A stretch of DNA of 64,000 bases from Amaricoccus macauensis. Lineage in GTDB: Bacteria > Pseudomonadota > Alphaproteobacteria > Rhodobacterales > Rhodobacteraceae. Within the stretch, counting starts at the first letter, position 1, and the number at the start of each line of letters is the position of its first letter. The stretch spans positions 496,001 to 560,000 of the forward strand of contig NZ_JACHFM010000003.1 in NCBI RefSeq assembly GCF_014201905.1, in the 5' to 3' direction. Both the position numbers and the translations under genes were made by a program. The notes beneath the pieces were generated by a model. It saw nothing but the letters and a program-made list of their open reading frames with translations. It was not told the DNA's origin and searched no databases. This document shows positions 1-64,000 of this stretch, in pieces.

Positions 1-251
1 TGAAGGCGCTGGCGGGGGATTTCGGCGACCGGGCGCGGGCGTCGCTGGCGGCCGGCTGCGACATCGTCCTGCACTGCAACGGTGATGCGGCCGAGATGGC
101 GGCGGTGGCGGCGGCGGTGCCGGAGCTTTCCGGCTGCCGGGCGGATCGGGCGGCGGCGGCGCTGGCGCTGCGGCGCGCGCCCGGCGATGACGCGGCGGAG
201 GCGGCGGCGGAATACGCGGCGCTCACCGCTGGAGCGGTTGGTGTCGCATGA
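1..251 (+). CDS. nagZ: beta-N-acetylhexosaminidase NagZ, C-terminal end (partial)
   Basis: Only the last 83 or so residues are present; the gene starts upstream of the window and the codon frame begins at base 3. NagZ is a cytoplasmic family 3 glycoside hydrolase that removes N-acetylglucosamine from anhydromuropeptides during cell-wall recycling. The tail keeps the family's late motif (K-A-L-x-G-D-F, then A-A-G-C-D-I-V-L-H-C-N-G), which matches NagZ as I know it. Its position directly before scpA-scpB is the usual Rhodobacterales order and supports the call. The catalytic histidine and aspartate lie outside the window. It is separated from scpA by 244 bases that hold a dispersed repeat. Confidence 0.82.
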   Translation, partial: KALAGDFGDRARASLAAGCDIVLHCNGDAAEMAAVAAAVPELSGCRADRAAAALALRRAPGDDAAEAAAEYAALTAGAVGVA

Positions 252-495
252 TGCATCGAGCGACCGAAGCGCGCCAGCGCGCGAGTTCCGGCGCGACAAG
301 CCGAAGCACTGCCTTCGCCGCATCGGCGGCGGGACGCGCGGCGGCCAGCAGGGGCGCAGATTTCTGCGGAAGGGCGCCATCCGGCCGTGGTTGCCCCGGC
401 GGGCGCCGACGGACTTGTCGCTTGCCAACTCCGTCAGGCGCAGCGCGTCGCACCGCGCCCGGCCCGGACGCTTCCCGCAACATGAAGGTCGGCTG
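252..495 (+). repeat. dispersed intergenic repeat, copy 1
   Basis: This nagZ-scpA spacer shares two blocks with the spacer between thiG and thiE (47954-48085, minus strand). One block, 359-408, matches 47954-48003 at about 45 of 50 positions by eye; the other, about 284-330, is less exact. The first block also matches 4662-4695. A degenerate reading frame through it would encode a shared peptide (D-F-C-G-R-x-P-S-G-R) also readable in copy 3, but there is no good ribosome site and I do not call a gene. The copy points along transcription of the operon. Confidence 0.65.
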
Positions 496-1317
496 ATGCC
501 CGAGGATTTCTTCGACGCCGATTCGACCGCTGCCCGGCTCGCCGCCGAGGCGCTTGTCATCGACGTCGAGGGTTTCGAGGGACCGCTCGATCTGCTGCTG
601 ACGCTGGCGCGGAGTCAGAAGGTCGACCTGCGGCGCATCTCGATCCTGAAGCTTTCCGAGCAGTACCTTGGCTTCGTCGAGGCGGCGAAGCGGCTCCGGA
701 TCGAGCTTGCGGCCGACTATCTCGTCATGGCGGCGTGGCTCGCGTTCCTGAAGTCGCGGCTGCTGCTGCCGCCGGATCCGGCCGACGAGGGGCCGTCGGG
801 CGATGATCTGGCGGCGCATCTGGCGTTCCAGCTCGAGCGGCTCGAGGCGATGCGCGGGGCGGCGGCGCAGCTCATGGGGCGTGATCAGCTCGGGCGCGAC
901 GTCTTTGCGCGCGGCGATACCGAGACGGTGCGGCGCGACGTGCGGGTCACCTACGAGGCGTCGCTGGTCGACCTGATGCGCGCCTATGCCCGGATCAAGA
1001 CGAAGGACGATTTCACGCCGCTGCATTTCCGGCGCGGGCCGGTCTTTGCCATGGAGCAGGCGCTGGAGCGGATGCGCGGCATCCTCGGCACCTGCTTCGG
1101 CTGGCAGGAGCTTGCGGCCTGGCTGCCCGAGGACTGGCTTCACGAGGGCAAGCGGCGGCGGTCGGCGACGGCGGCGAGCTTTGCGGCGGCGCTGGAGCTT
1201 GCAAAGAACGGCGCACTCGAAATCCGCCAGGAAGGCGCGTTCGCGCCGATCTGGCTGAAGCCGCGACAAGACGGCGGGTTGGCAGACCAACGACAACAAG
1301 ACGGAGAGGCAGGATGA
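496..1317 (+). CDS. scpA: segregation and condensation protein A (kleisin)
   Basis: ScpA is the kleisin subunit that bridges the SMC heads and works with ScpB in chromosome condensation and segregation on the nucleoid. The protein has 273 residues, normal for the family. It carries the N-terminal signature F-E-G-P-L-D-L-L-L near residue 17 and the typical A-A-x-Y-L-V-M-A-A-x-L-x-x-L-K-S-R-L-L-L-P stretch near residue 75. The frame is open further upstream, but the upstream part is repeat DNA with no family similarity, so the ATG at 496 just before the conserved region is chosen. The last four bases overlap the scpB start (ATGA), so the two genes are translationally coupled. Confidence 0.93.
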   Translation: MPEDFFDADSTAARLAAEALVIDVEGFEGPLDLLLTLARSQKVDLRRISILKLSEQYLGFVEAAKRLRIELAADYLVMAAWLAFLKSRLLLPPDPADEGPSGDDLAAHLAFQLERLEAMRGAAAQLMGRDQLGRDVFARGDTETVRRDVRVTYEASLVDLMRAYARIKTKDDFTPLHFRRGPVFAMEQALERMRGILGTCFGWQELAAWLPEDWLHEGKRRRSATAASFAAALELAKNGALEIRQEGAFAPIWLKPRQDGGLADQRQQDGEAG

Positions 1318-1949
1318 ACGACGAGGCAGGACAGGGGCTTTTCGAGGCCGCATTCGCCGTGCCGCCGATCGGCGAGCAGGAACGGATGCTTGAGGCTGTG
1401 CTCTTCGCCAGCCGTGAGCCGCTTTCGATGCGGGCGCTGGAAGAGCGCCTGCCGCGCGGCTGCGACGTGGGCGAGGCGCTGGTCGGGCTCGGGCGCAAGT
1501 ACGAGGGGCGCGGCGTGCAACTCGCCCGCGTCGGTGACGCCTGGGCGTTCCGCACCGCGGCCGATCTCGGCTTTCTGATGAGCCGCGAGGTCGAGGAGAC
1601 GCGCAAGCTGTCGCGCGCCGCCATCGAGACGCTCGCCATCGTTGCCTATCACCAGCCGGTGACGCGCGCCGAGATCGAGGAGATCCGCGGCGTCTCGGTG
1701 TCGGCGGGGACGCTCGACCAGCTGATGGAAATGGGCTGGGTGAAGCTCGGTCGTCGCCGGATGACGCCGGGGCGGCCGATGACCTTTGTGGTGACGCAAG
1801 GGTTTCTCGACCACTTCGGCCTCGGCTCCGAGCGCGACTTGCCGGGGATTGCCGAGCTTCGCGCCGCGGGGCTTCTCGACAACCGGCCGAGCCCCGAGAC
1901 GCCACCGTCCGAGGACGCGCCGGAAGGGCAGGGCGAGTTGCTCGACTGA
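1314..1949 (+). CDS. scpB: segregation and condensation protein B
   Basis: ScpB is the winged-helix partner (kite subunit) that binds the kleisin ScpA in the bacterial condensin. The 211-residue protein has the family core: an N-terminal helix set (E-R-M-L-E-A-V-L-F-A-S), then K-L-S-R-A-A-I-E-T-L-A-I-V-A-Y-H-Q-P-V-T-R-A, and the second winged helix with the region G-R-P-M-T-F-V-V-T-Q-G-F-L-D-H-F-G-L. The start overlaps the scpA stop. In many Rhodobacterales tatABC follows scpB; here the gene instead meets a convergent GntR regulator, so the order is broken at this point. Confidence 0.93.
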   Translation: MNDEAGQGLFEAAFAVPPIGEQERMLEAVLFASREPLSMRALEERLPRGCDVGEALVGLGRKYEGRGVQLARVGDAWAFRTAADLGFLMSREVEETRKLSRAAIETLAIVAYHQPVTRAEIEEIRGVSVSAGTLDQLMEMGWVKLGRRRMTPGRPMTFVVTQGFLDHFGLGSERDLPGIAELRAAGLLDNRPSPETPPSEDAPEGQGELLD

Positions 1950-1951
1950 GC

Positions 1952-1987
1952 GGAGGCCGGAGCGGAAATCACGCGGCGGCGGCCTCC
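1952..1987. terminator. possible bidirectional terminator hairpin
   Basis: Just after the scpB stop, GGAGGCCG at 1952-1959 pairs with CGGCCTCC at 1980-1987. It lies between the convergent scpB and GntR genes. There is no T-tract, so the call rests on the hairpin and location only. Confidence 0.3.
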
Positions 1988-2071
1988 GGCCTGGGGCGCA
2001 CGCGCGCTCCGCGACGGGAATGGGGAGACGGGAACGACGCGACGGGAACCGTTGGCGACCGTTTCCCGGAC

Positions 2072-2791
2072 TTACATGTTCTCCAGCCGGAAGCGGCGGA
2101 GGATATCGATGAGTTCCTGTCCGGCGCGCTGCCGCTGGGCACGGTGAGCCGCAAAGGCGGCTTCCGCGTCGCCCGCCTCGATGAGGCGCAGGAGATTGCG
2201 GTGGGATTCGTTCGACCGGATGGGGCGGGCGCGCAGCCGCAGCGTCAGGTGGCGGGTGCGCCGGATCTGGTCGCGGAAGGTGAGGGCGGTCTGGGCGAGG
2301 CGGGCGTTGCCGCAAGCCTCGACAAGGCTGCGGTGGAAGTGATCGTCGGCATCGGCCCAGCGGTCGAGATCATCGGCCGCCAGCGCGTCGTCCATGTCAT
2401 CGACCGCCTGCCACAGAGGTTTCATCCGCTCCGCGTCGGGCTGCACGCGGGCGAGCGTCTCGGCCGCCATGGTTTCGAGCGCGGTCAGGACGTCGTAGAT
2501 TTCGGCCATCTCGGCCGGCGAGATCGCGAGCACCACCATGCCGCGCCGGGGCTCCACCCGGACCAGCCCCTCGGACTGGAGGCGGAGCAGCGCCTCGCGC
2601 ACCGGTGTCCGGCTCATGCCGAGGGTTTCCGCAAGCTCCGCCTCCAGCGCGCGGAAACCCGGCGGCAGTTGGTTGTCGAGGATCTCCGCCTTCAGGCGCC
2701 GATAGGCGTCTTCTGCGAAAGATCGCTTCGAGCGCGATCCGGCGGGCGTTGCGTGCTGCACGGATGTTTCTCGGCCAAGGTCCCTGAGCAT
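2072..2791 (-). CDS. GntR-family transcriptional regulator with FCD domain
   Basis: A FadR-subfamily repressor or activator of about 239 residues. The N-terminal winged helix shows the GntR pattern (Y-R-R-L-K-A-E-I-L, L-A-E-T-L-G-M-S-R-T-P-V-R-E-A-L-L-R-L, V-R-V-E-P-R-R-G-M-V-V). The C-terminal FCD domain has the expected metal-binding framework, including D-D-H-F-H-R-S-L-V-E-A-C-G-N and a later E-S-H-R-N-L-L-R-L-I-E-A. FCD domains bind small carboxylates or sugars. The start at 2791 is preferred over an upstream ATG at 2827 because an operator-like palindrome covers the latter. It is divergent from the ABC importer genes and probably controls them. Confidence 0.88.
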   Translation of the reverse strand: MLRDLGRETSVQHATPAGSRSKRSFAEDAYRRLKAEILDNQLPPGFRALEAELAETLGMSRTPVREALLRLQSEGLVRVEPRRGMVVLAISPAEMAEIYDVLTALETMAAETLARVQPDAERMKPLWQAVDDMDDALAADDLDRWADADDHFHRSLVEACGNARLAQTALTFRDQIRRTRHLTLRLRARPIRSNESHRNLLRLIEAGDAEAAFAAHRAQRQRAGQELIDILRRFRLENM

Positions 2792-2816
2792 GTGGCAATC
2801 CCTAGCATAGCAAACC

Positions 2817-2828
2817 AATGTATGCATT
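2817..2828. promoter_or_regulatory. candidate GntR operator
   Basis: AATGTATGCATT is a near-palindrome (10 of 12 positions symmetric) in the 70-base gap between the regulator and the ABC permease gene. FadR-type regulators bind short palindromes of this kind in divergent promoters. It would sit between the start sites of both genes. Confidence 0.4.
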
Positions 2829-2865
2829 AAAATAGATCAGCGAATCCGCCGGGAGGCAAGCAGTG

Positions 2866-3771
2866 ATGGACCATCGGGATGAAGAGGCGCGGGGGCGGCG
2901 GATCGAGGTTGCAGCGTTTCTGCTGCCTGCCCTCCTGCTCTTCGCGGCTTTCACTGCCTATCCGGTCTTGCGAACCTTCTGGAACAGCCTCTTCGAGATC
3001 CGCCCGAACGGCAATGAGATTTTCGTAGGATTCGATAATTTTCGCGAGATTTTGACAGGTGATCCGGTCTTTCGCCGCGCCGTGCTGAATACGCTGGTCT
3101 GGTCGACGGTCGAGCCGTTCATCGACGTTGGTCTGGGACTGCTTCTGGCGCTCGCGCTGTATACCAAGGTCCCATTCGCCCGGTTCTTCCGGATCGCCTG
3201 GTTCACTCCGGTGCTGATCTCGACCGTGGTGGTCGCGATCATCTGGTCGTGGATCTACAATTACGACTGGGGTGCGTTGAACCTGATGCTGCGCGCCATT
3301 GGCCTCGACGGGATGACGCGCGCCTGGTTGGGAGACCCGGCGACGGCGCTGCCCGCGCTCATTCTCGCCGACAGCTGGAAGTGGGTGGGCTTCAACATGG
3401 TGGTCTGCCTCGCCGCGCTGCACTCGCTGCCATCAGAGGTGATGGAGGCGGCGGAACTCGACAACTGCGGCTGGTGGGCGAAGCTCTGCCACGTGGTCGT
3501 GCCGATGCTGCGCGCCACGCTCCTGAACCTGCTCATTCTCGCGTTCATCAGCCGCATGAAGGTCTTCGACCTCGTCTGGGTGACGACGCGGGGCGGGCCG
3601 CTCTGGGCGACGGAGACCGCGTCGACCTACACCTTCAAGCGCGCGTTCGAGTGGCGGAGTTTCGATCTCGGCTATCCGTCGGCGATCGCCGTCATCTGGT
3701 TTCTCGTGGTGATCGCCGCGGTCGTCGTACTGACGTTGCTGTTTCGCCAGCGCGACCGGCTGGAGTTCTGA
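2866..3771 (+). CDS. ABC sugar transporter permease (MalF/UgpA type)
   Basis: Inner-membrane subunit of a carbohydrate-type ABC importer, about 301 residues with six predicted membrane helices, the first at F-L-L-P-A-L-L-L-F-A-A-F. The cytoplasmic EAA loop (E-A-A-E-L-D-N-C-G-W-W-A-K-L-C-H-V-V-V-P) that docks to the ATPase is present near residue 200. A GGGAGG ribosome site at 2851-2856 serves either GTG 2863 or ATG 2866; ATG is preferred. It is the first gene after the divergent regulator, and no periplasmic binding protein gene precedes it, which is unusual because that gene normally leads such operons. The substrate cannot be read from the sequence. Confidence 0.9.
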   Translation: MDHRDEEARGRRIEVAAFLLPALLLFAAFTAYPVLRTFWNSLFEIRPNGNEIFVGFDNFREILTGDPVFRRAVLNTLVWSTVEPFIDVGLGLLLALALYTKVPFARFFRIAWFTPVLISTVVVAIIWSWIYNYDWGALNLMLRAIGLDGMTRAWLGDPATALPALILADSWKWVGFNMVVCLAALHSLPSEVMEAAELDNCGWWAKLCHVVVPMLRATLLNLLILAFISRMKVFDLVWVTTRGGPLWATETASTYTFKRAFEWRSFDLGYPSAIAVIWFLVVIAAVVVLTLLFRQRDRLEF

Positions 3772-3773
3772 GA

Positions 3774-4598
3774 GTGCGTCGAGACTGGCTTTCCCGCGGC
3801 CTGCTCTGGGGCGCGCTGGCGCTCTACACGGTCTACACCGCCGGCCCGTTCGTCTGGGTGGCGAACATGTCGCTGCGCACCACGCCCGAGATCATGGCCG
3901 CGCCCTATGCCCCGGCCTGGACGCCGCACTGGTGGAAGTTCGTCGAGGCGTGGACCACGTCGAACTACGGCACGTACCTCTGGAACAGCGTGGCGATCTG
4001 CGTCGCGTCGGTCGTCATCGTGACGCTGGTCGGTGCCATGGCGGCGCATGCCCTCGCGCGCTATCGCTTCCGCGGCCGTCGCATCGTCGGCGCGGCGATC
4101 TTTTCGACGATCATCTTTCCGCCGCAGATCACCATCATCGCGCTCTTCCAGATCATGGTCGAGTACGACCTCTACGACACCCGTCTCGGCCTGATGCTGG
4201 TCTACGTGGCGATCCAGTTGCCGCTGACCGTCTACCTTCTGGAGGCATTCTTCGCCCGCATCCCGGAGGCGCTTTACGAGGCGGCGAAGATCGATGGCTA
4301 CGGCGGCATCGAAGTGTTCTGGAAGATCACGCTGCCGGTCGGGTTTCCGGCGATCGCGACGACGATCATCCTGAACTTCATCCACCTCTGGAACGACTTC
4401 CTCTATGCGGTGGTCATCATCAGCGACGACAACAAGCGCACGTTGCCGCTCGGCATCCAGAAGTTCATGGGAGACCAGATGGAGGATATCGGCATGATCG
4501 CCACGGGCATGATGATTGCCGTCATCCCGGTCGTGCTGTTCTATGCGTTCTTCTCGGAGCGGCTGATACAGGGCATGACGGCGGGGGCGGTGAAGTAG
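3774..4598 (+). CDS. ABC sugar transporter permease (MalG/UgpE type)
   Basis: Second membrane subunit of the same importer, 274 residues from the GTG at 3774, two bases after the preceding stop. It has six predicted helices, the long periplasmic loop after helix 1 typical of MalG-like permeases (S-L-R-T-T-P-E-I-M-A-A-P) and the EAA loop (E-A-L-Y-E-A-A-K-I-D-G-Y-G-G-I-E-V-F-W-K-I-T-L-P). The frame stays open upstream inside the previous gene, but that part translates to an arginine-rich shadow and is not real. A 196-base spacer with a dispersed repeat separates it from the ATPase gene. Confidence 0.9.
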   Translation: MRRDWLSRGLLWGALALYTVYTAGPFVWVANMSLRTTPEIMAAPYAPAWTPHWWKFVEAWTTSNYGTYLWNSVAICVASVVIVTLVGAMAAHALARYRFRGRRIVGAAIFSTIIFPPQITIIALFQIMVEYDLYDTRLGLMLVYVAIQLPLTVYLLEAFFARIPEALYEAAKIDGYGGIEVFWKITLPVGFPAIATTIILNFIHLWNDFLYAVVIISDDNKRTLPLGIQKFMGDQMEDIGMIATGMMIAVIPVVLFYAFFSERLIQGMTAGAVK

Positions 4599-4654
4599 GT
4601 TGGGCATGAGCGCGAGGTTCAGGTTGTCCCGCCGGACGACCGAAGCGGCAGCCG

Positions 4655-4790
4655 CCGGCTGTCGCGAGTCCCGGCCCGACGAGCCGAGGCACTGCCGCGG
4701 CCGGATTCGTCGCTTGCCAAATCCGGCTTGTGGCAGCGTCGTCATCAGCGCCGGGCTGGTTTCTCGCCCCGCTGCGGCGAACCAGGGAGA
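4655..4790 (+). repeat. dispersed intergenic repeat, copy 2 (short form)
   Basis: Spacer between the second permease and the ATPase gene. The block at 4662-4695 resembles 284-316 of copy 1, and the stretch CGCTTGCCAAATCCG at 4711-4725 resembles 419-433 of copy 1 and a segment of copy 3 near 47930-47945. It lacks the strongly conserved middle block of the other two copies. It points along transcription. Confidence 0.5.
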
Positions 4791-4794
4791 CTGA

Positions 4795-5871
4795 ATGGCC
4801 ACCGTCGAACTCAGCCGGGTCTGGAAGCGTTACGGCCAGGTGCCCGTGATCCACGACGTCAGCCTCCGGGTCGAGGATGGCGAATTCATGGTGCTGCTCG
4901 GCCCGTCGGGCTGCGGCAAGTCGACGACGCTGCGGATGATCGCCGGTCTCGAGTCGATCAGCGAGGGTGAGGTCCGCATTGACGATCGGCTGATGAATGG
5001 CGTGCCGGCCAAGGCCCGCGACATCGCCATGGTGTTCCAGTCCTACGCGCTCTACCCGCACATGAACGTGCGCGAGAACCTCGGTTTCGGTCTCAGGCGG
5101 CGCAGCGTCCCGCGCGAGGAGATCGCCGCGCGGGTGGCGAAGGCTGCCGCGAGCCTCGGGCTCGAGCCCTATCTCGATCGCCGTCCGCATGCGCTCTCGG
5201 GCGGCCAGCGCCAGCGGGTCGCCGTGGGCCGTGCCATCGTCCGCGATCCGAAGGTGTTCCTGTTCGACGAGCCGCTCTCGAACCTCGACGCGGCGTTGCG
5301 GGTCTCGACGCGGGCTGAACTCACCGGGCTGCACCGCCGGCTGGGGGCCACGATGGTCTACGTGACGCACGATCAGGTGGAGGCGATGACCATGGGGAGC
5401 CGCATCTGCATCATGCAGGACGGCCGCGTCGCGCAGGTCGGCACGCCGATGGAGGTGTACCGCGAGCCCGCGAACGCCTTCGTCGCGGGCTTTCTCGGGG
5501 CGCCGCCGATGAACCTGCTGAGCGGCCGGGCGGAGCCCATTGGCGGTGGCACGGAGCTTCGGGTCGGCGAGGCGGTCCTGCGCCTGCCGCAGCCGCTGCC
5601 GCCCGGAAGCGTGACGGTGGGCGTCCGGCCCGAGACACTGCAACCCTCCGGCGAGGTGGGTCTCGGCCGTCTCGAGGGGCGGATAACGAGCGTCGAGCAG
5701 CTTGGCGCCGAGACCATCGTCGCCTTCGAGCTGGCGGGGGCTGCCACGGTGCGGGCGCGTCTCGACAACACCTTCGCGGGCGCGATCGGCGAGGCAATCG
5801 CGCTGCCGGTGCGGCCGGGATGCCTGCATGTCTTCGACCCGGAGACGGGCGCGCTGGTCCTGCGGGCATGA
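4795..5871 (+). CDS. ABC transporter ATPase (MalK/UgpC type)
   Basis: Cytoplasmic ATPase of the importer, 358 residues. Walker A G-P-S-G-C-G-K-S-T at 36-44, Q-loop at Q82 (F-Q-S-Y-A-L-Y-P-H-M), signature L-S-G-G-Q at 134-138, Walker B V-F-L-F-D-E-P at 154-160 and switch histidine H192. The last 120 residues form the OB-fold regulatory domain (TOBE type) found in MalK and UgpC (V-G-V-R-P-E-T-L-Q-P). Its stop overlaps the amidase start (ATGA). With the two permeases it makes a complete membrane and energy module that lacks a locally encoded solute-binding protein. Confidence 0.93.
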   Translation: MATVELSRVWKRYGQVPVIHDVSLRVEDGEFMVLLGPSGCGKSTTLRMIAGLESISEGEVRIDDRLMNGVPAKARDIAMVFQSYALYPHMNVRENLGFGLRRRSVPREEIAARVAKAAASLGLEPYLDRRPHALSGGQRQRVAVGRAIVRDPKVFLFDEPLSNLDAALRVSTRAELTGLHRRLGATMVYVTHDQVEAMTMGSRICIMQDGRVAQVGTPMEVYREPANAFVAGFLGAPPMNLLSGRAEPIGGGTELRVGEAVLRLPQPLPPGSVTVGVRPETLQPSGEVGLGRLEGRITSVEQLGAETIVAFELAGAATVRARLDNTFAGAIGEAIALPVRPGCLHVFDPETGALVLRA

Positions 5872-7319
5872 CGGCGATGGCGCTCCCCGCGCCCGATGCA
5901 ATCACGGCCCTCGGCGCGCGGGAGCTGTCGCGCGCCATTCACGGGCGGGACGTCTCCGCTGTCGAGGTGATGACGGCCTATCTCGACCGGATCGAGGCGA
6001 TCAATCGCGAGGTGACGGCGCTCGTCTCGCTCAGACCGCGCGAGGCGCTGCTCGCCGAGGCTGCGGCCGCGGACGCCGATCTGGGCCGGGGCCATGACCG
6101 GGGCTGGCTGCACGGCATCCCGCAGGCGCCGAAGGACCTGACGGCGACGGCGGGGATCGTGACCACGATGGGCGCGCCGGCGCTGGCGCGGAACATGCCG
6201 GGGGCAAATTCGATCCTCGTGGAGCGCACCACCGCGGCCGGGGCGATCCTGATCGGCAAGACCAACACGCCGGAGTTCGGCCTCGGCTCGCACACCTTCA
6301 ATCCGCTGTTTGGCACCACGCGCAATCCCTACGACCCCAGCCGGTCGGCGGGGGGCAGTTCCGGCGGGGCGGCGGTGGCGCTCGCGACGCGGATGCTGCC
6401 GGTGGCGGATGGCAGCGACATGATGGGCTCGCTGCGCAACCCCGCCGGGTGGAACAACGTCTACGGTTTCCGGCCGTCGGTTGGCCGGGTGCCGACGGGG
6501 CCCGGGCCGGAGATCTACCTGCAGCAGCTCTCGACCGAGGGGCCGATGGGCCGCTCGGTGGCCGATCTCGCGATGCTGCTTTCGACGGAAGCGGGCCACG
6601 ATCCGCGGATGCCGCTGTCGCTCGACGGCGACGGGAGTGTCTTTGCCGGGCCGCTGGATCATGATCCGGCGGGCACGCGCATCGGCTGGCTCGGGGATCT
6701 CGGCGGGCGGCTCGCCATGGAGCCCGGCGTCATCGAGACCTGCGAGGCGGCGCTCGGGCTCTTCGAGGCCATGGGTTGCGTCGTCGAGCCGGTGCGCATC
6801 GACTTCGATCTCGATGCGCTTTGGGATGCCTGGGCGACGCTCAGGAGCTTTCTCGTGGCGGGGAGCCTCGGGCTTTTCTACGACATGCCGGCGATGCGGG
6901 CGGGCCTGAAGCCCGAGGCGGTGTGGGAGATCGAGCGTGGCCGGGCGCTGACGGCGGGGGCGGTGCTGCGCGCCTCGGCGGTGCGCTCGGACTGGCATCG
7001 CGCGCTCCTGAAGACGCACGGGACGTGGGATGTCCTCGCGCTGCCGACCGCCCAGCTCTTCGCCTTCGATGCGGACGAGCGCTGGCCGCAGGTGGTGGGC
7101 GGCCGGGCGATGGACACCTATCACCGCTGGATGGAGGTGGTGGTGCCCGCGAGCATGGCGGGGGCGCCGACGCTCGCGGTGCCGGCGGGCTTCGGCGCGG
7201 GCGGCACGCCGATGGGCCTGCAGCTCATCGGGCCGGCGCGTGCGGATCTCGCGGTGCTGCGCCTTGGCCACGCCTACGATCTGGCGCAGCCCTGGACCGC
7301 GCGCGGGCCGTTCGGCTGA
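5868..7319 (+). CDS. amidase, amidase-signature family
   Basis: Serine amidase of 483 residues that hydrolyses a carboxamide, probably in the cytoplasm because no signal peptide is seen. The Ser-cisSer-Lys triad can be placed at K89 (A-P-K-D), S164 (G-G-S-S-G-G) and S188 (D-G-S-D-M-M-G-S-L-R). The D-x-x-x-G-S-L-R-N-P-A-G variant occurs in one branch of the family, but the substrate is unknown. The start overlaps the stop of the ABC ATPase gene, so it is translated with the importer and may act on the imported compound, for example an amide or an N-acylated molecule; that link is inference. Confidence 0.87.
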   Translation: MTAMALPAPDAITALGARELSRAIHGRDVSAVEVMTAYLDRIEAINREVTALVSLRPREALLAEAAAADADLGRGHDRGWLHGIPQAPKDLTATAGIVTTMGAPALARNMPGANSILVERTTAAGAILIGKTNTPEFGLGSHTFNPLFGTTRNPYDPSRSAGGSSGGAAVALATRMLPVADGSDMMGSLRNPAGWNNVYGFRPSVGRVPTGPGPEIYLQQLSTEGPMGRSVADLAMLLSTEAGHDPRMPLSLDGDGSVFAGPLDHDPAGTRIGWLGDLGGRLAMEPGVIETCEAALGLFEAMGCVVEPVRIDFDLDALWDAWATLRSFLVAGSLGLFYDMPAMRAGLKPEAVWEIERGRALTAGAVLRASAVRSDWHRALLKTHGTWDVLALPTAQLFAFDADERWPQVVGGRAMDTYHRWMEVVVPASMAGAPTLAVPAGFGAGGTPMGLQLIGPARADLAVLRLGHAYDLAQPWTARGPFG

Positions 7320-7322
7320 GCC

Positions 7323-8870
7323 TCAGTGCCCGCCCGCCGCGCCTGCGGGCGCGGTCGGTTTCGCGACGAGCGGCACGAGGAGCAGCATCGCGGCGAAGAG
7401 CACGGCGATCAGGAAGAAGACGTCGGCGAAGGTCATCACCATCGACTGGCTCTGCACCAGCCCCGAGAGCCGCGCGAGCGCGCCCGCGCCCGCGTCCGAG
7501 CCGAGCGTCGGCGTGAGCGCGGCGGTCATGTCGGCAAGCCGGTCCTCGGCGATGGGGTTGCCCCACGCCACATGCTCGGCCAGCCGCTCGCCATGCAGCG
7601 TCGCGCGGCTTTGCAGCAGCGTGTTGATCACCGCGAGCCCGAAGGCGCCGCCGAGGTTGCGCGTCAGGTTGAAGAGGCCGGAGGCGTTCTTGATCCGCTC
7701 GGGCGGCAGCGTGCCGAGCGAGATGACGTTGATCGGGATCATGCAGGCCATGAGGGCGACGCCCCGCATCGCCTGCGGCAGGAAGAGCTCGCCGAAAGCC
7801 CAGTCGCCCGTCAGGCGCGTCAGGTCGAACGTCGAGATGGCGAAGAGCGCGAAGCCGAAGCCGATGAGCATCCGCGGGTCGACCTTCCGTGCGAGGCTTC
7901 CGACGATGGGCGCGGCGACGAACATGAAGGCGCCGGTCACGAACACCGTCTCGCCGATCTGAAGCGCCGAGAGGCCGCGGACGCGGGCGAGGTAGAGCGG
8001 ATAGAGGTAGGTGAGGCCGTAAAGCCCGATGCCGAGCACGAAGGTCAGGAGCGAGCCGACGGCGAAGTTGCGATCGAGGAACGCCCGGAGGTCGACGATC
8101 GGCTCCCGGGCCGTCAGCACCCGCCAGAAGAACACCCCCGCCGCCACGGTTGCCGCGAGGGCCAGCAGGGTGATGCCGCGGTCGTCGAACCAGTCGTTCT
8201 TCTGGCCCTCTTCGAGCACGAACTCGAGGCTGCCGAGAAAGATCGCCATGGAGATGAGGCCGACCACGTCGAAATGCTTCAGCAGGCCCCAGTCCGGTTC
8301 GTCGAAGTCGACGAGGAACCACGCGATCAGCGTCGCGGCGATGCCGGGCACCACGTTGACGAGAAAGAGCCAGTGCCACGAGAAAAGCTCGGTCAGGTAG
8401 CCGCCGACGGTCGGGCCGATCGTGGGCGCGAGCGTCACCGTGAGGCCGACCAGCGCCATCACCGCCGGCTGCGCGCGCTTCGGAAAGACCGTGTAGGCGG
8501 CGGCGAACGCGGTCGGGATCATGCCGCCGCCGATGAAGCCCTGAAGCGCGCGGTAGACGATCATCTGGTCGATCGAGGTCGCCGTCGCGCAGAGCGCGCT
8601 CGCCAGTGTGAAGCCGCCCGCCGAGATGACGAAGAGAATGCGCGTCGACATCGCCCGGGCGAGAAAGCCCGAGAGCGGGATCATGATGACCTCGGCGATC
8701 AGGTAGCTGGTCTGCACCCACGAGATTTCGTCGGGGCTCGCCGAGAGCCCGGCCTGAATTTCCGAGAGTGACGACGACACGATCTGAATGTCGAGGATCG
8801 CCATGAACATGCCGAAGACCAGCGCGAAAAACGCGATCAGCCGGCGCGGAGTGACTTTCGGCTCTTCCAT
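7323..8870 (-). CDS. DHA2-family MFS drug efflux transporter (EmrB type)
   Basis: Inner-membrane proton antiporter of 515 residues with about 14 predicted helices. It shows the DHA2 signatures, including the first-helix motif (L-D-I-Q-I-V-S-S-S-L) and motif C-like G-P-T-V-G-G-Y-L-T near residue 150. Such proteins pair with a membrane-fusion subunit and an outer-membrane channel to expel hydrophobic drugs. Its partner, an EmrA-like protein, lies 36 bases upstream in the same direction. It is likely controlled by the divergent TetR regulator. The exact substrates cannot be told. Confidence 0.9.
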   Translation of the reverse strand: MEEPKVTPRRLIAFFALVFGMFMAILDIQIVSSSLSEIQAGLSASPDEISWVQTSYLIAEVIMIPLSGFLARAMSTRILFVISAGGFTLASALCATATSIDQMIVYRALQGFIGGGMIPTAFAAAYTVFPKRAQPAVMALVGLTVTLAPTIGPTVGGYLTELFSWHWLFLVNVVPGIAATLIAWFLVDFDEPDWGLLKHFDVVGLISMAIFLGSLEFVLEEGQKNDWFDDRGITLLALAATVAAGVFFWRVLTAREPIVDLRAFLDRNFAVGSLLTFVLGIGLYGLTYLYPLYLARVRGLSALQIGETVFVTGAFMFVAAPIVGSLARKVDPRMLIGFGFALFAISTFDLTRLTGDWAFGELFLPQAMRGVALMACMIPINVISLGTLPPERIKNASGLFNLTRNLGGAFGLAVINTLLQSRATLHGERLAEHVAWGNPIAEDRLADMTAALTPTLGSDAGAGALARLSGLVQSQSMVMTFADVFFLIAVLFAAMLLLVPLVAKPTAPAGAAGGH

Positions 8871-8906
8871 CGCCCGTCCGTCCTCACTTGCGTGTCATGT
8901 GCGCCG

Positions 8907-10097
8907 CTACCGCGCGGCGACTTCCGTATTGGCGCCACCGGCCGTGCGGATGTCGGCCGACGCCGTGACCGAGAGGCCCGGCCGGAGCCAGCCTTGCGCC
9001 GCGACGTGGGCGGGCACGGCGACCTTGACCGGCACGCGCTGCACCACCTTGGTGAAGTTGCCTGTGGCGTTCTCGGGCGGCAGCAGGCTGAACTGGGCGC
9101 CGGAGGCTGGCGCGACGCCGGAGACGGTTCCCTCCACATCGCGGTCCGGGAAGGCGTCGAACGCGAGATGCACCCTCGTGCCGGGCGTCAGCTCGGCGAT
9201 CTGGGTCTCCTTGAAGTTCGCCTCGACGTAGACCTGCGAGAGCGGAACCACGGCGAGGAGGCGCTTGCCGGGTGCGACGAGATCGCCGACCGCGACCGAG
9301 AGGTTGCCGACCGTGCCGTCGAAGGGCGCGCGCAGCACCGTGGCGTCGAGGTCGCGCTGCGCCTTGTCGCGCGAGGCGGAGAGACCCGAGAGCGTCGCCT
9401 GAGCCTCGGCCTTCTGCGCGACGATGACCTCGCGGTTCGCTTCCGCCGAGGTGACGCCCGCCCGCGCTTCGGCGAGTGCCGCGACCGCCGAGGCGCTCGC
9501 CGCCTGCGCCTGCTCCAGCCGCTGGGCCGAGGCGACGTCGTTCTTCGCGAGGTTCTGGTAGCGGTGCAGGTCGGCCTCGGCCTGGTTCACCTGCGCCTGC
9601 GCCGCATCGACGCGGGCACGCGCCTGTGTCGTCGCGGCATCGGCGGCGGCCGCCTGGCTCCCGATCCGGGTGATGGCGGCCTCTTCGGACGCGAGCTGCG
9701 ACTGGGCGAGCGAGAGCGCGTCGCGGTAGTCGCCGGCATCGAGCACGACGAGAGGGTCGCCCGCCCTGACGGCCTGATTCTCCACCGCCGGGACGGAGGC
9801 GACGTAGCCGGTGATCTTGGGGGCGATGATCGCGAAGTCCGCGTGGACGTAGGCGTCGTCGGTCGCGACCATGAACCGGCCGACCGTCCAGTAGTGGTGG
9901 CCGTACCATGCACCCGCCGCGAGCAGCGCCGCGAGGACGCCGCCGAGCACGATACCCTTGCGGCCCCGCTTGCGGGCGCCCGTGGGGGCGGCGGGATCAT
10001 TGCTGACGGTCACGGCGGTGCTCTGGACGGGGGTGGACGTTTCCGCTTCCGCCTTGGGCCGGGCATGCGCGGTGCTCGCCTCGAAATCCTTCGGCAT
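8907..10097 (-). CDS. EmrA/HlyD-type membrane-fusion protein
   Basis: Periplasmic adaptor of 396 residues that joins the MFS pump to an outer-membrane channel. After a cytoplasmic start rich in charged residues there is one membrane anchor (G-I-V-L-G-G-V-L-A-A-L-L-A-A-G-A-W) near residue 50, a split barrel-lipoyl domain (D-A-Y-V-H-A-D-F-A-I-I-A-P-K-I-T-G-Y-V near 82), and a long alanine-rich coiled-coil hairpin from roughly 125 to 235. It leads the two-gene efflux operon and shares its regulatory gap with tetR. Confidence 0.9.
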   Translation of the reverse strand: MPKDFEASTAHARPKAEAETSTPVQSTAVTVSNDPAAPTGARKRGRKGIVLGGVLAALLAAGAWYGHHYWTVGRFMVATDDAYVHADFAIIAPKITGYVASVPAVENQAVRAGDPLVVLDAGDYRDALSLAQSQLASEEAAITRIGSQAAAADAATTQARARVDAAQAQVNQAEADLHRYQNLAKNDVASAQRLEQAQAASASAVAALAEARAGVTSAEANREVIVAQKAEAQATLSGLSASRDKAQRDLDATVLRAPFDGTVGNLSVAVGDLVAPGKRLLAVVPLSQVYVEANFKETQIAELTPGTRVHLAFDAFPDRDVEGTVSGVAPASGAQFSLLPPENATGNFTKVVQRVPVKVAVPAHVAAQGWLRPGLSVTASADIRTAGGANTEVAAR

Positions 10098-10127
10098 CGA
10101 CTGTGGCTCCCTTGGCCGGATTTTGAC

Positions 10128-10144
10128 TGAACCGTTCGGTTCGA
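10128..10144. promoter_or_regulatory. secondary TetR-type operator half
   Basis: The 12-base core GAACCGTTCGGT here is shared with the complement of the full operator at 10184-10202. It lies close to the efflux gene start, downstream of a possible promoter (TTGATC, 17 bases, TATGTC on the minus strand at 10152-10180). Confidence 0.4.
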
Positions 10145-10183
10145 TCCGGTTGACATAGCGCAGGCGAGTTGCCAGATCAAGGC

Positions 10184-10202
10184 TGACCGAACGGTTCGGT
10201 CA
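10184..10202. promoter_or_regulatory. TetR-type operator
   Basis: TGACCGAACGGTTCGGTCA is a perfect 19-base palindrome around one central base. It lies between the divergent efflux and TetR genes, just after a TTGACA element at 10150-10155 that may be the tetR -35 box. Both facts fit an autoregulated efflux repressor. Confidence 0.7.
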
Positions 10203-10251
10203 TTATTCTTGAACGAGGCCGGCCGTCGGTCGGAAGGAGGCGGAGAAAGCG

Positions 10252-11031
10252 ATGCATACGCAGTTCGAGGGTGGAGCGGGTCCGGCGGCAGATCCGGCGG
10301 CCGATCGTGCGGCAGAACTGGCGCCAGACTCCGCGGCAGACTCCGCGCCAGACTCCGCGCCAGCCCCGGCGGGAAGCCTGGAGGCAGGAGCCGGTCAGGA
10401 GTCGGTGTCGGAATCGGGGCCGGAGTCGGCCAAGCGCAAGCAGATCCTCGATGGTGCCCGGCGCGTGTTCCTGAGCGCCGGCTTCGCTGCGGCGAGCATG
10501 GGCGAGATCGCCCGCGAGGCGAAGGTCTCGAAGGGCACCCTCTACGTCTACTTCGACAGCAAGGAAGCGCTCTTCGGTGCGCTGATCGTCGAGGCGAAGC
10601 GCGAGACTTCCGAGCGGCTTCTCAGCCTCGACACGGAGCTCAGGGAGGCGCGCGACAGCGATATCGCCCCGTTTCTCACGATGCTCGCAACCGGCCTGAT
10701 GGAGAAATTCCGGATGCCCAATCATGTGTCGATGGTGCGCATGGTCATGGGCGCGGCCGACCGTTTCCCCGGTCTCGCGCGGCAGTTCTACGACGCGGGC
10801 GCAGGCTACGGACACGCACGGCTGGCGGCCTGGATCACCGAGCAGGTGGCGGCCGGGCGGCTCGTCGCCGAGGATGCCGACATCGCCGCCTGGCAGTTCA
10901 TCTCCATGTGCTGCCACCCGGTTTCCGCGCGGGTCGCGCTCGGCACCCTGCCGCCGCCCGACGACGAGCGGATCCGCAGGACGGCCGAGGCCGCGGTCTC
11001 GACCTTCCTCGCGGCCTACGGTCCGCGCTGA
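10252..11031 (+). CDS. TetR/AcrR-family transcriptional regulator
   Basis: Repressor of 259 residues. The helix-turn-helix domain starts only near residue 60 (I-L-D-G-A-R-R-V-F-L-S-A-G-F, then K-V-S-K-G-T-L-Y-V-Y-F-D-S-K-E-A-L-F), and the C-terminal half resembles the AcrR ligand domain. The first 60 residues form an unusual alanine-, proline- and aspartate-rich tail, and the DNA there has a 12-base unit repeated about three times near 10325-10360. An RBS (GGAAGGAGG, about 10232-10241) precedes the ATG. It probably represses the divergent efflux operon through the palindrome at 10184-10202. Confidence 0.88.
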   Translation: MHTQFEGGAGPAADPAADRAAELAPDSAADSAPDSAPAPAGSLEAGAGQESVSESGPESAKRKQILDGARRVFLSAGFAAASMGEIAREAKVSKGTLYVYFDSKEALFGALIVEAKRETSERLLSLDTELREARDSDIAPFLTMLATGLMEKFRMPNHVSMVRMVMGAADRFPGLARQFYDAGAGYGHARLAAWITEQVAAGRLVAEDADIAAWQFISMCCHPVSARVALGTLPPPDDERIRRTAEAAVSTFLAAYGPR

Positions 11032-11117
11032 GATGACCTGAGCCTCGAGCGGCCTTGGCAAGACCGGGCCGCCTTGCCATCCTTCGGGCATCCACGTCGC
11101 TGATCGGGAGGCCCCCC

Positions 11118-12728
11118 TTGTACCATCCCCTTGCCGTGGCCGGCGCCCTGACGCTTGCCGTTTGCACCATAGCCTCGCCCGTCAGGGCGTGGACGCTCGA
11201 CATCCTGCACTTCAACGACTTTCACAGCCGGGTGGAATCGATCAACGCCTTCGATTCGACCTGTTCGGCCGAGGACGAGAGCGCGGGCAAATGCTTCGGC
11301 GGCGCCGCTCGGCTGGTGACCGAGGTGGCAAAGCTCCGCGACGATATCCGGGCGAAGGGCGGCAACGTCGTGACGCTGATGGCGGGCGACGCCTTTCAGG
11401 GATCGCTTTTCTTCACCACCTACTCCGGCAAGGCCGAGGCGGAGATGCTGAACCGCATCGGGCTCGATGCCATGGCCTACGGCAACCATGAGTTCGACCT
11501 CGGGCCGGCCCCGCTGGCCGCCTTCATCCGCGAGGCGGAGTTTCCGGTGCTCTCGGGCAACGTCGAGGTCTCGAAGGATAAGGATCTCGCGCCGCTCGCG
11601 GTCGATCATCTGATCCTCGACGTTGGCGGCCAGAAGGTGGCGATCCTCGCCGCCACCACCCCCGACACGCCGGAGATTTCCTCGCCCGGGCCGACGATCA
11701 GCTTCCGCGACCCGGTGCCCTACCTGACCGAGGTGGTCGCGGCGGTGACGGCCGGGGGGGCGAACAAGGTGATCCTGCTCAGCCACCTCGGAACGCCGCT
11801 TGACGAGCGCGCCGCGGCCGAAGTGCCGGGGCTCGACGCGATCGTTGGTGGCCACACCCACGATCTCTACTCGAACACTGACCCGAAGGCGCCCTTCCGC
11901 TATCCGTTGATGGTGACGGGGCCGGATGGCGTCGGGGTGCCGATCGTGCAGGCGGGGGCGTACTCGAAGTATCTCGGGCACGAGACGCTGGTCTTCGACG
12001 ACGAGGGCAGCCTCACCTCGGCCACCGGCGATACGATCCTGCTCGATGCGAGCGTGACGCCGGACCAGCCGACGCTCGCGCGGATCAGGGAACTCGCCGG
12101 GCCGATCGAGGCGCTGAAGGAGCAGAAGGTCGCCGAGATTGCCGGCAACATCGACGCGACGCGGGAGCTCTGCCGCTCTGCCGAGTGCCCGATGGGCGAT
12201 CTCGTGGCCGACGCGATGCTCGCGCGGGTCGCGGGACAGGGCGTGACGATCGCGCTCACCAACGGCGGTGGCCTCCGGGCCTCCATCGAGGGTGGCACTG
12301 TCACCATGGGCGACGTGATCGCCGTGCTGCCGTTCCAGAACACGCTCTCGACCTTCAACATCCGCGGTGCCGACATCGTCGCCGCGCTGGAGAACGGTGT
12401 CAGTCAGGTCGAGGAGGGGGCGGGCCGCTTCCCGCAGGTCGCGGGCCTGCGCTTCAGCTGGGACGCGACCGCGGCGCCAGGGCAGGGCCGGGTGAAGTCC
12501 GTCGAGGTGCAGGCCAACGGGGCGTGGGTGCCGCTCGAGCCGGAAAAGGTCTACACCGTCGCCTCGAACAACTTCATGCGGGCGGGCGGCGACGGTTATG
12601 TGGCGCTGCGTGATACGGCGACCAACGCCTATGACTACGGGCCGGGGCTCGAGGATGTGCTGGCGGACTATCTCGCGGCGAACCCCGACTACAAGCCCGA
12701 GACCGGGCGCATCACCCGGGTGCACTGA
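11118..12728 (+). CDS. secreted 5'-nucleotidase / metallophosphatase
   Basis: Periplasmic enzyme of about 536 residues that removes phosphate from nucleotides (UshA/5'-nucleotidase family). The TTG at 11118 is chosen because GGGAGG at 11106-11111 precedes it and it starts a proper signal peptide ending near S-P-V-R-A-W. The two-metal phosphatase motifs are present: H-F-N-D-F-H, G-D-A-F-Q-G-S, G-N-H-E-F-D and G-G-H-T-H-D. The C-terminal domain has N-G-G-G-L-R and the substrate-stacking region S-N-N-F-M-R-A-G-G-D-G-Y. It probably recovers phosphate or nucleosides. Confidence 0.9.
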   Translation: MYHPLAVAGALTLAVCTIASPVRAWTLDILHFNDFHSRVESINAFDSTCSAEDESAGKCFGGAARLVTEVAKLRDDIRAKGGNVVTLMAGDAFQGSLFFTTYSGKAEAEMLNRIGLDAMAYGNHEFDLGPAPLAAFIREAEFPVLSGNVEVSKDKDLAPLAVDHLILDVGGQKVAILAATTPDTPEISSPGPTISFRDPVPYLTEVVAAVTAGGANKVILLSHLGTPLDERAAAEVPGLDAIVGGHTHDLYSNTDPKAPFRYPLMVTGPDGVGVPIVQAGAYSKYLGHETLVFDDEGSLTSATGDTILLDASVTPDQPTLARIRELAGPIEALKEQKVAEIAGNIDATRELCRSAECPMGDLVADAMLARVAGQGVTIALTNGGGLRASIEGGTVTMGDVIAVLPFQNTLSTFNIRGADIVAALENGVSQVEEGAGRFPQVAGLRFSWDATAAPGQGRVKSVEVQANGAWVPLEPEKVYTVASNNFMRAGGDGYVALRDTATNAYDYGPGLEDVLADYLAANPDYKPETGRITRVH

Positions 12729-12739
12729 GCGGCGACTGA

Positions 12740-12763
12740 CCGGGGGCGACTTCTCGCCCCCGG
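12740..12763 (+). terminator. hairpin after the nucleotidase gene
   Basis: CCGGGGGCGA at 12740-12749 pairs perfectly with TCGCCCCCGG at 12754-12763 around a four-base loop, eleven bases after the stop codon. No T-tract follows. Confidence 0.5.
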
Positions 12764-12841
12764 AGCCGCATCTCTGGACAGACCTGACGATTTGCGCCAT
12801 GAAATCCCGGATGTCTCCCGAGGTTTGAAGGAACGCACGGA

Positions 12842-13480
12842 ATGGCCGCCACCGCATCGAGACCCGTCCTGACCGAAGCCCTCTGGCCCGCCGAAGGTGC
12901 TGGCCTCTGGATCCGCCGGGCCGTGCTCGTCGTCCTTGGCGTGGCGGTGCTGGCGATCTGCGCCAAGATCAAGGTGCCGGTCTGGCCGTCGCCGGTCGCG
13001 ATCAGCCTCGGCACCTTCGCGGTGCTGACGATCGGCGCCGCCTACGGGCCGCGGCTCGGGCTCGTCACCATGCTCACCTGGATGGTGATCGGCGCCCTCG
13101 GCTTCGACGTGTTCCAGAACTCGGCCGCGAATGCGCAGGGCCTCACCTACATGATGGGTGCGACCGGCGGTTATCTCGTCGGCTACGTCCTCGCCACCCT
13201 CGCGCTCGGTGCGTTCGCCCGCCGCGGCTGGGATCGCAGCGTCGTGGGCATGGCCGCTGCGATGCTCGTCGGCAGCGCGATCCTCTACGTCCCGGGCCTG
13301 CTCTGGCTGAACCACCTCGTGGTCGCTGGCATGTTCGACCCGGCGAAATACGCCTCTGCCTGGGACCAGACCCTCGCTTGGGGCCTGACGCCGTTCATCA
13401 TCGGCGACCTGCTGAAGGCCGGCCTCGCCGCGCTGGTGGTCCCCGGTCTCTGGAAGCTCGTGGGCAACGCCCGCGCCTGA
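12842..13480 (+). CDS. bioY: biotin transporter BioY
   Basis: Substrate-binding membrane component of a biotin uptake system, 212 residues with about six predicted helices. Family features include P-V-W-P-S-P-V-A-I-S-L-G-T-F-A-V-L near residue 50 and G-A-T-G-G-Y-L-V-G-Y-V near residue 105. The start has an RBS-like GAAGGA near 12827-12832. No BioM or BioN gene lies nearby, so it may act alone or use a shared energy module encoded elsewhere; solitary BioY proteins are known in alphaproteobacteria. A CPBP protease gene follows within a few bases. Confidence 0.9.
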   Translation: MAATASRPVLTEALWPAEGAGLWIRRAVLVVLGVAVLAICAKIKVPVWPSPVAISLGTFAVLTIGAAYGPRLGLVTMLTWMVIGALGFDVFQNSAANAQGLTYMMGATGGYLVGYVLATLALGAFARRGWDRSVVGMAAAMLVGSAILYVPGLLWLNHLVVAGMFDPAKYASAWDQTLAWGLTPFIIGDLLKAGLAALVVPGLWKLVGNARA

Positions 13481-13485
13481 TCGAG

Positions 13486-14253
13486 GTGAAGTTCTCCTTG
13501 CAGCGCCCGGCCGGCACGATCGGCCGGGCGCTTCTCGTTTTCGCCGGGTGGATCGCGATCACCCTCGCCGCCGCGCCGCATCTCGAGACGGACGAAACCC
13601 TCACCGACCTCGTCACCCACGGCATCGCCCGGCAGATCGTGCTCGCGGCGATCTTCGTTCTCGTTGCGGCATGGGTCTTCCGCTGGCCGGATGTGGGCTT
13701 CCGTGCGCCACGCTGGGCGTCGCTCGGCCTGCTGTGGTTTCCCGCGCTCTACGTCGGGCTGATGCTCGCCGTCGCGAGCCTCGGCACGCTGCCGGCCTCG
13801 CCGGTGCTCTGGATGCTGCTGCTGAACACGCTCTTCGTCGGGCTCTCGGAGGAGACGATGTTTCGTGGCGTGATGCTCTCGGGCCTGCGCACACGGCTCG
13901 GTCTGCGGCCGGCGGTGGCGATTTCCACCGTGGTCTTCGGCGTCGTTCATGTGCTGAACGTGTTCCTGACCGGCGATCTGGTCCTCGCGGTGGCGCAGTC
14001 GTTCGCGGCGATGGCGAGCGGCCTCCTGCTCGCGGCGATCCGCATCCGCACAGGCTCGCTCTGGCCGGCGATCGGCTATCACACGGTCTGGAACTTCGCG
14101 ACGTTTCTCGCCTTCCTCGCCCACGCGCCGGGGATGGAAGCCGCGACGGAGGGTGCCGCCCCGGACATGCCGCTCTGGGCGCCCGTCCTGCCCGTCGTCT
14201 TCATCCTGCCGATCGGGCTCTACGGGCTCTATCTGCTGCGGAACGAGCGGTAG
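13486..14253 (+). CDS. CPBP-family intramembrane metalloprotease
   Basis: Membrane protein of about 255 residues in the CAAX protease / bacteriocin-processing family. It has the diagnostic E-E-T-M-F-R (E-E-x-x-x-R) near residue 124, and a conserved histidine in G-V-V-H-V-L-N, with a later histidine in I-G-Y-H-T-V-W-N. Around seven hydrophobic segments are visible. The GTG at 13486 is six bases after the bioY stop; a weak RBS makes the start uncertain. The target is unknown; the closeness to bioY suggests co-transcription rather than a shared function. Confidence 0.82.
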   Translation: MKFSLQRPAGTIGRALLVFAGWIAITLAAAPHLETDETLTDLVTHGIARQIVLAAIFVLVAAWVFRWPDVGFRAPRWASLGLLWFPALYVGLMLAVASLGTLPASPVLWMLLLNTLFVGLSEETMFRGVMLSGLRTRLGLRPAVAISTVVFGVVHVLNVFLTGDLVLAVAQSFAAMASGLLLAAIRIRTGSLWPAIGYHTVWNFATFLAFLAHAPGMEAATEGAAPDMPLWAPVLPVVFILPIGLYGLYLLRNER

Positions 14254-14278
14254 GGGCGGCGACGGCTCCCGGCGGCCG

Positions 14279-14818
14279 TCACTCGGGGAAGCGGACCTTG
14301 CCGATGTAGGGCAGGTTGCGGTTCCTCTGGGCGTAGTCGATGCCGTAGCCCACCACGAACTCGTCGGGGATCTCGAAGCCGGTCCAGCGCGCCTTCACGT
14401 CGACCTCGCGGCGTGACGGCTTGTCGAGGAGCGCGCAGACTTCGAGTCGCGCCGGGCGGCGGGTGTTCAGGATCGCGAGGACGTGGGAGAGCGTGCGGCC
14501 GGTGTCGACGATGTCCTCGACGAGCAGCACGTCGCGCCCCTCGATGCCGGCGCGCAGATCCTTCAGGATCCGCACCTCGCGGCTCGACACCATGGCGTTG
14601 CCGTAGGAGGAGGCTTCGAGGAAATCGACCTCGACCGGCAGATCAAGCTCGCGCACCAGATCGGCGATGAAGATGAACGACCCCCGGAGCAGGCCGACAA
14701 CCACCAGCTTGTTGGTACCGGCGTAGAACTCCGAAATCTCGCGGGCGAGAGACTCGACTCGCGCAGCAATGGCCTTCGCCGAGATCATCTCGTCGATCAC
14801 ATAGTCCCGCTTCGTCAC
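14279..14818 (-). CDS. hpt: hypoxanthine phosphoribosyltransferase
   Basis: Cytoplasmic purine-salvage enzyme of 179 residues that joins hypoxanthine or guanine to PRPP. The PRPP-binding loop [11 protein letters not shown] is present near residue 100, the early loop V-G-L-L-R-G-S near 45, and the base-binding end F-V-V-G-Y-G-I-D-Y. The GTG at 14818 is chosen because GGGGGAG lies eight bases upstream. The gene is divergent from the RatA-like gene and convergent with the CPBP gene. Confidence 0.92.
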
Positions 14819-14925
14819 AGATATGCTCCCCCGGCCGGCGGTTTGGCCCGTTCGGCCTTGTGCCCGGCGACATCCTATTGTCATTGTCCGGCCCCGACAA
14901 CTCAGGAACCGGGCTGGGGAGCCAT

Positions 14926-15393
14926 ATGCCGACCCACGCAGAAAAGCGCACCGTGCCCTACACGGCGGAAGAGATGTACGCGCTCATCGCGGACGTCGGC
15001 CGCTACCCGGAGTTCCTGCCGTGGTGTGCCGCCGCCCGGGTCCGCAGCACGAGACCGCTTCCCGACGGGTCGGGCGAGGTCATGGACGCCGATCTCATCG
15101 TGTCGTTCAAGGTTTACCGCGAGAAGTTCGGCAGCCGGGTGACCCTGAAGCCCGCTGCGCGGACGATCGACGTCGAGTACCTCGACGGGCCGTTCCGCTA
15201 TCTGAAGAACCACTGGCGGTTCATCGATGCCGGCGCGGGGCGCTGCGAGATCGATTTCTTCGTCGACTTCGAGTTTCGCTCGGCGATCCTGCAGAAGCTG
15301 ATCGGCCTCGTCTTCACCGAGGCGATGCACCGCATCGTGCGGGCCTTCGAGAAGCGCGCCGAGGCGCTTTACGGGCCGCGCCCGGCCGCCTGA
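14926..15393 (+). CDS. RatA/COQ10-like START-domain protein
   Basis: Protein of 155 residues in the SRPBCC (Bet v1-like) superfamily. The opening pattern [23 protein letters not shown] is the hallmark of RatA/COQ10 proteins. Members bind ubiquinone and support respiration, and E. coli RatA was also reported to block 70S ribosome assembly, so the precise role here is open. GGGGAG at 14916-14921 fixes the start. Expression is divergent from hpt. Confidence 0.87.
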
Positions 15394-15429
15394 GGCGGCA
15401 GCCGGACGGGTTGGCGGGCGGCCGGCGTG

Positions 15430-16473
15430 CTACTGGGCGCGGGAGCCCGTGCCCGCGCCGTTCTCGGTCCAGAACATGAAGTTGTTCTTCCCGCTGCTCT
15501 TCACCTTGTAGAGCATGGTGTCGGCACGCTTCAGCATGTCCTCGAGCCCGGCGCTCCGGGCGGAATCGACCGCGACACCGACGCTCGCGCCGATCCCGAC
15601 CACGTGGCCGCGAATGAGGAAGGGCTCGCCAAGACGCTGGATCAGCCGGGCGGCGATCATCTCGGCGCGCTCGATGATGCGCTCGTCACCGCGCAGCACC
15701 ACCACGAACTCGTCGCCGCCGATCCGGGCAAGGCAGTCGGAGTCGCGCAGGCCTTCCCGGAGGCGCGCGGCCACCTGAACCAGCAGCTCGTCGCCGGTGA
15801 GATGGCCTCTGGTGTCGTTGACCGCCTTGAACCCGTCGAGGTCGATATAGAGCAGGGCGAGGTATTCGCCGCGGGCCGCCTCGGCGCGGATGCCGTCGCA
15901 CCGGGCGAGGAGCTCGCGCCGGTTGGCAAGGCCGGTCAGCGCGTCGTGGTTGGCCTGATGGCTGATCTGCCGGGTCAGGTCGGACAGGCGGATGTTCTGC
16001 GACCGCGCCTCGATCAGCTCCATGGCGGTCGCGGCGAGGTTGCGCAGGACGACGGCCTCCTCGGCGGTGAAGTCGCGCGGCCGGGTCGGGTCGAGGAGGC
16101 AGAGCGTGCCGATCCGGTGACCGTCCGGGGTTTCCAGCGGGGCGCCGGCATAGAAGCGGATGTTCGGCGCGCCGGCGACGATGGCCGAGTCTGCGAAGCG
16201 CGGGTCCAGCGTCGCGTCCGGCACCACCATGACGTCGCTGCCACGGATCGTGTGGTCGCAGAACGACATGCTGCGCGGCAGAACCTCCACGTCGATGCCG
16301 TGGCGCGACTTGATCCACAGGCGCTCGGCCTCGACGAGGTTGAGGGTGCAGAAGGCGCTGCCGAATACCTTGGCGCCCACCAGCGTGACCCGGTCGAAGT
16401 TCGGCTCGGGCGGGGTTCCGGCGATGGCGTACTTCAGCAGGGCGTTGAGGCGGTCTTGTTCGGTGCGGTCCAT
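15430..16473 (-). CDS. diguanylate cyclase with GAF domain
   Basis: Cytoplasmic signalling enzyme of 347 residues that makes cyclic di-GMP from GTP. A GAF sensor domain spans about residues 20-155 and the GGDEF domain about 175-340. The catalytic motif is intact (G-G-D-E-F at 252-256) and an inhibitory I-site R-D-S-D sits at 243-246, exactly five residues earlier, so product feedback is expected. No membrane segment is seen. The ATG at 16473 with upstream GGAG begins the first recognisable helix. The GAF ligand is not known. Confidence 0.9.
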   Translation of the reverse strand: MDRTEQDRLNALLKYAIAGTPPEPNFDRVTLVGAKVFGSAFCTLNLVEAERLWIKSRHGIDVEVLPRSMSFCDHTIRGSDVMVVPDATLDPRFADSAIVAGAPNIRFYAGAPLETPDGHRIGTLCLLDPTRPRDFTAEEAVVLRNLAATAMELIEARSQNIRLSDLTRQISHQANHDALTGLANRRELLARCDGIRAEAARGEYLALLYIDLDGFKAVNDTRGHLTGDELLVQVAARLREGLRDSDCLARIGGDEFVVVLRGDERIIERAEMIAARLIQRLGEPFLIRGHVVGIGASVGVAVDSARSAGLEDMLKRADTMLYKVKSSGKNNFMFWTENGAGTGSRAQ

Positions 16474-16604
16474 CTGCGAGCTCTCCGATAGATCAGAGCC
16501 CGCACCATTGCGACGACGCGTTAACAACCAGCGTGCGCCGCACTGCGAGAGTTCGCAGTTGGTTTCGGGAGTCTTGACCGGAGCGGGTCGGCGCCGTGCC
16601 CGCG

Positions 16605-17087
16605 TCAGCCGCCGATGATGGCGAGGGTCGCGAGTTCCAGCGCGACGTCGACGCTTCTCGCGCGGACCCGGTCGCGGCCGAGGGCGCCGAATTCGCGGCG
16701 CTCGGTGCGCACGACGTCGCGGGTTGCGATGGCGAACCAGACGAGCCCTTCGGGCTTGGCATCCGACGCGCCCGGCCCGGCCACGCCGGTGATCGCGACG
16801 GCGACGTCAGCGTCGGACGCAGCGAGGGCGCCCTCTGCCATGGCGCGGGCGACCGGCTCGGAGACCGCGCCATGCTCGGTGAGCATGACCTGCGGCACGC
16901 CGAGCATCGCCACCTTCGCGGGGTAGGAATAGGTGACGAAGCCGCGGTCAAAGACGTCGGACGAGCCGGGAATGTCGGTGATCGCCCCGGCGACAAGGCC
17001 GCCGGTGCAGCTTTCGGCGGTCGCGACCTTCCAGCCGCGGGCGCGGGCGGCGTCGAGCAGTGCCCGGGCTCGGGTCTCGGCGATCAT
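16605..17087 (-). CDS. pncC: nicotinamide-nucleotide amidohydrolase (CinA C-terminal family)
   Basis: Enzyme of 160 residues that deamidates NMN to NaMN in the pyridine nucleotide cycle. It has the CinA-C signature A-T-A-E-S-C-T-G-G-L-V-A-G near residue 25 and the middle motif A-I-T-G-V-A-G-P-G-A-S near 100. Only the C-terminal CinA domain is present, the normal short form. The start codon overlaps the pgpA stop (ATGA), giving a coupled ispDF-pgpA-pncC order on the minus strand. Confidence 0.9.
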   Translation of the reverse strand: MIAETRARALLDAARARGWKVATAESCTGGLVAGAITDIPGSSDVFDRGFVTYSYPAKVAMLGVPQVMLTEHGAVSEPVARAMAEGALAASDADVAVAITGVAGPGASDAKPEGLVWFAIATRDVVRTERREFGALGRDRVRARSVDVALELATLAIIGG

Positions 17088-17575
17088 GCGAGCCACCCGT
17101 GGGCGATGCCGGCCATCACGGTGACGGCGAGCGCGGTCAGGATGCCGGCGATCACGTCGTCGAGCATCACCCCCGCGGCGCCCCGTCGCCGGTCAGCCCA
17201 TCCGACGGGCCCCGGCTTCCAGATGTCGAGCAGGCGGAAGATCACGAAGGCCGAGACCCAGCCCGGCCAGGGAAACAGCGAGGCCGGCGCGTCGTTCAGC
17301 CAGAGGCCGAGCGACAGCGGAAAGAGCGCGATCCACATGCCCACCACCTCGTCGATAACGATCCACGAGGGGTCGAACTTGCCCGGGCTCCCGACCTCGT
17401 GCTGCGCGGCCCAGAGCCCGGCCGCGAAGGCGATGACCGTGGCGATGGCGAGGAGCGGGAAGCCGCCCAGCCAGTGCAGCAGATAGCCGATCACGAGCGC
17501 TGCGAGCGAGCCCCAGGTCCCCGCTCCGACCGGTGCGAAGCCGACCCCGCCGAAGCTGCCGACGATGCGTCTCAT
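17084..17575 (-). CDS. pgpA: phosphatidylglycerophosphatase A
   Basis: Inner-membrane phosphatase of 163 residues that makes phosphatidylglycerol from its phosphate. It shows the family motifs G-F-A-P-V-G-A-G-T-W-G-S near residue 12, and I-V-I-D-E-V-V-G-M-W near 72, plus a later F-R-L-L-D-I-W-K-P-G-P. Three or four hydrophobic helices are visible. The start ATG follows the ispDF stop by 14 bases. It overlaps pncC at its end. Confidence 0.92.
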   Translation of the reverse strand: MRRIVGSFGGVGFAPVGAGTWGSLAALVIGYLLHWLGGFPLLAIATVIAFAAGLWAAQHEVGSPGKFDPSWIVIDEVVGMWIALFPLSLGLWLNDAPASLFPWPGWVSAFVIFRLLDIWKPGPVGWADRRRGAAGVMLDDVIAGILTALAVTVMAGIAHGWLA

Positions 17576-17589
17576 GGCGTCCCTACCTC

Positions 17590-18747
17590 TCAGGCCTGCA
17601 CGAGGGTTGCGGTGGCGATCGCGGCGATGCCCTCGCCCCGGCCGGTGAAGCCGAGCCGCTCGGAGGTCGTCGCCTTGACGCTCACCCGGTCGGCGTCGAT
17701 GCGGCAGATGCGCGCGAGCTCCGTGCGCATCGCTGCCGCGTGCGGCCCGATCTTCGGCGCCTCGCAGATCAGTGTCACGTCGCAATGGGTGAGGATGAAG
17801 CCGCGTTCCGCCACGCGCGCGATCACCGCGTCCAGGAATATCTCGGACGCCGCGCCCTTCCACTGCGGGTCGCTCGGCGGGAACCAGCGGCCGATGTCGC
17901 CCTCGGCCAGCGCACCGAGAAGCGCGTCCGTCAGGGCGTGCATGCCGACGTCGGCGTCGGAGTGCCCGACAAGGCCGTGGTCGAAGGCGATCCGCACGCC
18001 GCAAAGCATGACCCCGTCGCCTGGCCCGAAGGCGTGCACGTCGAAGCCGTTGCCGGTGCGGATATCCATTGCTGCCCTCGCGAGTCGGTCGGCCCGGGCG
18101 AGATCCCCGGGCGTGGTGATCTTGAAGTTCGTCTCGTCGCCCGGAACCAGCCGGGTGGCAAGCCCCGCGGCGTGGGCGACGGCCACATCGTCGAGGGCGG
18201 CGCCGGTGTGCGCCCGGTGCGCGGCGAGGATGGCGTCAAAGCGGAAACCCTGCGGCGTCTGGGCCCGCCAGAGCGCGTCACGCGGTACCGCCACTTCGGC
18301 GTGGTTCGCATCCGCGCGCCAGAGCGCGTCAACGACCGGGAGGGCCGGGAAGGCCGCGGGCGCCTCGTCGAGCGCCGCAAGCACCGAGAGGGCCACGGAG
18401 GCCGGCAGGAAGGGGCGTGCGGCGTCGTGGATCAGCACGCGCTCGGGCGCCTGCGGCTCCAGCGCCTCAAGCCCGGCGCGCACCGAGGCGGCGCGCTCGG
18501 CGCCGCCGGTGACCGGCGGGAGCAGGCGCGGATCGGAAAGACCTTCGACGGCGTCGGCATAGCGGGGGGCATCGTCGGGATGGATCACCACGATGACGCA
18601 GTCGAGTTCCCCGATGGCGAGCAGCGCCTCGATGCTGCGGCGCAGCATGGCGCGCCCGGCCACCGGGAGATACTGTTTCGGGATCGCCCCGCCCAGCCGC
18701 TCGCCCCGGCCTGCCGCCACGATCAGCCCCGCCGTGCGTCTGCTCAA
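17590..18747 (-). CDS. ispDF: bifunctional IspD/IspF isoprenoid enzyme
   Basis: One 385-residue protein with two enzymes of the MEP isoprenoid pathway. The N-terminal IspD part (MEP cytidylyltransferase) has the nucleotide loop A-A-G-R-G-E-R-L-G-G-A-I-P-K-Q, I-H-D-A-A-R-P-F and T-P-Q-G-F. The C-terminal IspF part (MEcPP synthase) starts near R-T-G-N-G-F-D-V-H-A-F and contains the zinc ligands in D-V-H and G-H-S-D-A-D-V-G-M-H-A-L. Fusion is common in alphaproteobacteria. The TTG at 18747 is the best start because the frame upstream has no IspD similarity, but it is not certain. Confidence 0.93.
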   Translation of the reverse strand: MSRRTAGLIVAAGRGERLGGAIPKQYLPVAGRAMLRRSIEALLAIGELDCVIVVIHPDDAPRYADAVEGLSDPRLLPPVTGGAERAASVRAGLEALEPQAPERVLIHDAARPFLPASVALSVLAALDEAPAAFPALPVVDALWRADANHAEVAVPRDALWRAQTPQGFRFDAILAAHRAHTGAALDDVAVAHAAGLATRLVPGDETNFKITTPGDLARADRLARAAMDIRTGNGFDVHAFGPGDGVMLCGVRIAFDHGLVGHSDADVGMHALTDALLGALAEGDIGRWFPPSDPQWKGAASEIFLDAVIARVAERGFILTHCDVTLICEAPKIGPHAAAMRTELARICRIDADRVSVKATTSERLGFTGRGEGIAAIATATLVQA

Positions 18748-18861
18748 GTTCGACCCATCCCTGCTGTCGCGCGCCTTATAGGGCGAAAGGCCGGGCGGCC
18801 ACAACGCCGACGGCCGATGCGGGCCGCGGGCCTCCCCGACAGTTCTGTGAGGTGGAGGCGC

Positions 18862-18890
18862 TTGCCAGCTATGCCGCACTGCGGTAGGAA
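18862..18890 (+). promoter_or_regulatory. possible promoter of the ntrBC operon
   Basis: TTGCCA at 18862-18867 and TAGGAA at 18885-18890 are 17 bases apart in the 273-base gap between divergent ispDF and ntrB. I see nothing else in this gap; the dusB/nifR3 gene that often precedes ntrB is absent. Confidence 0.25.
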
Positions 18891-19020
18891 TGATGTGAGT
18901 GCTCAACGAATAAGCGCACAGTGCTGAACCCGGGCGCAGAGCGGGGACAATGCCTAAAATATCAGCGGGTATGACGACGAACGCATGATGGACGGCAGGT
19001 GTGGCATGGAAGCAGACACG

Positions 19021-20100
19021 ATGAGCTTCGAGGCACTTTGGGGTGCGATACCGTACCCCGCGCTGGTGCTGGACGGTGCCGACACGATCGTGACGGCCAA
19101 TCCGGCCACCGAAAGCTTTGCATCCACCTCCCTGCGCCAGATGGCTGGCCGACCGCTCGGCCGCTTTCTCGGTGCCGACAGCGCCGTGCTCGACATGACC
19201 CGCCAGGCGCGGCGCGATGGCGTTTCGGTGGCGCAGTACGACATCATGGTGGGCTGGGCCGATCAGCCGCCGCAGCTTCACGACGTCCATGTCACGCCGC
19301 TGAACGACGACGGCGGCATCATGATCCTGATGCATCCGCAGGGCATGGCCGACAAGATGGACCGGTCGCTTGGCCATCGGTCCGCCGCGCGCTCGGTCAC
19401 AGGCATGGCCGCGATGCTCGCCCACGAAATTCGCAACCCGCTCGCCGGGATATCCGGGGCTGCGCAACTTCTCGAGATGACCCTTGGCGATGATGACCGC
19501 GAGCTCACCGGCCTCATCCGGGCCGAGGCGGCGCGGATCGGCAAGCTCGTCGACCGGGTGGAGCAGTTCGGGGATCTGCGGCCGGCTCAGCGCAGGCCAT
19601 TGAACATACATGACGTTCTGGATCGCTCCCGCAGGGCGGCGCAGGCGGGATTCGCGGCGCACGCGCGCTTTACCGAGGAGTTCGACCCTTCGTTGCCGCC
19701 AACGGCCGGGGACCCGGACCAGTTGCTTCAGGTGTTCCAGAACCTTCTCAAGAATGCCGCAGAGGCCGCGCCGCGCGTCGGAGGTGTCATCTCGATCTCG
19801 ACGGCGTATCAGCCAGGGGTGAAAATGACACGGCCAGGAGGCCAAAGCGAGAGCGTGCCGCTGGTGGTGACGATTGCAGACAACGGGCCGGGAATACCGG
19901 AGAATATCATCCGGGACATCTTCGATCCGTTTGTCAGTTCCAAGGTGAATGGCACCGGGCTAGGCTTGTCGCTGGTGTCGAAATTCGTAGCCGACCACGG
20001 GGGGGTGGTTGAATGTGATAGCCGGTCCGGCAGGACGCGTTTTCGCGTGCGCCTGCCTGTCTGGCGGGGCGATGTCGTCGATGAGGCGGCAGAGGGGTAA
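19021..20100 (+). CDS. ntrB: nitrogen regulation sensor kinase NtrB
   Basis: Cytoplasmic histidine kinase/phosphatase that controls NtrC in response to nitrogen status through PII proteins. The 359-residue protein has a PAS domain at the start, the phospho-acceptor H135 in [10 protein letters not shown], and the ATP-binding boxes [16 protein letters not shown] and G-T-G-L-G-L-S-L-V. Upstream ATGs at 18985 and 19006 are possible; 19021 is chosen because the family usually begins a few residues before the L-W-x-x-x-P-x-P-A-L-V-L-D segment. It is four bases from ntrC. Confidence 0.92.
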
Positions 20101-20104
20101 GTCC

Positions 20105-21556
20105 ATGGAAGGCACGATCCTCGTCGCGGACGACGACCGCACGATCCGTACGGTTCTGGCGCAGGCATTGACGCGCGCCGGATGCCGGGTGCGGGCAACC
20201 GGTACCGCGACGACCCTCTGGCGCTGGATCGAGGAGGGCGAAGGCGACGTGGTCGTCACGGACGTGATGATGCCCGACGGCGATGCGCTCGACCTGCTCC
20301 CTGCCATCAGGAAGCGCCGGCCCGAGCTGCCGGTCATCGTCATGAGCGCGCAGAACACCGTGATGACGGCGATCCGCGCGGCGGAAGTGGGCGCCTACGA
20401 GTACTTGCCGAAGCCGTTCGACCTGAAGGAGGTGCTGGGACAGGTCTCGAAGGCGCTGAACCAGAAGACCCGCCGCACTCCGGCCGTGGAGGAAGAGGCA
20501 CCGGGGCGCGAGGACAACCTGCCTCTCATCGGCCGCTCGCCGGCGATGCAGGAGGTCTATCGCATCCTCGCGCGGCTCATGAACACCGATCTCGGCGTCA
20601 TGATCACCGGCGAGAGCGGCACCGGCAAGGAACTCGTGGCCCGCGCGCTGCACAACTACGGCCTCAGGAAGAAGGGGCCGTTCGTTGCGATCAACATGGC
20701 GGCGATCCCACGCGACCTGATCGAGAGCGAGCTCTTCGGCCATGAGAAGGGTGCCTTCACCGGTGCAGACCGTGCGATCGCGGGCAAGTTCGAACAGGCG
20801 AAAGGCGGTACGCTTTTCCTCGACGAGGTGGGCGACATGCCGCTCGACGCCCAGACGCGGCTGTTGCGCGTGCTGCAGGAGGGCGAGTTCACCCGGGTCG
20901 GTGGCCGCGAGGTGCAGAGCGCCGACGCGCGGATCATTGCGGCGACGCATCAGGATCTGCGCAACCTGATCAACGAGGGCCGGTTCCGCGAAGATCTGTT
21001 CTACCGGCTGAACGTGGTGCCGATCCGGTTGCCGCCGCTGCGTGAGCGGCTGGAGGACGTGGCGGATCTGGCGCGGGCCTTCCTGCGCCGGGCCGAGATC
21101 GAGGGGCTGCCACGCAAGACGATCTCCAGGGAAGCCCTCGACATCCTGAAGAAGCAGGGATGGTCGGGCAACGTGCGCGAGCTCGAGAACCTGATCCGCC
21201 GGCTCTGCGTGCTCTGCCCCGACGAGGTGATCTCGGGGCAGGTCGTGGCGCAGGAGATCTCCGCCCGGCCGAGTTCCGCCCTGGCCCCGCAGGTTGCCCA
21301 GCCGCAACGGCTCGCCCATGCGATCGAGGCGCATCTGCGGCGCTACTTCGACCTGCACGGCGACGGCCTGCCACCGGACGGGCTTTACGATCGGATCCTG
21401 AAGGAGATGGAACTGCCGCTTATTTCGCTGTCGCTGTCGGCGACACGGGGAAATCAGGTGCGCACCGCCGAGTTGCTCGGGATCAACCGCAACACCCTTC
21501 GAAAAAAGATCAAGGATCTCGACATCCGGGTTACCCGGGGCAAGAGGATGATGTAG
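20105..21556 (+). CDS. ntrC: nitrogen regulator NtrC, sigma-54 type
   Basis: Response regulator of 483 residues. Receiver domain with phospho-site D53 (V-T-D-V-M-M-P-D-G), AAA+ domain with Walker A G-E-S-G-T-G-K-E at 169-176, Walker B at 237-241, and a Fis-type helix-turn-helix at about 450-470. The sigma-54 contact motif G-A-F-T-G-A is intact at 216-221. That matters because the well-studied Rhodobacter capsulatus NtrC lacks this motif and works with the housekeeping RNA polymerase. The RBS is GAGGGGT before the ATG at 20105. Its last codons are duplicated 1.5 kb downstream, at 23004-23041. Confidence 0.95.
21518..21555 (+). repeat. direct repeat A: 3' end of ntrC
   Basis: This 38-base stretch at the end of ntrC matches 23004-23041 at 32 of 38 positions by eye. 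It encodes the last residues [12 protein letters not shown]. Confidence 0.7.
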
Positions 21557-21599
21557 CCCGGACCCTCGTCTGTTTCTGTGGTATCCGTGGGGGAGTGCG

Positions 21600-22979
21600 G
21601 TGCTCCGGTCGAGTGCGTTTGTCGCGTGTGTTTTCGCGTTTTGCTTTCCGATGTCCGCGTTTGCAGGCTGCGATGCGCCTCTGCGTGGCAATCCCGAGTC
21701 CTGGCTCCCGGGAACGCCGTTTCCGGTCCTTGATCTCCCGGCGCCCCATCCGGCGTCGGACTGTCCGTTCTATCAGGCGGCATGGCAGACGTTTCTCCAT
21801 GTCTCGCAACCGGGTGCTGACGGCGAGCCTGCGTTCCTGAGCTATCCCGGAATCGGCGAACTGTTCGATCCGGCGGGCGAGGAGACCGACCATCTCGACC
21901 TGTCGGTAAAGGTGGCCGAGGAAGACGGGACAGCGGTGCTGCCGGAGATCGGTTCGGGCGTCGAGCAGGCCGGGCTCGGCGGCCTGCTGATCGACGGGAA
22001 CGGCCGGCCGATCTACTATGCCATCCATCTCAACGACCGCTTCGCCGAGTTCGTGCGGCGCAATGGGCTGACGACGCCCGCGGCGGTGCTCGGCGCCGAT
22101 CCGTCGCTGGCCTTCGACGAGCCCGGCATCATCGAGCTGAAGTCGGCATGGCGTATCCTTGCGCCGGGTGAGGACCGCAGCAGCTACTTCTGGAAACGCG
22201 CCACCGTCCCGCATCTGGTCGCCTCCGACAGAGGGGTGGTGCCCGACCCGTCAGGGCTCTGCGAGACGGTCGATGTGGCGCTCGTGGCGCTGCATGTGGT
22301 CTTTACCATGGAGGGCCATCCGGAATTCATCTGGTCGACCTTCGAGCACGTGGACCGCGAAAAGCGACCCGACAGCGCGCCTGAGGCCGACGCGAACCCC
22401 GAGGCGACCGACCCCGGCTATGTGGCGGATGCCTCCCGGTCGTGGTTGCTCTACCGCGCGGGCGCCACGGCAGCTCACTCCAATCTCGGCGCATTGCGCA
22501 CGGCGGACGAGCTCGCGGCGGCCTTCGACGAGGCGTCCCAGTCCTTCACCCGCAACGGCGGCGCCACGACGCCGATCTACCGCGAATACCCCGCCTCCAA
22601 GATGACGACGACCACGCCTGACGAGGATCTCGAGCTCCTGAATGCCAGCGTGTGGTCGCGCTTCCTGCCGGAGGACTCGGGCGACATGCGCCAGCATTAC
22701 CGCCTGGTCGGCGCCACCTGGCTCGACCGGCCGGACCGGGATTTCGCGGCCGGACGGGAGTTCGTCAACGCGCCCGGCCAGAGCTCCGACGAAGGACCGG
22801 TCGCCGGCGAGGACGCGCTCTCGAGCCTCGCGATGGAGTCCTTCACTCAGTCGACGTACCATAACTGCTTCAGTTGCCACGATACTCAGCTCGTGGTCAC
22901 GGCTGACGGCGGCGAGCTGGAGGCGAAGGCCATCAACGTCAGCCGCGTATTTTCCCGGTTCCTTTCCGGCCACAACTAG
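21600..22979 (+). CDS. secreted c-type cytochrome-like protein of unknown function
   Basis: Protein of 459 residues inserted between ntrC and ntrY. A signal peptide covers about residues 1-22 (cleavage near S-A-F-A-G-C), so it is exported. One heme c site C-F-S-C-H lies at 423-427 near the C-terminus, and a conserved-looking block M-E-G-H-P-E-F-I-W-S-T-F-E-H sits near 237-250. I recognise the general pattern of uncharacterised periplasmic proteins with a single late CxxCH, but not a named family or reaction. The GTG start at 21600 is preceded by GGGGGAG. The gene is flanked by a direct repeat of the ntrC 3' end, suggesting it entered the ntr locus later. Six-coordinate heme ligation cannot be read. 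Confidence 0.75.
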   Translation: MLRSSAFVACVFAFCFPMSAFAGCDAPLRGNPESWLPGTPFPVLDLPAPHPASDCPFYQAAWQTFLHVSQPGADGEPAFLSYPGIGELFDPAGEETDHLDLSVKVAEEDGTAVLPEIGSGVEQAGLGGLLIDGNGRPIYYAIHLNDRFAEFVRRNGLTTPAAVLGADPSLAFDEPGIIELKSAWRILAPGEDRSSYFWKRATVPHLVASDRGVVPDPSGLCETVDVALVALHVVFTMEGHPEFIWSTFEHVDREKRPDSAPEADANPEATDPGYVADASRSWLLYRAGATAAHSNLGALRTADELAAAFDEASQSFTRNGGATTPIYREYPASKMTTTTPDEDLELLNASVWSRFLPEDSGDMRQHYRLVGATWLDRPDRDFAAGREFVNAPGQSSDEGPVAGEDALSSLAMESFTQSTYHNCFSCHDTQLVVTADGGELEAKAINVSRVFSRFLSGHN

Positions 22980-23003
22980 GCATCGGAGGATTCCAGCCGG
23001 TAC

Positions 23004-23041
23004 CTCGACATTCGGGTTACACGTGGCGCGAGAATGATGTA
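23004..23041 (+). repeat. direct repeat B: second copy of the ntrC 3' end
   Basis: Downstream of the cytochrome gene and 37 bases before ntrY lies a stretch that encodes [12 protein letters not shown] and a stop codon (TAA at 23040). The match with the true ntrC end is 32 of 38 bases. Upstream of this block, similarity to ntrC stops abruptly. It is not translated as part of a gene. Confidence 0.7.
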
Positions 23042-23077
23042 AGACGGCCACAGTCGAGCCGGAAAGCGTCACAAAGA

Positions 23078-25363
23078 ATGCGCAGTCACCAACTGACCTA
23101 CGCCGGGCTCCGCCTGGCGCGGTGGCGCAATCGCCACAACCTGCGCCAGGCCACGCTCTGGATCATGGTGGCGCTCGGACCGCTGCTCGCAATCGCGACG
23201 ATGCTCGTCCTCTCGGACATGCAGTGGTTCGGCGGCGGCAAGATGCTGCGGCCGGTTCTGCTCGCGGATTTTGTCTACGCGATCATCGTCGCCGCCTTCG
23301 TGGCGCAGCGGGTCGGCGAGATGATCGCCGCGCGCCGGCGCAAGTCGGCTGGCTCGAAGCTGCACATGCGGCTGGTGCGCTTCTTCACGCTGATCGCGCT
23401 CATTCCGACCGTCCTCGTGGCGGTCTTTGCCACGGCCACGCTGAACTTCGGCCTCGAAGGCTGGTTCTCGGACCGGGTGCACGACGTGGTGACGAATTCG
23501 ATGGCCGCGGCACAGGCCTACGAGGAGGAGCACCGCACCACGCTGCAATCGGACGCGCAGGAGCTCGGGGGCTTTCTCGACGAACAGAAGGAGCGCAATC
23601 CCCTGCTCGCGGGCGGGCAGCTCCGCGACCTGCTGACCCGTGGCCAGTTGCAGATGCAGCGCGCGCTTCCCAAGGCCTACGTCATCGACGGTGACGGTGG
23701 GCTGCGTGCCCGCGGCGAGCGCAGTTACCTCTTCTGGTACACCGCGCCGACACCCGCCGACATGGCCCGCGCGCGGGAAGGCGAGACCGTCATCATCCAG
23801 GACTGGGAGAACAACGAGTTCTGGGCGCTGCTCCGGCTCAAGGCGTTCCCCGATCACTACCTCTACGTCAGCCGCGAGGTCGACGGGAAGATCCTCTCGC
23901 TCCTCGACGAGACGCAGGAGACCGTGCGGCTCTACCAGCAGCTCGAAGCGGATCGCGGGCGGTTGCTCTTCGAGTTCGCGCTGGTCTATCTCGGCTTCGC
24001 CCTCGTGGTGATCCTCGCCGCCATGTGGATGGGCCTCTGGTTCGCCGAGCGGCTGGCGCGGCCCGTCGGCCGGCTCGCCAGCGCTGCCGAGCGGGTCGGG
24101 CGTGGCGACCTGGACGCGAAGGTCCGCGAGGAGCAGGGCGACGACGAGATCGCGCTTCTCGGACGGACCTTCAACGAGATGACCCGGCAGGTGAAGGGCC
24201 AGCGCGACGCGCTGATCGCGGCGAACGACGAGACCGAGCGCCGGCGCCGGCTCTTCGACTCGGTGCTCTCGGGCGTGACGGCCGGGGTGATCGGCCTTGA
24301 CGGCGCCGGCCGCATCGAGGTGATGAACGCCGCTGCCGGGGCGCTTCTCGATCTCGACCCCGAGGTATCGGCCGGAGAGCCCTTCGACGTCACCGTCCCG
24401 GAGTTTGCCGAACTGCTGCACCGCCTCGACACCCGGCGGAACGGCGTCGCTCAGGCCGAAGTGAAGCTGGTGCGGGCCGGACAGGAGCGCGACCTTCTGG
24501 TTCGCATTGCCGCGCGAACGGCCGATGACGGGCGTCTTGAGGGCTTCGTCGTGTCCTTCGACGACGTCACCGACCTCGTTGTCGCTCAGCGCATGGCGGC
24601 GTGGGGCGACGTGGCGCGGCGCATCGCCCATGAGGTGAAGAACCCGCTGACCCCGATCCAGCTCTCCGCGGAGCGGCTCCGGCGCAAGTTCGGGCCGATG
24701 GTCCCCGAGGAGGAGCGCGCGGGGCTTGAGCAGTATGCCGACGTGATCGTTCGCCAGACCAACGACCTGCGCCGCATCGTCGACGAGTTCTCGAAGTTCG
24801 CCCGGATGCCCGCGCCGGAGCGTCGGCCGGTCGACCTCGGCAAGCTGCTCTCGGAGGCTGTGCTGTTGCAGGAATCCGCGCGTCCCGACGTCATCTACCG
24901 GCTGGCGCTGCCCGAGACGCCGGTGCTCGCGCATCTCGACGGCACGATGATCAATCAGGCGTTTACCAACCTGCTGAAGAATGCGGCGGAGGCGATCGAG
25001 GAGCGGCTGACCGCGGCATCCGAAGGCGCCGCCGGTGAGATCCGGGTATCGCTGATGACCGAGCCGGGACAGCTCCGCATCGACATTCAGGACAATGGCA
25101 TCGGCCTGCCCGAGCAGCCCGCGCGCCTCTTCGAGCCTTATGTGACTCACCGGGCGAAGGGGACGGGGCTCGGGTTGCCGATCGTGAAGAAGATCGTCGA
25201 GGAGCACGACGGTACGCTCGACCTTGTCCCGGCGCCGCCGTTCGAGGACGGCGCGCCCCCCGGCGCCTGGGCCCGCATGGTGCTGCCCCAGGCCGCCCCC
25301 GAACACAGCCGTGACAGCGACGAAAAAGCCAAGATTACTGAGAAGTTGAGGGAGAGCCTGTGA
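23078..25363 (+). CDS. ntrY: sensor histidine kinase NtrY
   Basis: Membrane sensor kinase of 761 residues, partner of NtrX. Several membrane segments lie in the first 125 residues, a periplasmic domain spans about 125-300, another helix is near 300-322 and is followed by HAMP, then PAS (about 390-500) and the kinase core with H518 in R-R-I-A-H-E-V-K-N-P-L-T-P and [16 protein letters not shown] and G-T-G-L-G-L-P-I-V. NtrYX links nitrogen use, redox state and envelope functions in alphaproteobacteria. The stop overlaps the ntrX start. Confidence 0.94.
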   Translation: MRSHQLTYAGLRLARWRNRHNLRQATLWIMVALGPLLAIATMLVLSDMQWFGGGKMLRPVLLADFVYAIIVAAFVAQRVGEMIAARRRKSAGSKLHMRLVRFFTLIALIPTVLVAVFATATLNFGLEGWFSDRVHDVVTNSMAAAQAYEEEHRTTLQSDAQELGGFLDEQKERNPLLAGGQLRDLLTRGQLQMQRALPKAYVIDGDGGLRARGERSYLFWYTAPTPADMARAREGETVIIQDWENNEFWALLRLKAFPDHYLYVSREVDGKILSLLDETQETVRLYQQLEADRGRLLFEFALVYLGFALVVILAAMWMGLWFAERLARPVGRLASAAERVGRGDLDAKVREEQGDDEIALLGRTFNEMTRQVKGQRDALIAANDETERRRRLFDSVLSGVTAGVIGLDGAGRIEVMNAAAGALLDLDPEVSAGEPFDVTVPEFAELLHRLDTRRNGVAQAEVKLVRAGQERDLLVRIAARTADDGRLEGFVVSFDDVTDLVVAQRMAAWGDVARRIAHEVKNPLTPIQLSAERLRRKFGPMVPEEERAGLEQYADVIVRQTNDLRRIVDEFSKFARMPAPERRPVDLGKLLSEAVLLQESARPDVIYRLALPETPVLAHLDGTMINQAFTNLLKNAAEAIEERLTAASEGAAGEIRVSLMTEPGQLRIDIQDNGIGLPEQPARLFEPYVTHRAKGTGLGLPIVKKIVEEHDGTLDLVPAPPFEDGAPPGAWARMVLPQAAPEHSRDSDEKAKITEKLRESL

Positions 25364-26760
25364 TGAGCGACATCCTGGTGGTCGACGACGAGGCAGACAT
25401 CCGTACCCTGATCGGCGACATTCTGACCGATGAGGGCCACGGCGTGCGTCTCGCCTGGGACAGCGAGACGGCGTTGGGCGAGATCGACCGCGCCGCGCCC
25501 GACCTGATCATCCTCGACATCTGGCTCAAGGACAGTCGGCTCGACGGCATCGACATCCTGAAGAAGGTGAAGCGCGACAACCCGGCAATCCCGGTGGTGA
25601 TCATCTCGGGTCACGGCAACATCGAGATCGCCGTCGCCGCGATCAAGCAGGGCGCCTACGACTTCATCGAGAAGCCGTTCAACATCGACCAGCTCATGGT
25701 CGTGATCGGCCGCGCCATGGAGACCTCGCGTCTCAGGCGGGAGAATGCCGCGCTGAAGACCCGTGACACCGGCTCCTCGGTCATGCTGGGCGGCAGCCCG
25801 AACTTCCGCCACATGAAGGGCCAGCTCGACAAGGTGGCGCGCACCAACAGCCGCATCATGCTGTCCGGGCCGGCGGGCTCCGGCAAGGAGGTGGCGGCGC
25901 GCTACATCCACAAGAACTCCGAGCGGGCAAAAGGGCCGTTCGTCACGGTAAACTCCGCCACCATCGGCGCCGACCAGATGGAGGAGGTGCTCTTCGGCCG
26001 CGAGGGTCCGGACCGCGGCGTCGAGGCCGGCCTCTTCGAGCGGGCCCACACCGGGGTGCTGTTCTTCGACGAGGTGGCGGACATGCCGCTCGGCACCCAG
26101 TCGAAGATCCTGCGTGTTCTCGTGGACCAGAGCTTCCAGCGGGTCGGCGGGTCGAACACCGTGCGTGTCGATGTGCGGGTGGTCTCCGCGACCACGCGCG
26201 ACCTCGCCCGCGAAGTGCAGGCCGGCCGGTTCCGCACCGAACTCTACCACCGGCTGAACGTGGTGCCGGTGACCGTGCCGGGGCTGGAAGCCCGCCGGGA
26301 GGACATCCCCGAGCTCGCCGCGCGTTTCCTCGAGGACCTCAGCACCGCGCAGGGCCTGCCGAAGCGTACCCTGACGCCGGAGGCCGAGGCCCAGCTCCAG
26401 ACCATGCGCTGGCCCGGCAACGTCCGCCAGCTCCGGAACACCCTTGAGCGCTCGCTGATCCTCGGGCCGGATCAGGGTCCGATCGAGCCGGAGGAACTGG
26501 TGCTCGAGTCCGCCCCGAATGGCGCCAACGCCGGCGGGATGCTCGGCGCGGCCTTCGCCGGTCTCGCGCTGCGCGAGGCGCGGGAGATGTTCGAGCGCGA
26601 GTATCTCGTGGCCCAGATCAACCGTTTCGGCGGCAACATCTCCCGGACGGCGAACTTCGTCGGCATGGAGCGCTCGGCGCTGCACCGCAAGCTGAAGTCG
26701 CTGAACGTGATCACTGCCGGCCGCAATGATCGCAGCGAGGAGGCCGAAGCGCACGCCTGA
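25363..26760 (+). CDS. ntrX: response regulator NtrX (without GAFTGA)
   Basis: Response regulator of 465 residues, partner of NtrY. Receiver with phospho-site D52 (L-D-I-W-L), AAA+ domain with Walker A G-P-A-G-S-G-K at 169-175 and a C-terminal Fis-type helix-turn-helix (I-S-R-T-A-N-F-V-G-M-E-R-S-A-L-H-R-K-L). In the place where sigma-54 activators carry GAFTGA there is a shortened F-G-R-E-G-P-D-R-G-V at 211-220. It therefore probably does not activate sigma-54 polymerase, as is typical of Rhodobacterales NtrX. The ATG at 25363 follows GAGGGAG at 25348-25354. Confidence 0.94.
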   Translation: MSDILVVDDEADIRTLIGDILTDEGHGVRLAWDSETALGEIDRAAPDLIILDIWLKDSRLDGIDILKKVKRDNPAIPVVIISGHGNIEIAVAAIKQGAYDFIEKPFNIDQLMVVIGRAMETSRLRRENAALKTRDTGSSVMLGGSPNFRHMKGQLDKVARTNSRIMLSGPAGSGKEVAARYIHKNSERAKGPFVTVNSATIGADQMEEVLFGREGPDRGVEAGLFERAHTGVLFFDEVADMPLGTQSKILRVLVDQSFQRVGGSNTVRVDVRVVSATTRDLAREVQAGRFRTELYHRLNVVPVTVPGLEARREDIPELAARFLEDLSTAQGLPKRTLTPEAEAQLQTMRWPGNVRQLRNTLERSLILGPDQGPIEPEELVLESAPNGANAGGMLGAAFAGLALREAREMFEREYLVAQINRFGGNISRTANFVGMERSALHRKLKSLNVITAGRNDRSEEAEAHA

Positions 26761-26790
26761 GCGACGCTTCGCCAAGCGGCGGGCGCCGGT

Positions 26791-28266
26791 TCAGTTGTGC
26801 GGCGCCCCGTCGTGATGCTCCGCCAGATCCTCGGGATGCCGCAGGTGGCCGTCCCGATGGCGGACGAAGTGGTTCCAGGCCCAGGTCAGTGCCCAGAGCA
26901 CGACGCCGATGGTGATGAGCCAGGCGGCGATGCGATATTGCGGCATCTGCGCGGCGCTGCGTGCCCACGGGCCGACGAGGAACGCGCAGGTCGCGGCACC
27001 GACCCATGGTACCCACGACGGCGCGCGGAAGTGGACGTGCGCCACCTTGTGCTTGCGCAGCACCAGCAGCGAGACGTTGACGATGGTGAAGACGCAGAGC
27101 AGCAGGAGCGCCGTGGTGCCGCCGAGCAGGCTCACCGCCGCACCCTGGCTGTTCGTCACCACGAAGTAGATGAGCCCGAAGGCGAGCAGGGTGGTGAAGA
27201 TGATCGCCACCCACGGGGTCCGGCGCGTGGGGTGCACTCGGCCAAGCGCGTGCGGCAGCACCCCCTGCCGCGCCAGCCCGTAGAGCAGGCGCGAGGCCAT
27301 CAGCATGTTGATGAGCGCCGAGTTCGCCACCGCGAACATGCCGATGAACGGGAAGATCGTGTCGAACGGCAGCCCCGGCGCGCCGGCACGCACCACCTGC
27401 GTCAGCGCCGAGCCCTTGGCCGGGTCGGTCAGGTCGCCGACCGGCACCAGCGCCACGGCGCAGATCGAGACGAGCACATAGATGACGCCGGTGATCCCCA
27501 GCCCGGCCAGCATCATCCGCGGGAAGTCCCGCACCGGATTGGTGCACTCCTCGGCCATGTTGACCGAATCCTCGAAGCCCACCATGGCGAAGAACGCCAG
27601 CGAGGTCGCGGCGGTCAGCGCCATGAAGGCGCTCTTGTCGGCTGACGAGTGGAAGATCATGACCTCGGTGAAATCCGCCCGGCCCTGTGTCATGGCCCAG
27701 AAGCCGATGAGGATGATCATCAGCAGCCCCGAGAGCTCGACGCAGGTCAGCACCACGTTCGCCTTCACGCTCTCGCCGACACCGCGGAAGTTCACCAGCG
27801 CGACGATTGCCATGAAGGCAAGGGCGAGCATGAGGATCCCGCCGCTGCCGGCCTCGTAGCCGAGGCCGAAGCCGTCCGAGAGAAAGCCCGCGAAGGCATT
27901 GGATGCGGTGGAGGCTGAGGTGATGCCTGAGCACATCACGGTAAACGCCACGAGGAACGTCAGAAAATGGATTCCGAACGCCCGGTGGGTGTAAAGCGCG
28001 GCACCGGCGGCCTGCGGATAGCGGGTGACGAGTTCCAGATAGGAAAGTGCCGTGATGGTCGCGACCGCGAATGCCACGAGGAAGGGTGCCCATGCGGCGC
28101 CGCCGACCTCGCCCGCCACTGTCCCGGTCAGGGCGTAGACGCCCGTCCCGAGGATGTCGCCGACGATGAAGAGGAGCAGAAGCTTCGGGCCCATCACCCG
28201 CACCAGCTCCGGTTCCCCCTTCGCGTGCCCGTGCCCGTCCCCGACGCCCGACGTTGCGGTGCTCAT
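26791..28266 (-). CDS. APC-superfamily amino-acid permease
   Basis: Inner-membrane transporter of 491 residues with about 12 predicted helices. The first helix has the APC pattern G-D-I-L-G-T-G-V-Y-A-L-T-G, and the sixth-helix region has F-A-M-V-G-F-E-D-S-V-N-M-A-E-E, both typical of cationic amino acid transporters (CAT type). A histidine-rich start (G-D-G-H-G-H-A-K-G) and C-terminal tail are visible. GGGGAG eight bases upstream supports the ATG at 28266. The substrate is not determinable. It is convergent with ntrX. Confidence 0.87.
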   Translation of the reverse strand: MSTATSGVGDGHGHAKGEPELVRVMGPKLLLLFIVGDILGTGVYALTGTVAGEVGGAAWAPFLVAFAVATITALSYLELVTRYPQAAGAALYTHRAFGIHFLTFLVAFTVMCSGITSASTASNAFAGFLSDGFGLGYEAGSGGILMLALAFMAIVALVNFRGVGESVKANVVLTCVELSGLLMIILIGFWAMTQGRADFTEVMIFHSSADKSAFMALTAATSLAFFAMVGFEDSVNMAEECTNPVRDFPRMMLAGLGITGVIYVLVSICAVALVPVGDLTDPAKGSALTQVVRAGAPGLPFDTIFPFIGMFAVANSALINMLMASRLLYGLARQGVLPHALGRVHPTRRTPWVAIIFTTLLAFGLIYFVVTNSQGAAVSLLGGTTALLLLCVFTIVNVSLLVLRKHKVAHVHFRAPSWVPWVGAATCAFLVGPWARSAAQMPQYRIAAWLITIGVVLWALTWAWNHFVRHRDGHLRHPEDLAEHHDGAPHN

Positions 28267-28432
28267 GCCTGTCGCTCCCCGTGCCTGCGCTCTCGCACTC
28301 GTGAGGGAACGCCCCGTCGCGCGGCCGGGTTCCCCGGCGGCACCATAGTACAGAATCGCTGAATCCCGCAGCGACGCGTGTGGCCGCGGCCGGGACGAGG
28401 CTGACGTCAGCGGCTGCCTCGGGGGGGCGACG

Positions 28433-29248
28433 TCAGGAGGCGGGCCAGCTCTCCACGACCTTCCACGCTTCCGCCGCATTCGCCACGTGGGTGATCAGCC
28501 CGAGATCGTCCGGCGCCACGGTTCCGGCCCTGACCAACGCCTGCCAGTCGATCACCTCATGCCAGAAGTCGCCGCCAAACAGCAGGATCGGCAGCCGCTT
28601 CATCCGGCCGGTCTGCACCAGCGTCAGCACCTCGAAAAGCTCGTCGAGGGTTCCGAAGCCGCCCGGAAACGCCACGATCGCCCGGGCGCGCATCAGGAAG
28701 TGCATCTTGCGGATGGCGAAATAGTGGAAGTTGAAGCTCAGCTCCGGCGTGCCGTAGAGGTTCGGGCTCTGCTCGTGCGGCAGCACGATGTTGAGGCTGA
28801 CCGAGACGCCGCCTTCTTCCCATGCGCCGCGGCTGCCGGCCTCCATGATCCCCGGGCCGCCACCCGTGCAGACCACATAGTCGCGGTTGCCCGTCGAGAT
28901 CGCCTTTTTCGTGCAGAGCCGCGCGAAAGTGCGCGCCTCCTCATACCAGTGCGCGAGCCCGCTTGCCGGTCGCGCGGGGCCGGTGTCGGCCGGATCGGGG
29001 ATCCGCGCGCTGCCGAACATCACCACGGTGGAGTCGATGCCGCGCTCGGCAAGCGTCATCTCGGGCTTCAGCAGCTCCAGTTGCAACCGCACCGGGCGCA
29101 GCTCCTCGCGAGTCAGGAAATCGGCGTCGTTGAACGCAAGTCGATAGCTCGGCGACAGCGTCTGTGGCGTCTCCGGCGTCCGGTCCCAGCGGGCGACATC
29201 CTCCCTCGCATCAGGAAAACGGCGCGGTTGTTCGGTCGGTTGGCTCAT
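28433..29248 (-). CDS. LOG/TIGR00730-family nucleotide phosphoribohydrolase
   Basis: Rossmann-fold protein of 271 residues. The LOG signature P-G-G-F-G-T-L-D-E is present near residue 195, with the upstream phosphate-binding V-C-T-G-G-G-P-G-I-M-E-A-G near 125. Members of this family hydrolyse cytokinin or adenosine monophosphates, or act as pyrimidine/purine nucleotide N-glycosidases (PpnN type); the longer N-terminus of this protein resembles the long bacterial group. The third ATG of a cluster, at 29248, has the best distance to GAGAGG and is chosen. It is divergent from dapD. Confidence 0.83.
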   Translation of the reverse strand: MSQPTEQPRRFPDAREDVARWDRTPETPQTLSPSYRLAFNDADFLTREELRPVRLQLELLKPEMTLAERGIDSTVVMFGSARIPDPADTGPARPASGLAHWYEEARTFARLCTKKAISTGNRDYVVCTGGGPGIMEAGSRGAWEEGGVSVSLNIVLPHEQSPNLYGTPELSFNFHYFAIRKMHFLMRARAIVAFPGGFGTLDELFEVLTLVQTGRMKRLPILLFGGDFWHEVIDWQALVRAGTVAPDDLGLITHVANAAEAWKVVESWPAS

Positions 29249-29375
29249 GCCCATCATCCTCTCGGCGCATTGCCTCAGGTCCGGCGCCCGTCTATAGGTT
29301 CGGCCGAACCCCTGCCAGACTTGAACTTGATCGTCTGAATACTGTCTGAATCACGAATCCCGGAGTGCCTGAACC

Positions 29376-30227
29376 ATGAGCCTCGATCACGCCCATCTTG
29401 AACGTGCTGTCGAGGCAGCGTGGGACGCGCGCGATACCATCACGCCGGCCACTGGCGGAGATGCGCGTGCCGCCATCGAAACCACCCTCGAGGCGCTGGA
29501 CAAGGGCGCGCTGCGGGTGGCCGAGCGGCAGACCGATGGCGTCTGGAAGGTCAACCAGTGGGCGAAAAAGGCCGTTCTCCTCGGCTTCCGCCTGCAGGAC
29601 ATGGCCGAGCAGAGCGGCGGGCCGCAGGGCGGCGGCTGGTGGGACAAGGTCGACTCGAAGTTCAAGGGCTGGACCGAGCATGATTGGCGGGCCGCCGGCT
29701 TCCGGGCGGTGCCGACCTCTGTCGTCCGCCGGTCGGCGTACATCGCGCCCGGCGCCGTGCTCATGCCTTCCTTCGTCAACCTCGGCGCCTACGTGGGCGA
29801 GGGGACGATGGTCGATACCTGGGCGACGGTTGGGTCCTGCGCGCAGATCGGCAAGAACGTGCATCTCTCGGGCGGCGTCGGCATTGGCGGCGTGCTCGAG
29901 CCCCTGCAGGCCGGCCCGACGATCATCGAGGACAACTGCTTCATCGGCGCTCGCTCCGAGGTGGTCGAAGGCTGCATCGTGCGCGAGGGCTCGGTCCTCG
30001 GCATGGGCGTCTTCATCGGCCAGTCAACCAAGATCGTCGACCGCACGACAGGCGAGACTTTCTACGGCGAAGTGCCGCCGTACTCGGTTGTCGTCGCGGG
30101 TAGCATGCCGGGCAAATCGTTCCCGAACAACGAGCCCGGTCCGAGTCTCTATTGTGCGGTGATCGTCAAGCGGGTTGACGAGCGCACGCGTTCCAAGACG
30201 GGTATCAATGACCTACTGCGAGATTGA
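29376..30227 (+). CDS. dapD: tetrahydrodipicolinate N-succinyltransferase
   Basis: DapD transfers succinyl from succinyl-CoA to tetrahydrodipicolinate in lysine and cell-wall diaminopimelate synthesis. The 283-residue protein has the left-handed beta-helix hexapeptide repeats in the middle (for example [13 protein letters not shown] near residue 140) and the family pattern [21 protein letters not shown]. Length is normal. A small gene overlaps its last 20 bases. In relatives dapE usually follows; here it does not. Confidence 0.95.
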
Positions 30228-30555
30228 CGATCCTCTCGTGAGCGATGTGTTCACATTGCTTGTCGTGGTCGGCCGGGGGCCGAGCGACGATCTTCCAAGC
30301 GATGCGACGGGGGCCGAACTCCTGTGCTACGCCACGGGCAATGATGAGGCCGAGGCGGTGCGCGAGACGGTGAACGTGCTGCGGGCCGCCGATCTTCGGC
30401 CGCTCGACGTGACGGGCTATGGCTCGCTCGCCGAACGCGAGACAGAGGGTGAAGTGAGCGACGAGGAGCGCGACCTCATCGAGCGCTGCCGTCGGGAAAA
30501 CGCGGTGATCGTCGCCGAGTTCACGCCGATCTATGGCGAGCGCGTCATCCACTAG
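30208..30555 (+). CDS. small hypothetical protein overlapping dapD
   Basis: Acidic protein of 115 residues that starts at an ATG 20 bases before the dapD stop. I do not recognise a family. It has no signal peptide or membrane helix. The sequence has normal composition and a plausible alpha/beta pattern ([12 protein letters not shown] near the start, then [17 protein letters not shown]). The overlap with dapD indicates translational coupling, and codon usage looks like that of its neighbours, so I regard it as a real gene. Confidence 0.65.
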
Positions 30556-30593
30556 GGTGACACTCCTGCAGACAGTCACCTCGGGACGCCGCC

Positions 30594-31532
30594 ATGACGA
30601 ATGATGCGCCCCGGCGCCGGACCGTTCCGAACTTCGCGCTCTATGGCGCGGAGGCAGGTCAGGCCTGGGTCGACATGGTGCATTGCGAGCGCATCCCCGC
30701 CCGCGCCGGCCGTTTCGGCTTCGAGATCGAGCCGCATTCGCACGACGGCCTGATCCAGTCGCTGCACGTGACGCAAGGCGGGGGCGAGACCTTCATCGAC
30801 GGCCAGGACTGGGCTTTCGCGGCGCCCTGCCTGATCGTCGTGCCGGCGCGGTCGGTTCACGGCTTTCGCTTCAGTGCTGACATTGACGGTCACGTCATCA
30901 CCGCCGCGCAGTCCGCGCTCGAGTCCGTTGCGATGGCGGCGGAGCCCGAGCTTCTGCCGTACATGCGCACGCCGGCGGTGCTGGCGATCGACCCGGCGAG
31001 CCGGCGCGGCACCCCGCTCGGCCCGCTCTTCGAGGCGATCGGCCGCGAGGCGGAAAGCCATGGCCGGTGGCAGTTCACCGCGGGCATCGCACTCACCATC
31101 GCGCTCTTCGTGCAGGTCGCGCGGTTGAGCGAGACGGCGCGGCTCTTGGCAATCCCCGCCCGCGCCGCGAGGGCGGCGCGGATCGAGCGGCTTCGCTTGC
31201 TCCTCGACGCGCGTTGCCGCACGCGCCAGCCCGTCAGCAGCTATGCGGCGGCCATGGGGATCACCACCGGCCAGCTCACGCGGATCTGCCGCGAGGCCTT
31301 CGGGGTGTCGGCCATCGAGGCGATCGACCTGCGCTCGATCCACGAGGCCAAGCGCCTGCTCGGCTACTCGGTGATGAGCGTCAAGCACATCGCGAGCGAG
31401 CTCGGCTTCGAGGACGAGGCATACTTCAGCCGGTTCTTCCGCAAGCAGACCGGCCTGCGCCCGACCGAGTACCGCGCGAATGCTCAGAGCCGGCTTGCAC
31501 CGACCCTGAGCGACGAAACCAAGGCGACCTGA
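30594..31532 (+). CDS. AraC-family regulator, PobR-like
   Basis: Transcription factor of 312 residues. The N-terminal part (V-P-N-F-A-L-Y-G, then I-E-P-H-S-H-D-G-L-I-Q-S-L-H-V) is a cupin-like ligand domain like that of PobR proteins, which respond to 4-hydroxybenzoate. The C-terminal double helix-turn-helix spans about 205-300, with the AraC signature V-K-H-I-A-S-E-L-G-F-E-D-E-A-Y-F-S-R-F-F-R. It is convergent with the P450-reductase fusion gene and is the obvious local candidate to control it. That pairing and an aromatic inducer are inference from similarity and position. Confidence 0.85.
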   Translation: MTNDAPRRRTVPNFALYGAEAGQAWVDMVHCERIPARAGRFGFEIEPHSHDGLIQSLHVTQGGGETFIDGQDWAFAAPCLIVVPARSVHGFRFSADIDGHVITAAQSALESVAMAAEPELLPYMRTPAVLAIDPASRRGTPLGPLFEAIGREAESHGRWQFTAGIALTIALFVQVARLSETARLLAIPARAARAARIERLRLLLDARCRTRQPVSSYAAAMGITTGQLTRICREAFGVSAIEAIDLRSIHEAKRLLGYSVMSVKHIASELGFEDEAYFSRFFRKQTGLRPTEYRANAQSRLAPTLSDETKAT

Positions 31533-31535
31533 GCC

Positions 31536-34331
31536 TCAGGCGACGAGCTCGCCCATGATGACGTGGAGGTTCTCCGGCCCGGAGTTCGTGAGGTTGTTGC
31601 CGCGCACGTACTTGATCGGCCTTGCCGGGTCGAAGGCCATGCCGTCGAGCTTGTTCACCAGCAGCTTCACCGAGATCAGGGTCTCGAGCTTGGCGAGCGG
31701 CATCCCGAGGCACTTGTGGACCCCGTTGCCGAAGCCGAGGTGGCCGCTGGTGTCGCGGTCGATGTCGAAGGTCTCGCCGTCGGGGAACCTGGCGCTGTCG
31801 CGGTTCGCGGCCGAGAGGAGCAGCCGTACGGTCGCGCCCTTCGGCAGGGTCACGCCCGACACCACGGTCTCTTCCGTGGTCATCCGGCTCACCCGCTGAA
31901 CCGTGCCGCGGTAGCGCGCGACCTCCTCGACGAAGCGGTCGATGTCGGCGGGGTTGTCGCGGAGCCGGGCGACCAGCCCGGGCTGTTCGGTCAGCATCCG
32001 GAAGGCGTTCGCGACAAGGATCGTCGTCGTATCGTGTCCGGCGATGAAGACGAAGGCGCAGAGCTCCTTGGCTTCCTTCTCCGACAGCAGACCGTCCTTC
32101 CACATGCGCGCGATGTGGCCGCCGATCGACGGGCTGCCGGACTTGTGCAGGCGCTCCATCGCCTCCTTGAGATAGGCGAAGAAGTCCATGGCGCTCTGCT
32201 CGTCGGTGCCGGTGCCGGGCGCGTTGCGGGCGAGGCGGCCGAAGTAGCTGAAGGTCTCGTCCGACCAGAACTTCATCTTCTCCTCGTCCTCGTTCGGCAC
32301 GTCGATCATCGTCGAGATCGTCGCGATCGAGAGCGGGATGGCGTAGTCCTCCACCACGTCGCCGCCGCCCTTCGCGATCATCGCATCAAGCAAGCTCTCG
32401 GCGCGCGCGGTGATCTGGTCGACGAAGGGTTCGAGCGACAGCGGCATGAACGACGGCTGGACCACCTTGCGCAGGCGCGAGTGTCCCGGCGAGTCGAAGA
32501 GCGTCAGGAACGTCAGCGGCGGCGGGCTCACGACCTCGGACGAGAAGAGCTTCGGGTTGCGGACCGCGGCGTAGACGTCCTCGTAGCGCGACAGGAACCA
32601 CACATCCGACGTCGCCGACTGGCAGCGCAGCACGGGCGCGTTCTCGCGCATCCAGCGATAGTGCTCGTAGGGATCGCCCTGCGACCCGTCGTCCACCACC
32701 TTGAAGGGCTCAAGCCCCTCGGGCCACGCCAGCTCGTGGGAGTAGGGGGGCAGCGGTGCCGCGGCGAACGGGCAACCCGCGGGCTCGGGCTCCGGCGCCG
32801 CGACAGGGACGGGCGCCGGGGCAGGGGCGGGCGCCAGGGCAGGGGCCGGTACGCGGTCCATCCGCTCCAGCGCCCGGCTCATCGTCGCCTTGGAGTGCTG
32901 GGCGTGGAGCGCGATCAGGTCGCGCGCGCGGTTGATATCGCCAAGCTCGAACGCCGCCACCAGATCGTGGTGCTGCTGCACGATGTCGCCGACGATCTCC
33001 ACCTCCGCCGTCAGCGCCCGGCCGATGTAGTCCTGAACCGCGAGCTGCTTGTAGAGCGTCACGAGTTGGGTGTTCTTCGACGCCTCGATCAGGAACATGT
33101 GGAAGGCGTGGTTCGCCTCGCTGTAGCGCGCGACATCGGTGAAGCGCTTGCCGGCCACATGGCGCCCGGTCGTGTCCGCGAGCTTGCGGTAGGCCATGAG
33201 CTGCTCGCTCGTGAGGCGCCCCATGACGAGCTGCGCCGCGCCGAGTTCGAGCGCCAGGCGCAGGTCGAAGGCCTCGTCGACGTCGATCGGCGCGATGTGC
33301 TCCTCGCCGGTCTGCACCACGAGGCCGCTGCCGGCAAACTTCTCGTAGTAGAAGTTCCGCGGCATCAGCCCCTCGGCCTTGAGGAAGCTGCGCACCGCAT
33401 CGACCATCGGCGGCGGACCGCAGAGATAGACATCCGCCTCGCCGCCGTTCAGTTGCGACGGCAGGATATGCGAGGTGACATAGCCCTTGTTCGGATAGCT
33501 GCTCGTCTCGCTTGCAACCGTGCAGAGATAGCTGAAGTTCGGCAGCCGGCTGGCGAAGGCGTCGAGCTTCTCGATCTCCACCAGATCGGCGTCATTGGTG
33601 ACGCCGAAGATCAGGTGGATCGGCTGGCGGGTCTCGCCGTCGGCGGCGATCTTCTCCAGCATGGACAGAAACGGCGCAAGCCCGGTGCCACCGGCGAGGA
33701 ACAGAACCGGGCGCTCGATCGGCCGAAGGTAGAAGCTGCCCATGGGGCCGCGCATCTCGATCTCGTCGCCGATCTTTGCCCGCTCCAGCAGCCAGTTCGA
33801 CATGACGCCGTGCGGCACGTTGCGGATCAGGAACGACACCTCGTCATCGGACGGGCCGGAGCTGAAGGAATAGGACCGGGTCTGGTCGGTGCCCGGCACC
33901 TGAAGATTGACGTACTGCCCCGGCAGGAAGCTGAGTGCGCCGCGGTTCTCAAGGGCGACCGAGAAGCTGAGGGCGGTGTCCGAGATCACCCGGCGCGCCG
34001 TGACGCGGCCCTTGTAGGCCGAGGCGGCGACGCTCGACACATCCGAGCTGGTGGCGATACGGACGACACAGTCGCTCGTCGGCCGCATCTGGCAGGTGAG
34101 AACCCGCCCGGCGGCGGCTTCCTCGGGCGAGAGGGCGTCGTCCACGCAGTCGCCGAGCTCATAGTCGCCGGACTCGCAGAGCGCCTTGCAGGTGCCGCAG
34201 ACGCCGTCGCGGCAGTCGAGCGGGATGTTGATCCGGGCGCGCAGGGCGGCCTCTGAGACCGGCTCGCCGTCCTCGCAGTCTATGAACTGCGTCACCCCGT
34301 CCTCGAACCGAAGGGTAATCTGGTGGGTCAT
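31536..34331 (-). CDS. fused BenC-type reductase - FCD domain - cytochrome P450
   Basis: A 931-residue single chain with four parts. Residues 1-95: plant-type [2Fe-2S] ferredoxin, cysteines C40, C45, C48, C80. 100-335: ferredoxin-NAD reductase, FAD motif R-S-Y-S at 152-155, nicotinamide motif G-G-T-G-L-A-P at 214-220, C-G-P-P-P-M-V at 304-310; this half closely resembles benzoate dioxygenase reductase BenC. 345-490: an FCD domain as in GntR regulators, with H411, H454/H455 and H476 as likely metal ligands, but no DNA-binding part. 495-520: alanine/proline linker. 525-931: cytochrome P450 with A-G-H-D-T-T at 764-769, E803-R806 (E-x-x-R) and heme loop F-G-N-G-V-H-K-C-L-G, heme cysteine C874. 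It should take NADH electrons to its own P450. The substrate is unknown; the PobR-like neighbour suggests an aromatic. GGAGG precedes the ATG. Confidence 0.9.
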   Translation of the reverse strand: MTHQITLRFEDGVTQFIDCEDGEPVSEAALRARINIPLDCRDGVCGTCKALCESGDYELGDCVDDALSPEEAAAGRVLTCQMRPTSDCVVRIATSSDVSSVAASAYKGRVTARRVISDTALSFSVALENRGALSFLPGQYVNLQVPGTDQTRSYSFSSGPSDDEVSFLIRNVPHGVMSNWLLERAKIGDEIEMRGPMGSFYLRPIERPVLFLAGGTGLAPFLSMLEKIAADGETRQPIHLIFGVTNDADLVEIEKLDAFASRLPNFSYLCTVASETSSYPNKGYVTSHILPSQLNGGEADVYLCGPPPMVDAVRSFLKAEGLMPRNFYYEKFAGSGLVVQTGEEHIAPIDVDEAFDLRLALELGAAQLVMGRLTSEQLMAYRKLADTTGRHVAGKRFTDVARYSEANHAFHMFLIEASKNTQLVTLYKQLAVQDYIGRALTAEVEIVGDIVQQHHDLVAAFELGDINRARDLIALHAQHSKATMSRALERMDRVPAPALAPAPAPAPVPVAAPEPEPAGCPFAAAPLPPYSHELAWPEGLEPFKVVDDGSQGDPYEHYRWMRENAPVLRCQSATSDVWFLSRYEDVYAAVRNPKLFSSEVVSPPPLTFLTLFDSPGHSRLRKVVQPSFMPLSLEPFVDQITARAESLLDAMIAKGGGDVVEDYAIPLSIATISTMIDVPNEDEEKMKFWSDETFSYFGRLARNAPGTGTDEQSAMDFFAYLKEAMERLHKSGSPSIGGHIARMWKDGLLSEKEAKELCAFVFIAGHDTTTILVANAFRMLTEQPGLVARLRDNPADIDRFVEEVARYRGTVQRVSRMTTEETVVSGVTLPKGATVRLLLSAANRDSARFPDGETFDIDRDTSGHLGFGNGVHKCLGMPLAKLETLISVKLLVNKLDGMAFDPARPIKYVRGNNLTNSGPENLHVIMGELVA

Positions 34332-34699
34332 GCGGTCGCTTCCTCCTGATTGCCGCCGGTTGGTTTCGTGGCGGCGGCGCTTGGACTGGAGCCCGGGCGG
34401 TACCGGCCGGTCGGGTTAGGATCCCGTCCGGGTGCATGGCATGCCCTGGCGTTGCTGTTGTCCCGATAAACCGCGAGGTGCGGTTTCGATCAACGGACAG
34501 AGGTAACGTATGACAGGACGGAACGTGCATCTTGCGTCTTCGGCGCGCTCCCCGCGGCCGGACCACGCGCCGGACAGTCCGAGGACAGGTCTTTCCCCGT
34601 GCAAACCCGGGCCAGCCTGTGCTAACCATCGCCGCAACGCTGAGTGGCGAGAGACAACGACTTGAAAGCGCAGAGAATTGGTGCGGGGCGCGGGCGCGA
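34332..34699. other. 368-base divergent intergenic region
   Basis: Lies between the P450 fusion gene and the Anbu gene. It holds the fusion-gene promoter with an inverted repeat (34465-34493). A 50-codon frame with an AGAGG site (34510-34662, plus strand) exists, but its proline-, arginine- and serine-rich translation resembles no protein I know, so it is not called. Nothing else is seen. Confidence 0.5.
34465..34493 (-). promoter_or_regulatory. putative promoter of the P450 fusion gene with operator-like inverted repeat
   Basis: On the minus strand TTGATC (34493-34488) and TTTATC (34470-34465) are 17 bases apart. The inverted repeat AAACCGCACCTCGCGGTTT (34486-34468) fills the spacer exactly, so a bound protein would compete with or reposition RNA polymerase. 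Confidence 0.45.
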
Positions 34700-35419
34700 A
34701 TGACCTATTGTGTGGGCCTGCTGCTCGAGACCGGGATCGTCATGCTCTCGGACACGCGCACCAACGCGGGGTTCGACAACGTCGCCTGCTATCGCAAGAT
34801 GTTCGTCTTCGAGACCACGGGCGAGCGGGTGGTCGCGATCCTGACAGCGGGCAATCTGTCCGTCACGCAGACGGTGATCGCGAAGCTTCGGCAGGCAATT
34901 GCGCGGGATGACCCGGAACACTCGATCATGCGGGCGCCCTCGATGCTCGACGTGGCCGAGATCATCGGGCGCACGCTGAACGACGTCCACGTCGCGGTGA
35001 ACGAGCGCATGGAGCGGACGAAGTACTCCGCCAGCGCGTCCATGCTCGTCGCCGGCCAGCGGCTCGGCGGGCAACTCCGGCTGTTCCTCGTCTACGAGGA
35101 GGGCAACTTCATCGAGGCGACCGACGACACGCCCTATCTGCAGATCGGCGAGCACAAGTATGGCAAGCCGATCCTCGACCGGGTGGTGACGCCGGAGACG
35201 ACCATCGAGGTAGGCCGCAAGGCGGTGCTGATCTCCATGGACTCGACCATGCGCTCCAACCTCTCGGTCGGGATGCCGCTCGATCTGCTCACCATCCGCC
35301 GGGGCGAGTACCGCGTGTCGACCCGCGAGCGCATCGAGGCCGGAGATCCGACGTTCAGCGCCATGTCGGAGGCCTGGGGCAATGCGCTCCGCGACGGATT
35401 TCTGTCGCTTCCCGGCTGA
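34700..35419 (+). CDS. Anbu-type proteasome-related protease (BPH family)
   Basis: Cytoplasmic Ntn-hydrolase of 239 residues in the Anbu/bacterial proteasome homologue group. The chain begins M-T-Y-C-V-G, so removal of Met would expose T2 as the catalytic nucleophile, as in proteasome beta subunits. Next come M-L-S-D-T-R-T-N-A-G and S-A-S-A-S-M-L-V-A-G-Q near residue 113, both seen in this family. Anbu genes often sit with ATP-grasp, alpha-E and transglutaminase genes; none lies here, so this copy is an orphan in the window. The frame upstream of 34700 is open but has no family similarity. Confidence 0.85.
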   Translation: MTYCVGLLLETGIVMLSDTRTNAGFDNVACYRKMFVFETTGERVVAILTAGNLSVTQTVIAKLRQAIARDDPEHSIMRAPSMLDVAEIIGRTLNDVHVAVNERMERTKYSASASMLVAGQRLGGQLRLFLVYEEGNFIEATDDTPYLQIGEHKYGKPILDRVVTPETTIEVGRKAVLISMDSTMRSNLSVGMPLDLLTIRRGEYRVSTRERIEAGDPTFSAMSEAWGNALRDGFLSLPG

Positions 35420-35422
35420 GGC

Positions 35423-37228
35423 TCAGAACCGCCAGATCACCGGAACGAGCCAGACTGCCGCAACGAAATAGAGCAGCATCAGCGGCAGGCCGAACTTCCA
35501 GTAGTCGCCGAAGCGGTAGCCTCCCGGCTCCATCACCATGAGGTTGGTGGGCGTCGCGACCGGGGTGAAGAACGATGCCGCGGCCGCCACCGCCACGGCC
35601 ATCAGCACCGGTTGCGGCGAGACACCCATGTCCTGCGCCGCGACCACCGCGATCGGGATGATGATGAGCGCGGTCGCGGTGTTCGAGATCACCTGACCGA
35701 GGATGGCGGTCAGCAAGAAGAGACCGGCGATGAGCGCCCGCGGCCCGAAATCGCCGAGGGTCTGCACCAGTCCGTCCGCGAGGAGCTGCGCCGCGCCGGT
35801 CGAACTGATCGCGGTCGACAGCGGCATCATCGCGCCCACCAGAATCACCGTCGTCCAGTTGATGGCGCGGTAGACTTCCGGCACCGACAGCAGCCCGAGA
35901 AGCAGCATCGCCCCGGCCGAAACCAGGCCCGCGACCGCCGCCGGAACGAGGCCGGTGGCGAGCAGGATCACCATGGCCGCCATCACGCCGAGCGCCGTCG
36001 TCGCGCCCGGTCCCATGGGAAGCGCCTGCCGCCGCACCAGATCGGGCGAGTTCACCACGAGGATCTCGGGCGGCGCGAGGTGCTTGTCGAGCGCCTCCCA
36101 TGTGCCTTGCAGCAGCATCGTGTCACCGGCGGCAATGAGCTCGCCCTGCGGCAGGTCGATCCCCTGACGGCTGACCGCGAGCACCACGAGATCACCGCTC
36201 TGGGTCACCATCCCGGGGAACATGCGCTGGCCGATGAGCGCGGAGCGGGGTGGAACGACCACCTCCGCCAGCCCCGAGTCGCGGTTGAACAGCGTCGCGA
36301 CCACGCCATCGTCGGGGTCGGTGCGCGGGCTCAGATGAGCGTCGCGGCAAAGCTGGGCAATCTCCTCCGGCGGCCCCTGCACCAGCAGCACGTCGTCAGG
36401 CTCGATCATGCGGAGCCGCAGGGCGCCGCTGTTGCCGGCGGCGCGCATGGTCCGAAGCGTCAGGCCGGGATAGTCGGCGAGCAAAAGGTCGGCACGCTGG
36501 CTGCCGACGAGGGGTGAGTCCGCGCGCACCCGCAGCAGATGCACGTCATGCGTGAGGCCGAATTGCTCGACGAGGGTCCGGGCGTGGTCGCTCAGATCCG
36601 GCGGCAGCGCCTGCACCGCGCGCACCGGCAACAGCCGCGGCCCGAGCAGGATGGCGATGGCAATGCCGCCGATGACCAGCGGAATCCCGACCAGCGCGAA
36701 CTCGAAGTAGCCGAAGCCTCGCTCGCCGGCCTCGAGCGAGGCTTCGAGCACCAGCACGTTGACCGGCGTCCCGGTCAACGCCAGCAGCGAACCCGAGTGA
36801 GCGCCATAGACGAGTGGCAGCAGGAGTTGCGACGGTGGCCGCTGCAACCGCACTGCCATCACCACGATCACCGGCAGGAGTGCCGCCACCGCGCCGTTGA
36901 CGCTGATGAGCGCGGTGAGCACGCCCACGATCAGCATCATGAAACCGATGAGCTTGTTGCGGCTGTCGCCGGCGCCGCGCATCAGCACCTGCCCGGTCCA
37001 GGCGGTGACGCCCGTCTTCTCCAGCGCGGCGCTCGCCACGAACAGCGAGGCGACGAAGACCGTCGCGGGGTCGCCGAAGCCCGCGAGGCTCTCCTGCAAG
37101 GTCACGATGCCAGTCGCCCAGAGCGCGAGCGCGCAGCCGACGCAGACGGCGATCACCGGCAGGCGATCCCAGATGAAGAGCGCGATTACCGCAACGATGA
37201 TCGCGAAGATCATCCAGATCTCGTTCAT
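35423..37228 (-). CDS. SLC13/DASS-type anion transporter with TrkA-C domains
   Basis: Membrane protein of 601 residues. Two sets of hydrophobic helices (about 1-195 and 395-600) enclose two cytoplasmic TrkA-C (RCK_C) domains at about 215-370. The late signature S-N-T-A-T-A-L-I-I-I-P-I-A marks the divalent anion:sodium symporter family. Proteins of this layout carry sulfate, dicarboxylates or similar anions; the substrate here is not known. GGGGGGAG just before the ATG at 37228 supports the start. It is convergent with Anbu and divergent from the AbgT gene. Confidence 0.88.
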   Translation of the reverse strand: MNEIWMIFAIIVAVIALFIWDRLPVIAVCVGCALALWATGIVTLQESLAGFGDPATVFVASLFVASAALEKTGVTAWTGQVLMRGAGDSRNKLIGFMMLIVGVLTALISVNGAVAALLPVIVVMAVRLQRPPSQLLLPLVYGAHSGSLLALTGTPVNVLVLEASLEAGERGFGYFEFALVGIPLVIGGIAIAILLGPRLLPVRAVQALPPDLSDHARTLVEQFGLTHDVHLLRVRADSPLVGSQRADLLLADYPGLTLRTMRAAGNSGALRLRMIEPDDVLLVQGPPEEIAQLCRDAHLSPRTDPDDGVVATLFNRDSGLAEVVVPPRSALIGQRMFPGMVTQSGDLVVLAVSRQGIDLPQGELIAAGDTMLLQGTWEALDKHLAPPEILVVNSPDLVRRQALPMGPGATTALGVMAAMVILLATGLVPAAVAGLVSAGAMLLLGLLSVPEVYRAINWTTVILVGAMMPLSTAISSTGAAQLLADGLVQTLGDFGPRALIAGLFLLTAILGQVISNTATALIIIPIAVVAAQDMGVSPQPVLMAVAVAAAASFFTPVATPTNLMVMEPGGYRFGDYWKFGLPLMLLYFVAAVWLVPVIWRF

Positions 37229-37273
37229 CGGCTCCCCCCAGGCACTGAGATAGTGCCAGATTGCATGAATGGC

Positions 37274-37302
37274 TTGCCTGCGCAATGCGAGGATGCTAGT
37301 CT
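37274..37302 (+). promoter_or_regulatory. possible promoter of the abgT-like gene
   Basis: TTGCCT at 37274-37279 and TAGTCT at 37297-37302 are 17 bases apart, about 75 bases before the transporter start. I see no clear operator. Confidence 0.25.
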
Positions 37303-37376
37303 TTTCGCAATCACAGGTTGAGTTAACAGTCGAACCAAGGTTCGCCAATAAGGCGACATCTCGAGGGGGTGCGGGG

Positions 37377-38927
37377 ATGGCTTCACAGAAGCCGGCGGTG
37401 GCGTCCGGTACGCCCGGGATGATGGATCGTTTCCTGAGTACCGTCGAGCGGGCGGGGAACAAGGTTCCGCATCCGGCGATCATCTTCTTCATGCTGATCG
37501 CGATCGTGGTGCTCCTGTCGGTTTTCCTGAACCTCATCGGCTGGGCGGCCACCTACGAGGCGATCGACCCGGCCACCCACCAGGTCGTGACGCAGACCAC
37601 GACGGTCAGAAGCCTGCTCTCCGCCGACGGCATCCGCTTCATGTTCACCTCGATCGTGCCGAACTTTCAGGGGTTCGGCGCGGTCGGCGTGATCATCGTC
37701 GCCATGGTCGGCGTCGGCGTGGCGGAAGAATCCGGCCTGATCGCGACGCTGGTGCGCAAGGTCGTCGAGATTGCGCCTCGATCGATCTTCACCTTCATCG
37801 TCGTCATGCTCGGCGTCGTCTCGTCGTTCGCCGCTGACGCGGGCTATCTCGTGCTGGTGCCCCTCGGGGCGGCCGCGTTCCACAGCCTCGGACGGCACCC
37901 GCTTGCGGGGCTCGCGGCGGCATTCTCCGGCGTTGCGGCGGTCTTCCTCGTCAATCTGTTCTCGACACCCGTCGACGGCCTGCTCGCGGAAATGACGAAT
38001 GACGCGATCCGGCTGGTCGATCCGACCAAGGAGGTGACGCTCGTCGGCAACCTCTACTTCATGATCGTGTCGTCCTTCGTGATGGCGCTCGTCTGCACGA
38101 TCATCACCGACAAGATGATCGAGCCGCACCTCGGGCCTTACGAGGGTGGGGTGCCGGTCGAGGCGCAGGAGGGGCTGACGCCGTCCCAGTCGCGCGGGCT
38201 GCGCTGGTCGGGCTGGGGCCTGCTCGGCTACCTCGTCATCATCGGCGTTCTGCTCGTGCCGCCGGGAGCGCCGCTGCGGCATCCCGAGACCGGTGAAATC
38301 CTCTCCGGCTCGCCGTTCATGACCGGCCTCATCGTCCAGATCAGCCTGCTCTTCTTCACTCTGGGCTTCTGCTACGGCAAGGGCGCCGGGACGATCAAGG
38401 ACCTCACGGCTGCGATCAAGATGGTGGAGAAGACCTTCTCCGGCATGGCGTCGCTCATCTTCCTGCTGCTGGTCATCGCGCAGTTCGTGGCATTCTTCAG
38501 CTTCACCAATATCGCGACCGTGCTTGCGGCGAACCTTGCCGATTTCCTTGAGACGGTGCCGCTCGGGACCGCGAGCTATCTCGTGATCTTCGTGATGCTG
38601 GTCCTTGTGGTCGATCTGCTCATCACCGGCGCGGTGGCGAAATGGGCGATCTTCGCTCCGGTGTTCATTCCGCTCTTCATGCGGCTTGGCAGCGATCCGA
38701 ACCTCGTGCTCGCAGCATACCGGGTGGGCGACTCGCCGGCGAACGTCATCACGCCGCTCAACGTCTACCTCGGCGTCATGGTGGGCTTCGCCGCCAAGTA
38801 CCAGAAGGACGCCGGCATCGGCACCATCGTCTCTCTGATGTTGCCCTACACGGTGATCCTCATCATCCTCTGGACCGCGCTTCTCGTGGCCTGGGCGCTG
38901 CTCGGCATCCCGCTCGGACCGGGCTGA
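37377..38927 (+). CDS. AbgT-family transporter
   Basis: Inner-membrane transporter of 516 residues with about 13 hydrophobic helices. The start (D-R-F-L-S-T-V-E-R-A-G-N-K-V-P-H-P) and the pattern S-F-A-A-D-A-G-Y-L-V-L-V-P-L-G near residue 155, and the late P-A-N-V-I-T-P-L-N-V-Y are typical of AbgT proteins, which move p-aminobenzoyl-glutamate; some members also export sulfonamides. GAGGGGG before the ATG at 37377. An M20 peptidase gene follows at once, so import and hydrolysis of a dipeptide-like compound is a fair inference. Confidence 0.9.
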   Translation: MASQKPAVASGTPGMMDRFLSTVERAGNKVPHPAIIFFMLIAIVVLLSVFLNLIGWAATYEAIDPATHQVVTQTTTVRSLLSADGIRFMFTSIVPNFQGFGAVGVIIVAMVGVGVAEESGLIATLVRKVVEIAPRSIFTFIVVMLGVVSSFAADAGYLVLVPLGAAAFHSLGRHPLAGLAAAFSGVAAVFLVNLFSTPVDGLLAEMTNDAIRLVDPTKEVTLVGNLYFMIVSSFVMALVCTIITDKMIEPHLGPYEGGVPVEAQEGLTPSQSRGLRWSGWGLLGYLVIIGVLLVPPGAPLRHPETGEILSGSPFMTGLIVQISLLFFTLGFCYGKGAGTIKDLTAAIKMVEKTFSGMASLIFLLLVIAQFVAFFSFTNIATVLAANLADFLETVPLGTASYLVIFVMLVLVVDLLITGAVAKWAIFAPVFIPLFMRLGSDPNLVLAAYRVGDSPANVITPLNVYLGVMVGFAAKYQKDAGIGTIVSLMLPYTVILIILWTALLVAWALLGIPLGPG

Positions 38928-38967
38928 CGGCGCGGGCCTGACACCTCGGAAACCCTTGGGGGTAGAT

Positions 38968-40350
38968 ATGTCTGATCTCGAAAAGGTGCTCGCGACCATC
39001 GACGCCGATATGGATGGTGCTCTCGAACGGCTGTTCGCGACGCTCCGGCTGAAATCGATCTCCACCGATCCCGACTACGCCGCAGAGACCCGGGCTTGCG
39101 CGGAATGGCACGCGAAGGACCTCGCGGAAATCGGCTTCGAGGCGAGCGTCCGCGACACCGCCGGTCATCCGATGGTCGTGGGGCACCAGCGGGATGGGTC
39201 CGGGCCGTCCGTACTCTTCTATGGCCACTACGACGTGCAGCCGGTGGACCCGCTCGAGCTTTGGGAGAACGATCCGTTCGATCCGAAGATCATCACCCGC
39301 CCGGACGGCTCGAAGATGCTGGTCGGGCGCGGGACAGCCGACGACAAGGGTCAGCTCATGACCTTCGTCGAGGCGTGTCGCGCGTGGAAGAAGGTCACCG
39401 GCAAGCTGCCGATCCCGGTGACGATCCTGCTCGAGGGCGAGGAGGAGTCGGGCGGGGTGAACCTGCCGCCGTTTCTCGATGCGAACCTCGAGGAACTGCG
39501 CGCCGACTATGCGCTGATCTGCGACACCAACATGTGGGACAAGGCGACGCCGGCGATCACCACATCGCTCCGCGGTCTCTGCGGCGAGGAGATCGTGGTG
39601 CGCGCGGCCGACCGCGACCTGCACTCGGGCTTCTACGGCTCGGCCGCCTCGAACCCGAACCACATCCTCGCCCGCATCCTCGCCGACCTGCACGACGACA
39701 CCGGCCGCGTGACGCTCGCGGGCTTCTATGACGGGGTGCCGGAGCTGCCGGAGAGCCTGAAGGAGAGCTGGGCGAAGCTCGATTTCGATCCGGCGGAATT
39801 CCTCGGTGAGGTCGGCCTCTCGGTGCCGGCGGGCGAGGAAGGCCGCTCGGTTCTGGAAATGACCTGGTCCCGACCGACGGCCGAGGTGAACGGCATGGGT
39901 GGTGGCTATCAGGGGGCCGGTTTCAAGACGGTGATCCCGGCGGAAGCGCACGCCAAGGTCTCGTTCCGGCTGGTCTTCGATCAGGATCCGCACAAGGTGC
40001 GCGCCGCGTTCCGCGACCATGTCAAGGCGCGCATCCCGGCGGACTGCTCGGTCGAGTTCCACGAGCACGGGTCGGGCACGGCCGTCGCCTTCGACACCTC
40101 CGGGCCGGCCTTCCAGAAGGCGCAGGGTGCGCTGACAGACGAATGGGGCAAGGACGCGGCCTTCGTCGGGGGCGGGGGCTCGATCCCGGTGACGACCCTC
40201 ATCAAGACGAAGCTCGGGGTCGATGTGGTGATGGTGGGCTTCGGTCTCGCCGACGACCGCATCCACAGCCCCAACGAGAAGTACGAGCTCGAGAGCTTCC
40301 ACAAGGGCATCCGCTCCTGGGCCCGGATCCTTGCCGCGCTGGCCGAGTAG
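38968..40350 (+). CDS. M20-family metallopeptidase
   Basis: Cytoplasmic zinc dipeptidase or deacylase of 460 residues. The two-metal core is visible: F-Y-G-H-Y-D-V-Q-P near residue 84, G-R-G-T-A-D-D-K-G near 115, catalytic E-G-E-E-E-S-G near 148 and a later D-T-N-M-W-D. The lid domain carries D-L-H-S-G-F-Y-G. GGGGG lies six bases before the ATG at 38968. It is 40 bases after the AbgT-like transporter gene and likely forms one transcript with it, so it may cleave the imported substrate. Confidence 0.9.
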   Translation: MSDLEKVLATIDADMDGALERLFATLRLKSISTDPDYAAETRACAEWHAKDLAEIGFEASVRDTAGHPMVVGHQRDGSGPSVLFYGHYDVQPVDPLELWENDPFDPKIITRPDGSKMLVGRGTADDKGQLMTFVEACRAWKKVTGKLPIPVTILLEGEEESGGVNLPPFLDANLEELRADYALICDTNMWDKATPAITTSLRGLCGEEIVVRAADRDLHSGFYGSAASNPNHILARILADLHDDTGRVTLAGFYDGVPELPESLKESWAKLDFDPAEFLGEVGLSVPAGEEGRSVLEMTWSRPTAEVNGMGGGYQGAGFKTVIPAEAHAKVSFRLVFDQDPHKVRAAFRDHVKARIPADCSVEFHEHGSGTAVAFDTSGPAFQKAQGALTDEWGKDAAFVGGGGSIPVTTLIKTKLGVDVVMVGFGLADDRIHSPNEKYELESFHKGIRSWARILAALAE

Positions 40351-40837
40351 GAGGAGCCCGGCCGCTGCCCGTGGCCGGGGCGCCGGCCACGGGTGACTTC
40401 GGGACAACACGGCCCGGACACGCAGCCTGAGACCGCACGCGGCTTGTGCGCGTCCCGCAGCGGCGCGGAGCCGCCTCGGGGGTGCCGAAACGTCGTCCGC
40501 CTGGACGGAGCCGGAGCGCTGTCCCTGCGGACGGCTCCACCTGGTGGTCAGGGCAGTGCGACCGGCCCGAAATCGAGCGCTCGAAAAGGTCGAGAGCTGC
40601 GGGCCATGATCGCTCGACGTCAGGCATGGGCGCGCCCGAATGGGGACACACGCCGACGCCGCCGAGGCCCGGGCGCCGGCCGTGGGCGGATGCACGCATC
40701 CGCCTCGCGAAGCCGGGCCTCTCGTCTCATTCCTGTCGTCGCCGCGGACGGCCCGTCCGCAGAGGCTCTTGGGCTGCGCGCGGGAAGAGGGCATGAGCGG
40801 CCCTCGTGCCGCGGTTCCCGGCCGTCCTCTCTCCGGT
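40351..40837. other. 487-base intergenic region without a gene
   Basis: Between the convergent M20 and UDP-glucuronate decarboxylase genes. It contains the hairpin at 40368-40393 and a perfect short palindrome (GGCGGATGC-AC-GCATCCGCC) at 40685-40704. Frames in it translate to arginine-rich strings without family similarity. No RNA gene is recognised. Confidence 0.5.
40368..40393 (+). terminator. hairpin after the M20 peptidase gene
   Basis: CCCGTGGCCGG at 40368-40378 pairs fully with CCGGCCACGGG at 40383-40393 around a four-base loop, 18 bases after the stop. There is no T-tract. Confidence 0.5.
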
Positions 40838-41839
40838 CTATTCCCCGGCGCGAAGGAACAGCTCAGGGCTGGCCTCGGTCTTCGAGCCGGCAAGCAGGCC
40901 ATCGAAGTAGGTGATCGTCCGGCGCAGGCCGATCCTGAGGTCCACGGCCGGCGTCCACCCGAGGACTTCGCCAGCCTTGGTGATGTCCGGCCGGCGCTGC
41001 TTCGGGTCGTTCTCCGGCAGCGGCAGCGATACGATCCGCGACCGCGATCCGGTCATGTCGATGACCGTCTCGGCGAGCTGGCGGATGGTGAACTCTCCGG
41101 GATTGCCGATGTTGATCGGCCCGGTCACGTCGTCGGGCGTCGCCATCAGCCGCACGAACCCCTCGATCAGGTCGTCGACGTAGCAGAAGCTGCGGGTCTG
41201 GCTGCCATCGCCATAGATCGTGATGGGCTCACCCTTCAGCGCCTGGACGATGAAGTTCGACACCACCCGCCCGTCGTTCGGATGCATCCGCGGTCCGTAG
41301 GTGTTGAAGATCCGCGCCACCTTCACCCGAAGGTCGTGCTGGCGGCGATAGTCGAAGAACAGCGTTTCGGCGCAGCGCTTGCCTTCATCATAGCAGGAGC
41401 GGGGTCCGACCGGATTGACGTTGCCCCAGTATTCTTCGGTCTGCGGATGCTGGCTTGGATCGCCGTAGACCTCCGAGGTCGAAGCCTGAAAGATCTTTGC
41501 CCGGGTCCGCTTCGCGAGGCCAAGCATGTTGATCGCGCCGTGCACGCTGGTCTTCGTGGTCTGCACCGGGTCGAACTGATAGTGCACCGGGCTCGCCGGA
41601 CAGGCGAGATTGTAAATCTCGTCAACCTCGACATAGAGGGGGAAGGTCACGTCGTGTCGGATCAGGTCGAAGTTCGGCGCATCCATCAGATGCGCGACAT
41701 TGGCCCGTCGCCCGGTGAAGTAATTATCGACGCACAGGACGTCGTTACCTTCGGCGACAAGACGCTCGCAAAGATGGCTGCCGAGAAAGCCGGCGCCGCC
41801 GGTCACGAGGATGCGCTTGGAGACAAGGTTCTCGTTCAT
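40838..41839 (-). CDS. UDP-glucuronate decarboxylase (UXS type)
   Basis: Short-chain dehydrogenase-fold enzyme of 333 residues that turns UDP-glucuronate into UDP-xylose, a precursor for surface polysaccharide. Nucleotide site [11 protein letters not shown] at 14-24, catalytic Y150 and K154 in S-C-Y-D-E-G-K-R, and the family region [10 protein letters not shown] near 119. The overall match to UXS ([11 protein letters not shown]) is clear. The ATG at 41839 is chosen because the nucleotide-binding fold begins right after it. A LuxR regulator gene lies upstream in the same direction. Confidence 0.9.
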
Positions 41840-41947
41840 CGTGGTACTCGCAATACAAGGTACAGGTGCCGTGCCGCATGCTTCTGCCAGGCCGCGGTGG
41901 TCTGCGAAGGCCATCCGGTCGAACCGCGGCCCGAGCCGCCATTCGTT

Positions 41948-42706
41948 TCAGTGGTCGGCCGGGCCGAACATGGAATTCAGCTTGAACGCGGCTTCGGTGC
42001 GGTTGGTGGCGCTGAGCTTCTTCATGATGTTGCGGATGTGCACTTTGACGGTGCTTTCCGACATGTCGAGCTCGAAGGCAATGATCTTGTTGGCCTTGCC
42101 GCGCCGCAGGGCGTCCACCACGTCGAGCTGACGGGCAGTGAACTGCTTGTCGAGCGCAGGGGCGGCCTCGCTCCTTGGCCGGATCACGTCACGGAGCGAC
42201 AACACGCTCGCCGCCGGAAGGAACATGCCGCCCGCCGCGGTAAGGCGCATGGCCTCGACGATGAACTCGAAACCGATGCTGGCGGGGATGTATCCACGCG
42301 CACCGCAATCGACGGCCGCGATCATGTCGCGCAGATCCTCGGATTCGGCGATGACGATCATCGGCACCGGGCGCACGTTCTCGAGTGTGGCGCGCAGTTC
42401 GTGTGCGACCGCGGGGTCGGAGACCTGCCGGCTACCGATGTTGAAGAGAATGGCCGCCGGCTCACCCGCGCCGTTGCCGCACTCGCGCCATTCCTCGACG
42501 CTGCCAAAGCCGATGACGGAAACGCGCGGATGCGACATCTCGATGCTGCGAACAAAGCAATCGCGCTCAAGTGCACGCCGGTCGATCAGAACGAGCGTTT
42601 CAACAAAACGCCCCGGCCTTTTGAGGTTGCGAACAGAGTTCGCGGAATGCAAGTTCCCATGACCAATCGGTTCGGCGATATACGCATCGCCCTTCATCAT
42701 ATTCAT
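41948..42706 (-). CDS. LuxR-type regulator with degenerate receiver
   Basis: DNA-binding protein of 252 residues. The C-terminal helix-turn-helix ([22 protein letters not shown]) is of LuxR/NarL type. The N-terminal half folds like a receiver but the phospho-aspartate position reads I-L-F-N-I-G and the usual lysine is missing in G-Y-I-P-A-S, so phosphorylation is unlikely. Such pseudo-receivers occur in exopolysaccharide and biofilm regulators. The ATG at 42706 is uncertain; a later ATG at 42700 is also possible. It precedes the UDP-glucuronate decarboxylase gene. Confidence 0.82.
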
Positions 42707-43204
42707 CTTTGTACTCGTCCCCGTTACATGGGGTTGATGGCTCGGCTCTGTCCCTTGCCACCATCTCCCGTTCCCCACTCTCACCCTATCACGCGTCATT
42801 CGGCGAGCAAACTAATTCTCCCGTAAAACTTAGCCGTATGCTCTCCCAGTAGTTGAGACGGATTCCTTGTGCGACGGTTTGTCTCGGACCCCCCTGATTT
42901 CATAGGCAAATCGGCAGACTGGCTTGGTGGGGTTTCACCAAATCGTCACTATCCACAGCTGTCTGTATGATCTCCCAGTCGCCTTTCGGGTGTGCGCTGA
43001 GAGCGTCGGGTTCATCCTTTTGGATGATGCCCATCGTCCTTAGGTTGGCGATTCTTCCCACAAGATCACCCATTTGCGCTCGTGTTGACCGAAATGGAGG
43101 ATGTTTGGCACGAGCGAGTATCCAATGGCCAATCGCCGGGTGGGTGATTTGCAGAATGCCGTGGTGCTTCGCAGGTTGCGACGGGTTTTAAGTAAATCGC
43201 AAGT
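42707..43204. other. low-GC region between the LuxR and thiX genes
   Basis: This region has clearly lower GC than the rest of the window by eye. The stretch 42900-43187 holds a startless minus-strand frame (listed separately). The remainder holds nothing I can name. Unlike composition suggests acquired or decaying DNA. Confidence 0.5.
42900..43187 (-). pseudogene. possible gene remnant after thiX
   Basis: A 95-codon open frame on the minus strand without an upstream ATG, GTG or TTG start; the first ATG is at codon 39. The translation has ordinary protein composition, unlike the arginine-rich shadow frames nearby, with a plausible helical stretch (M-G-D-L-V-G-R-I-A-N-L-R-T-M-G-I-I-Q-K-D-E). 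I do not recognise the family. It follows the thiX stop by 18 bases and could be a decayed last gene of the operon or a fragment of a transferred gene. Confidence 0.3.
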
Positions 43205-43942
43205 TTAATTTGCGTCCGACTGTAAACGCGTCGCCAGAAAATCAATCAGGGCGTGAAGGATAATCGTGAATGCCGCAAGGACGATGAGGGAGGCGAACAT
43301 GAGGTCGATCTTCGCCCGTCCGTTGGCGAGCAGCATCAGATAGCCCAGCCCGCGAGAGGCTCCGACCCATTCGCCGATCACCGCGCCAATCGGAGCGTAG
43401 ACCGCGGCGAGCCGCAGCCCCGAGGCGAGCGAGGGCAGGGCTGCGGGCACGCGGATACGCCAGAGCGTGGCGCCGGGCCGCGCCCCCATGCAGCGCGCAA
43501 GATCGAGGTAGCCCTGAGGAGTCGTCAGAAGCCCGTCGAGGAACGACGAGGCGACGGGGAAGAAGATGATCAGCACCGCCATCACCACCTTCGAGCCGAT
43601 GCCATAGCCGAGCCAGAGGGTCAGGATCGGCGCCAGCGCAAAGACCGGGATCGCCTGCGAGAAGACGAGGATCGGCCGCATCAGCGCCCGCGCGCTCGCC
43701 GACGCCGCGAGGCCGATCGCGGTCGCGGCCCCGACCAGAGTGCCGAGCACGAGACCGAGCAGCACCTCGAGGATCGTCACCCCGGCGTTGTCGGCAATCA
43801 GCACCCGGTTCTTCCAGAGCGCCGTCGCAACGCGCCCCGGGCCGGGCAGGATGAACGGGGGAAGGCCGGCAAGGCTCACCAGCGCCTGCCAGAGCCCGAG
43901 AACGAGAACGGTGGCGGCAGCGGCCCAGAGGAGCCGCTTCAT
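43205..43942 (-). CDS. thiX: ABC transporter permease, thiamine-precursor type (ThiX)
   Basis: Membrane subunit of 245 residues with about six helices, of the NitT/TauT-like permease group. The ATPase-docking loop near residue 155 (A-R-C-M-G-A-R-P-G-A-T-L-W-R-I-R-V-P-A-A-L-P) is intact. Together with ThiY and ThiZ it should import a pyrimidine thiamine precursor, which TenA then processes; this assignment comes from the operon rather than from sequence alone. It overlaps thiZ by four bases and is the last complete gene of the riboswitch operon. Confidence 0.85.
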   Translation of the reverse strand: MKRLLWAAAATVLVLGLWQALVSLAGLPPFILPGPGRVATALWKNRVLIADNAGVTILEVLLGLVLGTLVGAATAIGLAASASARALMRPILVFSQAIPVFALAPILTLWLGYGIGSKVVMAVLIIFFPVASSFLDGLLTTPQGYLDLARCMGARPGATLWRIRVPAALPSLASGLRLAAVYAPIGAVIGEWVGASRGLGYLMLLANGRAKIDLMFASLIVLAAFTIILHALIDFLATRLQSDAN

Positions 43943-44661
43943 GCCGCGCGCCTCAGAAGCGTCAGGAGCCGGGCCTGACAGGCAAGCGTGCCCGGATCAT
44001 CGAAAGGCCGGATCGGCGGCAGGGCGGGCGGCTCTGCCGGGATGACGCCTGACGCGGTCATCACCAGGATATGGTGGCCGAGGCGCGCCGCCTCGGCCGG
44101 GTCATGGGTCACGAGAAGCACGGTCCGCCCGGCGAGAAGCTCGGCGGCGGTTTCCTGCATCGCCGCGCGGTTGCCGGCATCCAGCGCCGAGAACGGCTCA
44201 TCAAGCAGCACGATCGGGCGATCCTCCATCAGGGTCCGGGCGAGCGCCGCCCGTTGGCGCTCGCCGCCAGAGAGCGTCCTCGGCCGCCGCCGGGCGCGTG
44301 GCCCGAGTCCGACCCGCTCGACCAGCGCCGCGGCGCGGGCGGCGTCAGGCCTCTCGTGCCGGAGCCGCGCGCCGAGCTCGACGTTGCCGGTCACGTCGAG
44401 CCAGGGCAGCAGCAGGTCGCTCTGCGCCATATAGCCGACGCGGCCCTTCAGCGGCATGCCGTCTTCGGCGCTGATCGTGCCGAGGAAGCTCACCCCCGTC
44501 GGCAGATCGGCGATGAGCCTGAGGACGGTCGACTTGCCGACGCCCGAGGGTCCGAGCAGACACGTCCACTGGCCGCCCGGCAGCACGATGTCGAGCGGGC
44601 CGAAGAGCGGTGCGCCGTCCACCTCGCCGCGTCCGGCGACGCGGACCGCCGGGGCCGTCAT
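43939..44661 (-). CDS. thiZ: ABC transporter ATPase, thiamine-precursor type (ThiZ)
   Basis: ATPase of 240 residues. Walker A G-P-S-G-V-G-K-S-T near residue 37, Q-loop (Y-M-A-Q-S-D-L-L-L-P-W), signature L-S-G-G-E-R-Q-R, Walker B P-I-V-L-L-D-E-P and switch histidine in V-T-H-D-P-A. The L-L-P-W after the Q-loop is common in nitrate/taurine-type ATPases and in ThiZ. It pairs with ThiX and ThiY; start and stop overlap both neighbours by four bases, indicating tight coupling. Confidence 0.87.
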   Translation of the reverse strand: MTAPAVRVAGRGEVDGAPLFGPLDIVLPGGQWTCLLGPSGVGKSTVLRLIADLPTGVSFLGTISAEDGMPLKGRVGYMAQSDLLLPWLDVTGNVELGARLRHERPDAARAAALVERVGLGPRARRRPRTLSGGERQRAALARTLMEDRPIVLLDEPFSALDAGNRAAMQETAAELLAGRTVLLVTHDPAEAARLGHHILVMTASGVIPAEPPALPPIRPFDDPGTLACQARLLTLLRRAA

Positions 44662-45350
44662 GAGCCGCGGAGCCCCATGTCCCAGAAGCCGACCTCGAGC
44701 CGCGTCGCGGTGGTGAACCGCTCGGCCAGCCGTCGGGAGCGCGGCACGGCGGTGAAGTCCGCCCCGAGCCGGCGCTCGATCGCCCCGTCAATGAGCGCGC
44801 CGACCTCGCGGCAGATCGCCTGATAGGGCTCGCCCGCATAGGTCGCGATCCACTCGGCGTAGGGCGTTTCGCGTCCCTCGGCCGCGAGCCGCAGGCCGAT
44901 CTCGCCATAGCCGAGCACGCAGGGCGCGAGGGCGGCGAGCAGGTCGAGGAGATCCCCCGAATAGCCGGACTCGAGCACGTAGCGGGTGTAGGCGAGGTTC
45001 TCCTGCGTCTCCTTGGTCGCGAACAGCGCGTCCTTGTCGATGCCCTCCCGGGCGCAGACCTCCACATGGAGCGCCATCTCGCCCTCCGCGAGCCCCGCCA
45101 CCGTGGAGGCCGCGTGGCGCATCTCCTCAAGGGTGTCGGACTTTGCCGCGGCGAGCGCCCATGCCCGGGCGAAATTGAAGAGGAAGACATAGTCCTGCCG
45201 CATGTAGTGCAGGAACGACGCGCGCGGCAGGGTGCCGTCTCCGAGCTGTTCGACGAAGGCATGGCGGGTGTAGGCATCCCACTCAGGCCCGGCTGCCTCG
45301 CGAAAGAAGGCGAAGGCCCGGCCGTATCCGGGCGTGGCGAGCGCGCTCAT
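44658..45350 (-). CDS. tenA: thiaminase II / aminopyrimidine aminohydrolase TenA
   Basis: All-helical enzyme of 230 residues that releases HMP from degraded thiamine (aminopyrimidine hydrolysis). The catalytic cysteine is C144 in L-A-P-C-V-L-G-Y-G-E-I-G, and the C-terminal glutamate of the family is seen in T-R-L-E-V-G-F-W-D-M-G. The tyrosine-aspartate pair near residue 53 (Q-D-Y-V-F-L-F-N-F-A-R) is also conserved. It is encoded between the transporter binding protein and ATPase genes, the typical salvage arrangement. Confidence 0.92.
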   Translation of the reverse strand: MSALATPGYGRAFAFFREAAGPEWDAYTRHAFVEQLGDGTLPRASFLHYMRQDYVFLFNFARAWALAAAKSDTLEEMRHAASTVAGLAEGEMALHVEVCAREGIDKDALFATKETQENLAYTRYVLESGYSGDLLDLLAALAPCVLGYGEIGLRLAAEGRETPYAEWIATYAGEPYQAICREVGALIDGAIERRLGADFTAVPRSRRLAERFTTATRLEVGFWDMGLRGS

Positions 45351-46285
45351 TGCGCACCTACGTCGATCGCGAGATCGTTCACCGGGCGGATGCCCTCGAC
45401 CAGTCCGGCCTCGTTCAGGAACGCCTCGAAGCGGGCGTAGCGACCGGCGTCGAGCCCGGCGGGGCTCGGCGCGAAGCGCGCGATCGTGTCCTTCCAGGCG
45501 CGGGCGTTCAGTTCGTCGTCGAGCTCGGGCGAGGTGCCGGCGAAGATCGTCCAGCTTTCTTCGGGATGGTTGACGATGAACTGGGTCGCCTTCTCGGTGG
45601 CGGCGAGGAAGCGGGCGATCTTCTCCTTGTCCATCGTCTCGGCGTTCGCCGCATAGATCAGTTCGTCGTAGGTCGGCAGCCCCTCTTCCTCGACATAGAA
45701 GCAGCGGCCGGGCACGCCCTCGATATTCATCTGGTTGAGTTCGAAGTTCCGGTAGGCGCCGATCACCGCGTCCACCTGACCGGCCATCAGGGCCGGTGAC
45801 AGTGAGAAGTTCACGTTTACCATCTCCACGTCATCGATCGTGAGACCGGCGCGCTTCAGCAACGCGCCGATCATGGCTTCTTCGACGCCGGCAACGGAAT
45901 AGCCGACCTTCTTGCCCTTGAGATCGGCGATGGACCGGATCGGGCCGTCCTCGCGCACCAGCAGGCAGTTGAGCGGGGTCGCCACCAGCGTACCGACGCG
46001 CTTCAGCGGCAGGCCCTCGGCGACCTGCAGATGCAGCTGCGGCTGATAGGTGATGCCGAGATCGGCACGCCCGGCAGCCACCATCTTCGGCGGATCGGCC
46101 GGATCTGCGGGGGCGACCACCTCGACGTCGAGTCCCTGGTCGGCGAAATAGCCCTTCTCCTGCGCGATGACGATCGGTCCGTGGTCCGGATTGACGAACC
46201 AGTCGAGGATCAGCGTGAGCTTGTCCGCTGCCAGCGCCGGCTGGGCGGCGAGGCAGAGACCGAGAACGAAGGTAGCAAGTTTCAT
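45347..46285 (-). CDS. thiY: thiamine-precursor binding protein (ThiY)
   Basis: Periplasmic binding protein of 312 residues in the NMT1/THI5-like group. A signal peptide covers about residues 1-20 (L-A-A-Q-P-A-L-A-A-D). Then T-L-I-L-D-W-F-V-N-P-D-H-G-P-I-V-I-A-Q, the family opening, and A-D-L-G-I-T-Y-Q-P-Q near 75. It should capture formylaminopyrimidine or a similar compound for ThiXZ. The catalytic cysteines of THI5 HMP synthases are not seen, which fits a transport role. Confidence 0.88.
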   Translation of the reverse strand: MKLATFVLGLCLAAQPALAADKLTLILDWFVNPDHGPIVIAQEKGYFADQGLDVEVVAPADPADPPKMVAAGRADLGITYQPQLHLQVAEGLPLKRVGTLVATPLNCLLVREDGPIRSIADLKGKKVGYSVAGVEEAMIGALLKRAGLTIDDVEMVNVNFSLSPALMAGQVDAVIGAYRNFELNQMNIEGVPGRCFYVEEEGLPTYDELIYAANAETMDKEKIARFLAATEKATQFIVNHPEESWTIFAGTSPELDDELNARAWKDTIARFAPSPAGLDAGRYARFEAFLNEAGLVEGIRPVNDLAIDVGAQ

Positions 46286-47271
46286 GAGGCCTCCAAGGCA
46301 GGCACTGGGTCGCCCATGGCGACAAGAAGGATCGGGCCGTCCCAGACCCGTTCGAGGCGCCGGGCCGCGGCCCAGGCGCGCAGACCACTGCGGCAGGCGA
46401 GGACCGCGCGCTGGCCGGGGAGGGGGAGCGGCCCGTCGGTGACGGCCTCCACCCCGGCGCGCCGCGCCTGCGGGGCGGCCGGGACCGGAGCCTCCTCCGC
46501 TCCGCGCAGATCGACCACGAAATCGCCCGCCTCGATCGCGCCCGGCGCGAGAAAGCGCAGCGCGTGCTCGGGCTCGGGCGCCCCGTCGAAACGGAAGCCC
46601 GAGAAGCGCAGGCCGGCGGCCTCGTAGCTCACCACCTGCCCGAGCGGGCTCGGCGCGAGTCCGAGGAGGATCCCGAGCGCCATCTGCGCCTGAAGCATCC
46701 CGAGCAGCCCCACGACCGGGCCGAGCACACCGGCGGTGGCGCAGGTCGCCGCGCGCTCCGGCAGGTCGGGAAAGACCGCCCGAAGCGACGGCGCGCCGCC
46801 GCAGAAGCCGCCCACATAGCCGCCGAGCCCGAGGGCGGAGGCGCTGATGAACGGCTTCGCCGCCGCGAGGCAGGCGTCGGACAGCACATAGCTCGCGGCA
46901 AAGCTGTCGGCGCAGTCGAGCACCACGTCAGCCGCCGCCACGAGGCCGGGCGCGTTCGACGGATCGAGGGAGGTGACGAGCGGTGTCACCCGCACCTCCG
47001 GGTTGAGATCGGCGAGCACCGCCGCCGCGGCTTCCGCCTTGGGCAGGCCGATGCGCGACTCGCCGAAAAGCGTCTGGCGGTGCAGGTTGCCGCGCTCCAC
47101 CCGGTCGGGATCAACGAGGGTGATCGCGCCGACGCCGGCACCGGCGAGGTATTGCAGCACCGGCACCCCGAGCCCGCCCGCGCCGACCACCAGCACATGG
47201 GCGGCGGCAAGGCGGGCCTGCCCGGCGTCGCCCACCTCGGGCAGCACGATCTGCCGGGCATAGCGGCTCAT
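46282..47271 (-). CDS. thiF: ThiF-type adenylyltransferase with rhodanese-like C-terminus
   Basis: Protein of 329 residues that adenylates the C-terminal glycine of the sulfur carrier ThiS. The nucleotide-binding motif G-A-G-G-L-G-V-P-V-L near residue 31 and R-x-x-x-x-Q-x-x-x-x-x-x-x-G pattern near L-H-R-Q-T-L-F are as in ThiF/MoeB. The last part (residues about 250-329) resembles a rhodanese, with the active-site loop L-A-C-R-S-G-L-R, so it may also transfer sulfur. It is called thiF from context; a MoeB role cannot be excluded. It overlaps thiY and thiE by four bases. Confidence 0.85.
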   Translation of the reverse strand: MSRYARQIVLPEVGDAGQARLAAAHVLVVGAGGLGVPVLQYLAGAGVGAITLVDPDRVERGNLHRQTLFGESRIGLPKAEAAAAVLADLNPEVRVTPLVTSLDPSNAPGLVAAADVVLDCADSFAASYVLSDACLAAAKPFISASALGLGGYVGGFCGGAPSLRAVFPDLPERAATCATAGVLGPVVGLLGMLQAQMALGILLGLAPSPLGQVVSYEAAGLRFSGFRFDGAPEPEHALRFLAPGAIEAGDFVVDLRGAEEAPVPAAPQARRAGVEAVTDGPLPLPGQRAVLACRSGLRAWAAARRLERVWDGPILLVAMGDPVPALEAS

Positions 47272-47864
47272 CGCGTCGCCTCCAGCCAGGCGCGGACCTT
47301 CGCTTCCGGGTCGGGATCGAGGGTGATGTCGGTCACGACGGAGACCACGTCAGCACCCGCCCTGAACGCGCCCGGCGCGCGGTCAATGGTGAAGCCGCCG
47401 ATGGCGACGAGGGGCATGTCGCCAACCCGCCGCTTCCATTCCGCCACCCGCTCGAGCCCCTGCGGCCCGAAGCGCATGGACTTCAGCTTCGTCGCGTAGA
47501 CCGGCCCGAGCGCCACGTAGTCGGGTGCGAGCGCCAGCGCCCGGTCGAGCTCGGGCACGTCATGCGTCGAGATCCCGAGCCGGACTCCCGCATCGCGGAT
47601 CGCCGCGACGTCGGCGTCGTCGAGATCCTCCTGCCCGAGATGCACGAAGTCGCAGCCCTCCTCGATCGCGAGCTGCCAGTGGTCATTGACCACAAGCGTC
47701 GCGCCCGCAGCGGTGCAGGCGGCCTGCGCCCGGGCGATCTCCGCCCGCGTCTCGTCCTCGCTCAGATCCTTCGCCCGAAGCTGCACGAACGTCACGCCGA
47801 GCGGCAGCATCCGCTCGATCCAGGCGGCGTCGGGGAAGATCGGGTAGAACCGGTCAAGTGTCAT
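47268..47864 (-). CDS. thiE: thiamine-phosphate synthase
   Basis: Cytoplasmic enzyme of 198 residues that joins HMP-pyrophosphate and thiazole phosphate to make thiamine phosphate. The TIM-barrel motifs are present: V-Q-L-R-A-K near residue 26, N-D-H-W near 61, H-L-G-Q-E-D near 74 and A-L-G-P-V-Y-A-T near 115, ending with A-I-G-G. GGAAAG nine bases upstream supports the ATG at 47864. A 225-base spacer with a dispersed repeat separates it from thiG. It is called thiE from these motifs. Confidence 0.92.
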   Translation of the reverse strand: MTLDRFYPIFPDAAWIERMLPLGVTFVQLRAKDLSEDETRAEIARAQAACTAAGATLVVNDHWQLAIEEGCDFVHLGQEDLDDADVAAIRDAGVRLGISTHDVPELDRALALAPDYVALGPVYATKLKSMRFGPQGLERVAEWKRRVGDMPLVAIGGFTIDRAPGAFRAGADVVSVVTDITLDPDPEAKVRAWLEATR

Positions 47865-47879
47865 GCGGCTTGCTTTCCA

Positions 47880-48085
47880 GCGTTGAGGCTGACCCCGGCC
47901 GGGTCGGTCGTTGAAACGGCGAAGAGCGACGGATTTGGCAGGTGAGCGCGTTGCCGCGCCCGCCGGGGCGATCGCGGCCGGATGGCACCCTTCCGCAGAA
48001 ATCCTCACCCCTGACGGCTTCCGGGTTCCCTGCCGTCGGGACGGCGAAAGCAGTGTTTGCGCTCGTCGCGCCGAAAATTTGCTCC
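47880..48085 (-). repeat. dispersed intergenic repeat, copy 3
   Basis: Spacer between thiG and thiE, read on the minus strand. It matches copy 1 (252-495) in two blocks; 47954-48003 is the best conserved (about 45 of 50 with 359-408), and 48030-48078 matches about 284-330. The block near 47930-47945 shares CTGCCAAATCCG with copy 2. Like the others it sits inside an operon and points along transcription. Confidence 0.65.
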
Positions 48086-48089
48086 CCGT

Positions 48090-48863
48090 TCATTCGAGAA
48101 ACGCCCTCCCTATCTCCGGGGTCGAGGCGGCGGCCATGCTGCGCGCGGGCATCGGGTCGGCCCCCACGGCAAGCCGCCCGGCCTCGGCCGCGAGCGCGAA
48201 AGCCCGCGCCATCGCCACCGGGTCGCCGGCCTTCGCCACGGCGGTGTTGAGCAGCACCGCGTCATAGCCCATTTCCATCACCGCGCCCGCGTGGCTCGGC
48301 AGGCCGAGCCCAGCGTCCACCACCATCGGCACCCCCGGAAACCGCTCGCGCAGCGCGCGGAGCCCGTAGGGATTGACCATCCCGAGCCCGGTGCCGATCG
48401 GCGCGGCCCAGGGCATCAGCACCTCGCAGCCCGCGTCGAGCAGCCGGTCGGCGAGCACCAGATCCTCGGTCATGTAGGGAAAGACCTGAAACCCGTCGGC
48501 CGAAAGCGTCCGTGCCGCCTCCACCAGAGCGAAGGGATCGGGCTGCAACGTGTCGGTGTGACCGATCACCTCAAGCTTGATCCACGGCGTGCCGAACACC
48601 TCGCGCGCCATCTGCGCCGTCGTCACCGCCTCGCGCGCGCTGTGGCAGCCGGCGGTGTTCGGCAGCACCCGGACGCCCAGCTCGCGGATGATGGCCCAGA
48701 AGTCTTCGCCCGCCCGGCCGCCACCCGCTTCACGCCGGAGCGAGACCGTGGCGATCCCCGCGCCCGAGGCGCGAAACGCCTCCGTCAGCACCGCGGGCGA
48801 GGGATACTGCGACGTCCCGAGCAGAAGCGGCGAGGCGACCTCGACGCCATAGAAGACCGGCAT
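48090..48863 (-). CDS. thiG: thiazole synthase ThiG
   Basis: Enzyme of 257 residues that forms the thiazole ring from deoxyxylulose phosphate, dehydroglycine and the ThiS thiocarboxylate. The Schiff-base lysine is K96 in W-I-K-L-E-V-I, and the other family segments are G-T-S-Q-Y near residue 17, L-P-N-T-A-G-C near 67 and P-I-G-T-G-L-G near 150. Partner genes thiS and thiO lie directly upstream. It precedes the spacer with the dispersed repeat. Confidence 0.95.
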
Positions 48864-48866
48864 TCT

Positions 48867-49064
48867 CTAGCCTCCCTGCCGCGGCGCCAGCACTTCGAGC
48901 CGGTCGCCCTCTGACAATATCCTCTCCGCCCGCGCGGCCACCGGCACGAAGGCACCGTTTACCGCCGTCGCCACCGTGGCCCCGCCGTAACCGAGCTCGA
49001 CCAGCGCCTCGGCCAGTTGCCCGGCGCTCACCTCGCGCGCCTCACCGTTCAGCTCGATCTTCAT
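48867..49064 (-). CDS. thiS: sulfur carrier protein ThiS
   Basis: Ubiquitin-fold carrier of 65 residues that ends in the required G-G, which ThiF adenylates and which then carries sulfur as a thiocarboxylate to ThiG. Length and the start (I-E-L-N-G-E-A-R-E-V) fit the family. The gene overlaps the end of thiO by 23 bases and is three bases from thiG. Confidence 0.92.
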   Translation of the reverse strand: MKIELNGEAREVSAGQLAEALVELGYGGATVATAVNGAFVPVAARAERILSEGDRLEVLAPRQGG

Positions 49065-50019
49065 CCATCACCTCCGGCTTCCGGCCCTCGGTCACCAGAT
49101 CGGCCGCCATCCGCGCCATCGCGGGCGCGAGCAGGAAGCCGTGGCGAAAGAGCCCGTTCAGATAGATCGTCCCGCCGCGCCGCCTGATCCGGGGCAGGTT
49201 GTCGCGAAACGCGGGCCGCGCATCGACACCGATCTCGAGAACCTCCGCCTCGCCGAACGCCGGATGCAGCGCCCAGGCAGCGGTCAGCATCTCGAGCAGC
49301 GAGCGCGCGGTGATCCGCCCGCGCTCGCCCGACTCGATCATCGTCGCGCCCAGCATGAAGACGCCGTCGCCGCGCGGCACCACGTAGAGCGGGATCCGCG
49401 GGTGCAGCAGCCTGACCGGCCGCGACAGCGTCACGTCGGGCGTGCGCAGCACCAGCATCTCGCCCTTCACCCCGCGCAGGTCGGCGAGCGCATCCCTCGC
49501 CGCGAGCCCGCGGCAGTCGAAATCCACCACTTCGGGCGCCGTCATCTCGATCCCGACACCCCGCGCGGCAAGCCCGGCGGCCAGCGCAGCGAGCGCCTGC
49601 CGGGGCGCGAGATGCGCCTCGTCGGGAAAGTGCAGCGCCCTTGCAAAGCGCCCGGCGAGATCAGGCTCGAGCGCCGTCACGCCAGCGCCATCGAGGCTCA
49701 CGTGGCCAGCCGTGCGCCGGGCAAACCGCGCCAGCTCACCCGCGTCGCGCCCGAGCGCCACCACGAGCGTGCCGCCGGCCGTCACCTCCGCGCCATGCGC
49801 CCGCCACCAGCCGGCGGCCTCCTGCCCGAGGCGCACCACCGGCTCCTCGGCGGTCTCGCCCTCGCAGAACGGCGCGAGCATGCCGCCCGCCCACCACGAG
49901 CAGGCGTGCGGTCCCGGCGCGCCGCCACGGTCGTGCAGACTGACCGCGACACCGCGACCCGCAAGCTCGCTCGCGAGTGCGAGGCCCATCACGCCGGCTC
50001 CGAGAATGTGCCGTGTCAT
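49042..50019 (-). CDS. thiO: glycine oxidase ThiO
   Basis: FAD flavoenzyme of 325 residues that oxidises glycine to dehydroglycine for thiazole synthesis. The dinucleotide-binding start I-L-G-A-G-V-M-G-L-A-L-A is at residues 5-16 and the DAO-type C-terminal segment (Y-L-N-G-L-F-R-H-G-F-L-L-A-P-A) is present. Its position between thiD and thiS points to this role rather than another D-amino acid oxidase. It overlaps thiD by four bases. Confidence 0.9.
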   Translation of the reverse strand: MTRHILGAGVMGLALASELAGRGVAVSLHDRGGAPGPHACSWWAGGMLAPFCEGETAEEPVVRLGQEAAGWWRAHGAEVTAGGTLVVALGRDAGELARFARRTAGHVSLDGAGVTALEPDLAGRFARALHFPDEAHLAPRQALAALAAGLAARGVGIEMTAPEVVDFDCRGLAARDALADLRGVKGEMLVLRTPDVTLSRPVRLLHPRIPLYVVPRGDGVFMLGATMIESGERGRITARSLLEMLTAAWALHPAFGEAEVLEIGVDARPAFRDNLPRIRRRGGTIYLNGLFRHGFLLAPAMARMAADLVTEGRKPEVMDEDRAER

Positions 50020-50822
50020 GCCGGCCAGACTCCGTGGAAATGATGCACCGGCCCGCGTCCCCCGCCGACCCCGAGGCTGTCCGCCGCGCGGATCGCGCCT
50101 TGCAACCAGTCGTGCGCCACCCGGACGGCGTCGCCGATCCCGAGGCCCTTCGCGAGTTCCGCCGCGATCGCCGAGGAATAGGAACAGCCGGTGCCGTGGG
50201 TGTTGAGCGTCGGATGCCGCGGTGCCTCGATCAGCATCGGATCGCTGTCGCCGGTCACCAGCACGTCGGTGCAGATCTCGCCCGCGCCGTGGCCGCCCTT
50301 CACCAGGACCGCGCGCGCCCCCCGCGCCCGAAGCGCGTCGCCCTGTTCGGTCATCTCGGCGACGGTGACCGCCTCGCGGCAGTCGAGCAGGCGCGCGGCC
50401 TCCGGCAGGTTCGGGGTGAGCAGCCCCGCGAGCGGCAGCAGCCGCGCCACCAGCGCCTCGGTCGCCGCCGGCTCCAGCAGCGCGTCACCGGATTTCGCCA
50501 CCATCACCGGATCGACCACGACCGGCGCCTGAGAGCTCCGCAGTCGCTCCGCCACCTCGCCGATGATCGCGGCGGAGAACAGCATCCCCACCTTGATCGC
50601 GTCGATGCGGATATCGGCGAGCACCGCGTCGAGTTGTGCCGCGACGATCGCCGGCGAGACCTCCGCCACGGCGGTCACCGCCCGGGTGTTCTGCGCGGTA
50701 ATCGCCGTCAGGACACTCGCGCCATAGACGCCGCGCGCGGAGAAGGTCTTCAGGTCCGCCTGCACCCCGGCGCCACCGCCGGAGTCCGACCCTGCAATCG
50801 TCAGCGCCTTGGCAACGCCCAT
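50016..50822 (-). CDS. thiD: HMP / HMP-phosphate kinase ThiD
   Basis: Ribokinase-fold kinase of 268 residues that phosphorylates the thiamine pyrimidine twice. Opening motif T-I-A-G-S-D-S-G-G-G-A-G-V-Q-A-D at 8-23, and late anion hole plus base N-T-H-G-T-G-C-S-Y-S near 210. It is the first gene of the thiamine operon and starts about 55 bases after the riboswitch core. GGGAG lies seven bases before the ATG. Confidence 0.95.
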   Translation of the reverse strand: MGVAKALTIAGSDSGGGAGVQADLKTFSARGVYGASVLTAITAQNTRAVTAVAEVSPAIVAAQLDAVLADIRIDAIKVGMLFSAAIIGEVAERLRSSQAPVVVDPVMVAKSGDALLEPAATEALVARLLPLAGLLTPNLPEAARLLDCREAVTVAEMTEQGDALRARGARAVLVKGGHGAGEICTDVLVTGDSDPMLIEAPRHPTLNTHGTGCSYSSAIAAELAKGLGIGDAVRVAHDWLQGAIRAADSLGVGGGRGPVHHFHGVWPA

Positions 50823-50877
50823 TCCTCGACTCCCATGGGTGCCGGAATAGGGTGGCTATAGCTCTCAAGCTTGGCCC

Positions 50878-50958
50878 GTTCCCTACGCCGGCATTGTCCG
50901 GATCAGGTTCGATGGGTTGGCTCGCGCCTCTCAGCCCCTCGACAGGGCACCCCAACGG
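50878..50958 (-). ncRNA. TPP riboswitch (THI element)
   Basis: The minus strand reads GGGGTGCC, a loop, then GGCTGAGA (about 50941-50930), later ACCCATCGAACCTGATC (50916-50900) and CCGGCGTAGGGA at its end. These are the conserved pyrimidine- and phosphate-sensing parts of the thiamine pyrophosphate riboswitch. It lies directly before thiD, so the ten-gene operon should be shut down when TPP is plentiful. How it acts (transcription or translation) is not clear; I see no T-tract terminator before thiD. Confidence 0.95.
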
Positions 50959-50967
50959 ATTGTGACA

Positions 50968-50996
50968 ACCCTACCGCAGTCAATCGGGAGGTTCAA
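50968..50996 (-). promoter_or_regulatory. putative promoter of the thiamine operon
   Basis: On the minus strand TTGAAC (50996-50991) and TAGGGT (50973-50968) are 17 bases apart, ending ten bases before the riboswitch. The transcript would thus begin just before the riboswitch aptamer. Confidence 0.45.
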
Positions 50997-51087
50997 TCGC
51001 GGAAGGTTCATCCGAGCGATCGCCACTTGCACCCGCCGCGCCGGGGCCGCAAAACGAGAGGCAGATCAGCAGGAAACGGTCAGGCGC

Positions 51088-51324
51088 ATGGGGATCAACC
51101 GCGAGAGTGAAGTGTCGGCGAACCTTCAGATCGGTCCGACGTCGCTTGGCATGGTCCGCCTCTACATCGAAACCGAGGCGTTCGAGCTGCCACTCGACTT
51201 CGACCCGGATGAGGCCGACGAGATTGCCGAGGAACTGCGCGCCGCCGCCCAGCAGGCGCGCGCCACGCGCAACCCGGCGCGGGGAAAATCCGCCCCGCAA
51301 GGCAAGGGCCGCAAAGGCCGTTGA
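51088..51324 (+). CDS. small conserved protein (DUF6324-like)
   Basis: Protein of 78 residues. The opening (M-G-I-N-R-E-S-E-V-S-A-N-L-Q-I-G-P-T-S-L-G-M-V) matches a small domain that I recall as widespread in Rhodobacterales and without known function; the DUF number is from memory and should be checked. The tail is lysine- and arginine-rich. No signal peptide or membrane helix. It lies divergent from the thiamine operon; the promoter is not visible. Confidence 0.7.
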   Translation: MGINRESEVSANLQIGPTSLGMVRLYIETEAFELPLDFDPDEADEIAEELRAAAQQARATRNPARGKSAPQGKGRKGR

Positions 51325-51421
51325 GGCTCCGCCGAGCGGCGGAGCGGGCCTTCACGCGCGCGCCGTGCTCGCGCCCCGGCGCCGGTGTCGCCGCTCCCCT
51401 GCGGGAACGGCGCGGCCGAAA

Positions 51422-52519
51422 TCAGGCGTTGAACAGGAAGTGCAGCACGTCGCCGTCCTGCACCCGGTAGGCCTTGCCCTCCGAGCGCATCCGCCCGGCT
51501 TCCTTCGCGCCCTGCTCGCCGCCGAGGTTCACATAGTCGTCGAAGCCGATCGTCTCGGCGCGGATGAAGCCGCGCTCGAAGTCGCCGTGGATGACACCCG
51601 CCGCCTGCGGCGCGCTCGCCCCCGTGGGGATCGTCCAGGCCCGCGCCTCCTTCGGCCCGACGGTGAAATACGTCGCGAGGCCGAGCAGCCGGTAGCCCTC
51701 ATGGATCAGCCGGTCGAGCCCGGCCTCGTGCAGGCCCATGGACTCGAGATACTCCGCCCGCTCCGCGTCCTCGAGCTGCGCAAGCTCTTCCTCGATCGCC
51801 GCCGAGATGACGACGACGCCCGATCCCTCCGCTGCGGCGAGGTCCGCGACCCGCGCCGACTGGGCATTGCCGGTCGCCGACGCGCCTTCCTCGACGTTGC
51901 AGACGTAGAGCACGGGCTTCGCGGTCAGAAGCTGCAGCAGCCGCCAGGTGCGCGCGTCCTCGTCGGCGACGGCAACGGTGCGCGCGGGCTTGCCCGCCTC
52001 CAGCGCGGCCTTCGCCGCTTCGAGCAGCCGCGCCTGATCGGCCGCTTCCTTGTCGCCGCCCTTCAGCTTGCGCTGGAGCCCGGCGAGGCGCTTCTCGACG
52101 CTCTCGAGATCGGCGAGCATCAGCTCGGTCTCCACCGTCTCCGCGTCCGCGACCGGGTCCACCCGGCCCTCGACGTGGGTCACGTCGGAGTCCTCGAAGC
52201 AGCGCAGCACATGGGCGACCGCGTCGCACTCGCGGATGTTCGCGAGAAACTGGTTGCCGAGACCCTCGCCCTTCGAGGCGCCGCGCACGAGGCCCGCGAT
52301 ATCGACGAAGGTGATGCGCGCCGGGATCACCTTCTGGCTCTTGCCGATCCCCGCGAGCCGGTCGAGGCGCGGGTCGGGGACATTCACCTCGCCGACGTTC
52401 GGCTCGATGGTGCAGAACGGAAAATTCGCCGCCTGTGCGGCGGCCGTCCGCGTCAGTGCATTGAACAGCGTCGACTTGCCGACGTTCGGCAGCCCGACGA
52501 TCCCGATCTTCAAGGCCAT
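51422..52519 (-). CDS. ychF: redox-regulated ATPase YchF
   Basis: Obg-like P-loop protein of 365 residues that binds ribosomes and hydrolyses ATP. Walker A G-L-P-N-V-G-K-S-T at 9-17, switch motif D-I-A-G-L-V-R-G-A near residue 71, the base-recognition segment N-V-E-E and a C-terminal TGS domain (Y-F-T-V-G-P-K-E-A-R-A-W). The ATG at 52519 is chosen because the P-loop follows directly; upstream sequence is unrelated. It is divergent from trpA. Confidence 0.95.
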   Translation of the reverse strand: MALKIGIVGLPNVGKSTLFNALTRTAAAQAANFPFCTIEPNVGEVNVPDPRLDRLAGIGKSQKVIPARITFVDIAGLVRGASKGEGLGNQFLANIRECDAVAHVLRCFEDSDVTHVEGRVDPVADAETVETELMLADLESVEKRLAGLQRKLKGGDKEAADQARLLEAAKAALEAGKPARTVAVADEDARTWRLLQLLTAKPVLYVCNVEEGASATGNAQSARVADLAAAEGSGVVVISAAIEEELAQLEDAERAEYLESMGLHEAGLDRLIHEGYRLLGLATYFTVGPKEARAWTIPTGASAPQAAGVIHGDFERGFIRAETIGFDDYVNLGGEQGAKEAGRMRSEGKAYRVQDGDVLHFLFNA

Positions 52520-52667
52520 CCCGGCGCCTCCCAAAGGTTCGGCGCCCCTTATGGCGCCGAACGCGCCGGGGTCAAGCTGACGCGGTCGGCAGGCACCGGG
52601 GATCGAGGCGGCTTGATTCCGCGCCATACCTGTCCCACAGAAGGCGAAACCGGAAAGGGGCGGGGGA

Positions 52668-53459
52668 ATGACACGCATCGACAAGCGGTTCGCGGCGCTG
52701 CGCGACAAGGGAACGAAGGCATTCGTCTCCTTCGTGATGGCCGGTGACCCCGACTACGAGACCTCGCTCGCGGTGATGCGCGGCCTTCCGGCGGCGGGCG
52801 TCGACGTCATCGAGATGGGCATGCCCTTCACCGACCCGATGGCCGACGGACCCGCGATCCAGAAGGCCGGCCAGCGCGCGCTCGATGCCGGCCACACCAT
52901 GGACCGGACCTTCGACATGGTCCGCGCCTTCCGCGAGGGCGACGACGAGACCCCGATCGTGCTCATGGGCTACTATAATCCGATCTATTCCCGCGGGGTG
53001 GAGCGCTTCCTCGCCGAGGCGACCGCCGCGGGCATCGACGGCCTCATCATCGTCGACCTGCCGCCCGAGGAAGACGACGAGCTCTGCCTGCCGGCGCAGG
53101 CCGCGGGCATCGACTTCATCCGCCTCGCCACGCCGACCACCGACGACCGCCGCCTGCCGAGGGTGCTGCAGAATACCTCCGGCTTCGTCTACTACGTGTC
53201 GATCACCGGCATCACCGGCTCGGCAACGGCGAACGCCGCCTCTGTCGGCCCGGAAGTCGCCCGGATCAAGGCCGGCACCTCGCTGCCGATCTGCGTCGGC
53301 TTCGGCATCCGCACCCCCGAGGCTGCCCGCGACATCGCGTCCGTCGCCGACGGCGCGGTGGTGGGCTCGGCGATCGTCGAGAAGATCGCCGCCGGAGAGC
53401 CGGTCGATGCGATCCTCGCCTTCGTCCGCGGCCTCGCCGACGCGACCCACGCGGGCTGA
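52668..53459 (+). CDS. trpA: tryptophan synthase alpha chain
   Basis: TrpA cleaves indole-3-glycerol phosphate to indole, which passes to TrpB. The 263-residue TIM barrel has the catalytic acids E49 ([10 protein letters not shown]) and D60 (D-P-M-A-D-G-P), and the phosphate-binding loop S-I-T-G-I-T-G-S near residue 183 and G-F-G-I near 211. No trpB lies next to it in this window, so the alpha gene is separate here. RBS A-rich/GGGG region upstream of the ATG. Confidence 0.95.
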
Positions 53460-53569
53460 CGCCGGGGCTCCGCGCGCGGGGCTGGCCGCCCGGGTTGGCG
53501 TCCCGGGTTGGCCTCGGCCGCCGGGTGGCCTAGGTTTCCGGTGACGCGAACAACCGGAGGCTCGGCCCC

Positions 53570-54892
53570 TTGGCAGATGAAGACCGCGACCCGCGCTGGC
53601 ACTGGATCCGGCCCTACCTCCTGCCGGTCCTCGGCGCAGTCGGCGCAATGGTGCTCGCGGTCTGGCTCCTCGACCTGACGCCCCCCGACCGGGTGAGCTT
53701 CGCCGCGGGACGGCCGGGCACCGCCTACTATGCCCTCGCCGAGCAGTACCGCGACATCCTCGCCCGCGACGGCATCGAGGCAACGATCGAGGAAACGCCG
53801 GGCTCGGTCGCCAACGTCGCCGCCCTGACCCGCCCCGATGCCCCCGCCGACGTCGCCTTCGTCCAGGGCGGCGTGCCGGTGCCCCCCGAGGCGCCGCTCT
53901 CGGCACTCGGCACGATGTTTCTCGAACCGCTCTGGATCTTCGGACGTGGGCCCGTGCCCGACCCGGCCGACCCCTCGCGCTGGCAGGGGTTCACCATCGC
54001 CGCCGGCGACCCCGGCAGCGGCACGCGCTTCGTGGTCGAGGCCGCCCTCGCCACCCTCGGCATCGACGCCGGGCCCCTCGATCTCCAGGCGATGAACTCC
54101 ACCGACTCGGCCGCCGCCCTCGAGGCCGGCACGATCGACATCGGCGTCTTCGTCGGGCCGGTGACGGCGCCCTACCTGCAGCGCCTCGTTGCCGACCCGG
54201 CTCTCAGGGCGCTCTCGATCCGCGATCCCGAGGCGCTCGTGCGCCGGCTCCCCTTCGTCGAGCTGACCGACATTCCGGCGGCGAGCTTCGACTATGCCGC
54301 CCGCCGCCCGGACGAGCGGGTCGACCTCGTGGCAATGGTCGCGCGCCTCGTCGGCCGCGAAGACCTGCACCCGGCACTCGTCGACCGGCTGGTCGAGGCG
54401 GCGCGCACCGTCCACTCGGGTCGTGATCTCATCACCCGCGAAGGCCAGTTCCCTTCCACCATCGGTGCCGACATGGCCCTGAACCCGCAGGCCGCGAGCC
54501 TGATCGAGAAGGGCCCGAACCCGTTCAACCGCTTCCTGCCGTACTGGATCGGCGCGCAGATCAGCAAGTTCGCGCTGCTCCTCGTGCCGCTCCTCGTCAT
54601 CTTCATCCCGGTCTTCCGCATCGCCCCGAGCCTCTACCAGTGGCGGATGCGCGGCCGGATCTGGCGGCACTACCCCGAGCTTCGCGCCGTCGAGCGCGAG
54701 GCGGCGGTGGCGAACGACCCGGCCACCCTCGACCGTCTCGCCGGCCAGCTCGACGCGATCGAGGGACAGGTGACCCGCACCCGCCTGCCACCGAGCTACC
54801 GCGAATACGCCTACGCCATGCGCGTCCACCTCGACCTCGTCCGCCGCCGCATCGCCGAACGCCGCGCGGGGCTTGGCCGTGCCCGCGCCTGA
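53570..54892 (+). CDS. membrane-anchored TAXI-family solute-binding protein
   Basis: Protein of 440 residues in the TAXI group of TRAP-type binding proteins. After an N-terminal anchor (V-L-G-A-V-G-A-M-V-L-A-V-W-L-L) the binding domain begins with F-A-A-G-R-P-G-T-A-Y-Y-A-L-A. Unlike ordinary TAXI binding proteins it has a second hydrophobic helix near residues 325-345 (F-A-L-L-L-V-P-L-L-V-I-F-I-P-V-F) followed by about 95 charged cytoplasmic residues. No TRAP membrane genes lie nearby, so a sensory or tethered role is possible. The TTG at 53570 follows GGAGG at about 53556-53560. Confidence 0.82.
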   Translation: MADEDRDPRWHWIRPYLLPVLGAVGAMVLAVWLLDLTPPDRVSFAAGRPGTAYYALAEQYRDILARDGIEATIEETPGSVANVAALTRPDAPADVAFVQGGVPVPPEAPLSALGTMFLEPLWIFGRGPVPDPADPSRWQGFTIAAGDPGSGTRFVVEAALATLGIDAGPLDLQAMNSTDSAAALEAGTIDIGVFVGPVTAPYLQRLVADPALRALSIRDPEALVRRLPFVELTDIPAASFDYAARRPDERVDLVAMVARLVGREDLHPALVDRLVEAARTVHSGRDLITREGQFPSTIGADMALNPQAASLIEKGPNPFNRFLPYWIGAQISKFALLLVPLLVIFIPVFRIAPSLYQWRMRGRIWRHYPELRAVEREAAVANDPATLDRLAGQLDAIEGQVTRTRLPPSYREYAYAMRVHLDLVRRRIAERRAGLGRARA

Positions 54893-55026
54893 ACATCACG
54901 CGCCACACCACGCGTGCGGGCCCGGAAGCCCTTTCCCTTTGCCCCGAAATCGTCTATGGACCGCGCCTCGCGGCCTTGCACCCTTGGAGGAAGGTCGCGT
55001 CTGACAGTCCAATAGGAGTTGCCACG

Positions 55027-55638
55027 ATGGCAGAGACACCAGTTCTCGAAGCCGTGGCGCGTGAGGGAGTCGGCAAGGGGGCCGCTCGGCAAACGCGTCG
55101 CGAGGGATTCGTTCCCGGAGTGATCTACGGCGGCGGCAAGGAGCCGCAGGCGATCGCCGTGAAGTTCAATGTGCTCCTGAAGGAGCTGAAGGCCGGCCGC
55201 TTCCTGTCGAAGCTCATCAACGTCAAGGTTGATGGCAAGGACAACAAGGTGGTCTGCCGCGGCGTGCAGCGCGACGTGGTCAAGGACCTGCCGACGCACA
55301 TCGACTTCATGCGCCTCACCGACCGCACGCGCATCTCGCTGCACATTCCGATCGAGTACGTGAACCGCGAGAAGTCGCCGGGCCTGAAGCGCGGCGGCGT
55401 GCTGACGGAAGTCCGGCACGACCTCGAGCTGTTCGTGACCGCCGGCAAGATCCCGGAAAAGGTGACGATCGACCTCGAGGGCGCCGAGATCAACGACACG
55501 ATCCACATCAGCAATGTGAAGCTGCCCGCGGGCACCTCGCCGGTCATCACCGACCGCGACTTCGCGATTGCGAACATCCAGGCGCCGTCCGGTCTGCGTT
55601 CGGAAGAGAACGAGAGCGACGAGGCCGAGGAGGAGTGA
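55027..55638 (+). CDS. rplY: 50S ribosomal protein L25/general stress protein Ctc
   Basis: 5S rRNA-binding ribosomal protein of the long Ctc form, 203 residues. The N-terminal L25 core includes G-K-G-A-A-R-Q-T-R-R-E-G-F-V-P-G-V-I-Y-G near residue 16, and the C-terminal Ctc domain ends in an acidic tail (E-N-E-S-D-E-A-E-E-E). The usual Rhodobacterales order rplY-pth is kept. The start is the ATG at 55027; upstream frame is shadow sequence. Confidence 0.95.
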   Translation: MAETPVLEAVAREGVGKGAARQTRREGFVPGVIYGGGKEPQAIAVKFNVLLKELKAGRFLSKLINVKVDGKDNKVVCRGVQRDVVKDLPTHIDFMRLTDRTRISLHIPIEYVNREKSPGLKRGGVLTEVRHDLELFVTAGKIPEKVTIDLEGAEINDTIHISNVKLPAGTSPVITDRDFAIANIQAPSGLRSEENESDEAEEE

Positions 55639-55733
55639 TCCTCACCCGCGCGGGCTGACGTTCGCCCGCGCCTGTGCTACATCCCCACGCGCCGCGCCTT
55701 ACCCGCGCGGCGCGTTCGCATTTCGGAGGCGGC

Positions 55734-56468
55734 GTGAGACTCTTCGTCGGTCTTGGCAATCCCGGGGCGGGCTATGCCCGAAACCGGCACAACGTCGGAT
55801 TCATGGCGGTCGATGCCATCGCCGACGCGCACAACTTCTCGCCGTGGCGCACGAAGTTCCAGGGTGAGCTGGCCGAGGGCCGGCTCGGCCTCGAGAAGGT
55901 GCTGCTCCTGAAGCCACAGACCTTCATGAACCTGTCCGGCGACGCGGTGCAGGCGGCGATGACGTTCTACAAGATCGAGCCCTCGGACGTGGTGGTGTTC
56001 CACGACGAACTCGACCTCGCGCCCGAGCGGGTGCGGGTGAAGACCGGCGGCGGCCATGCCGGGCACAACGGTCTGCGCTCGATCACCGGGCACATCGGAC
56101 CGGAGTTCGTGCGCGTCCGGCTCGGGATCGGCCATCCAGGCGACAAGCGGCTGGTGACGAACTACGTGCTCGGCGACTTCGCCAGGCAGGAAGCCGCGTG
56201 GGTCGAGGCGCTGATGAAGGGCGTCGCCGCCGGCGCGCCGAAGCTCGCGGAGGGCGACAGTTCGGGCTTCATGACCGAACTCGCACGCCACCTGCCGCAA
56301 CGCCCGGAGAAGCCGGCGAAACCGAAGCCGGCCGCGAAGCCTGCCGCAGCACCGAAGCCCGCCGCGGATGCAGTGCCCGCCGCGGATGCAGTGCCCGCCG
56401 CGCCGGCAGAGGCGGAGCCAGACGACACCCGCTCCCCCCTGCAGCGGCTGGTGGACCGCTTCCGCTGA
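55734..56468 (+). CDS. pth: peptidyl-tRNA hydrolase with extended tail
   Basis: Cytoplasmic enzyme that frees tRNA from stalled peptidyl-tRNA. From the GTG at 55734 the 244 residues begin with [20 protein letters not shown], which holds the catalytic H19. The family core ends near residue 190. The rest is an alanine-, proline- and lysine-rich tail with an imperfect DNA repeat (two copies of GCGGATGCAGTGCCCGCC near 56364-56399) and an end L-Q-R-L-V-D-R-F. Such tails occur in Rhodobacterales Pth and their role is unknown. Confidence 0.93.
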
Positions 56469-56536
56469 CCGCCCGCGGCCCGCGCTTTCAGCCGTCCCGA
56501 AGGTCTTCATACGGCCTTGAAACCTGGAGAGCAGTC

Positions 56537-56560
56537 GTTTTCCGGCAACAGCCGGAAAAC
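56537..56560. terminator. perfect hairpin between convergent pth and dehydratase genes
   Basis: GTTTTCCGGC at 56537-56546 pairs fully with GCCGGAAAAC at 56551-56560 around AACA. It lies between convergent genes and can form in either RNA. No run of T follows on either strand. Confidence 0.5.
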
Positions 56561-56695
56561 CGGAAAAGAAGACTCCGCGCGCACCAGCGCGCCCCTCGTC
56601 GCGGCCACGGCCGCGTCCCGCGGCAGCAGCGCGCGGACCGTTCCGGCCTGATACAGATGGTCGGGCCGGCGCGTCGCCCGCCGGCCGCCTTGCCG

Positions 56696-58228
56696 TCACA
56701 TGACCGCGCCGACCTGCCATGGCACGAACTCGTTGTCACCGAGCCCGAGCGCCTCGCTCTTGGTCTTCTCGCCCGAGGCGACCGCGAGGATCCGCTCGAG
56801 GATCTCCGCGCCCTTCTCCTGCAACGAGACGCCCTTGCTCACGATGTCGCCGCAGTTGATATCCATGTCGTCGGGCATCTGCGCATAGAGCCGGTCGTTG
56901 GTGGCTACCTTGATGGTCGGCGCCGGCTTCGAGCCGAAGGCCGAGCCGCGTCCGGTGGTGAAGACGACGATCTGCGCGCCCCCGGCGATCTGTCCGGTGG
57001 TCGCCACCGGGTCATAGCCGGGCGTGTCCATGAAGACGAAACCCGGTGTCGTCACCTGTTCGGCGTACTGGAAGACGTCCGTGAGCGGCGTCGAGCCGGC
57101 CTTGGCGGCGGCGCCGAGCGACTTCTCGAGGATCGTCGTCAGGCCGCCCTGCTTGTTGCCCGGGGAGGGGTTGTTGTCCATCGAGCCACCGTTCATCTCG
57201 GTGTAGCGCTCCCACCAGCGGATGCGCTCGATGAGCTTCGCGGCCACCTCGGCGCTGACCGCGCGGCGGAGCAGCAGCTGCTCGGCCCCGTAGATCTCCG
57301 GCGTCTCCGCGAGGATCGCCGTGCCGCCGAGGCCGACCAGCATGTCCGAGGCAACGCCGAGCGCGGGGTTCGCGGTGATCCCCGAGAAGCCGTCCGAGCC
57401 GCCGCATTCGAGCGCCACCTTCAGCTCGGACGCCGGCACCGGCTCGCGCTCGATGGCGTTCACCTGCGGCAACAGTGCCTCGACCTGCGCGACGATGGCG
57501 GCGATCGTCCTGGTGGTGCCGCCGGTCTCCTGAATGGTCAGGCCGTGGAAGCGCTCCGCGCCGCTGGCGCCAAACGAATGCTGCATCCGCGCCACCTGCA
57601 TCACCTCGCAGCCGAGGCCGACGAAGACCGCCGCGCCGACGTTCGGGTGGGTGGCATGACCCCAGAGCACGCGCTGGAGATTGTCGAAGCCCACGCCCTC
57701 GGACGCCATGCCGCAGCCGGTGCCGTGGGCAAAGGCGACGACGCCGTCGACGTTCGGATAGTCCGCGAGGATGCCCGAGGTCATCACCGTCTCGGCGGCC
57801 CGGCGGATCACCGTGGCCGAGCAGTTCACCGTGGCACAGACCGCGATGTAGTTGCGCGTCCCCACCTGACCGTTGGCACGGCGATAGCCCATGAACGTCC
57901 GCGCCGCGAGCACCGGCACCGCCGCCCGGGCCGCCTCGAGGTCGGCTCCGATCTCGTAGTCCTGATCGTGGGCGCCAAAGGAACAGTTGTGGGTGTGGAT
58001 GTGCTCGCCCTCGGCGATCGGCTTCGTGGCATAGCCGATGATCTGGCCGAACTTCACGATTGCGCCGCCTTCCGCGATATCCGTTCGGGCGAGCTTGTGG
58101 CCGGGCGAGACCGGGTGGTCGAGCGGCGCGCCGTGCCCGAGCGGCTGCGCGCCCTGCGGCGCGCGGACGGTCAGGATCGCCACGTTGTCGGTGGGGCTGA
58201 GAATGAGCGGAGTGGCTGCGTCGAGCAT
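56696..58228 (-). CDS. UxaA-family dehydratase (altronate type)
   Basis: Sugar-acid dehydratase of 510 residues with an N-terminal SAF-like domain and a C-terminal UxaA/galactarate dehydratase domain. Family regions are I-A-E-G-E-H-I-H-T-H-N, G-T-G-C-G-M-A, C-G-G-S-D-G-F-S-G-I-T-A-N-P-A and N-N-P-S-P-G-N-K-Q-G-G-L-T-T-I. Reaction is dehydration of altronate or a related aldonate; the substrate cannot be decided by reading. The start at 58228 is preferred to 58246 because AAGGCAG precedes it. It is divergent from gcvT. Confidence 0.87.
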   Translation of the reverse strand: MLDAATPLILSPTDNVAILTVRAPQGAQPLGHGAPLDHPVSPGHKLARTDIAEGGAIVKFGQIIGYATKPIAEGEHIHTHNCSFGAHDQDYEIGADLEAARAAVPVLAARTFMGYRRANGQVGTRNYIAVCATVNCSATVIRRAAETVMTSGILADYPNVDGVVAFAHGTGCGMASEGVGFDNLQRVLWGHATHPNVGAAVFVGLGCEVMQVARMQHSFGASGAERFHGLTIQETGGTTRTIAAIVAQVEALLPQVNAIEREPVPASELKVALECGGSDGFSGITANPALGVASDMLVGLGGTAILAETPEIYGAEQLLLRRAVSAEVAAKLIERIRWWERYTEMNGGSMDNNPSPGNKQGGLTTILEKSLGAAAKAGSTPLTDVFQYAEQVTTPGFVFMDTPGYDPVATTGQIAGGAQIVVFTTGRGSAFGSKPAPTIKVATNDRLYAQMPDDMDINCGDIVSKGVSLQEKGAEILERILAVASGEKTKSEALGLGDNEFVPWQVGAVM

Positions 58229-58457
58229 CTGCGTCTGCCTTGGCATGAACGGGCTGTCGGTGGGGCGCGGGCGGTGGGGCGCTGGCGGGGCTTCGTGAGG
58301 GCACAATAGGCATTTAAACATAAAATACCGGATGGCCCGCCGTCAATGGGCGCGCGGGGCCGCGCATAGCCTGCGGAAGCGGATGCGCGGCGGGGTTGCC
58401 GTCGGCGGTGGCCGCGTCCTATGAGAGGGCAGACTACGACCTTTAGGGGAGACCAAG

Positions 58458-59588
58458 GTGGCGGAGCAACTGGCTGAGACACCACTGCACGCCCTGCACG
58501 TGGGGCTCGGTGCCCGCATGGTGCCGTTCGCCGGCTATGACATGCCGGTGCAGTACCCGAGCGGTATCCTGAAGGAACACCTGCACACCCGCGCGGCGGC
58601 CGGGCTCTTCGACGTCAGCCATATGGGCCAGGTCGAGCTGTGGCCCGCGTCCGGCGATGTGGCGGACGTGGCGCGTGCGCTTGAGCGGCTGGTGCCCGCC
58701 GACATCCTGAGCCTCGCGCCGGGGCGCCAGCGCTACAGCTTCTTCACCGACGCCAACGGCGGCATCCTCGACGACCTGATGGTGACGAACGGCGGCGATC
58801 ACCTGCTTCTGGTGGTGAACGCTGCGCGCAAGGCGCACGATCTCGCCCACCTTCAGGCCGGGCTCGACGGCGTCGAGGTGGTGCCGCTCGAACGCGGCCT
58901 CATCGCCCTGCAGGGATCGACCGCCGAGGCGGCTCTCGCCGAGCTCAACTCCGACGTGCGCGGCATGCGCTTCATGGACGTCCGCGCGCTCGATCTCGGC
59001 GGCATGCCCGCAGTGGTGTCGCGCTCCGGCTACACCGGCGAGGACGGCTTCGAGATTTCACTGGCCGAACGCGACACCGCCGATGTGGCGCAGCGCCTGC
59101 TCGGCTTCCCCGGCGTGTTGCCCGTCGGGCTCGGCGCGCGCGATTCGCTGCGGCTCGAAGCCGGGCTCTGCCTCTGGGGCCACGACATCGACGAGACGAC
59201 GACCCCGGTCGAGGCGGCGCTCGAATGGGCGATCCCGCCGGCACGCCGCTCCGGCGGCGACCGGGCAGGGGGCTTCCCGGGCGCCGAGGTGATCCTTGGC
59301 CAGATCGCATCCGGTGCCGCCCGGCGCCGGGTCGGCCTGCTGCCCGAAGGCCGCGCGCCGATGCGCGAGGGGATCGAGCTCTTCGCCGAAGCCGAAGGCG
59401 GGGCGTCGGCGGGGCGCGTGACCTCCGGCGGGTTCGGACCGAGCCTCGACGCGCCGCTGGCCATGGGATACGTCCCCATGGAGCTGGCAGCACCGGGGAC
59501 TCGGCTTTACGGCCAGTTGCGTGGCCGGATGTTGCCTGCGACAGTAACGAAACTGCCCTTCGTCCGCCCCGGCTATCGCCGGAAATGA
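58458..59588 (+). CDS. gcvT: glycine cleavage system T protein
   Basis: Aminomethyltransferase of 376 residues, which takes the aminomethyl group from the H protein and gives ammonia and methylene-THF. Early motif [13 protein letters not shown] near residue 20 and the folate-site region G-F-E-I-S-L near 195 are present. The GTG start has AGGGGAGA upstream at 58445-58452. It is 26 bases ahead of gcvH. No gcvP is seen after gcvH. Confidence 0.94.
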
Positions 59589-59614
59589 AGGGCCCGGCGG
59601 TTCGAGGAGAGACG

Positions 59615-59980
59615 ATGCTGCGCTTCACCGAGGAGCACGAGTGGCTGAAGCAGGACGGCGACGAGGTCGTCGTCGGGATCACCCAGTATGCGACAGAGCA
59701 GCTGGGCGATCTGGTGTTCGTCGAGCTGCCTGAAGAAGGCCGCACCGTGGCGAAGGGCGACGAGGTGGTGGTGATCGAGTCGGTCAAGGCCGCAAGCGAC
59801 ATCCTCGCGCCGCTCGACGGCCAGATCACCGAAGTGAACTCCGCCATCGTCGCCAATCCGGCGATGGTGAACGAGGATCCGATGGAGAACGGCTGGTTCT
59901 TCCGGATGATCCTCGCCGATCCGACCGATCTCGACGGTCTGATGGACGAGGAAGGTTACCGGAAGTTCGTCGAGTCCTGA
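59615..59980 (+). CDS. gcvH: glycine cleavage system H protein
   Basis: Lipoyl carrier protein of 121 residues. The lipoyl-lysine is K58 in [11 protein letters not shown]. The opening R-F-T-E-E-H-E-W matches GcvH. GAGGAGA at 59604-59610 gives a strong ribosome site. The gcvP gene, which usually follows, is absent; a 13-base tandem repeat and a convergent ABC exporter gene come next. Confidence 0.95.
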
Positions 59981-59988
59981 GCCACCAG

Positions 59989-60036
59989 GCCACGCAAGAC
60001 GGCCACGCAAGACGGCCACGCAAGACGGCCACGCGG
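59989..60036 (+). repeat. 13-base tandem repeat after gcvH
   Basis: GCCACGCAAGACG occurs three times in tandem (59989-60001, 60002-60014, 60015-60027) followed by a partial fourth unit. It starts eight bases after the gcvH stop. Confidence 0.85.
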
Positions 60037-60149
60037 CACGACCGGAACCTTGCCTCCGGTCGGCCGCCCGGGACAGCCCTCACGGCGCCGCGGAAGCACG
60101 CGCCGGAGCCCGTCCCGTTCTGTTTCCGGCAAGGAGCCCGTGAGACGTC

Positions 60150-61931
<1,782 letters not shown>

Positions 61932-62046
61932 TCCTCACTCCGCCTGGGTGCGCCCGCGCCTTAGCAAAGCCCGGACGCCGCGCCAAGCAGGCGCGGCGTC
62001 ACAGGGAAGAGCGGGTCCTGGGGAGGGCTTCACAGGGCGCGGGGGA

Positions 62047-62835
62047 TCACCCCGCCGCCGCGACCGCCCGCCGGGTCATCACACCGATGAGGTGCGCGCG
62101 ATATTCCGGCGTGCCGTGCATGTCGCCGATCATGCCGTCGGAGTCCGCCGACAGACCCTCGACCGCCGAGGGGCTGAAATCGGCGCTGAGGGCTTCCTCG
62201 GCTTCCGTCCAGCGGAAAACTCCGTTCTCCGCGGCACCGGTCACCGCGACGCGCACGCCGTCGGCGAACTTCGCCACGAAGACCGCGACCAGCGGGAAGC
62301 GGGAAGCGGGCTGGCGGATCTTCTCGTAGTGCGCCGCCTGCGGGATCGGGAAGATCACCTCGGTGATGATCTCGCCCTCATCGAGCGCGGTGGCGAACAT
62401 GCCCTGGAAGTAGTCGTCCGCGGCGATCTCACGCTTGTTGGTGACGATCGTCGCGCCTGAGGCGAGTGCTGCCGCCGGGTAGCAGGCCGAGGGGTCGTTG
62501 TTGGCAAGGCTGCCGCCGATCGTGCCGCGGTTGCGCACATGCGGATCACCAATGCGCTCGGCGAGCGAGGCGAGGGCGGGATAGGCCTTCGCCACCTCGT
62601 GCGCCACGGTGGCGTGCGGCGTGCCGCCGCCGATGCGCACCTCGTCCCCCTCGACCGTCACGCCGCGAAGCTCGGCGATGCCGCCGAGGCTCACAAGCTT
62701 CTCGGGCATGGCGAGGCGAGCCTTCAGCGTCGGAATGAGCGTCTGACCGCCGCCGAGGGCCTGCGCGCCGTCCTCGGCGAGGGCGGCCACCGCTTCCGCG
62801 ACCGTGGCCGGCCGCACCAGTTCGAATGCGTACAT
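62047..62835 (-). CDS. CO/xanthine dehydrogenase family FAD subunit
   Basis: FAD-binding medium subunit of 262 residues of the molybdenum hydroxylase family (CoxM type). The FAD loops A-L-G-G-G-Q-T-L-I-P-T near residue 26 and the second F-A-D stretch T-I-G-G-S-L-A-N-N-D-P near 108 are clear. It lies 13 bases after the large-subunit gene on the same strand, so both are co-transcribed. The partner small subunit (iron-sulfur) is not in the window and may lie beyond 64000. Real CO use cannot be shown without the active-site loop. Confidence 0.9.
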   Translation of the reverse strand: MYAFELVRPATVAEAVAALAEDGAQALGGGQTLIPTLKARLAMPEKLVSLGGIAELRGVTVEGDEVRIGGGTPHATVAHEVAKAYPALASLAERIGDPHVRNRGTIGGSLANNDPSACYPAAALASGATIVTNKREIAADDYFQGMFATALDEGEIITEVIFPIPQAAHYEKIRQPASRFPLVAVFVAKFADGVRVAVTGAAENGVFRWTEAEEALSADFSPSAVEGLSADSDGMIGDMHGTPEYRAHLIGVMTRRAVAAAG

Positions 62836-62848
62836 GCGTCTTTCCCCC

Positions 62849-64000
<1,152 letters not shown>

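Follow-up and report, generated by a model that had tools for sequence, protein, structure and literature searches.

The window analysed here, a 64,000-nucleotide stretch of the Amaricoccus macauensis genome, carries a single reverse-strand gene in which a reductase, an FCD domain, an Ala/Pro-rich linker and a complete cytochrome P450 follow one another, together with a convergent AraC-family regulator gene (Table 1). The order of the Pfam matches is Fer2 (residues 10-85), FAD_binding_6 (109-201), NAD_binding_1 (211-314), FCD (353-478) and p450 (555-891), and all five lie above the curated cut-offs. The FCD domain passes PF07729 (profile cut-off 24.3) and the P450 domain scores 84.5 bits against a cut-off of 22.8 for PF00067. 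The reductase is of the BenC type: residues 3-334 match positions 1-332 of the 333 in the NCBIfam BenC model NF040810 (505.7 bits, cut-off 430), and residues 2-334 align nearly full length with the benzoate dioxygenase reductase 1KRH (E 9e-113). No HTH family occurs among the Pfam matches up to E 1, so the protein lacks the N-terminal winged HTH by which GntR regulators are recognised.

Table 1. Coordinates of the fusion gene, its domains and the AraC gene in the window, and of the gene set on contig C4 of the same genome
Feature	Location	Strand	Details
Whole fusion gene	31536..34331	-	931 aa; ATG at 34331; stop 31536-31538
[2Fe-2S] ferredoxin domain	34041..34331	-	residues 1-97; PF00111; C40/C45/C48/C80
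FAD-binding domain	33720..34040	-	residues 98-204; PF00970; R152-S-Y154-S-F motif
NADH-binding domain	33327..33719	-	residues 205-335; PF00175; completes BenC with the preceding two domains
FCD domain	32856..33326	-	residues 336-492; PF07729
Ala/Pro-rich linker	32757..32855	-	residues 493-525; conserved CPF motif (520-522) at its end
Complete cytochrome P450 domain	31539..32756	-	residues 526-931; PF00067; AGHDTT, E803xxR806, FGNGVHKC874LG
AraC-family regulator (HpaA-like), convergent with the fusion	30594..31532	+	PF12833
NIPSNAP	contig C4 2833-3402	-	
PobA	contig C4 3405-4574	-	648.9 bits, cut-off 538.7
SDR	contig C4 6533-7321	-	
Periplasmic-binding protein	contig C4 7336-8640	-	
KstD-like gene	contig C4 8694-10391	-	64% identical to the Paraburkholderia sp. 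FT54 counterpart

Conservation and distribution of the fusion

Residues diagnostic of each redox centre are conserved. In an alignment of 41 sequences (that of the window and 40 homologues), the four [2Fe-2S] cysteines C40, C45, C48 and C80, the FAD-motif residues R152 and Y154, and, in the P450, C874, the ExxR pair E803/R806 and the I-helix acid-alcohol pair D767/T768 are kept in every sequence (41/41). C874 is the heme-ligand cysteine, judged by its position. Invariant columns number 253 of 406 in the P450 domain and 3 of 33 in the linker. The full-length predicted model of the fusion is poor (pLDDT 60.6, pTM 0.40). The original prediction had placed a BenC-like reductase, an FCD domain, an Ala/Pro linker and a complete P450 with C874 as heme ligand in one 2.8 kb frame; the frame, its strand and coordinates and the place of the cysteine are all correct, and Pfam and NCBIfam agree with the parts.

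A scan of the genomes of 84,980 species, made with residues 340-931 from six fusions as query and with two peptide patterns, and which may have missed distant members, returned 45 loci: 43 with the fusion and two, from Sinomonas, with a free P450. A tblastn search of plasmids found 2,455 records that match some part of the fusion; five of the 72,556 records, all large Paraburkholderia replicons, cover at least 80% of it in one place with 75-76% identity. These five and the 43 from the genome scan make up 48 fusion loci, in 45 of which the fusion is a single intact frame; one copy runs off the end of its contig (L043) and two are broken (L060, L063). The intact frames in 45/48 loci rule out a frame artefact, including the joining of two genes by a sequencing error that the original prediction had named as its refutation. 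The arrangement of reductase, FCD, linker and P450 in one frame is confirmed: it is far from chance and is not an artefact.

The titles of the fusion records name Paraburkholderia, Caballeronia, Burkholderia, Cupriavidus, Trinickia, Kluyvera, Enterobacter and Pseudocitrobacter, the last three of which belong to the Enterobacteriaceae; the related loci come from Burkholderiaceae and Enterobacteriaceae. One fusion of 929 aa bears in the database only the name 'benzoate 1,2-dioxygenase electron transfer component BenC', a naming as plain BenC that the present finding corrects.

Of 780 homologue pairs, the 531 whose overall dS is 0.1-1.0 served to estimate selection, the window being excluded; neither the alignments nor the dN/dS values include the five plasmid loci, the cut locus L043 or the broken loci L060 and L063. 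Median dN/dS values are 0.118 for Fer2, 0.149 for the FAD domain, 0.135 for the NAD domain, 0.113 for the FCD, 0.461 for the linker and 0.083 for the P450, so that the linker changes at about four times the rate of the FCD. Judged by these values, the constraint on the FCD equals that on the reductase domains, and the linker is not so constrained. In phylogenetic trees the fusions form a clade with a support of 100/98 for BenC (8 of the 41 fusions included), and with 62/42 for the P450 (12 of the 41, L040 left out), where a single clade is not firm.

The FCD domain

Residues N407, H411, H454 and H476 of the FCD, candidate metal ligands at the metal-binding positions of FCD regulators, are invariant in 41/41 sequences. 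Asn in place of Asp in this site was considered as a mark of BenC-FCD proteins and rejected, since Asn is also found in 6 of 11 motif loci of the A. macauensis genome (14 inspected). Searched by sequence, the FCD has no significant match among solved structures (the best E values are 0.027 and, with a profile, 0.31); comparison by fold did give structure matches, including the PdhR 'C-terminal Dimerization Domain'. No FCD close to that of the window was found at E <= 1e-12 in the 298 other genomes of a phylum sample.

Actinobacteria encode BenC-FCD and BenC-FCD-BenD proteins, and at one locus (L091) the FCD forms the C-terminus of BenC, with BenD as a separate gene. In a tree of 8 of the 41 fusions and 12 of the 24 FCD matches of the A. 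macauensis genome (14 loci returned, 12 found by profile), the FCDs of the fusions and those of the BenC-FCD proteins form one clade with a support of 100/99. Inheritance of BenC-FCD as a single unit does not follow from this, since the tree of BenC sets the fusions apart from the actinobacterial BenC-FCDs. A neutral relic or plain linker is ruled out, both by the dN/dS of the FCD and by L091, where the FCD ends the protein. As no enzyme stands behind it there, a role linked to the reductase is preferred to that of a plain linker. By constraint and phylogeny, the FCD is judged to be a selected, folded domain from the FCD lineage common to BenC-FCD proteins.

Two roles may be considered for it, that of a sensor, as named in the original prediction, and that of a scaffold, which agrees with the data equally well. 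The FCD could be a purely structural dimerisation or spacer module which binds no ligand and joins the reductase and the P450 of neighbouring chains for intermolecular electron transfer. This reading, whose chances fall somewhat below even, is in keeping with the FCD being the dimerisation region of GntR proteins such as PdhR, and with its position before two unrelated C-terminal enzymes, the P450 here and BenD in actinobacteria. The invariance of the four metal-site positions argues against it, as does L091, where the FCD closes a BenC whose BenD is separate and would have to be more than a spacer. More tentatively still, it is proposed that the FCD binds the pathway carboxylate, or a metal-carboxylate pair, and so turns the electron supply of the downstream enzyme by the [2Fe-2S] module on or off, such that the P450 would consume NADH and O2 only in the presence of substrate. 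BenC-FCD would then represent a portable ligand-gated reductase plugged into at least two enzymes, BenD and the P450.

Neighbouring genes and the likely substrate

The AraC gene of the window scores 145.8 bits with the HpaA model TIGR02297, under the cut-off of 274.65, and an orthologue adjoins the fusion convergently in 48/48 loci; this neighbour probably controls the fusion system. Within the stretches fetched, and at an identity of at least 50% (at least 60% for AraC), an SDR lies near the fusion in 29 of the 48 loci, a KstD-like flavoprotein in 30 (in L018 only by way of a 51% match at the outer end of the stretch), a NIPSNAP protein in 30, an OYE-like protein in five and a PobA homologue in eight. 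All eight PobA homologues pass NF006091; four pass the stricter TIGR02360, and the rest, at 526-535, stay under its cut-off of 538.7. Among the fusion clusters inspected there is one KstD-like gene per cluster, not two. Where no KstD-like gene is nearby, 12 of 13 genomes searched encode a copy at another place (E <= 1e-195, identity 54-68%); the thirteenth is G985, whose fusion (L063) is broken. These 13 genomes stem from 15 loci, with the genomes of L023 and L044 left out; the plasmid loci without KstD (L012, L016, L017) were not among the 15. As a baseline, 25 of 200 genomes in the family of one host have a KstD-like gene at E <= 1e-190, a rough figure, since the sample also takes in small genomes and two or more carriers of the fusion. 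In A. macauensis itself the fusion and its AraC gene are on contig C3, and the NIPSNAP, PobA, SDR and KstD-like genes are together on contig C4, where an AraC gene faces away from the set.

The closest free P450s found, 71.5 and 71.1% identical to the fused P450, belong to the two Sinomonas species (L061 and L062). At both loci separate genes for a ferredoxin reductase and a [2Fe-2S] ferredoxin come after that of the P450, and Chc genes lie upstream: ChcC2 (1024 and 1033 bits, cut-off 900), ChcB2 (410 and 418, cut-off 350), ChcB1 (449, cut-off 400, scored in L061 only) and ChcC1 (1011 in L062, cut-off 1000; 971 in L061, where the gene is cut by the locus edge). A remoter P450 homologue, in Rhodococcus sp. 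USK10 (47%), has reductase and ferredoxin genes behind it too. The names of the Chc models denote enzymes that take 4-hydroxycyclohexanecarboxylate via 4-oxo intermediates towards 4-hydroxybenzoate. Yamamoto 2021 reportedly concerns the cyclohexanecarboxylate pathway of Sinomonas cyclohexanicum. In the available part of a later account, which cites Yamamoto et al. 2021 for that organism, the aerobic pathway proceeds from P450 hydroxylation at C4 through a dehydrogenation and two desaturations to 4-hydroxybenzoate (PMC9795900).

In the fusion clusters L011 and L056 the SDR and KstD-like proteins that were tested match the Chc models with scores under the equivalog cut-offs, and in A. macauensis the KstD-like protein scores 551.7 (cut-off 900) and the SDR 166.7 (cut-off 350). 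The substrate could, on account of these scores, be another alicyclic acid. Homology and gene context indicate that it is most likely an alicyclic carboxylic acid hydroxylated at C4, namely cyclohexanecarboxylate or a compound closely related to it, although the exact acid can only be inferred.

Methoxy- or hydroxybenzoates, the substrates put forward in the original prediction, are not supported; the neighbouring genes indicate an alicyclic acid aromatised to 4-hydroxybenzoate. That the same self-sufficient P450 would act on such a benzoate derivative, its BenC being a sign of benzoate chemistry, is improbable: the BenC-type reductase, the HpaA-like AraC neighbour and the presence of PobA near 8/48 loci are consistent with this idea, yet an aromatic acid would need no SDR and no KstD-like dehydrogenase, both of which co-occur with the fusion, and the P450 is 71-72% identical to P450s within chc-type clusters. 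Moreover, tblastn with Tsukamurella BenA and BenB (E <= 1e-4) detects no benA or benB relative in the 64-kb window. With neither gene alongside, the BenC of the fusion does not qualify as part of a benzoate dioxygenase; the genome has its own benABCD-like set on contig C1, where benA-, benB- and benD-like genes stand beside another BenC (53% identical).

The preferred reading, considered likely, is a self-sufficient NADH-dependent P450 with an N-terminal redox chain, probably a cyclohexanecarboxylate-type 4-hydroxylase, in which the FCD may gate or position electron transfer. All domains required for turnover without partner proteins are present in this putative enzyme. Electrons would pass from NADH to the FAD and [2Fe-2S] centres of the BenC-type module and from there to the heme of the C-terminal P450, either in cis or between the chains of a dimer. 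The P450 would hydroxylate cyclohexanecarboxylate or a close relative at C4. As homology and context suggest, the SDR could convert the 4-hydroxy acid to the 4-oxo acid, KstD-like flavoenzymes could dehydrogenate the latter to 4-hydroxybenzoate, and PobA could carry this on to protocatechuate. The FCD may bind a small carboxylate, perhaps via a metal at N407/H411/H454/H476, may dimerise the chain, or both; that it thereby gates or positions electron transfer from the ferredoxin domain is the least certain step of the scheme.

Origin of the fusion and comparison with known systems

Within the family to which the genome of the window belongs, the fusion is found at E <= 1e-180 in 1 of 295 genomes, that of the window itself; the same search does not find it in another genome of the same genus. 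In a phylum sample of 398 genomes, the other matches at E <= 1e-130 are four plain BenC proteins only. This distribution suggests that the fusion in the genome of the window was acquired horizontally. A decaying or artefactual fusion without function, to which the two broken copies among the 48 loci and the lack of a match (E <= 1e-180) in the 294 other own-family genomes searched might point, is scarcely credible in view of the 45/48 intact loci, the purifying selection seen in all domains (median dN/dS of 0.08-0.15, the linker excepted) and the AraC neighbour conserved in 48/48 loci.

No report of a reductase-FCD-P450 fusion was found in the open PubMed Central literature, which leaves out most subscription journals, and the available part of PMC4547698 contains no P450. 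What appears to be new, judged by this literature, is the FCD-containing, reductase-first P450 fusion; self-sufficient P450s and BenC-FCD proteins were already known. If correct, it would add one more architecture, with a FAD/[2Fe-2S] reductase first and a P450 last, to the ten P450 redox classes given in the available part of PMC11173547. It would also place a regulator-derived domain inside the electron path of a P450. Should the FCD gate electron transfer, it would provide a natural solution to P450 uncoupling and a ready engineering module. Natural pairs for comparison exist in related P450s, fused and unfused, in a seemingly similar pathway, and in BenC with and without an FCD.

The unusual order claimed for the protein (reductase first, then FCD, P450 last) is real and conserved, but a fusion with the redox module in front has a precedent in class VI, whose example XplA has an N-terminal flavodoxin and requires a separate reductase. 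The self-sufficient P450s of class VIII have the P450 first. In class VII, too, the P450 leads, and an FMN reductase with [2Fe-2S] ends the chain, the reverse of the order found here; class VI is described as a flavodoxin fused to a P450 in Rhodococcus rhodochrous, and in none of the ten classes in the available part of this source does a FAD/[2Fe-2S] reductase at the N-terminus go with a P450 at the C-terminus (PMC11173547). The window fusion resembles class VII (CYP116B, P450 RhF) in the predicted passage of electrons from NAD(P)H through flavin and [2Fe-2S] to heme within one chain, and differs in having a FAD-containing BenC first and an FCD in the middle. With class VI it shares a redox module fused to a P450; unlike the fusion, class VI has a flavodoxin only, without [2Fe-2S] and without an FCD.

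The Sinomonas chc-type systems share with the fusion loci a closely related P450, SDR and KstD-like partners of the same superfamilies and, probably, a pathway to 4-hydroxybenzoate. They differ in having no FCD and in using a separate ferredoxin reductase and ferredoxin, which are what BenC would provide in cis in the fusion; their partner enzymes, unlike those tested on the fusion side, are not below the Chc equivalog cut-offs, apart from the truncated ChcC1.

The four-part architecture that had been claimed is conserved in 45/48 loci, but its BenC-FCD part is not unique. A fusion of benC, benD and FCD was noted in Gordonia alkanivorans in 2019, without the domain order in the part of the source available (PMC6362181). 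The BenC-FCD-BenD proteins of Tsukamurella (L013) and L090 and the BenC-FCD of L091 share with the fusion the order BenC, then FCD, and the clade to which the FCD belongs; unlike the fusion, they end in a benzoate-diol dehydrogenase or in no further enzyme, and have no P450. From the FCDs of GntR regulators (TM0439, VanR, DhdR, McbR) that of the fusion is set apart by an identity of at most 23% among the structural alignments listed, by the absence of an HTH and by its junction to a redox enzyme.

Partner genes of the fusion

A NIPSNAP gene accompanies the SDR and KstD-like genes at 30 of the 48 fusion loci, as well as in the window's own genome, and its product may be an unrecognised pathway enzyme. 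An OYE-type flavin reductase is an additional gene of the Kluyvera and Enterobacter clusters (5 of 48 loci). The periplasmic-binding protein encoded on contig C4 of the window's genome is perhaps part of substrate uptake.

Features at the fusion loci and related loci
Feature	Position	Strand	Remark
NIPSNAP gene	L011 16468-16815		
NIPSNAP gene	L078 2833-3402		own genome, contig C4
OYE-type flavin reductase gene	L056 12745-13881		
Periplasmic-binding protein gene	L078 7336-8640		own genome (G000), contig C4; flanked by SDR and KstD-like genes
Broken fusion copy	L060 6955-9776		Cupriavidus sp. UYMMa02A
Broken fusion copy	L063 6993-9751		Kluyvera genomosp. 3
BenC-FCD-BenD protein	L013 8001-10583		actinobacterial
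BenC-FCD-BenD protein	L090 712-3465		actinobacterial
BenC-FCD protein	L091 1462-3069		actinobacterial
Open frame antisense to fusion	window 31563-34256	+	897 aa; spans almost all of fusion gene
Fusion, Paraburkholderia sp. FT54	L011 10001-12790		929 aa; record name BenC
Divergent gene next to fusion	window 34532-35419	+	weak proteasome-type hydrolase match

Frames overlapping and adjoining the fusion gene

Since the homologous plasmid locus L016 also carries long antisense frames, the antisense frame in the window is likely to be a side effect of the codon bias that comes with high G+C content. The divergent neighbour scores 19.4 bits against the proteasome-type hydrolase model, under the cut-off of 22.4.

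Broken, misnamed and related fusions

The KstD-like gene at the Kluyvera genomosp. 3 locus is present only as a shortened frame, and the locus looks as if the entire fusion system were decaying. The record name of the Paraburkholderia fusion conceals its FCD and P450 domains. The actinobacterial BenC-FCD and BenC-FCD-BenD proteins form a graded series of fusions.
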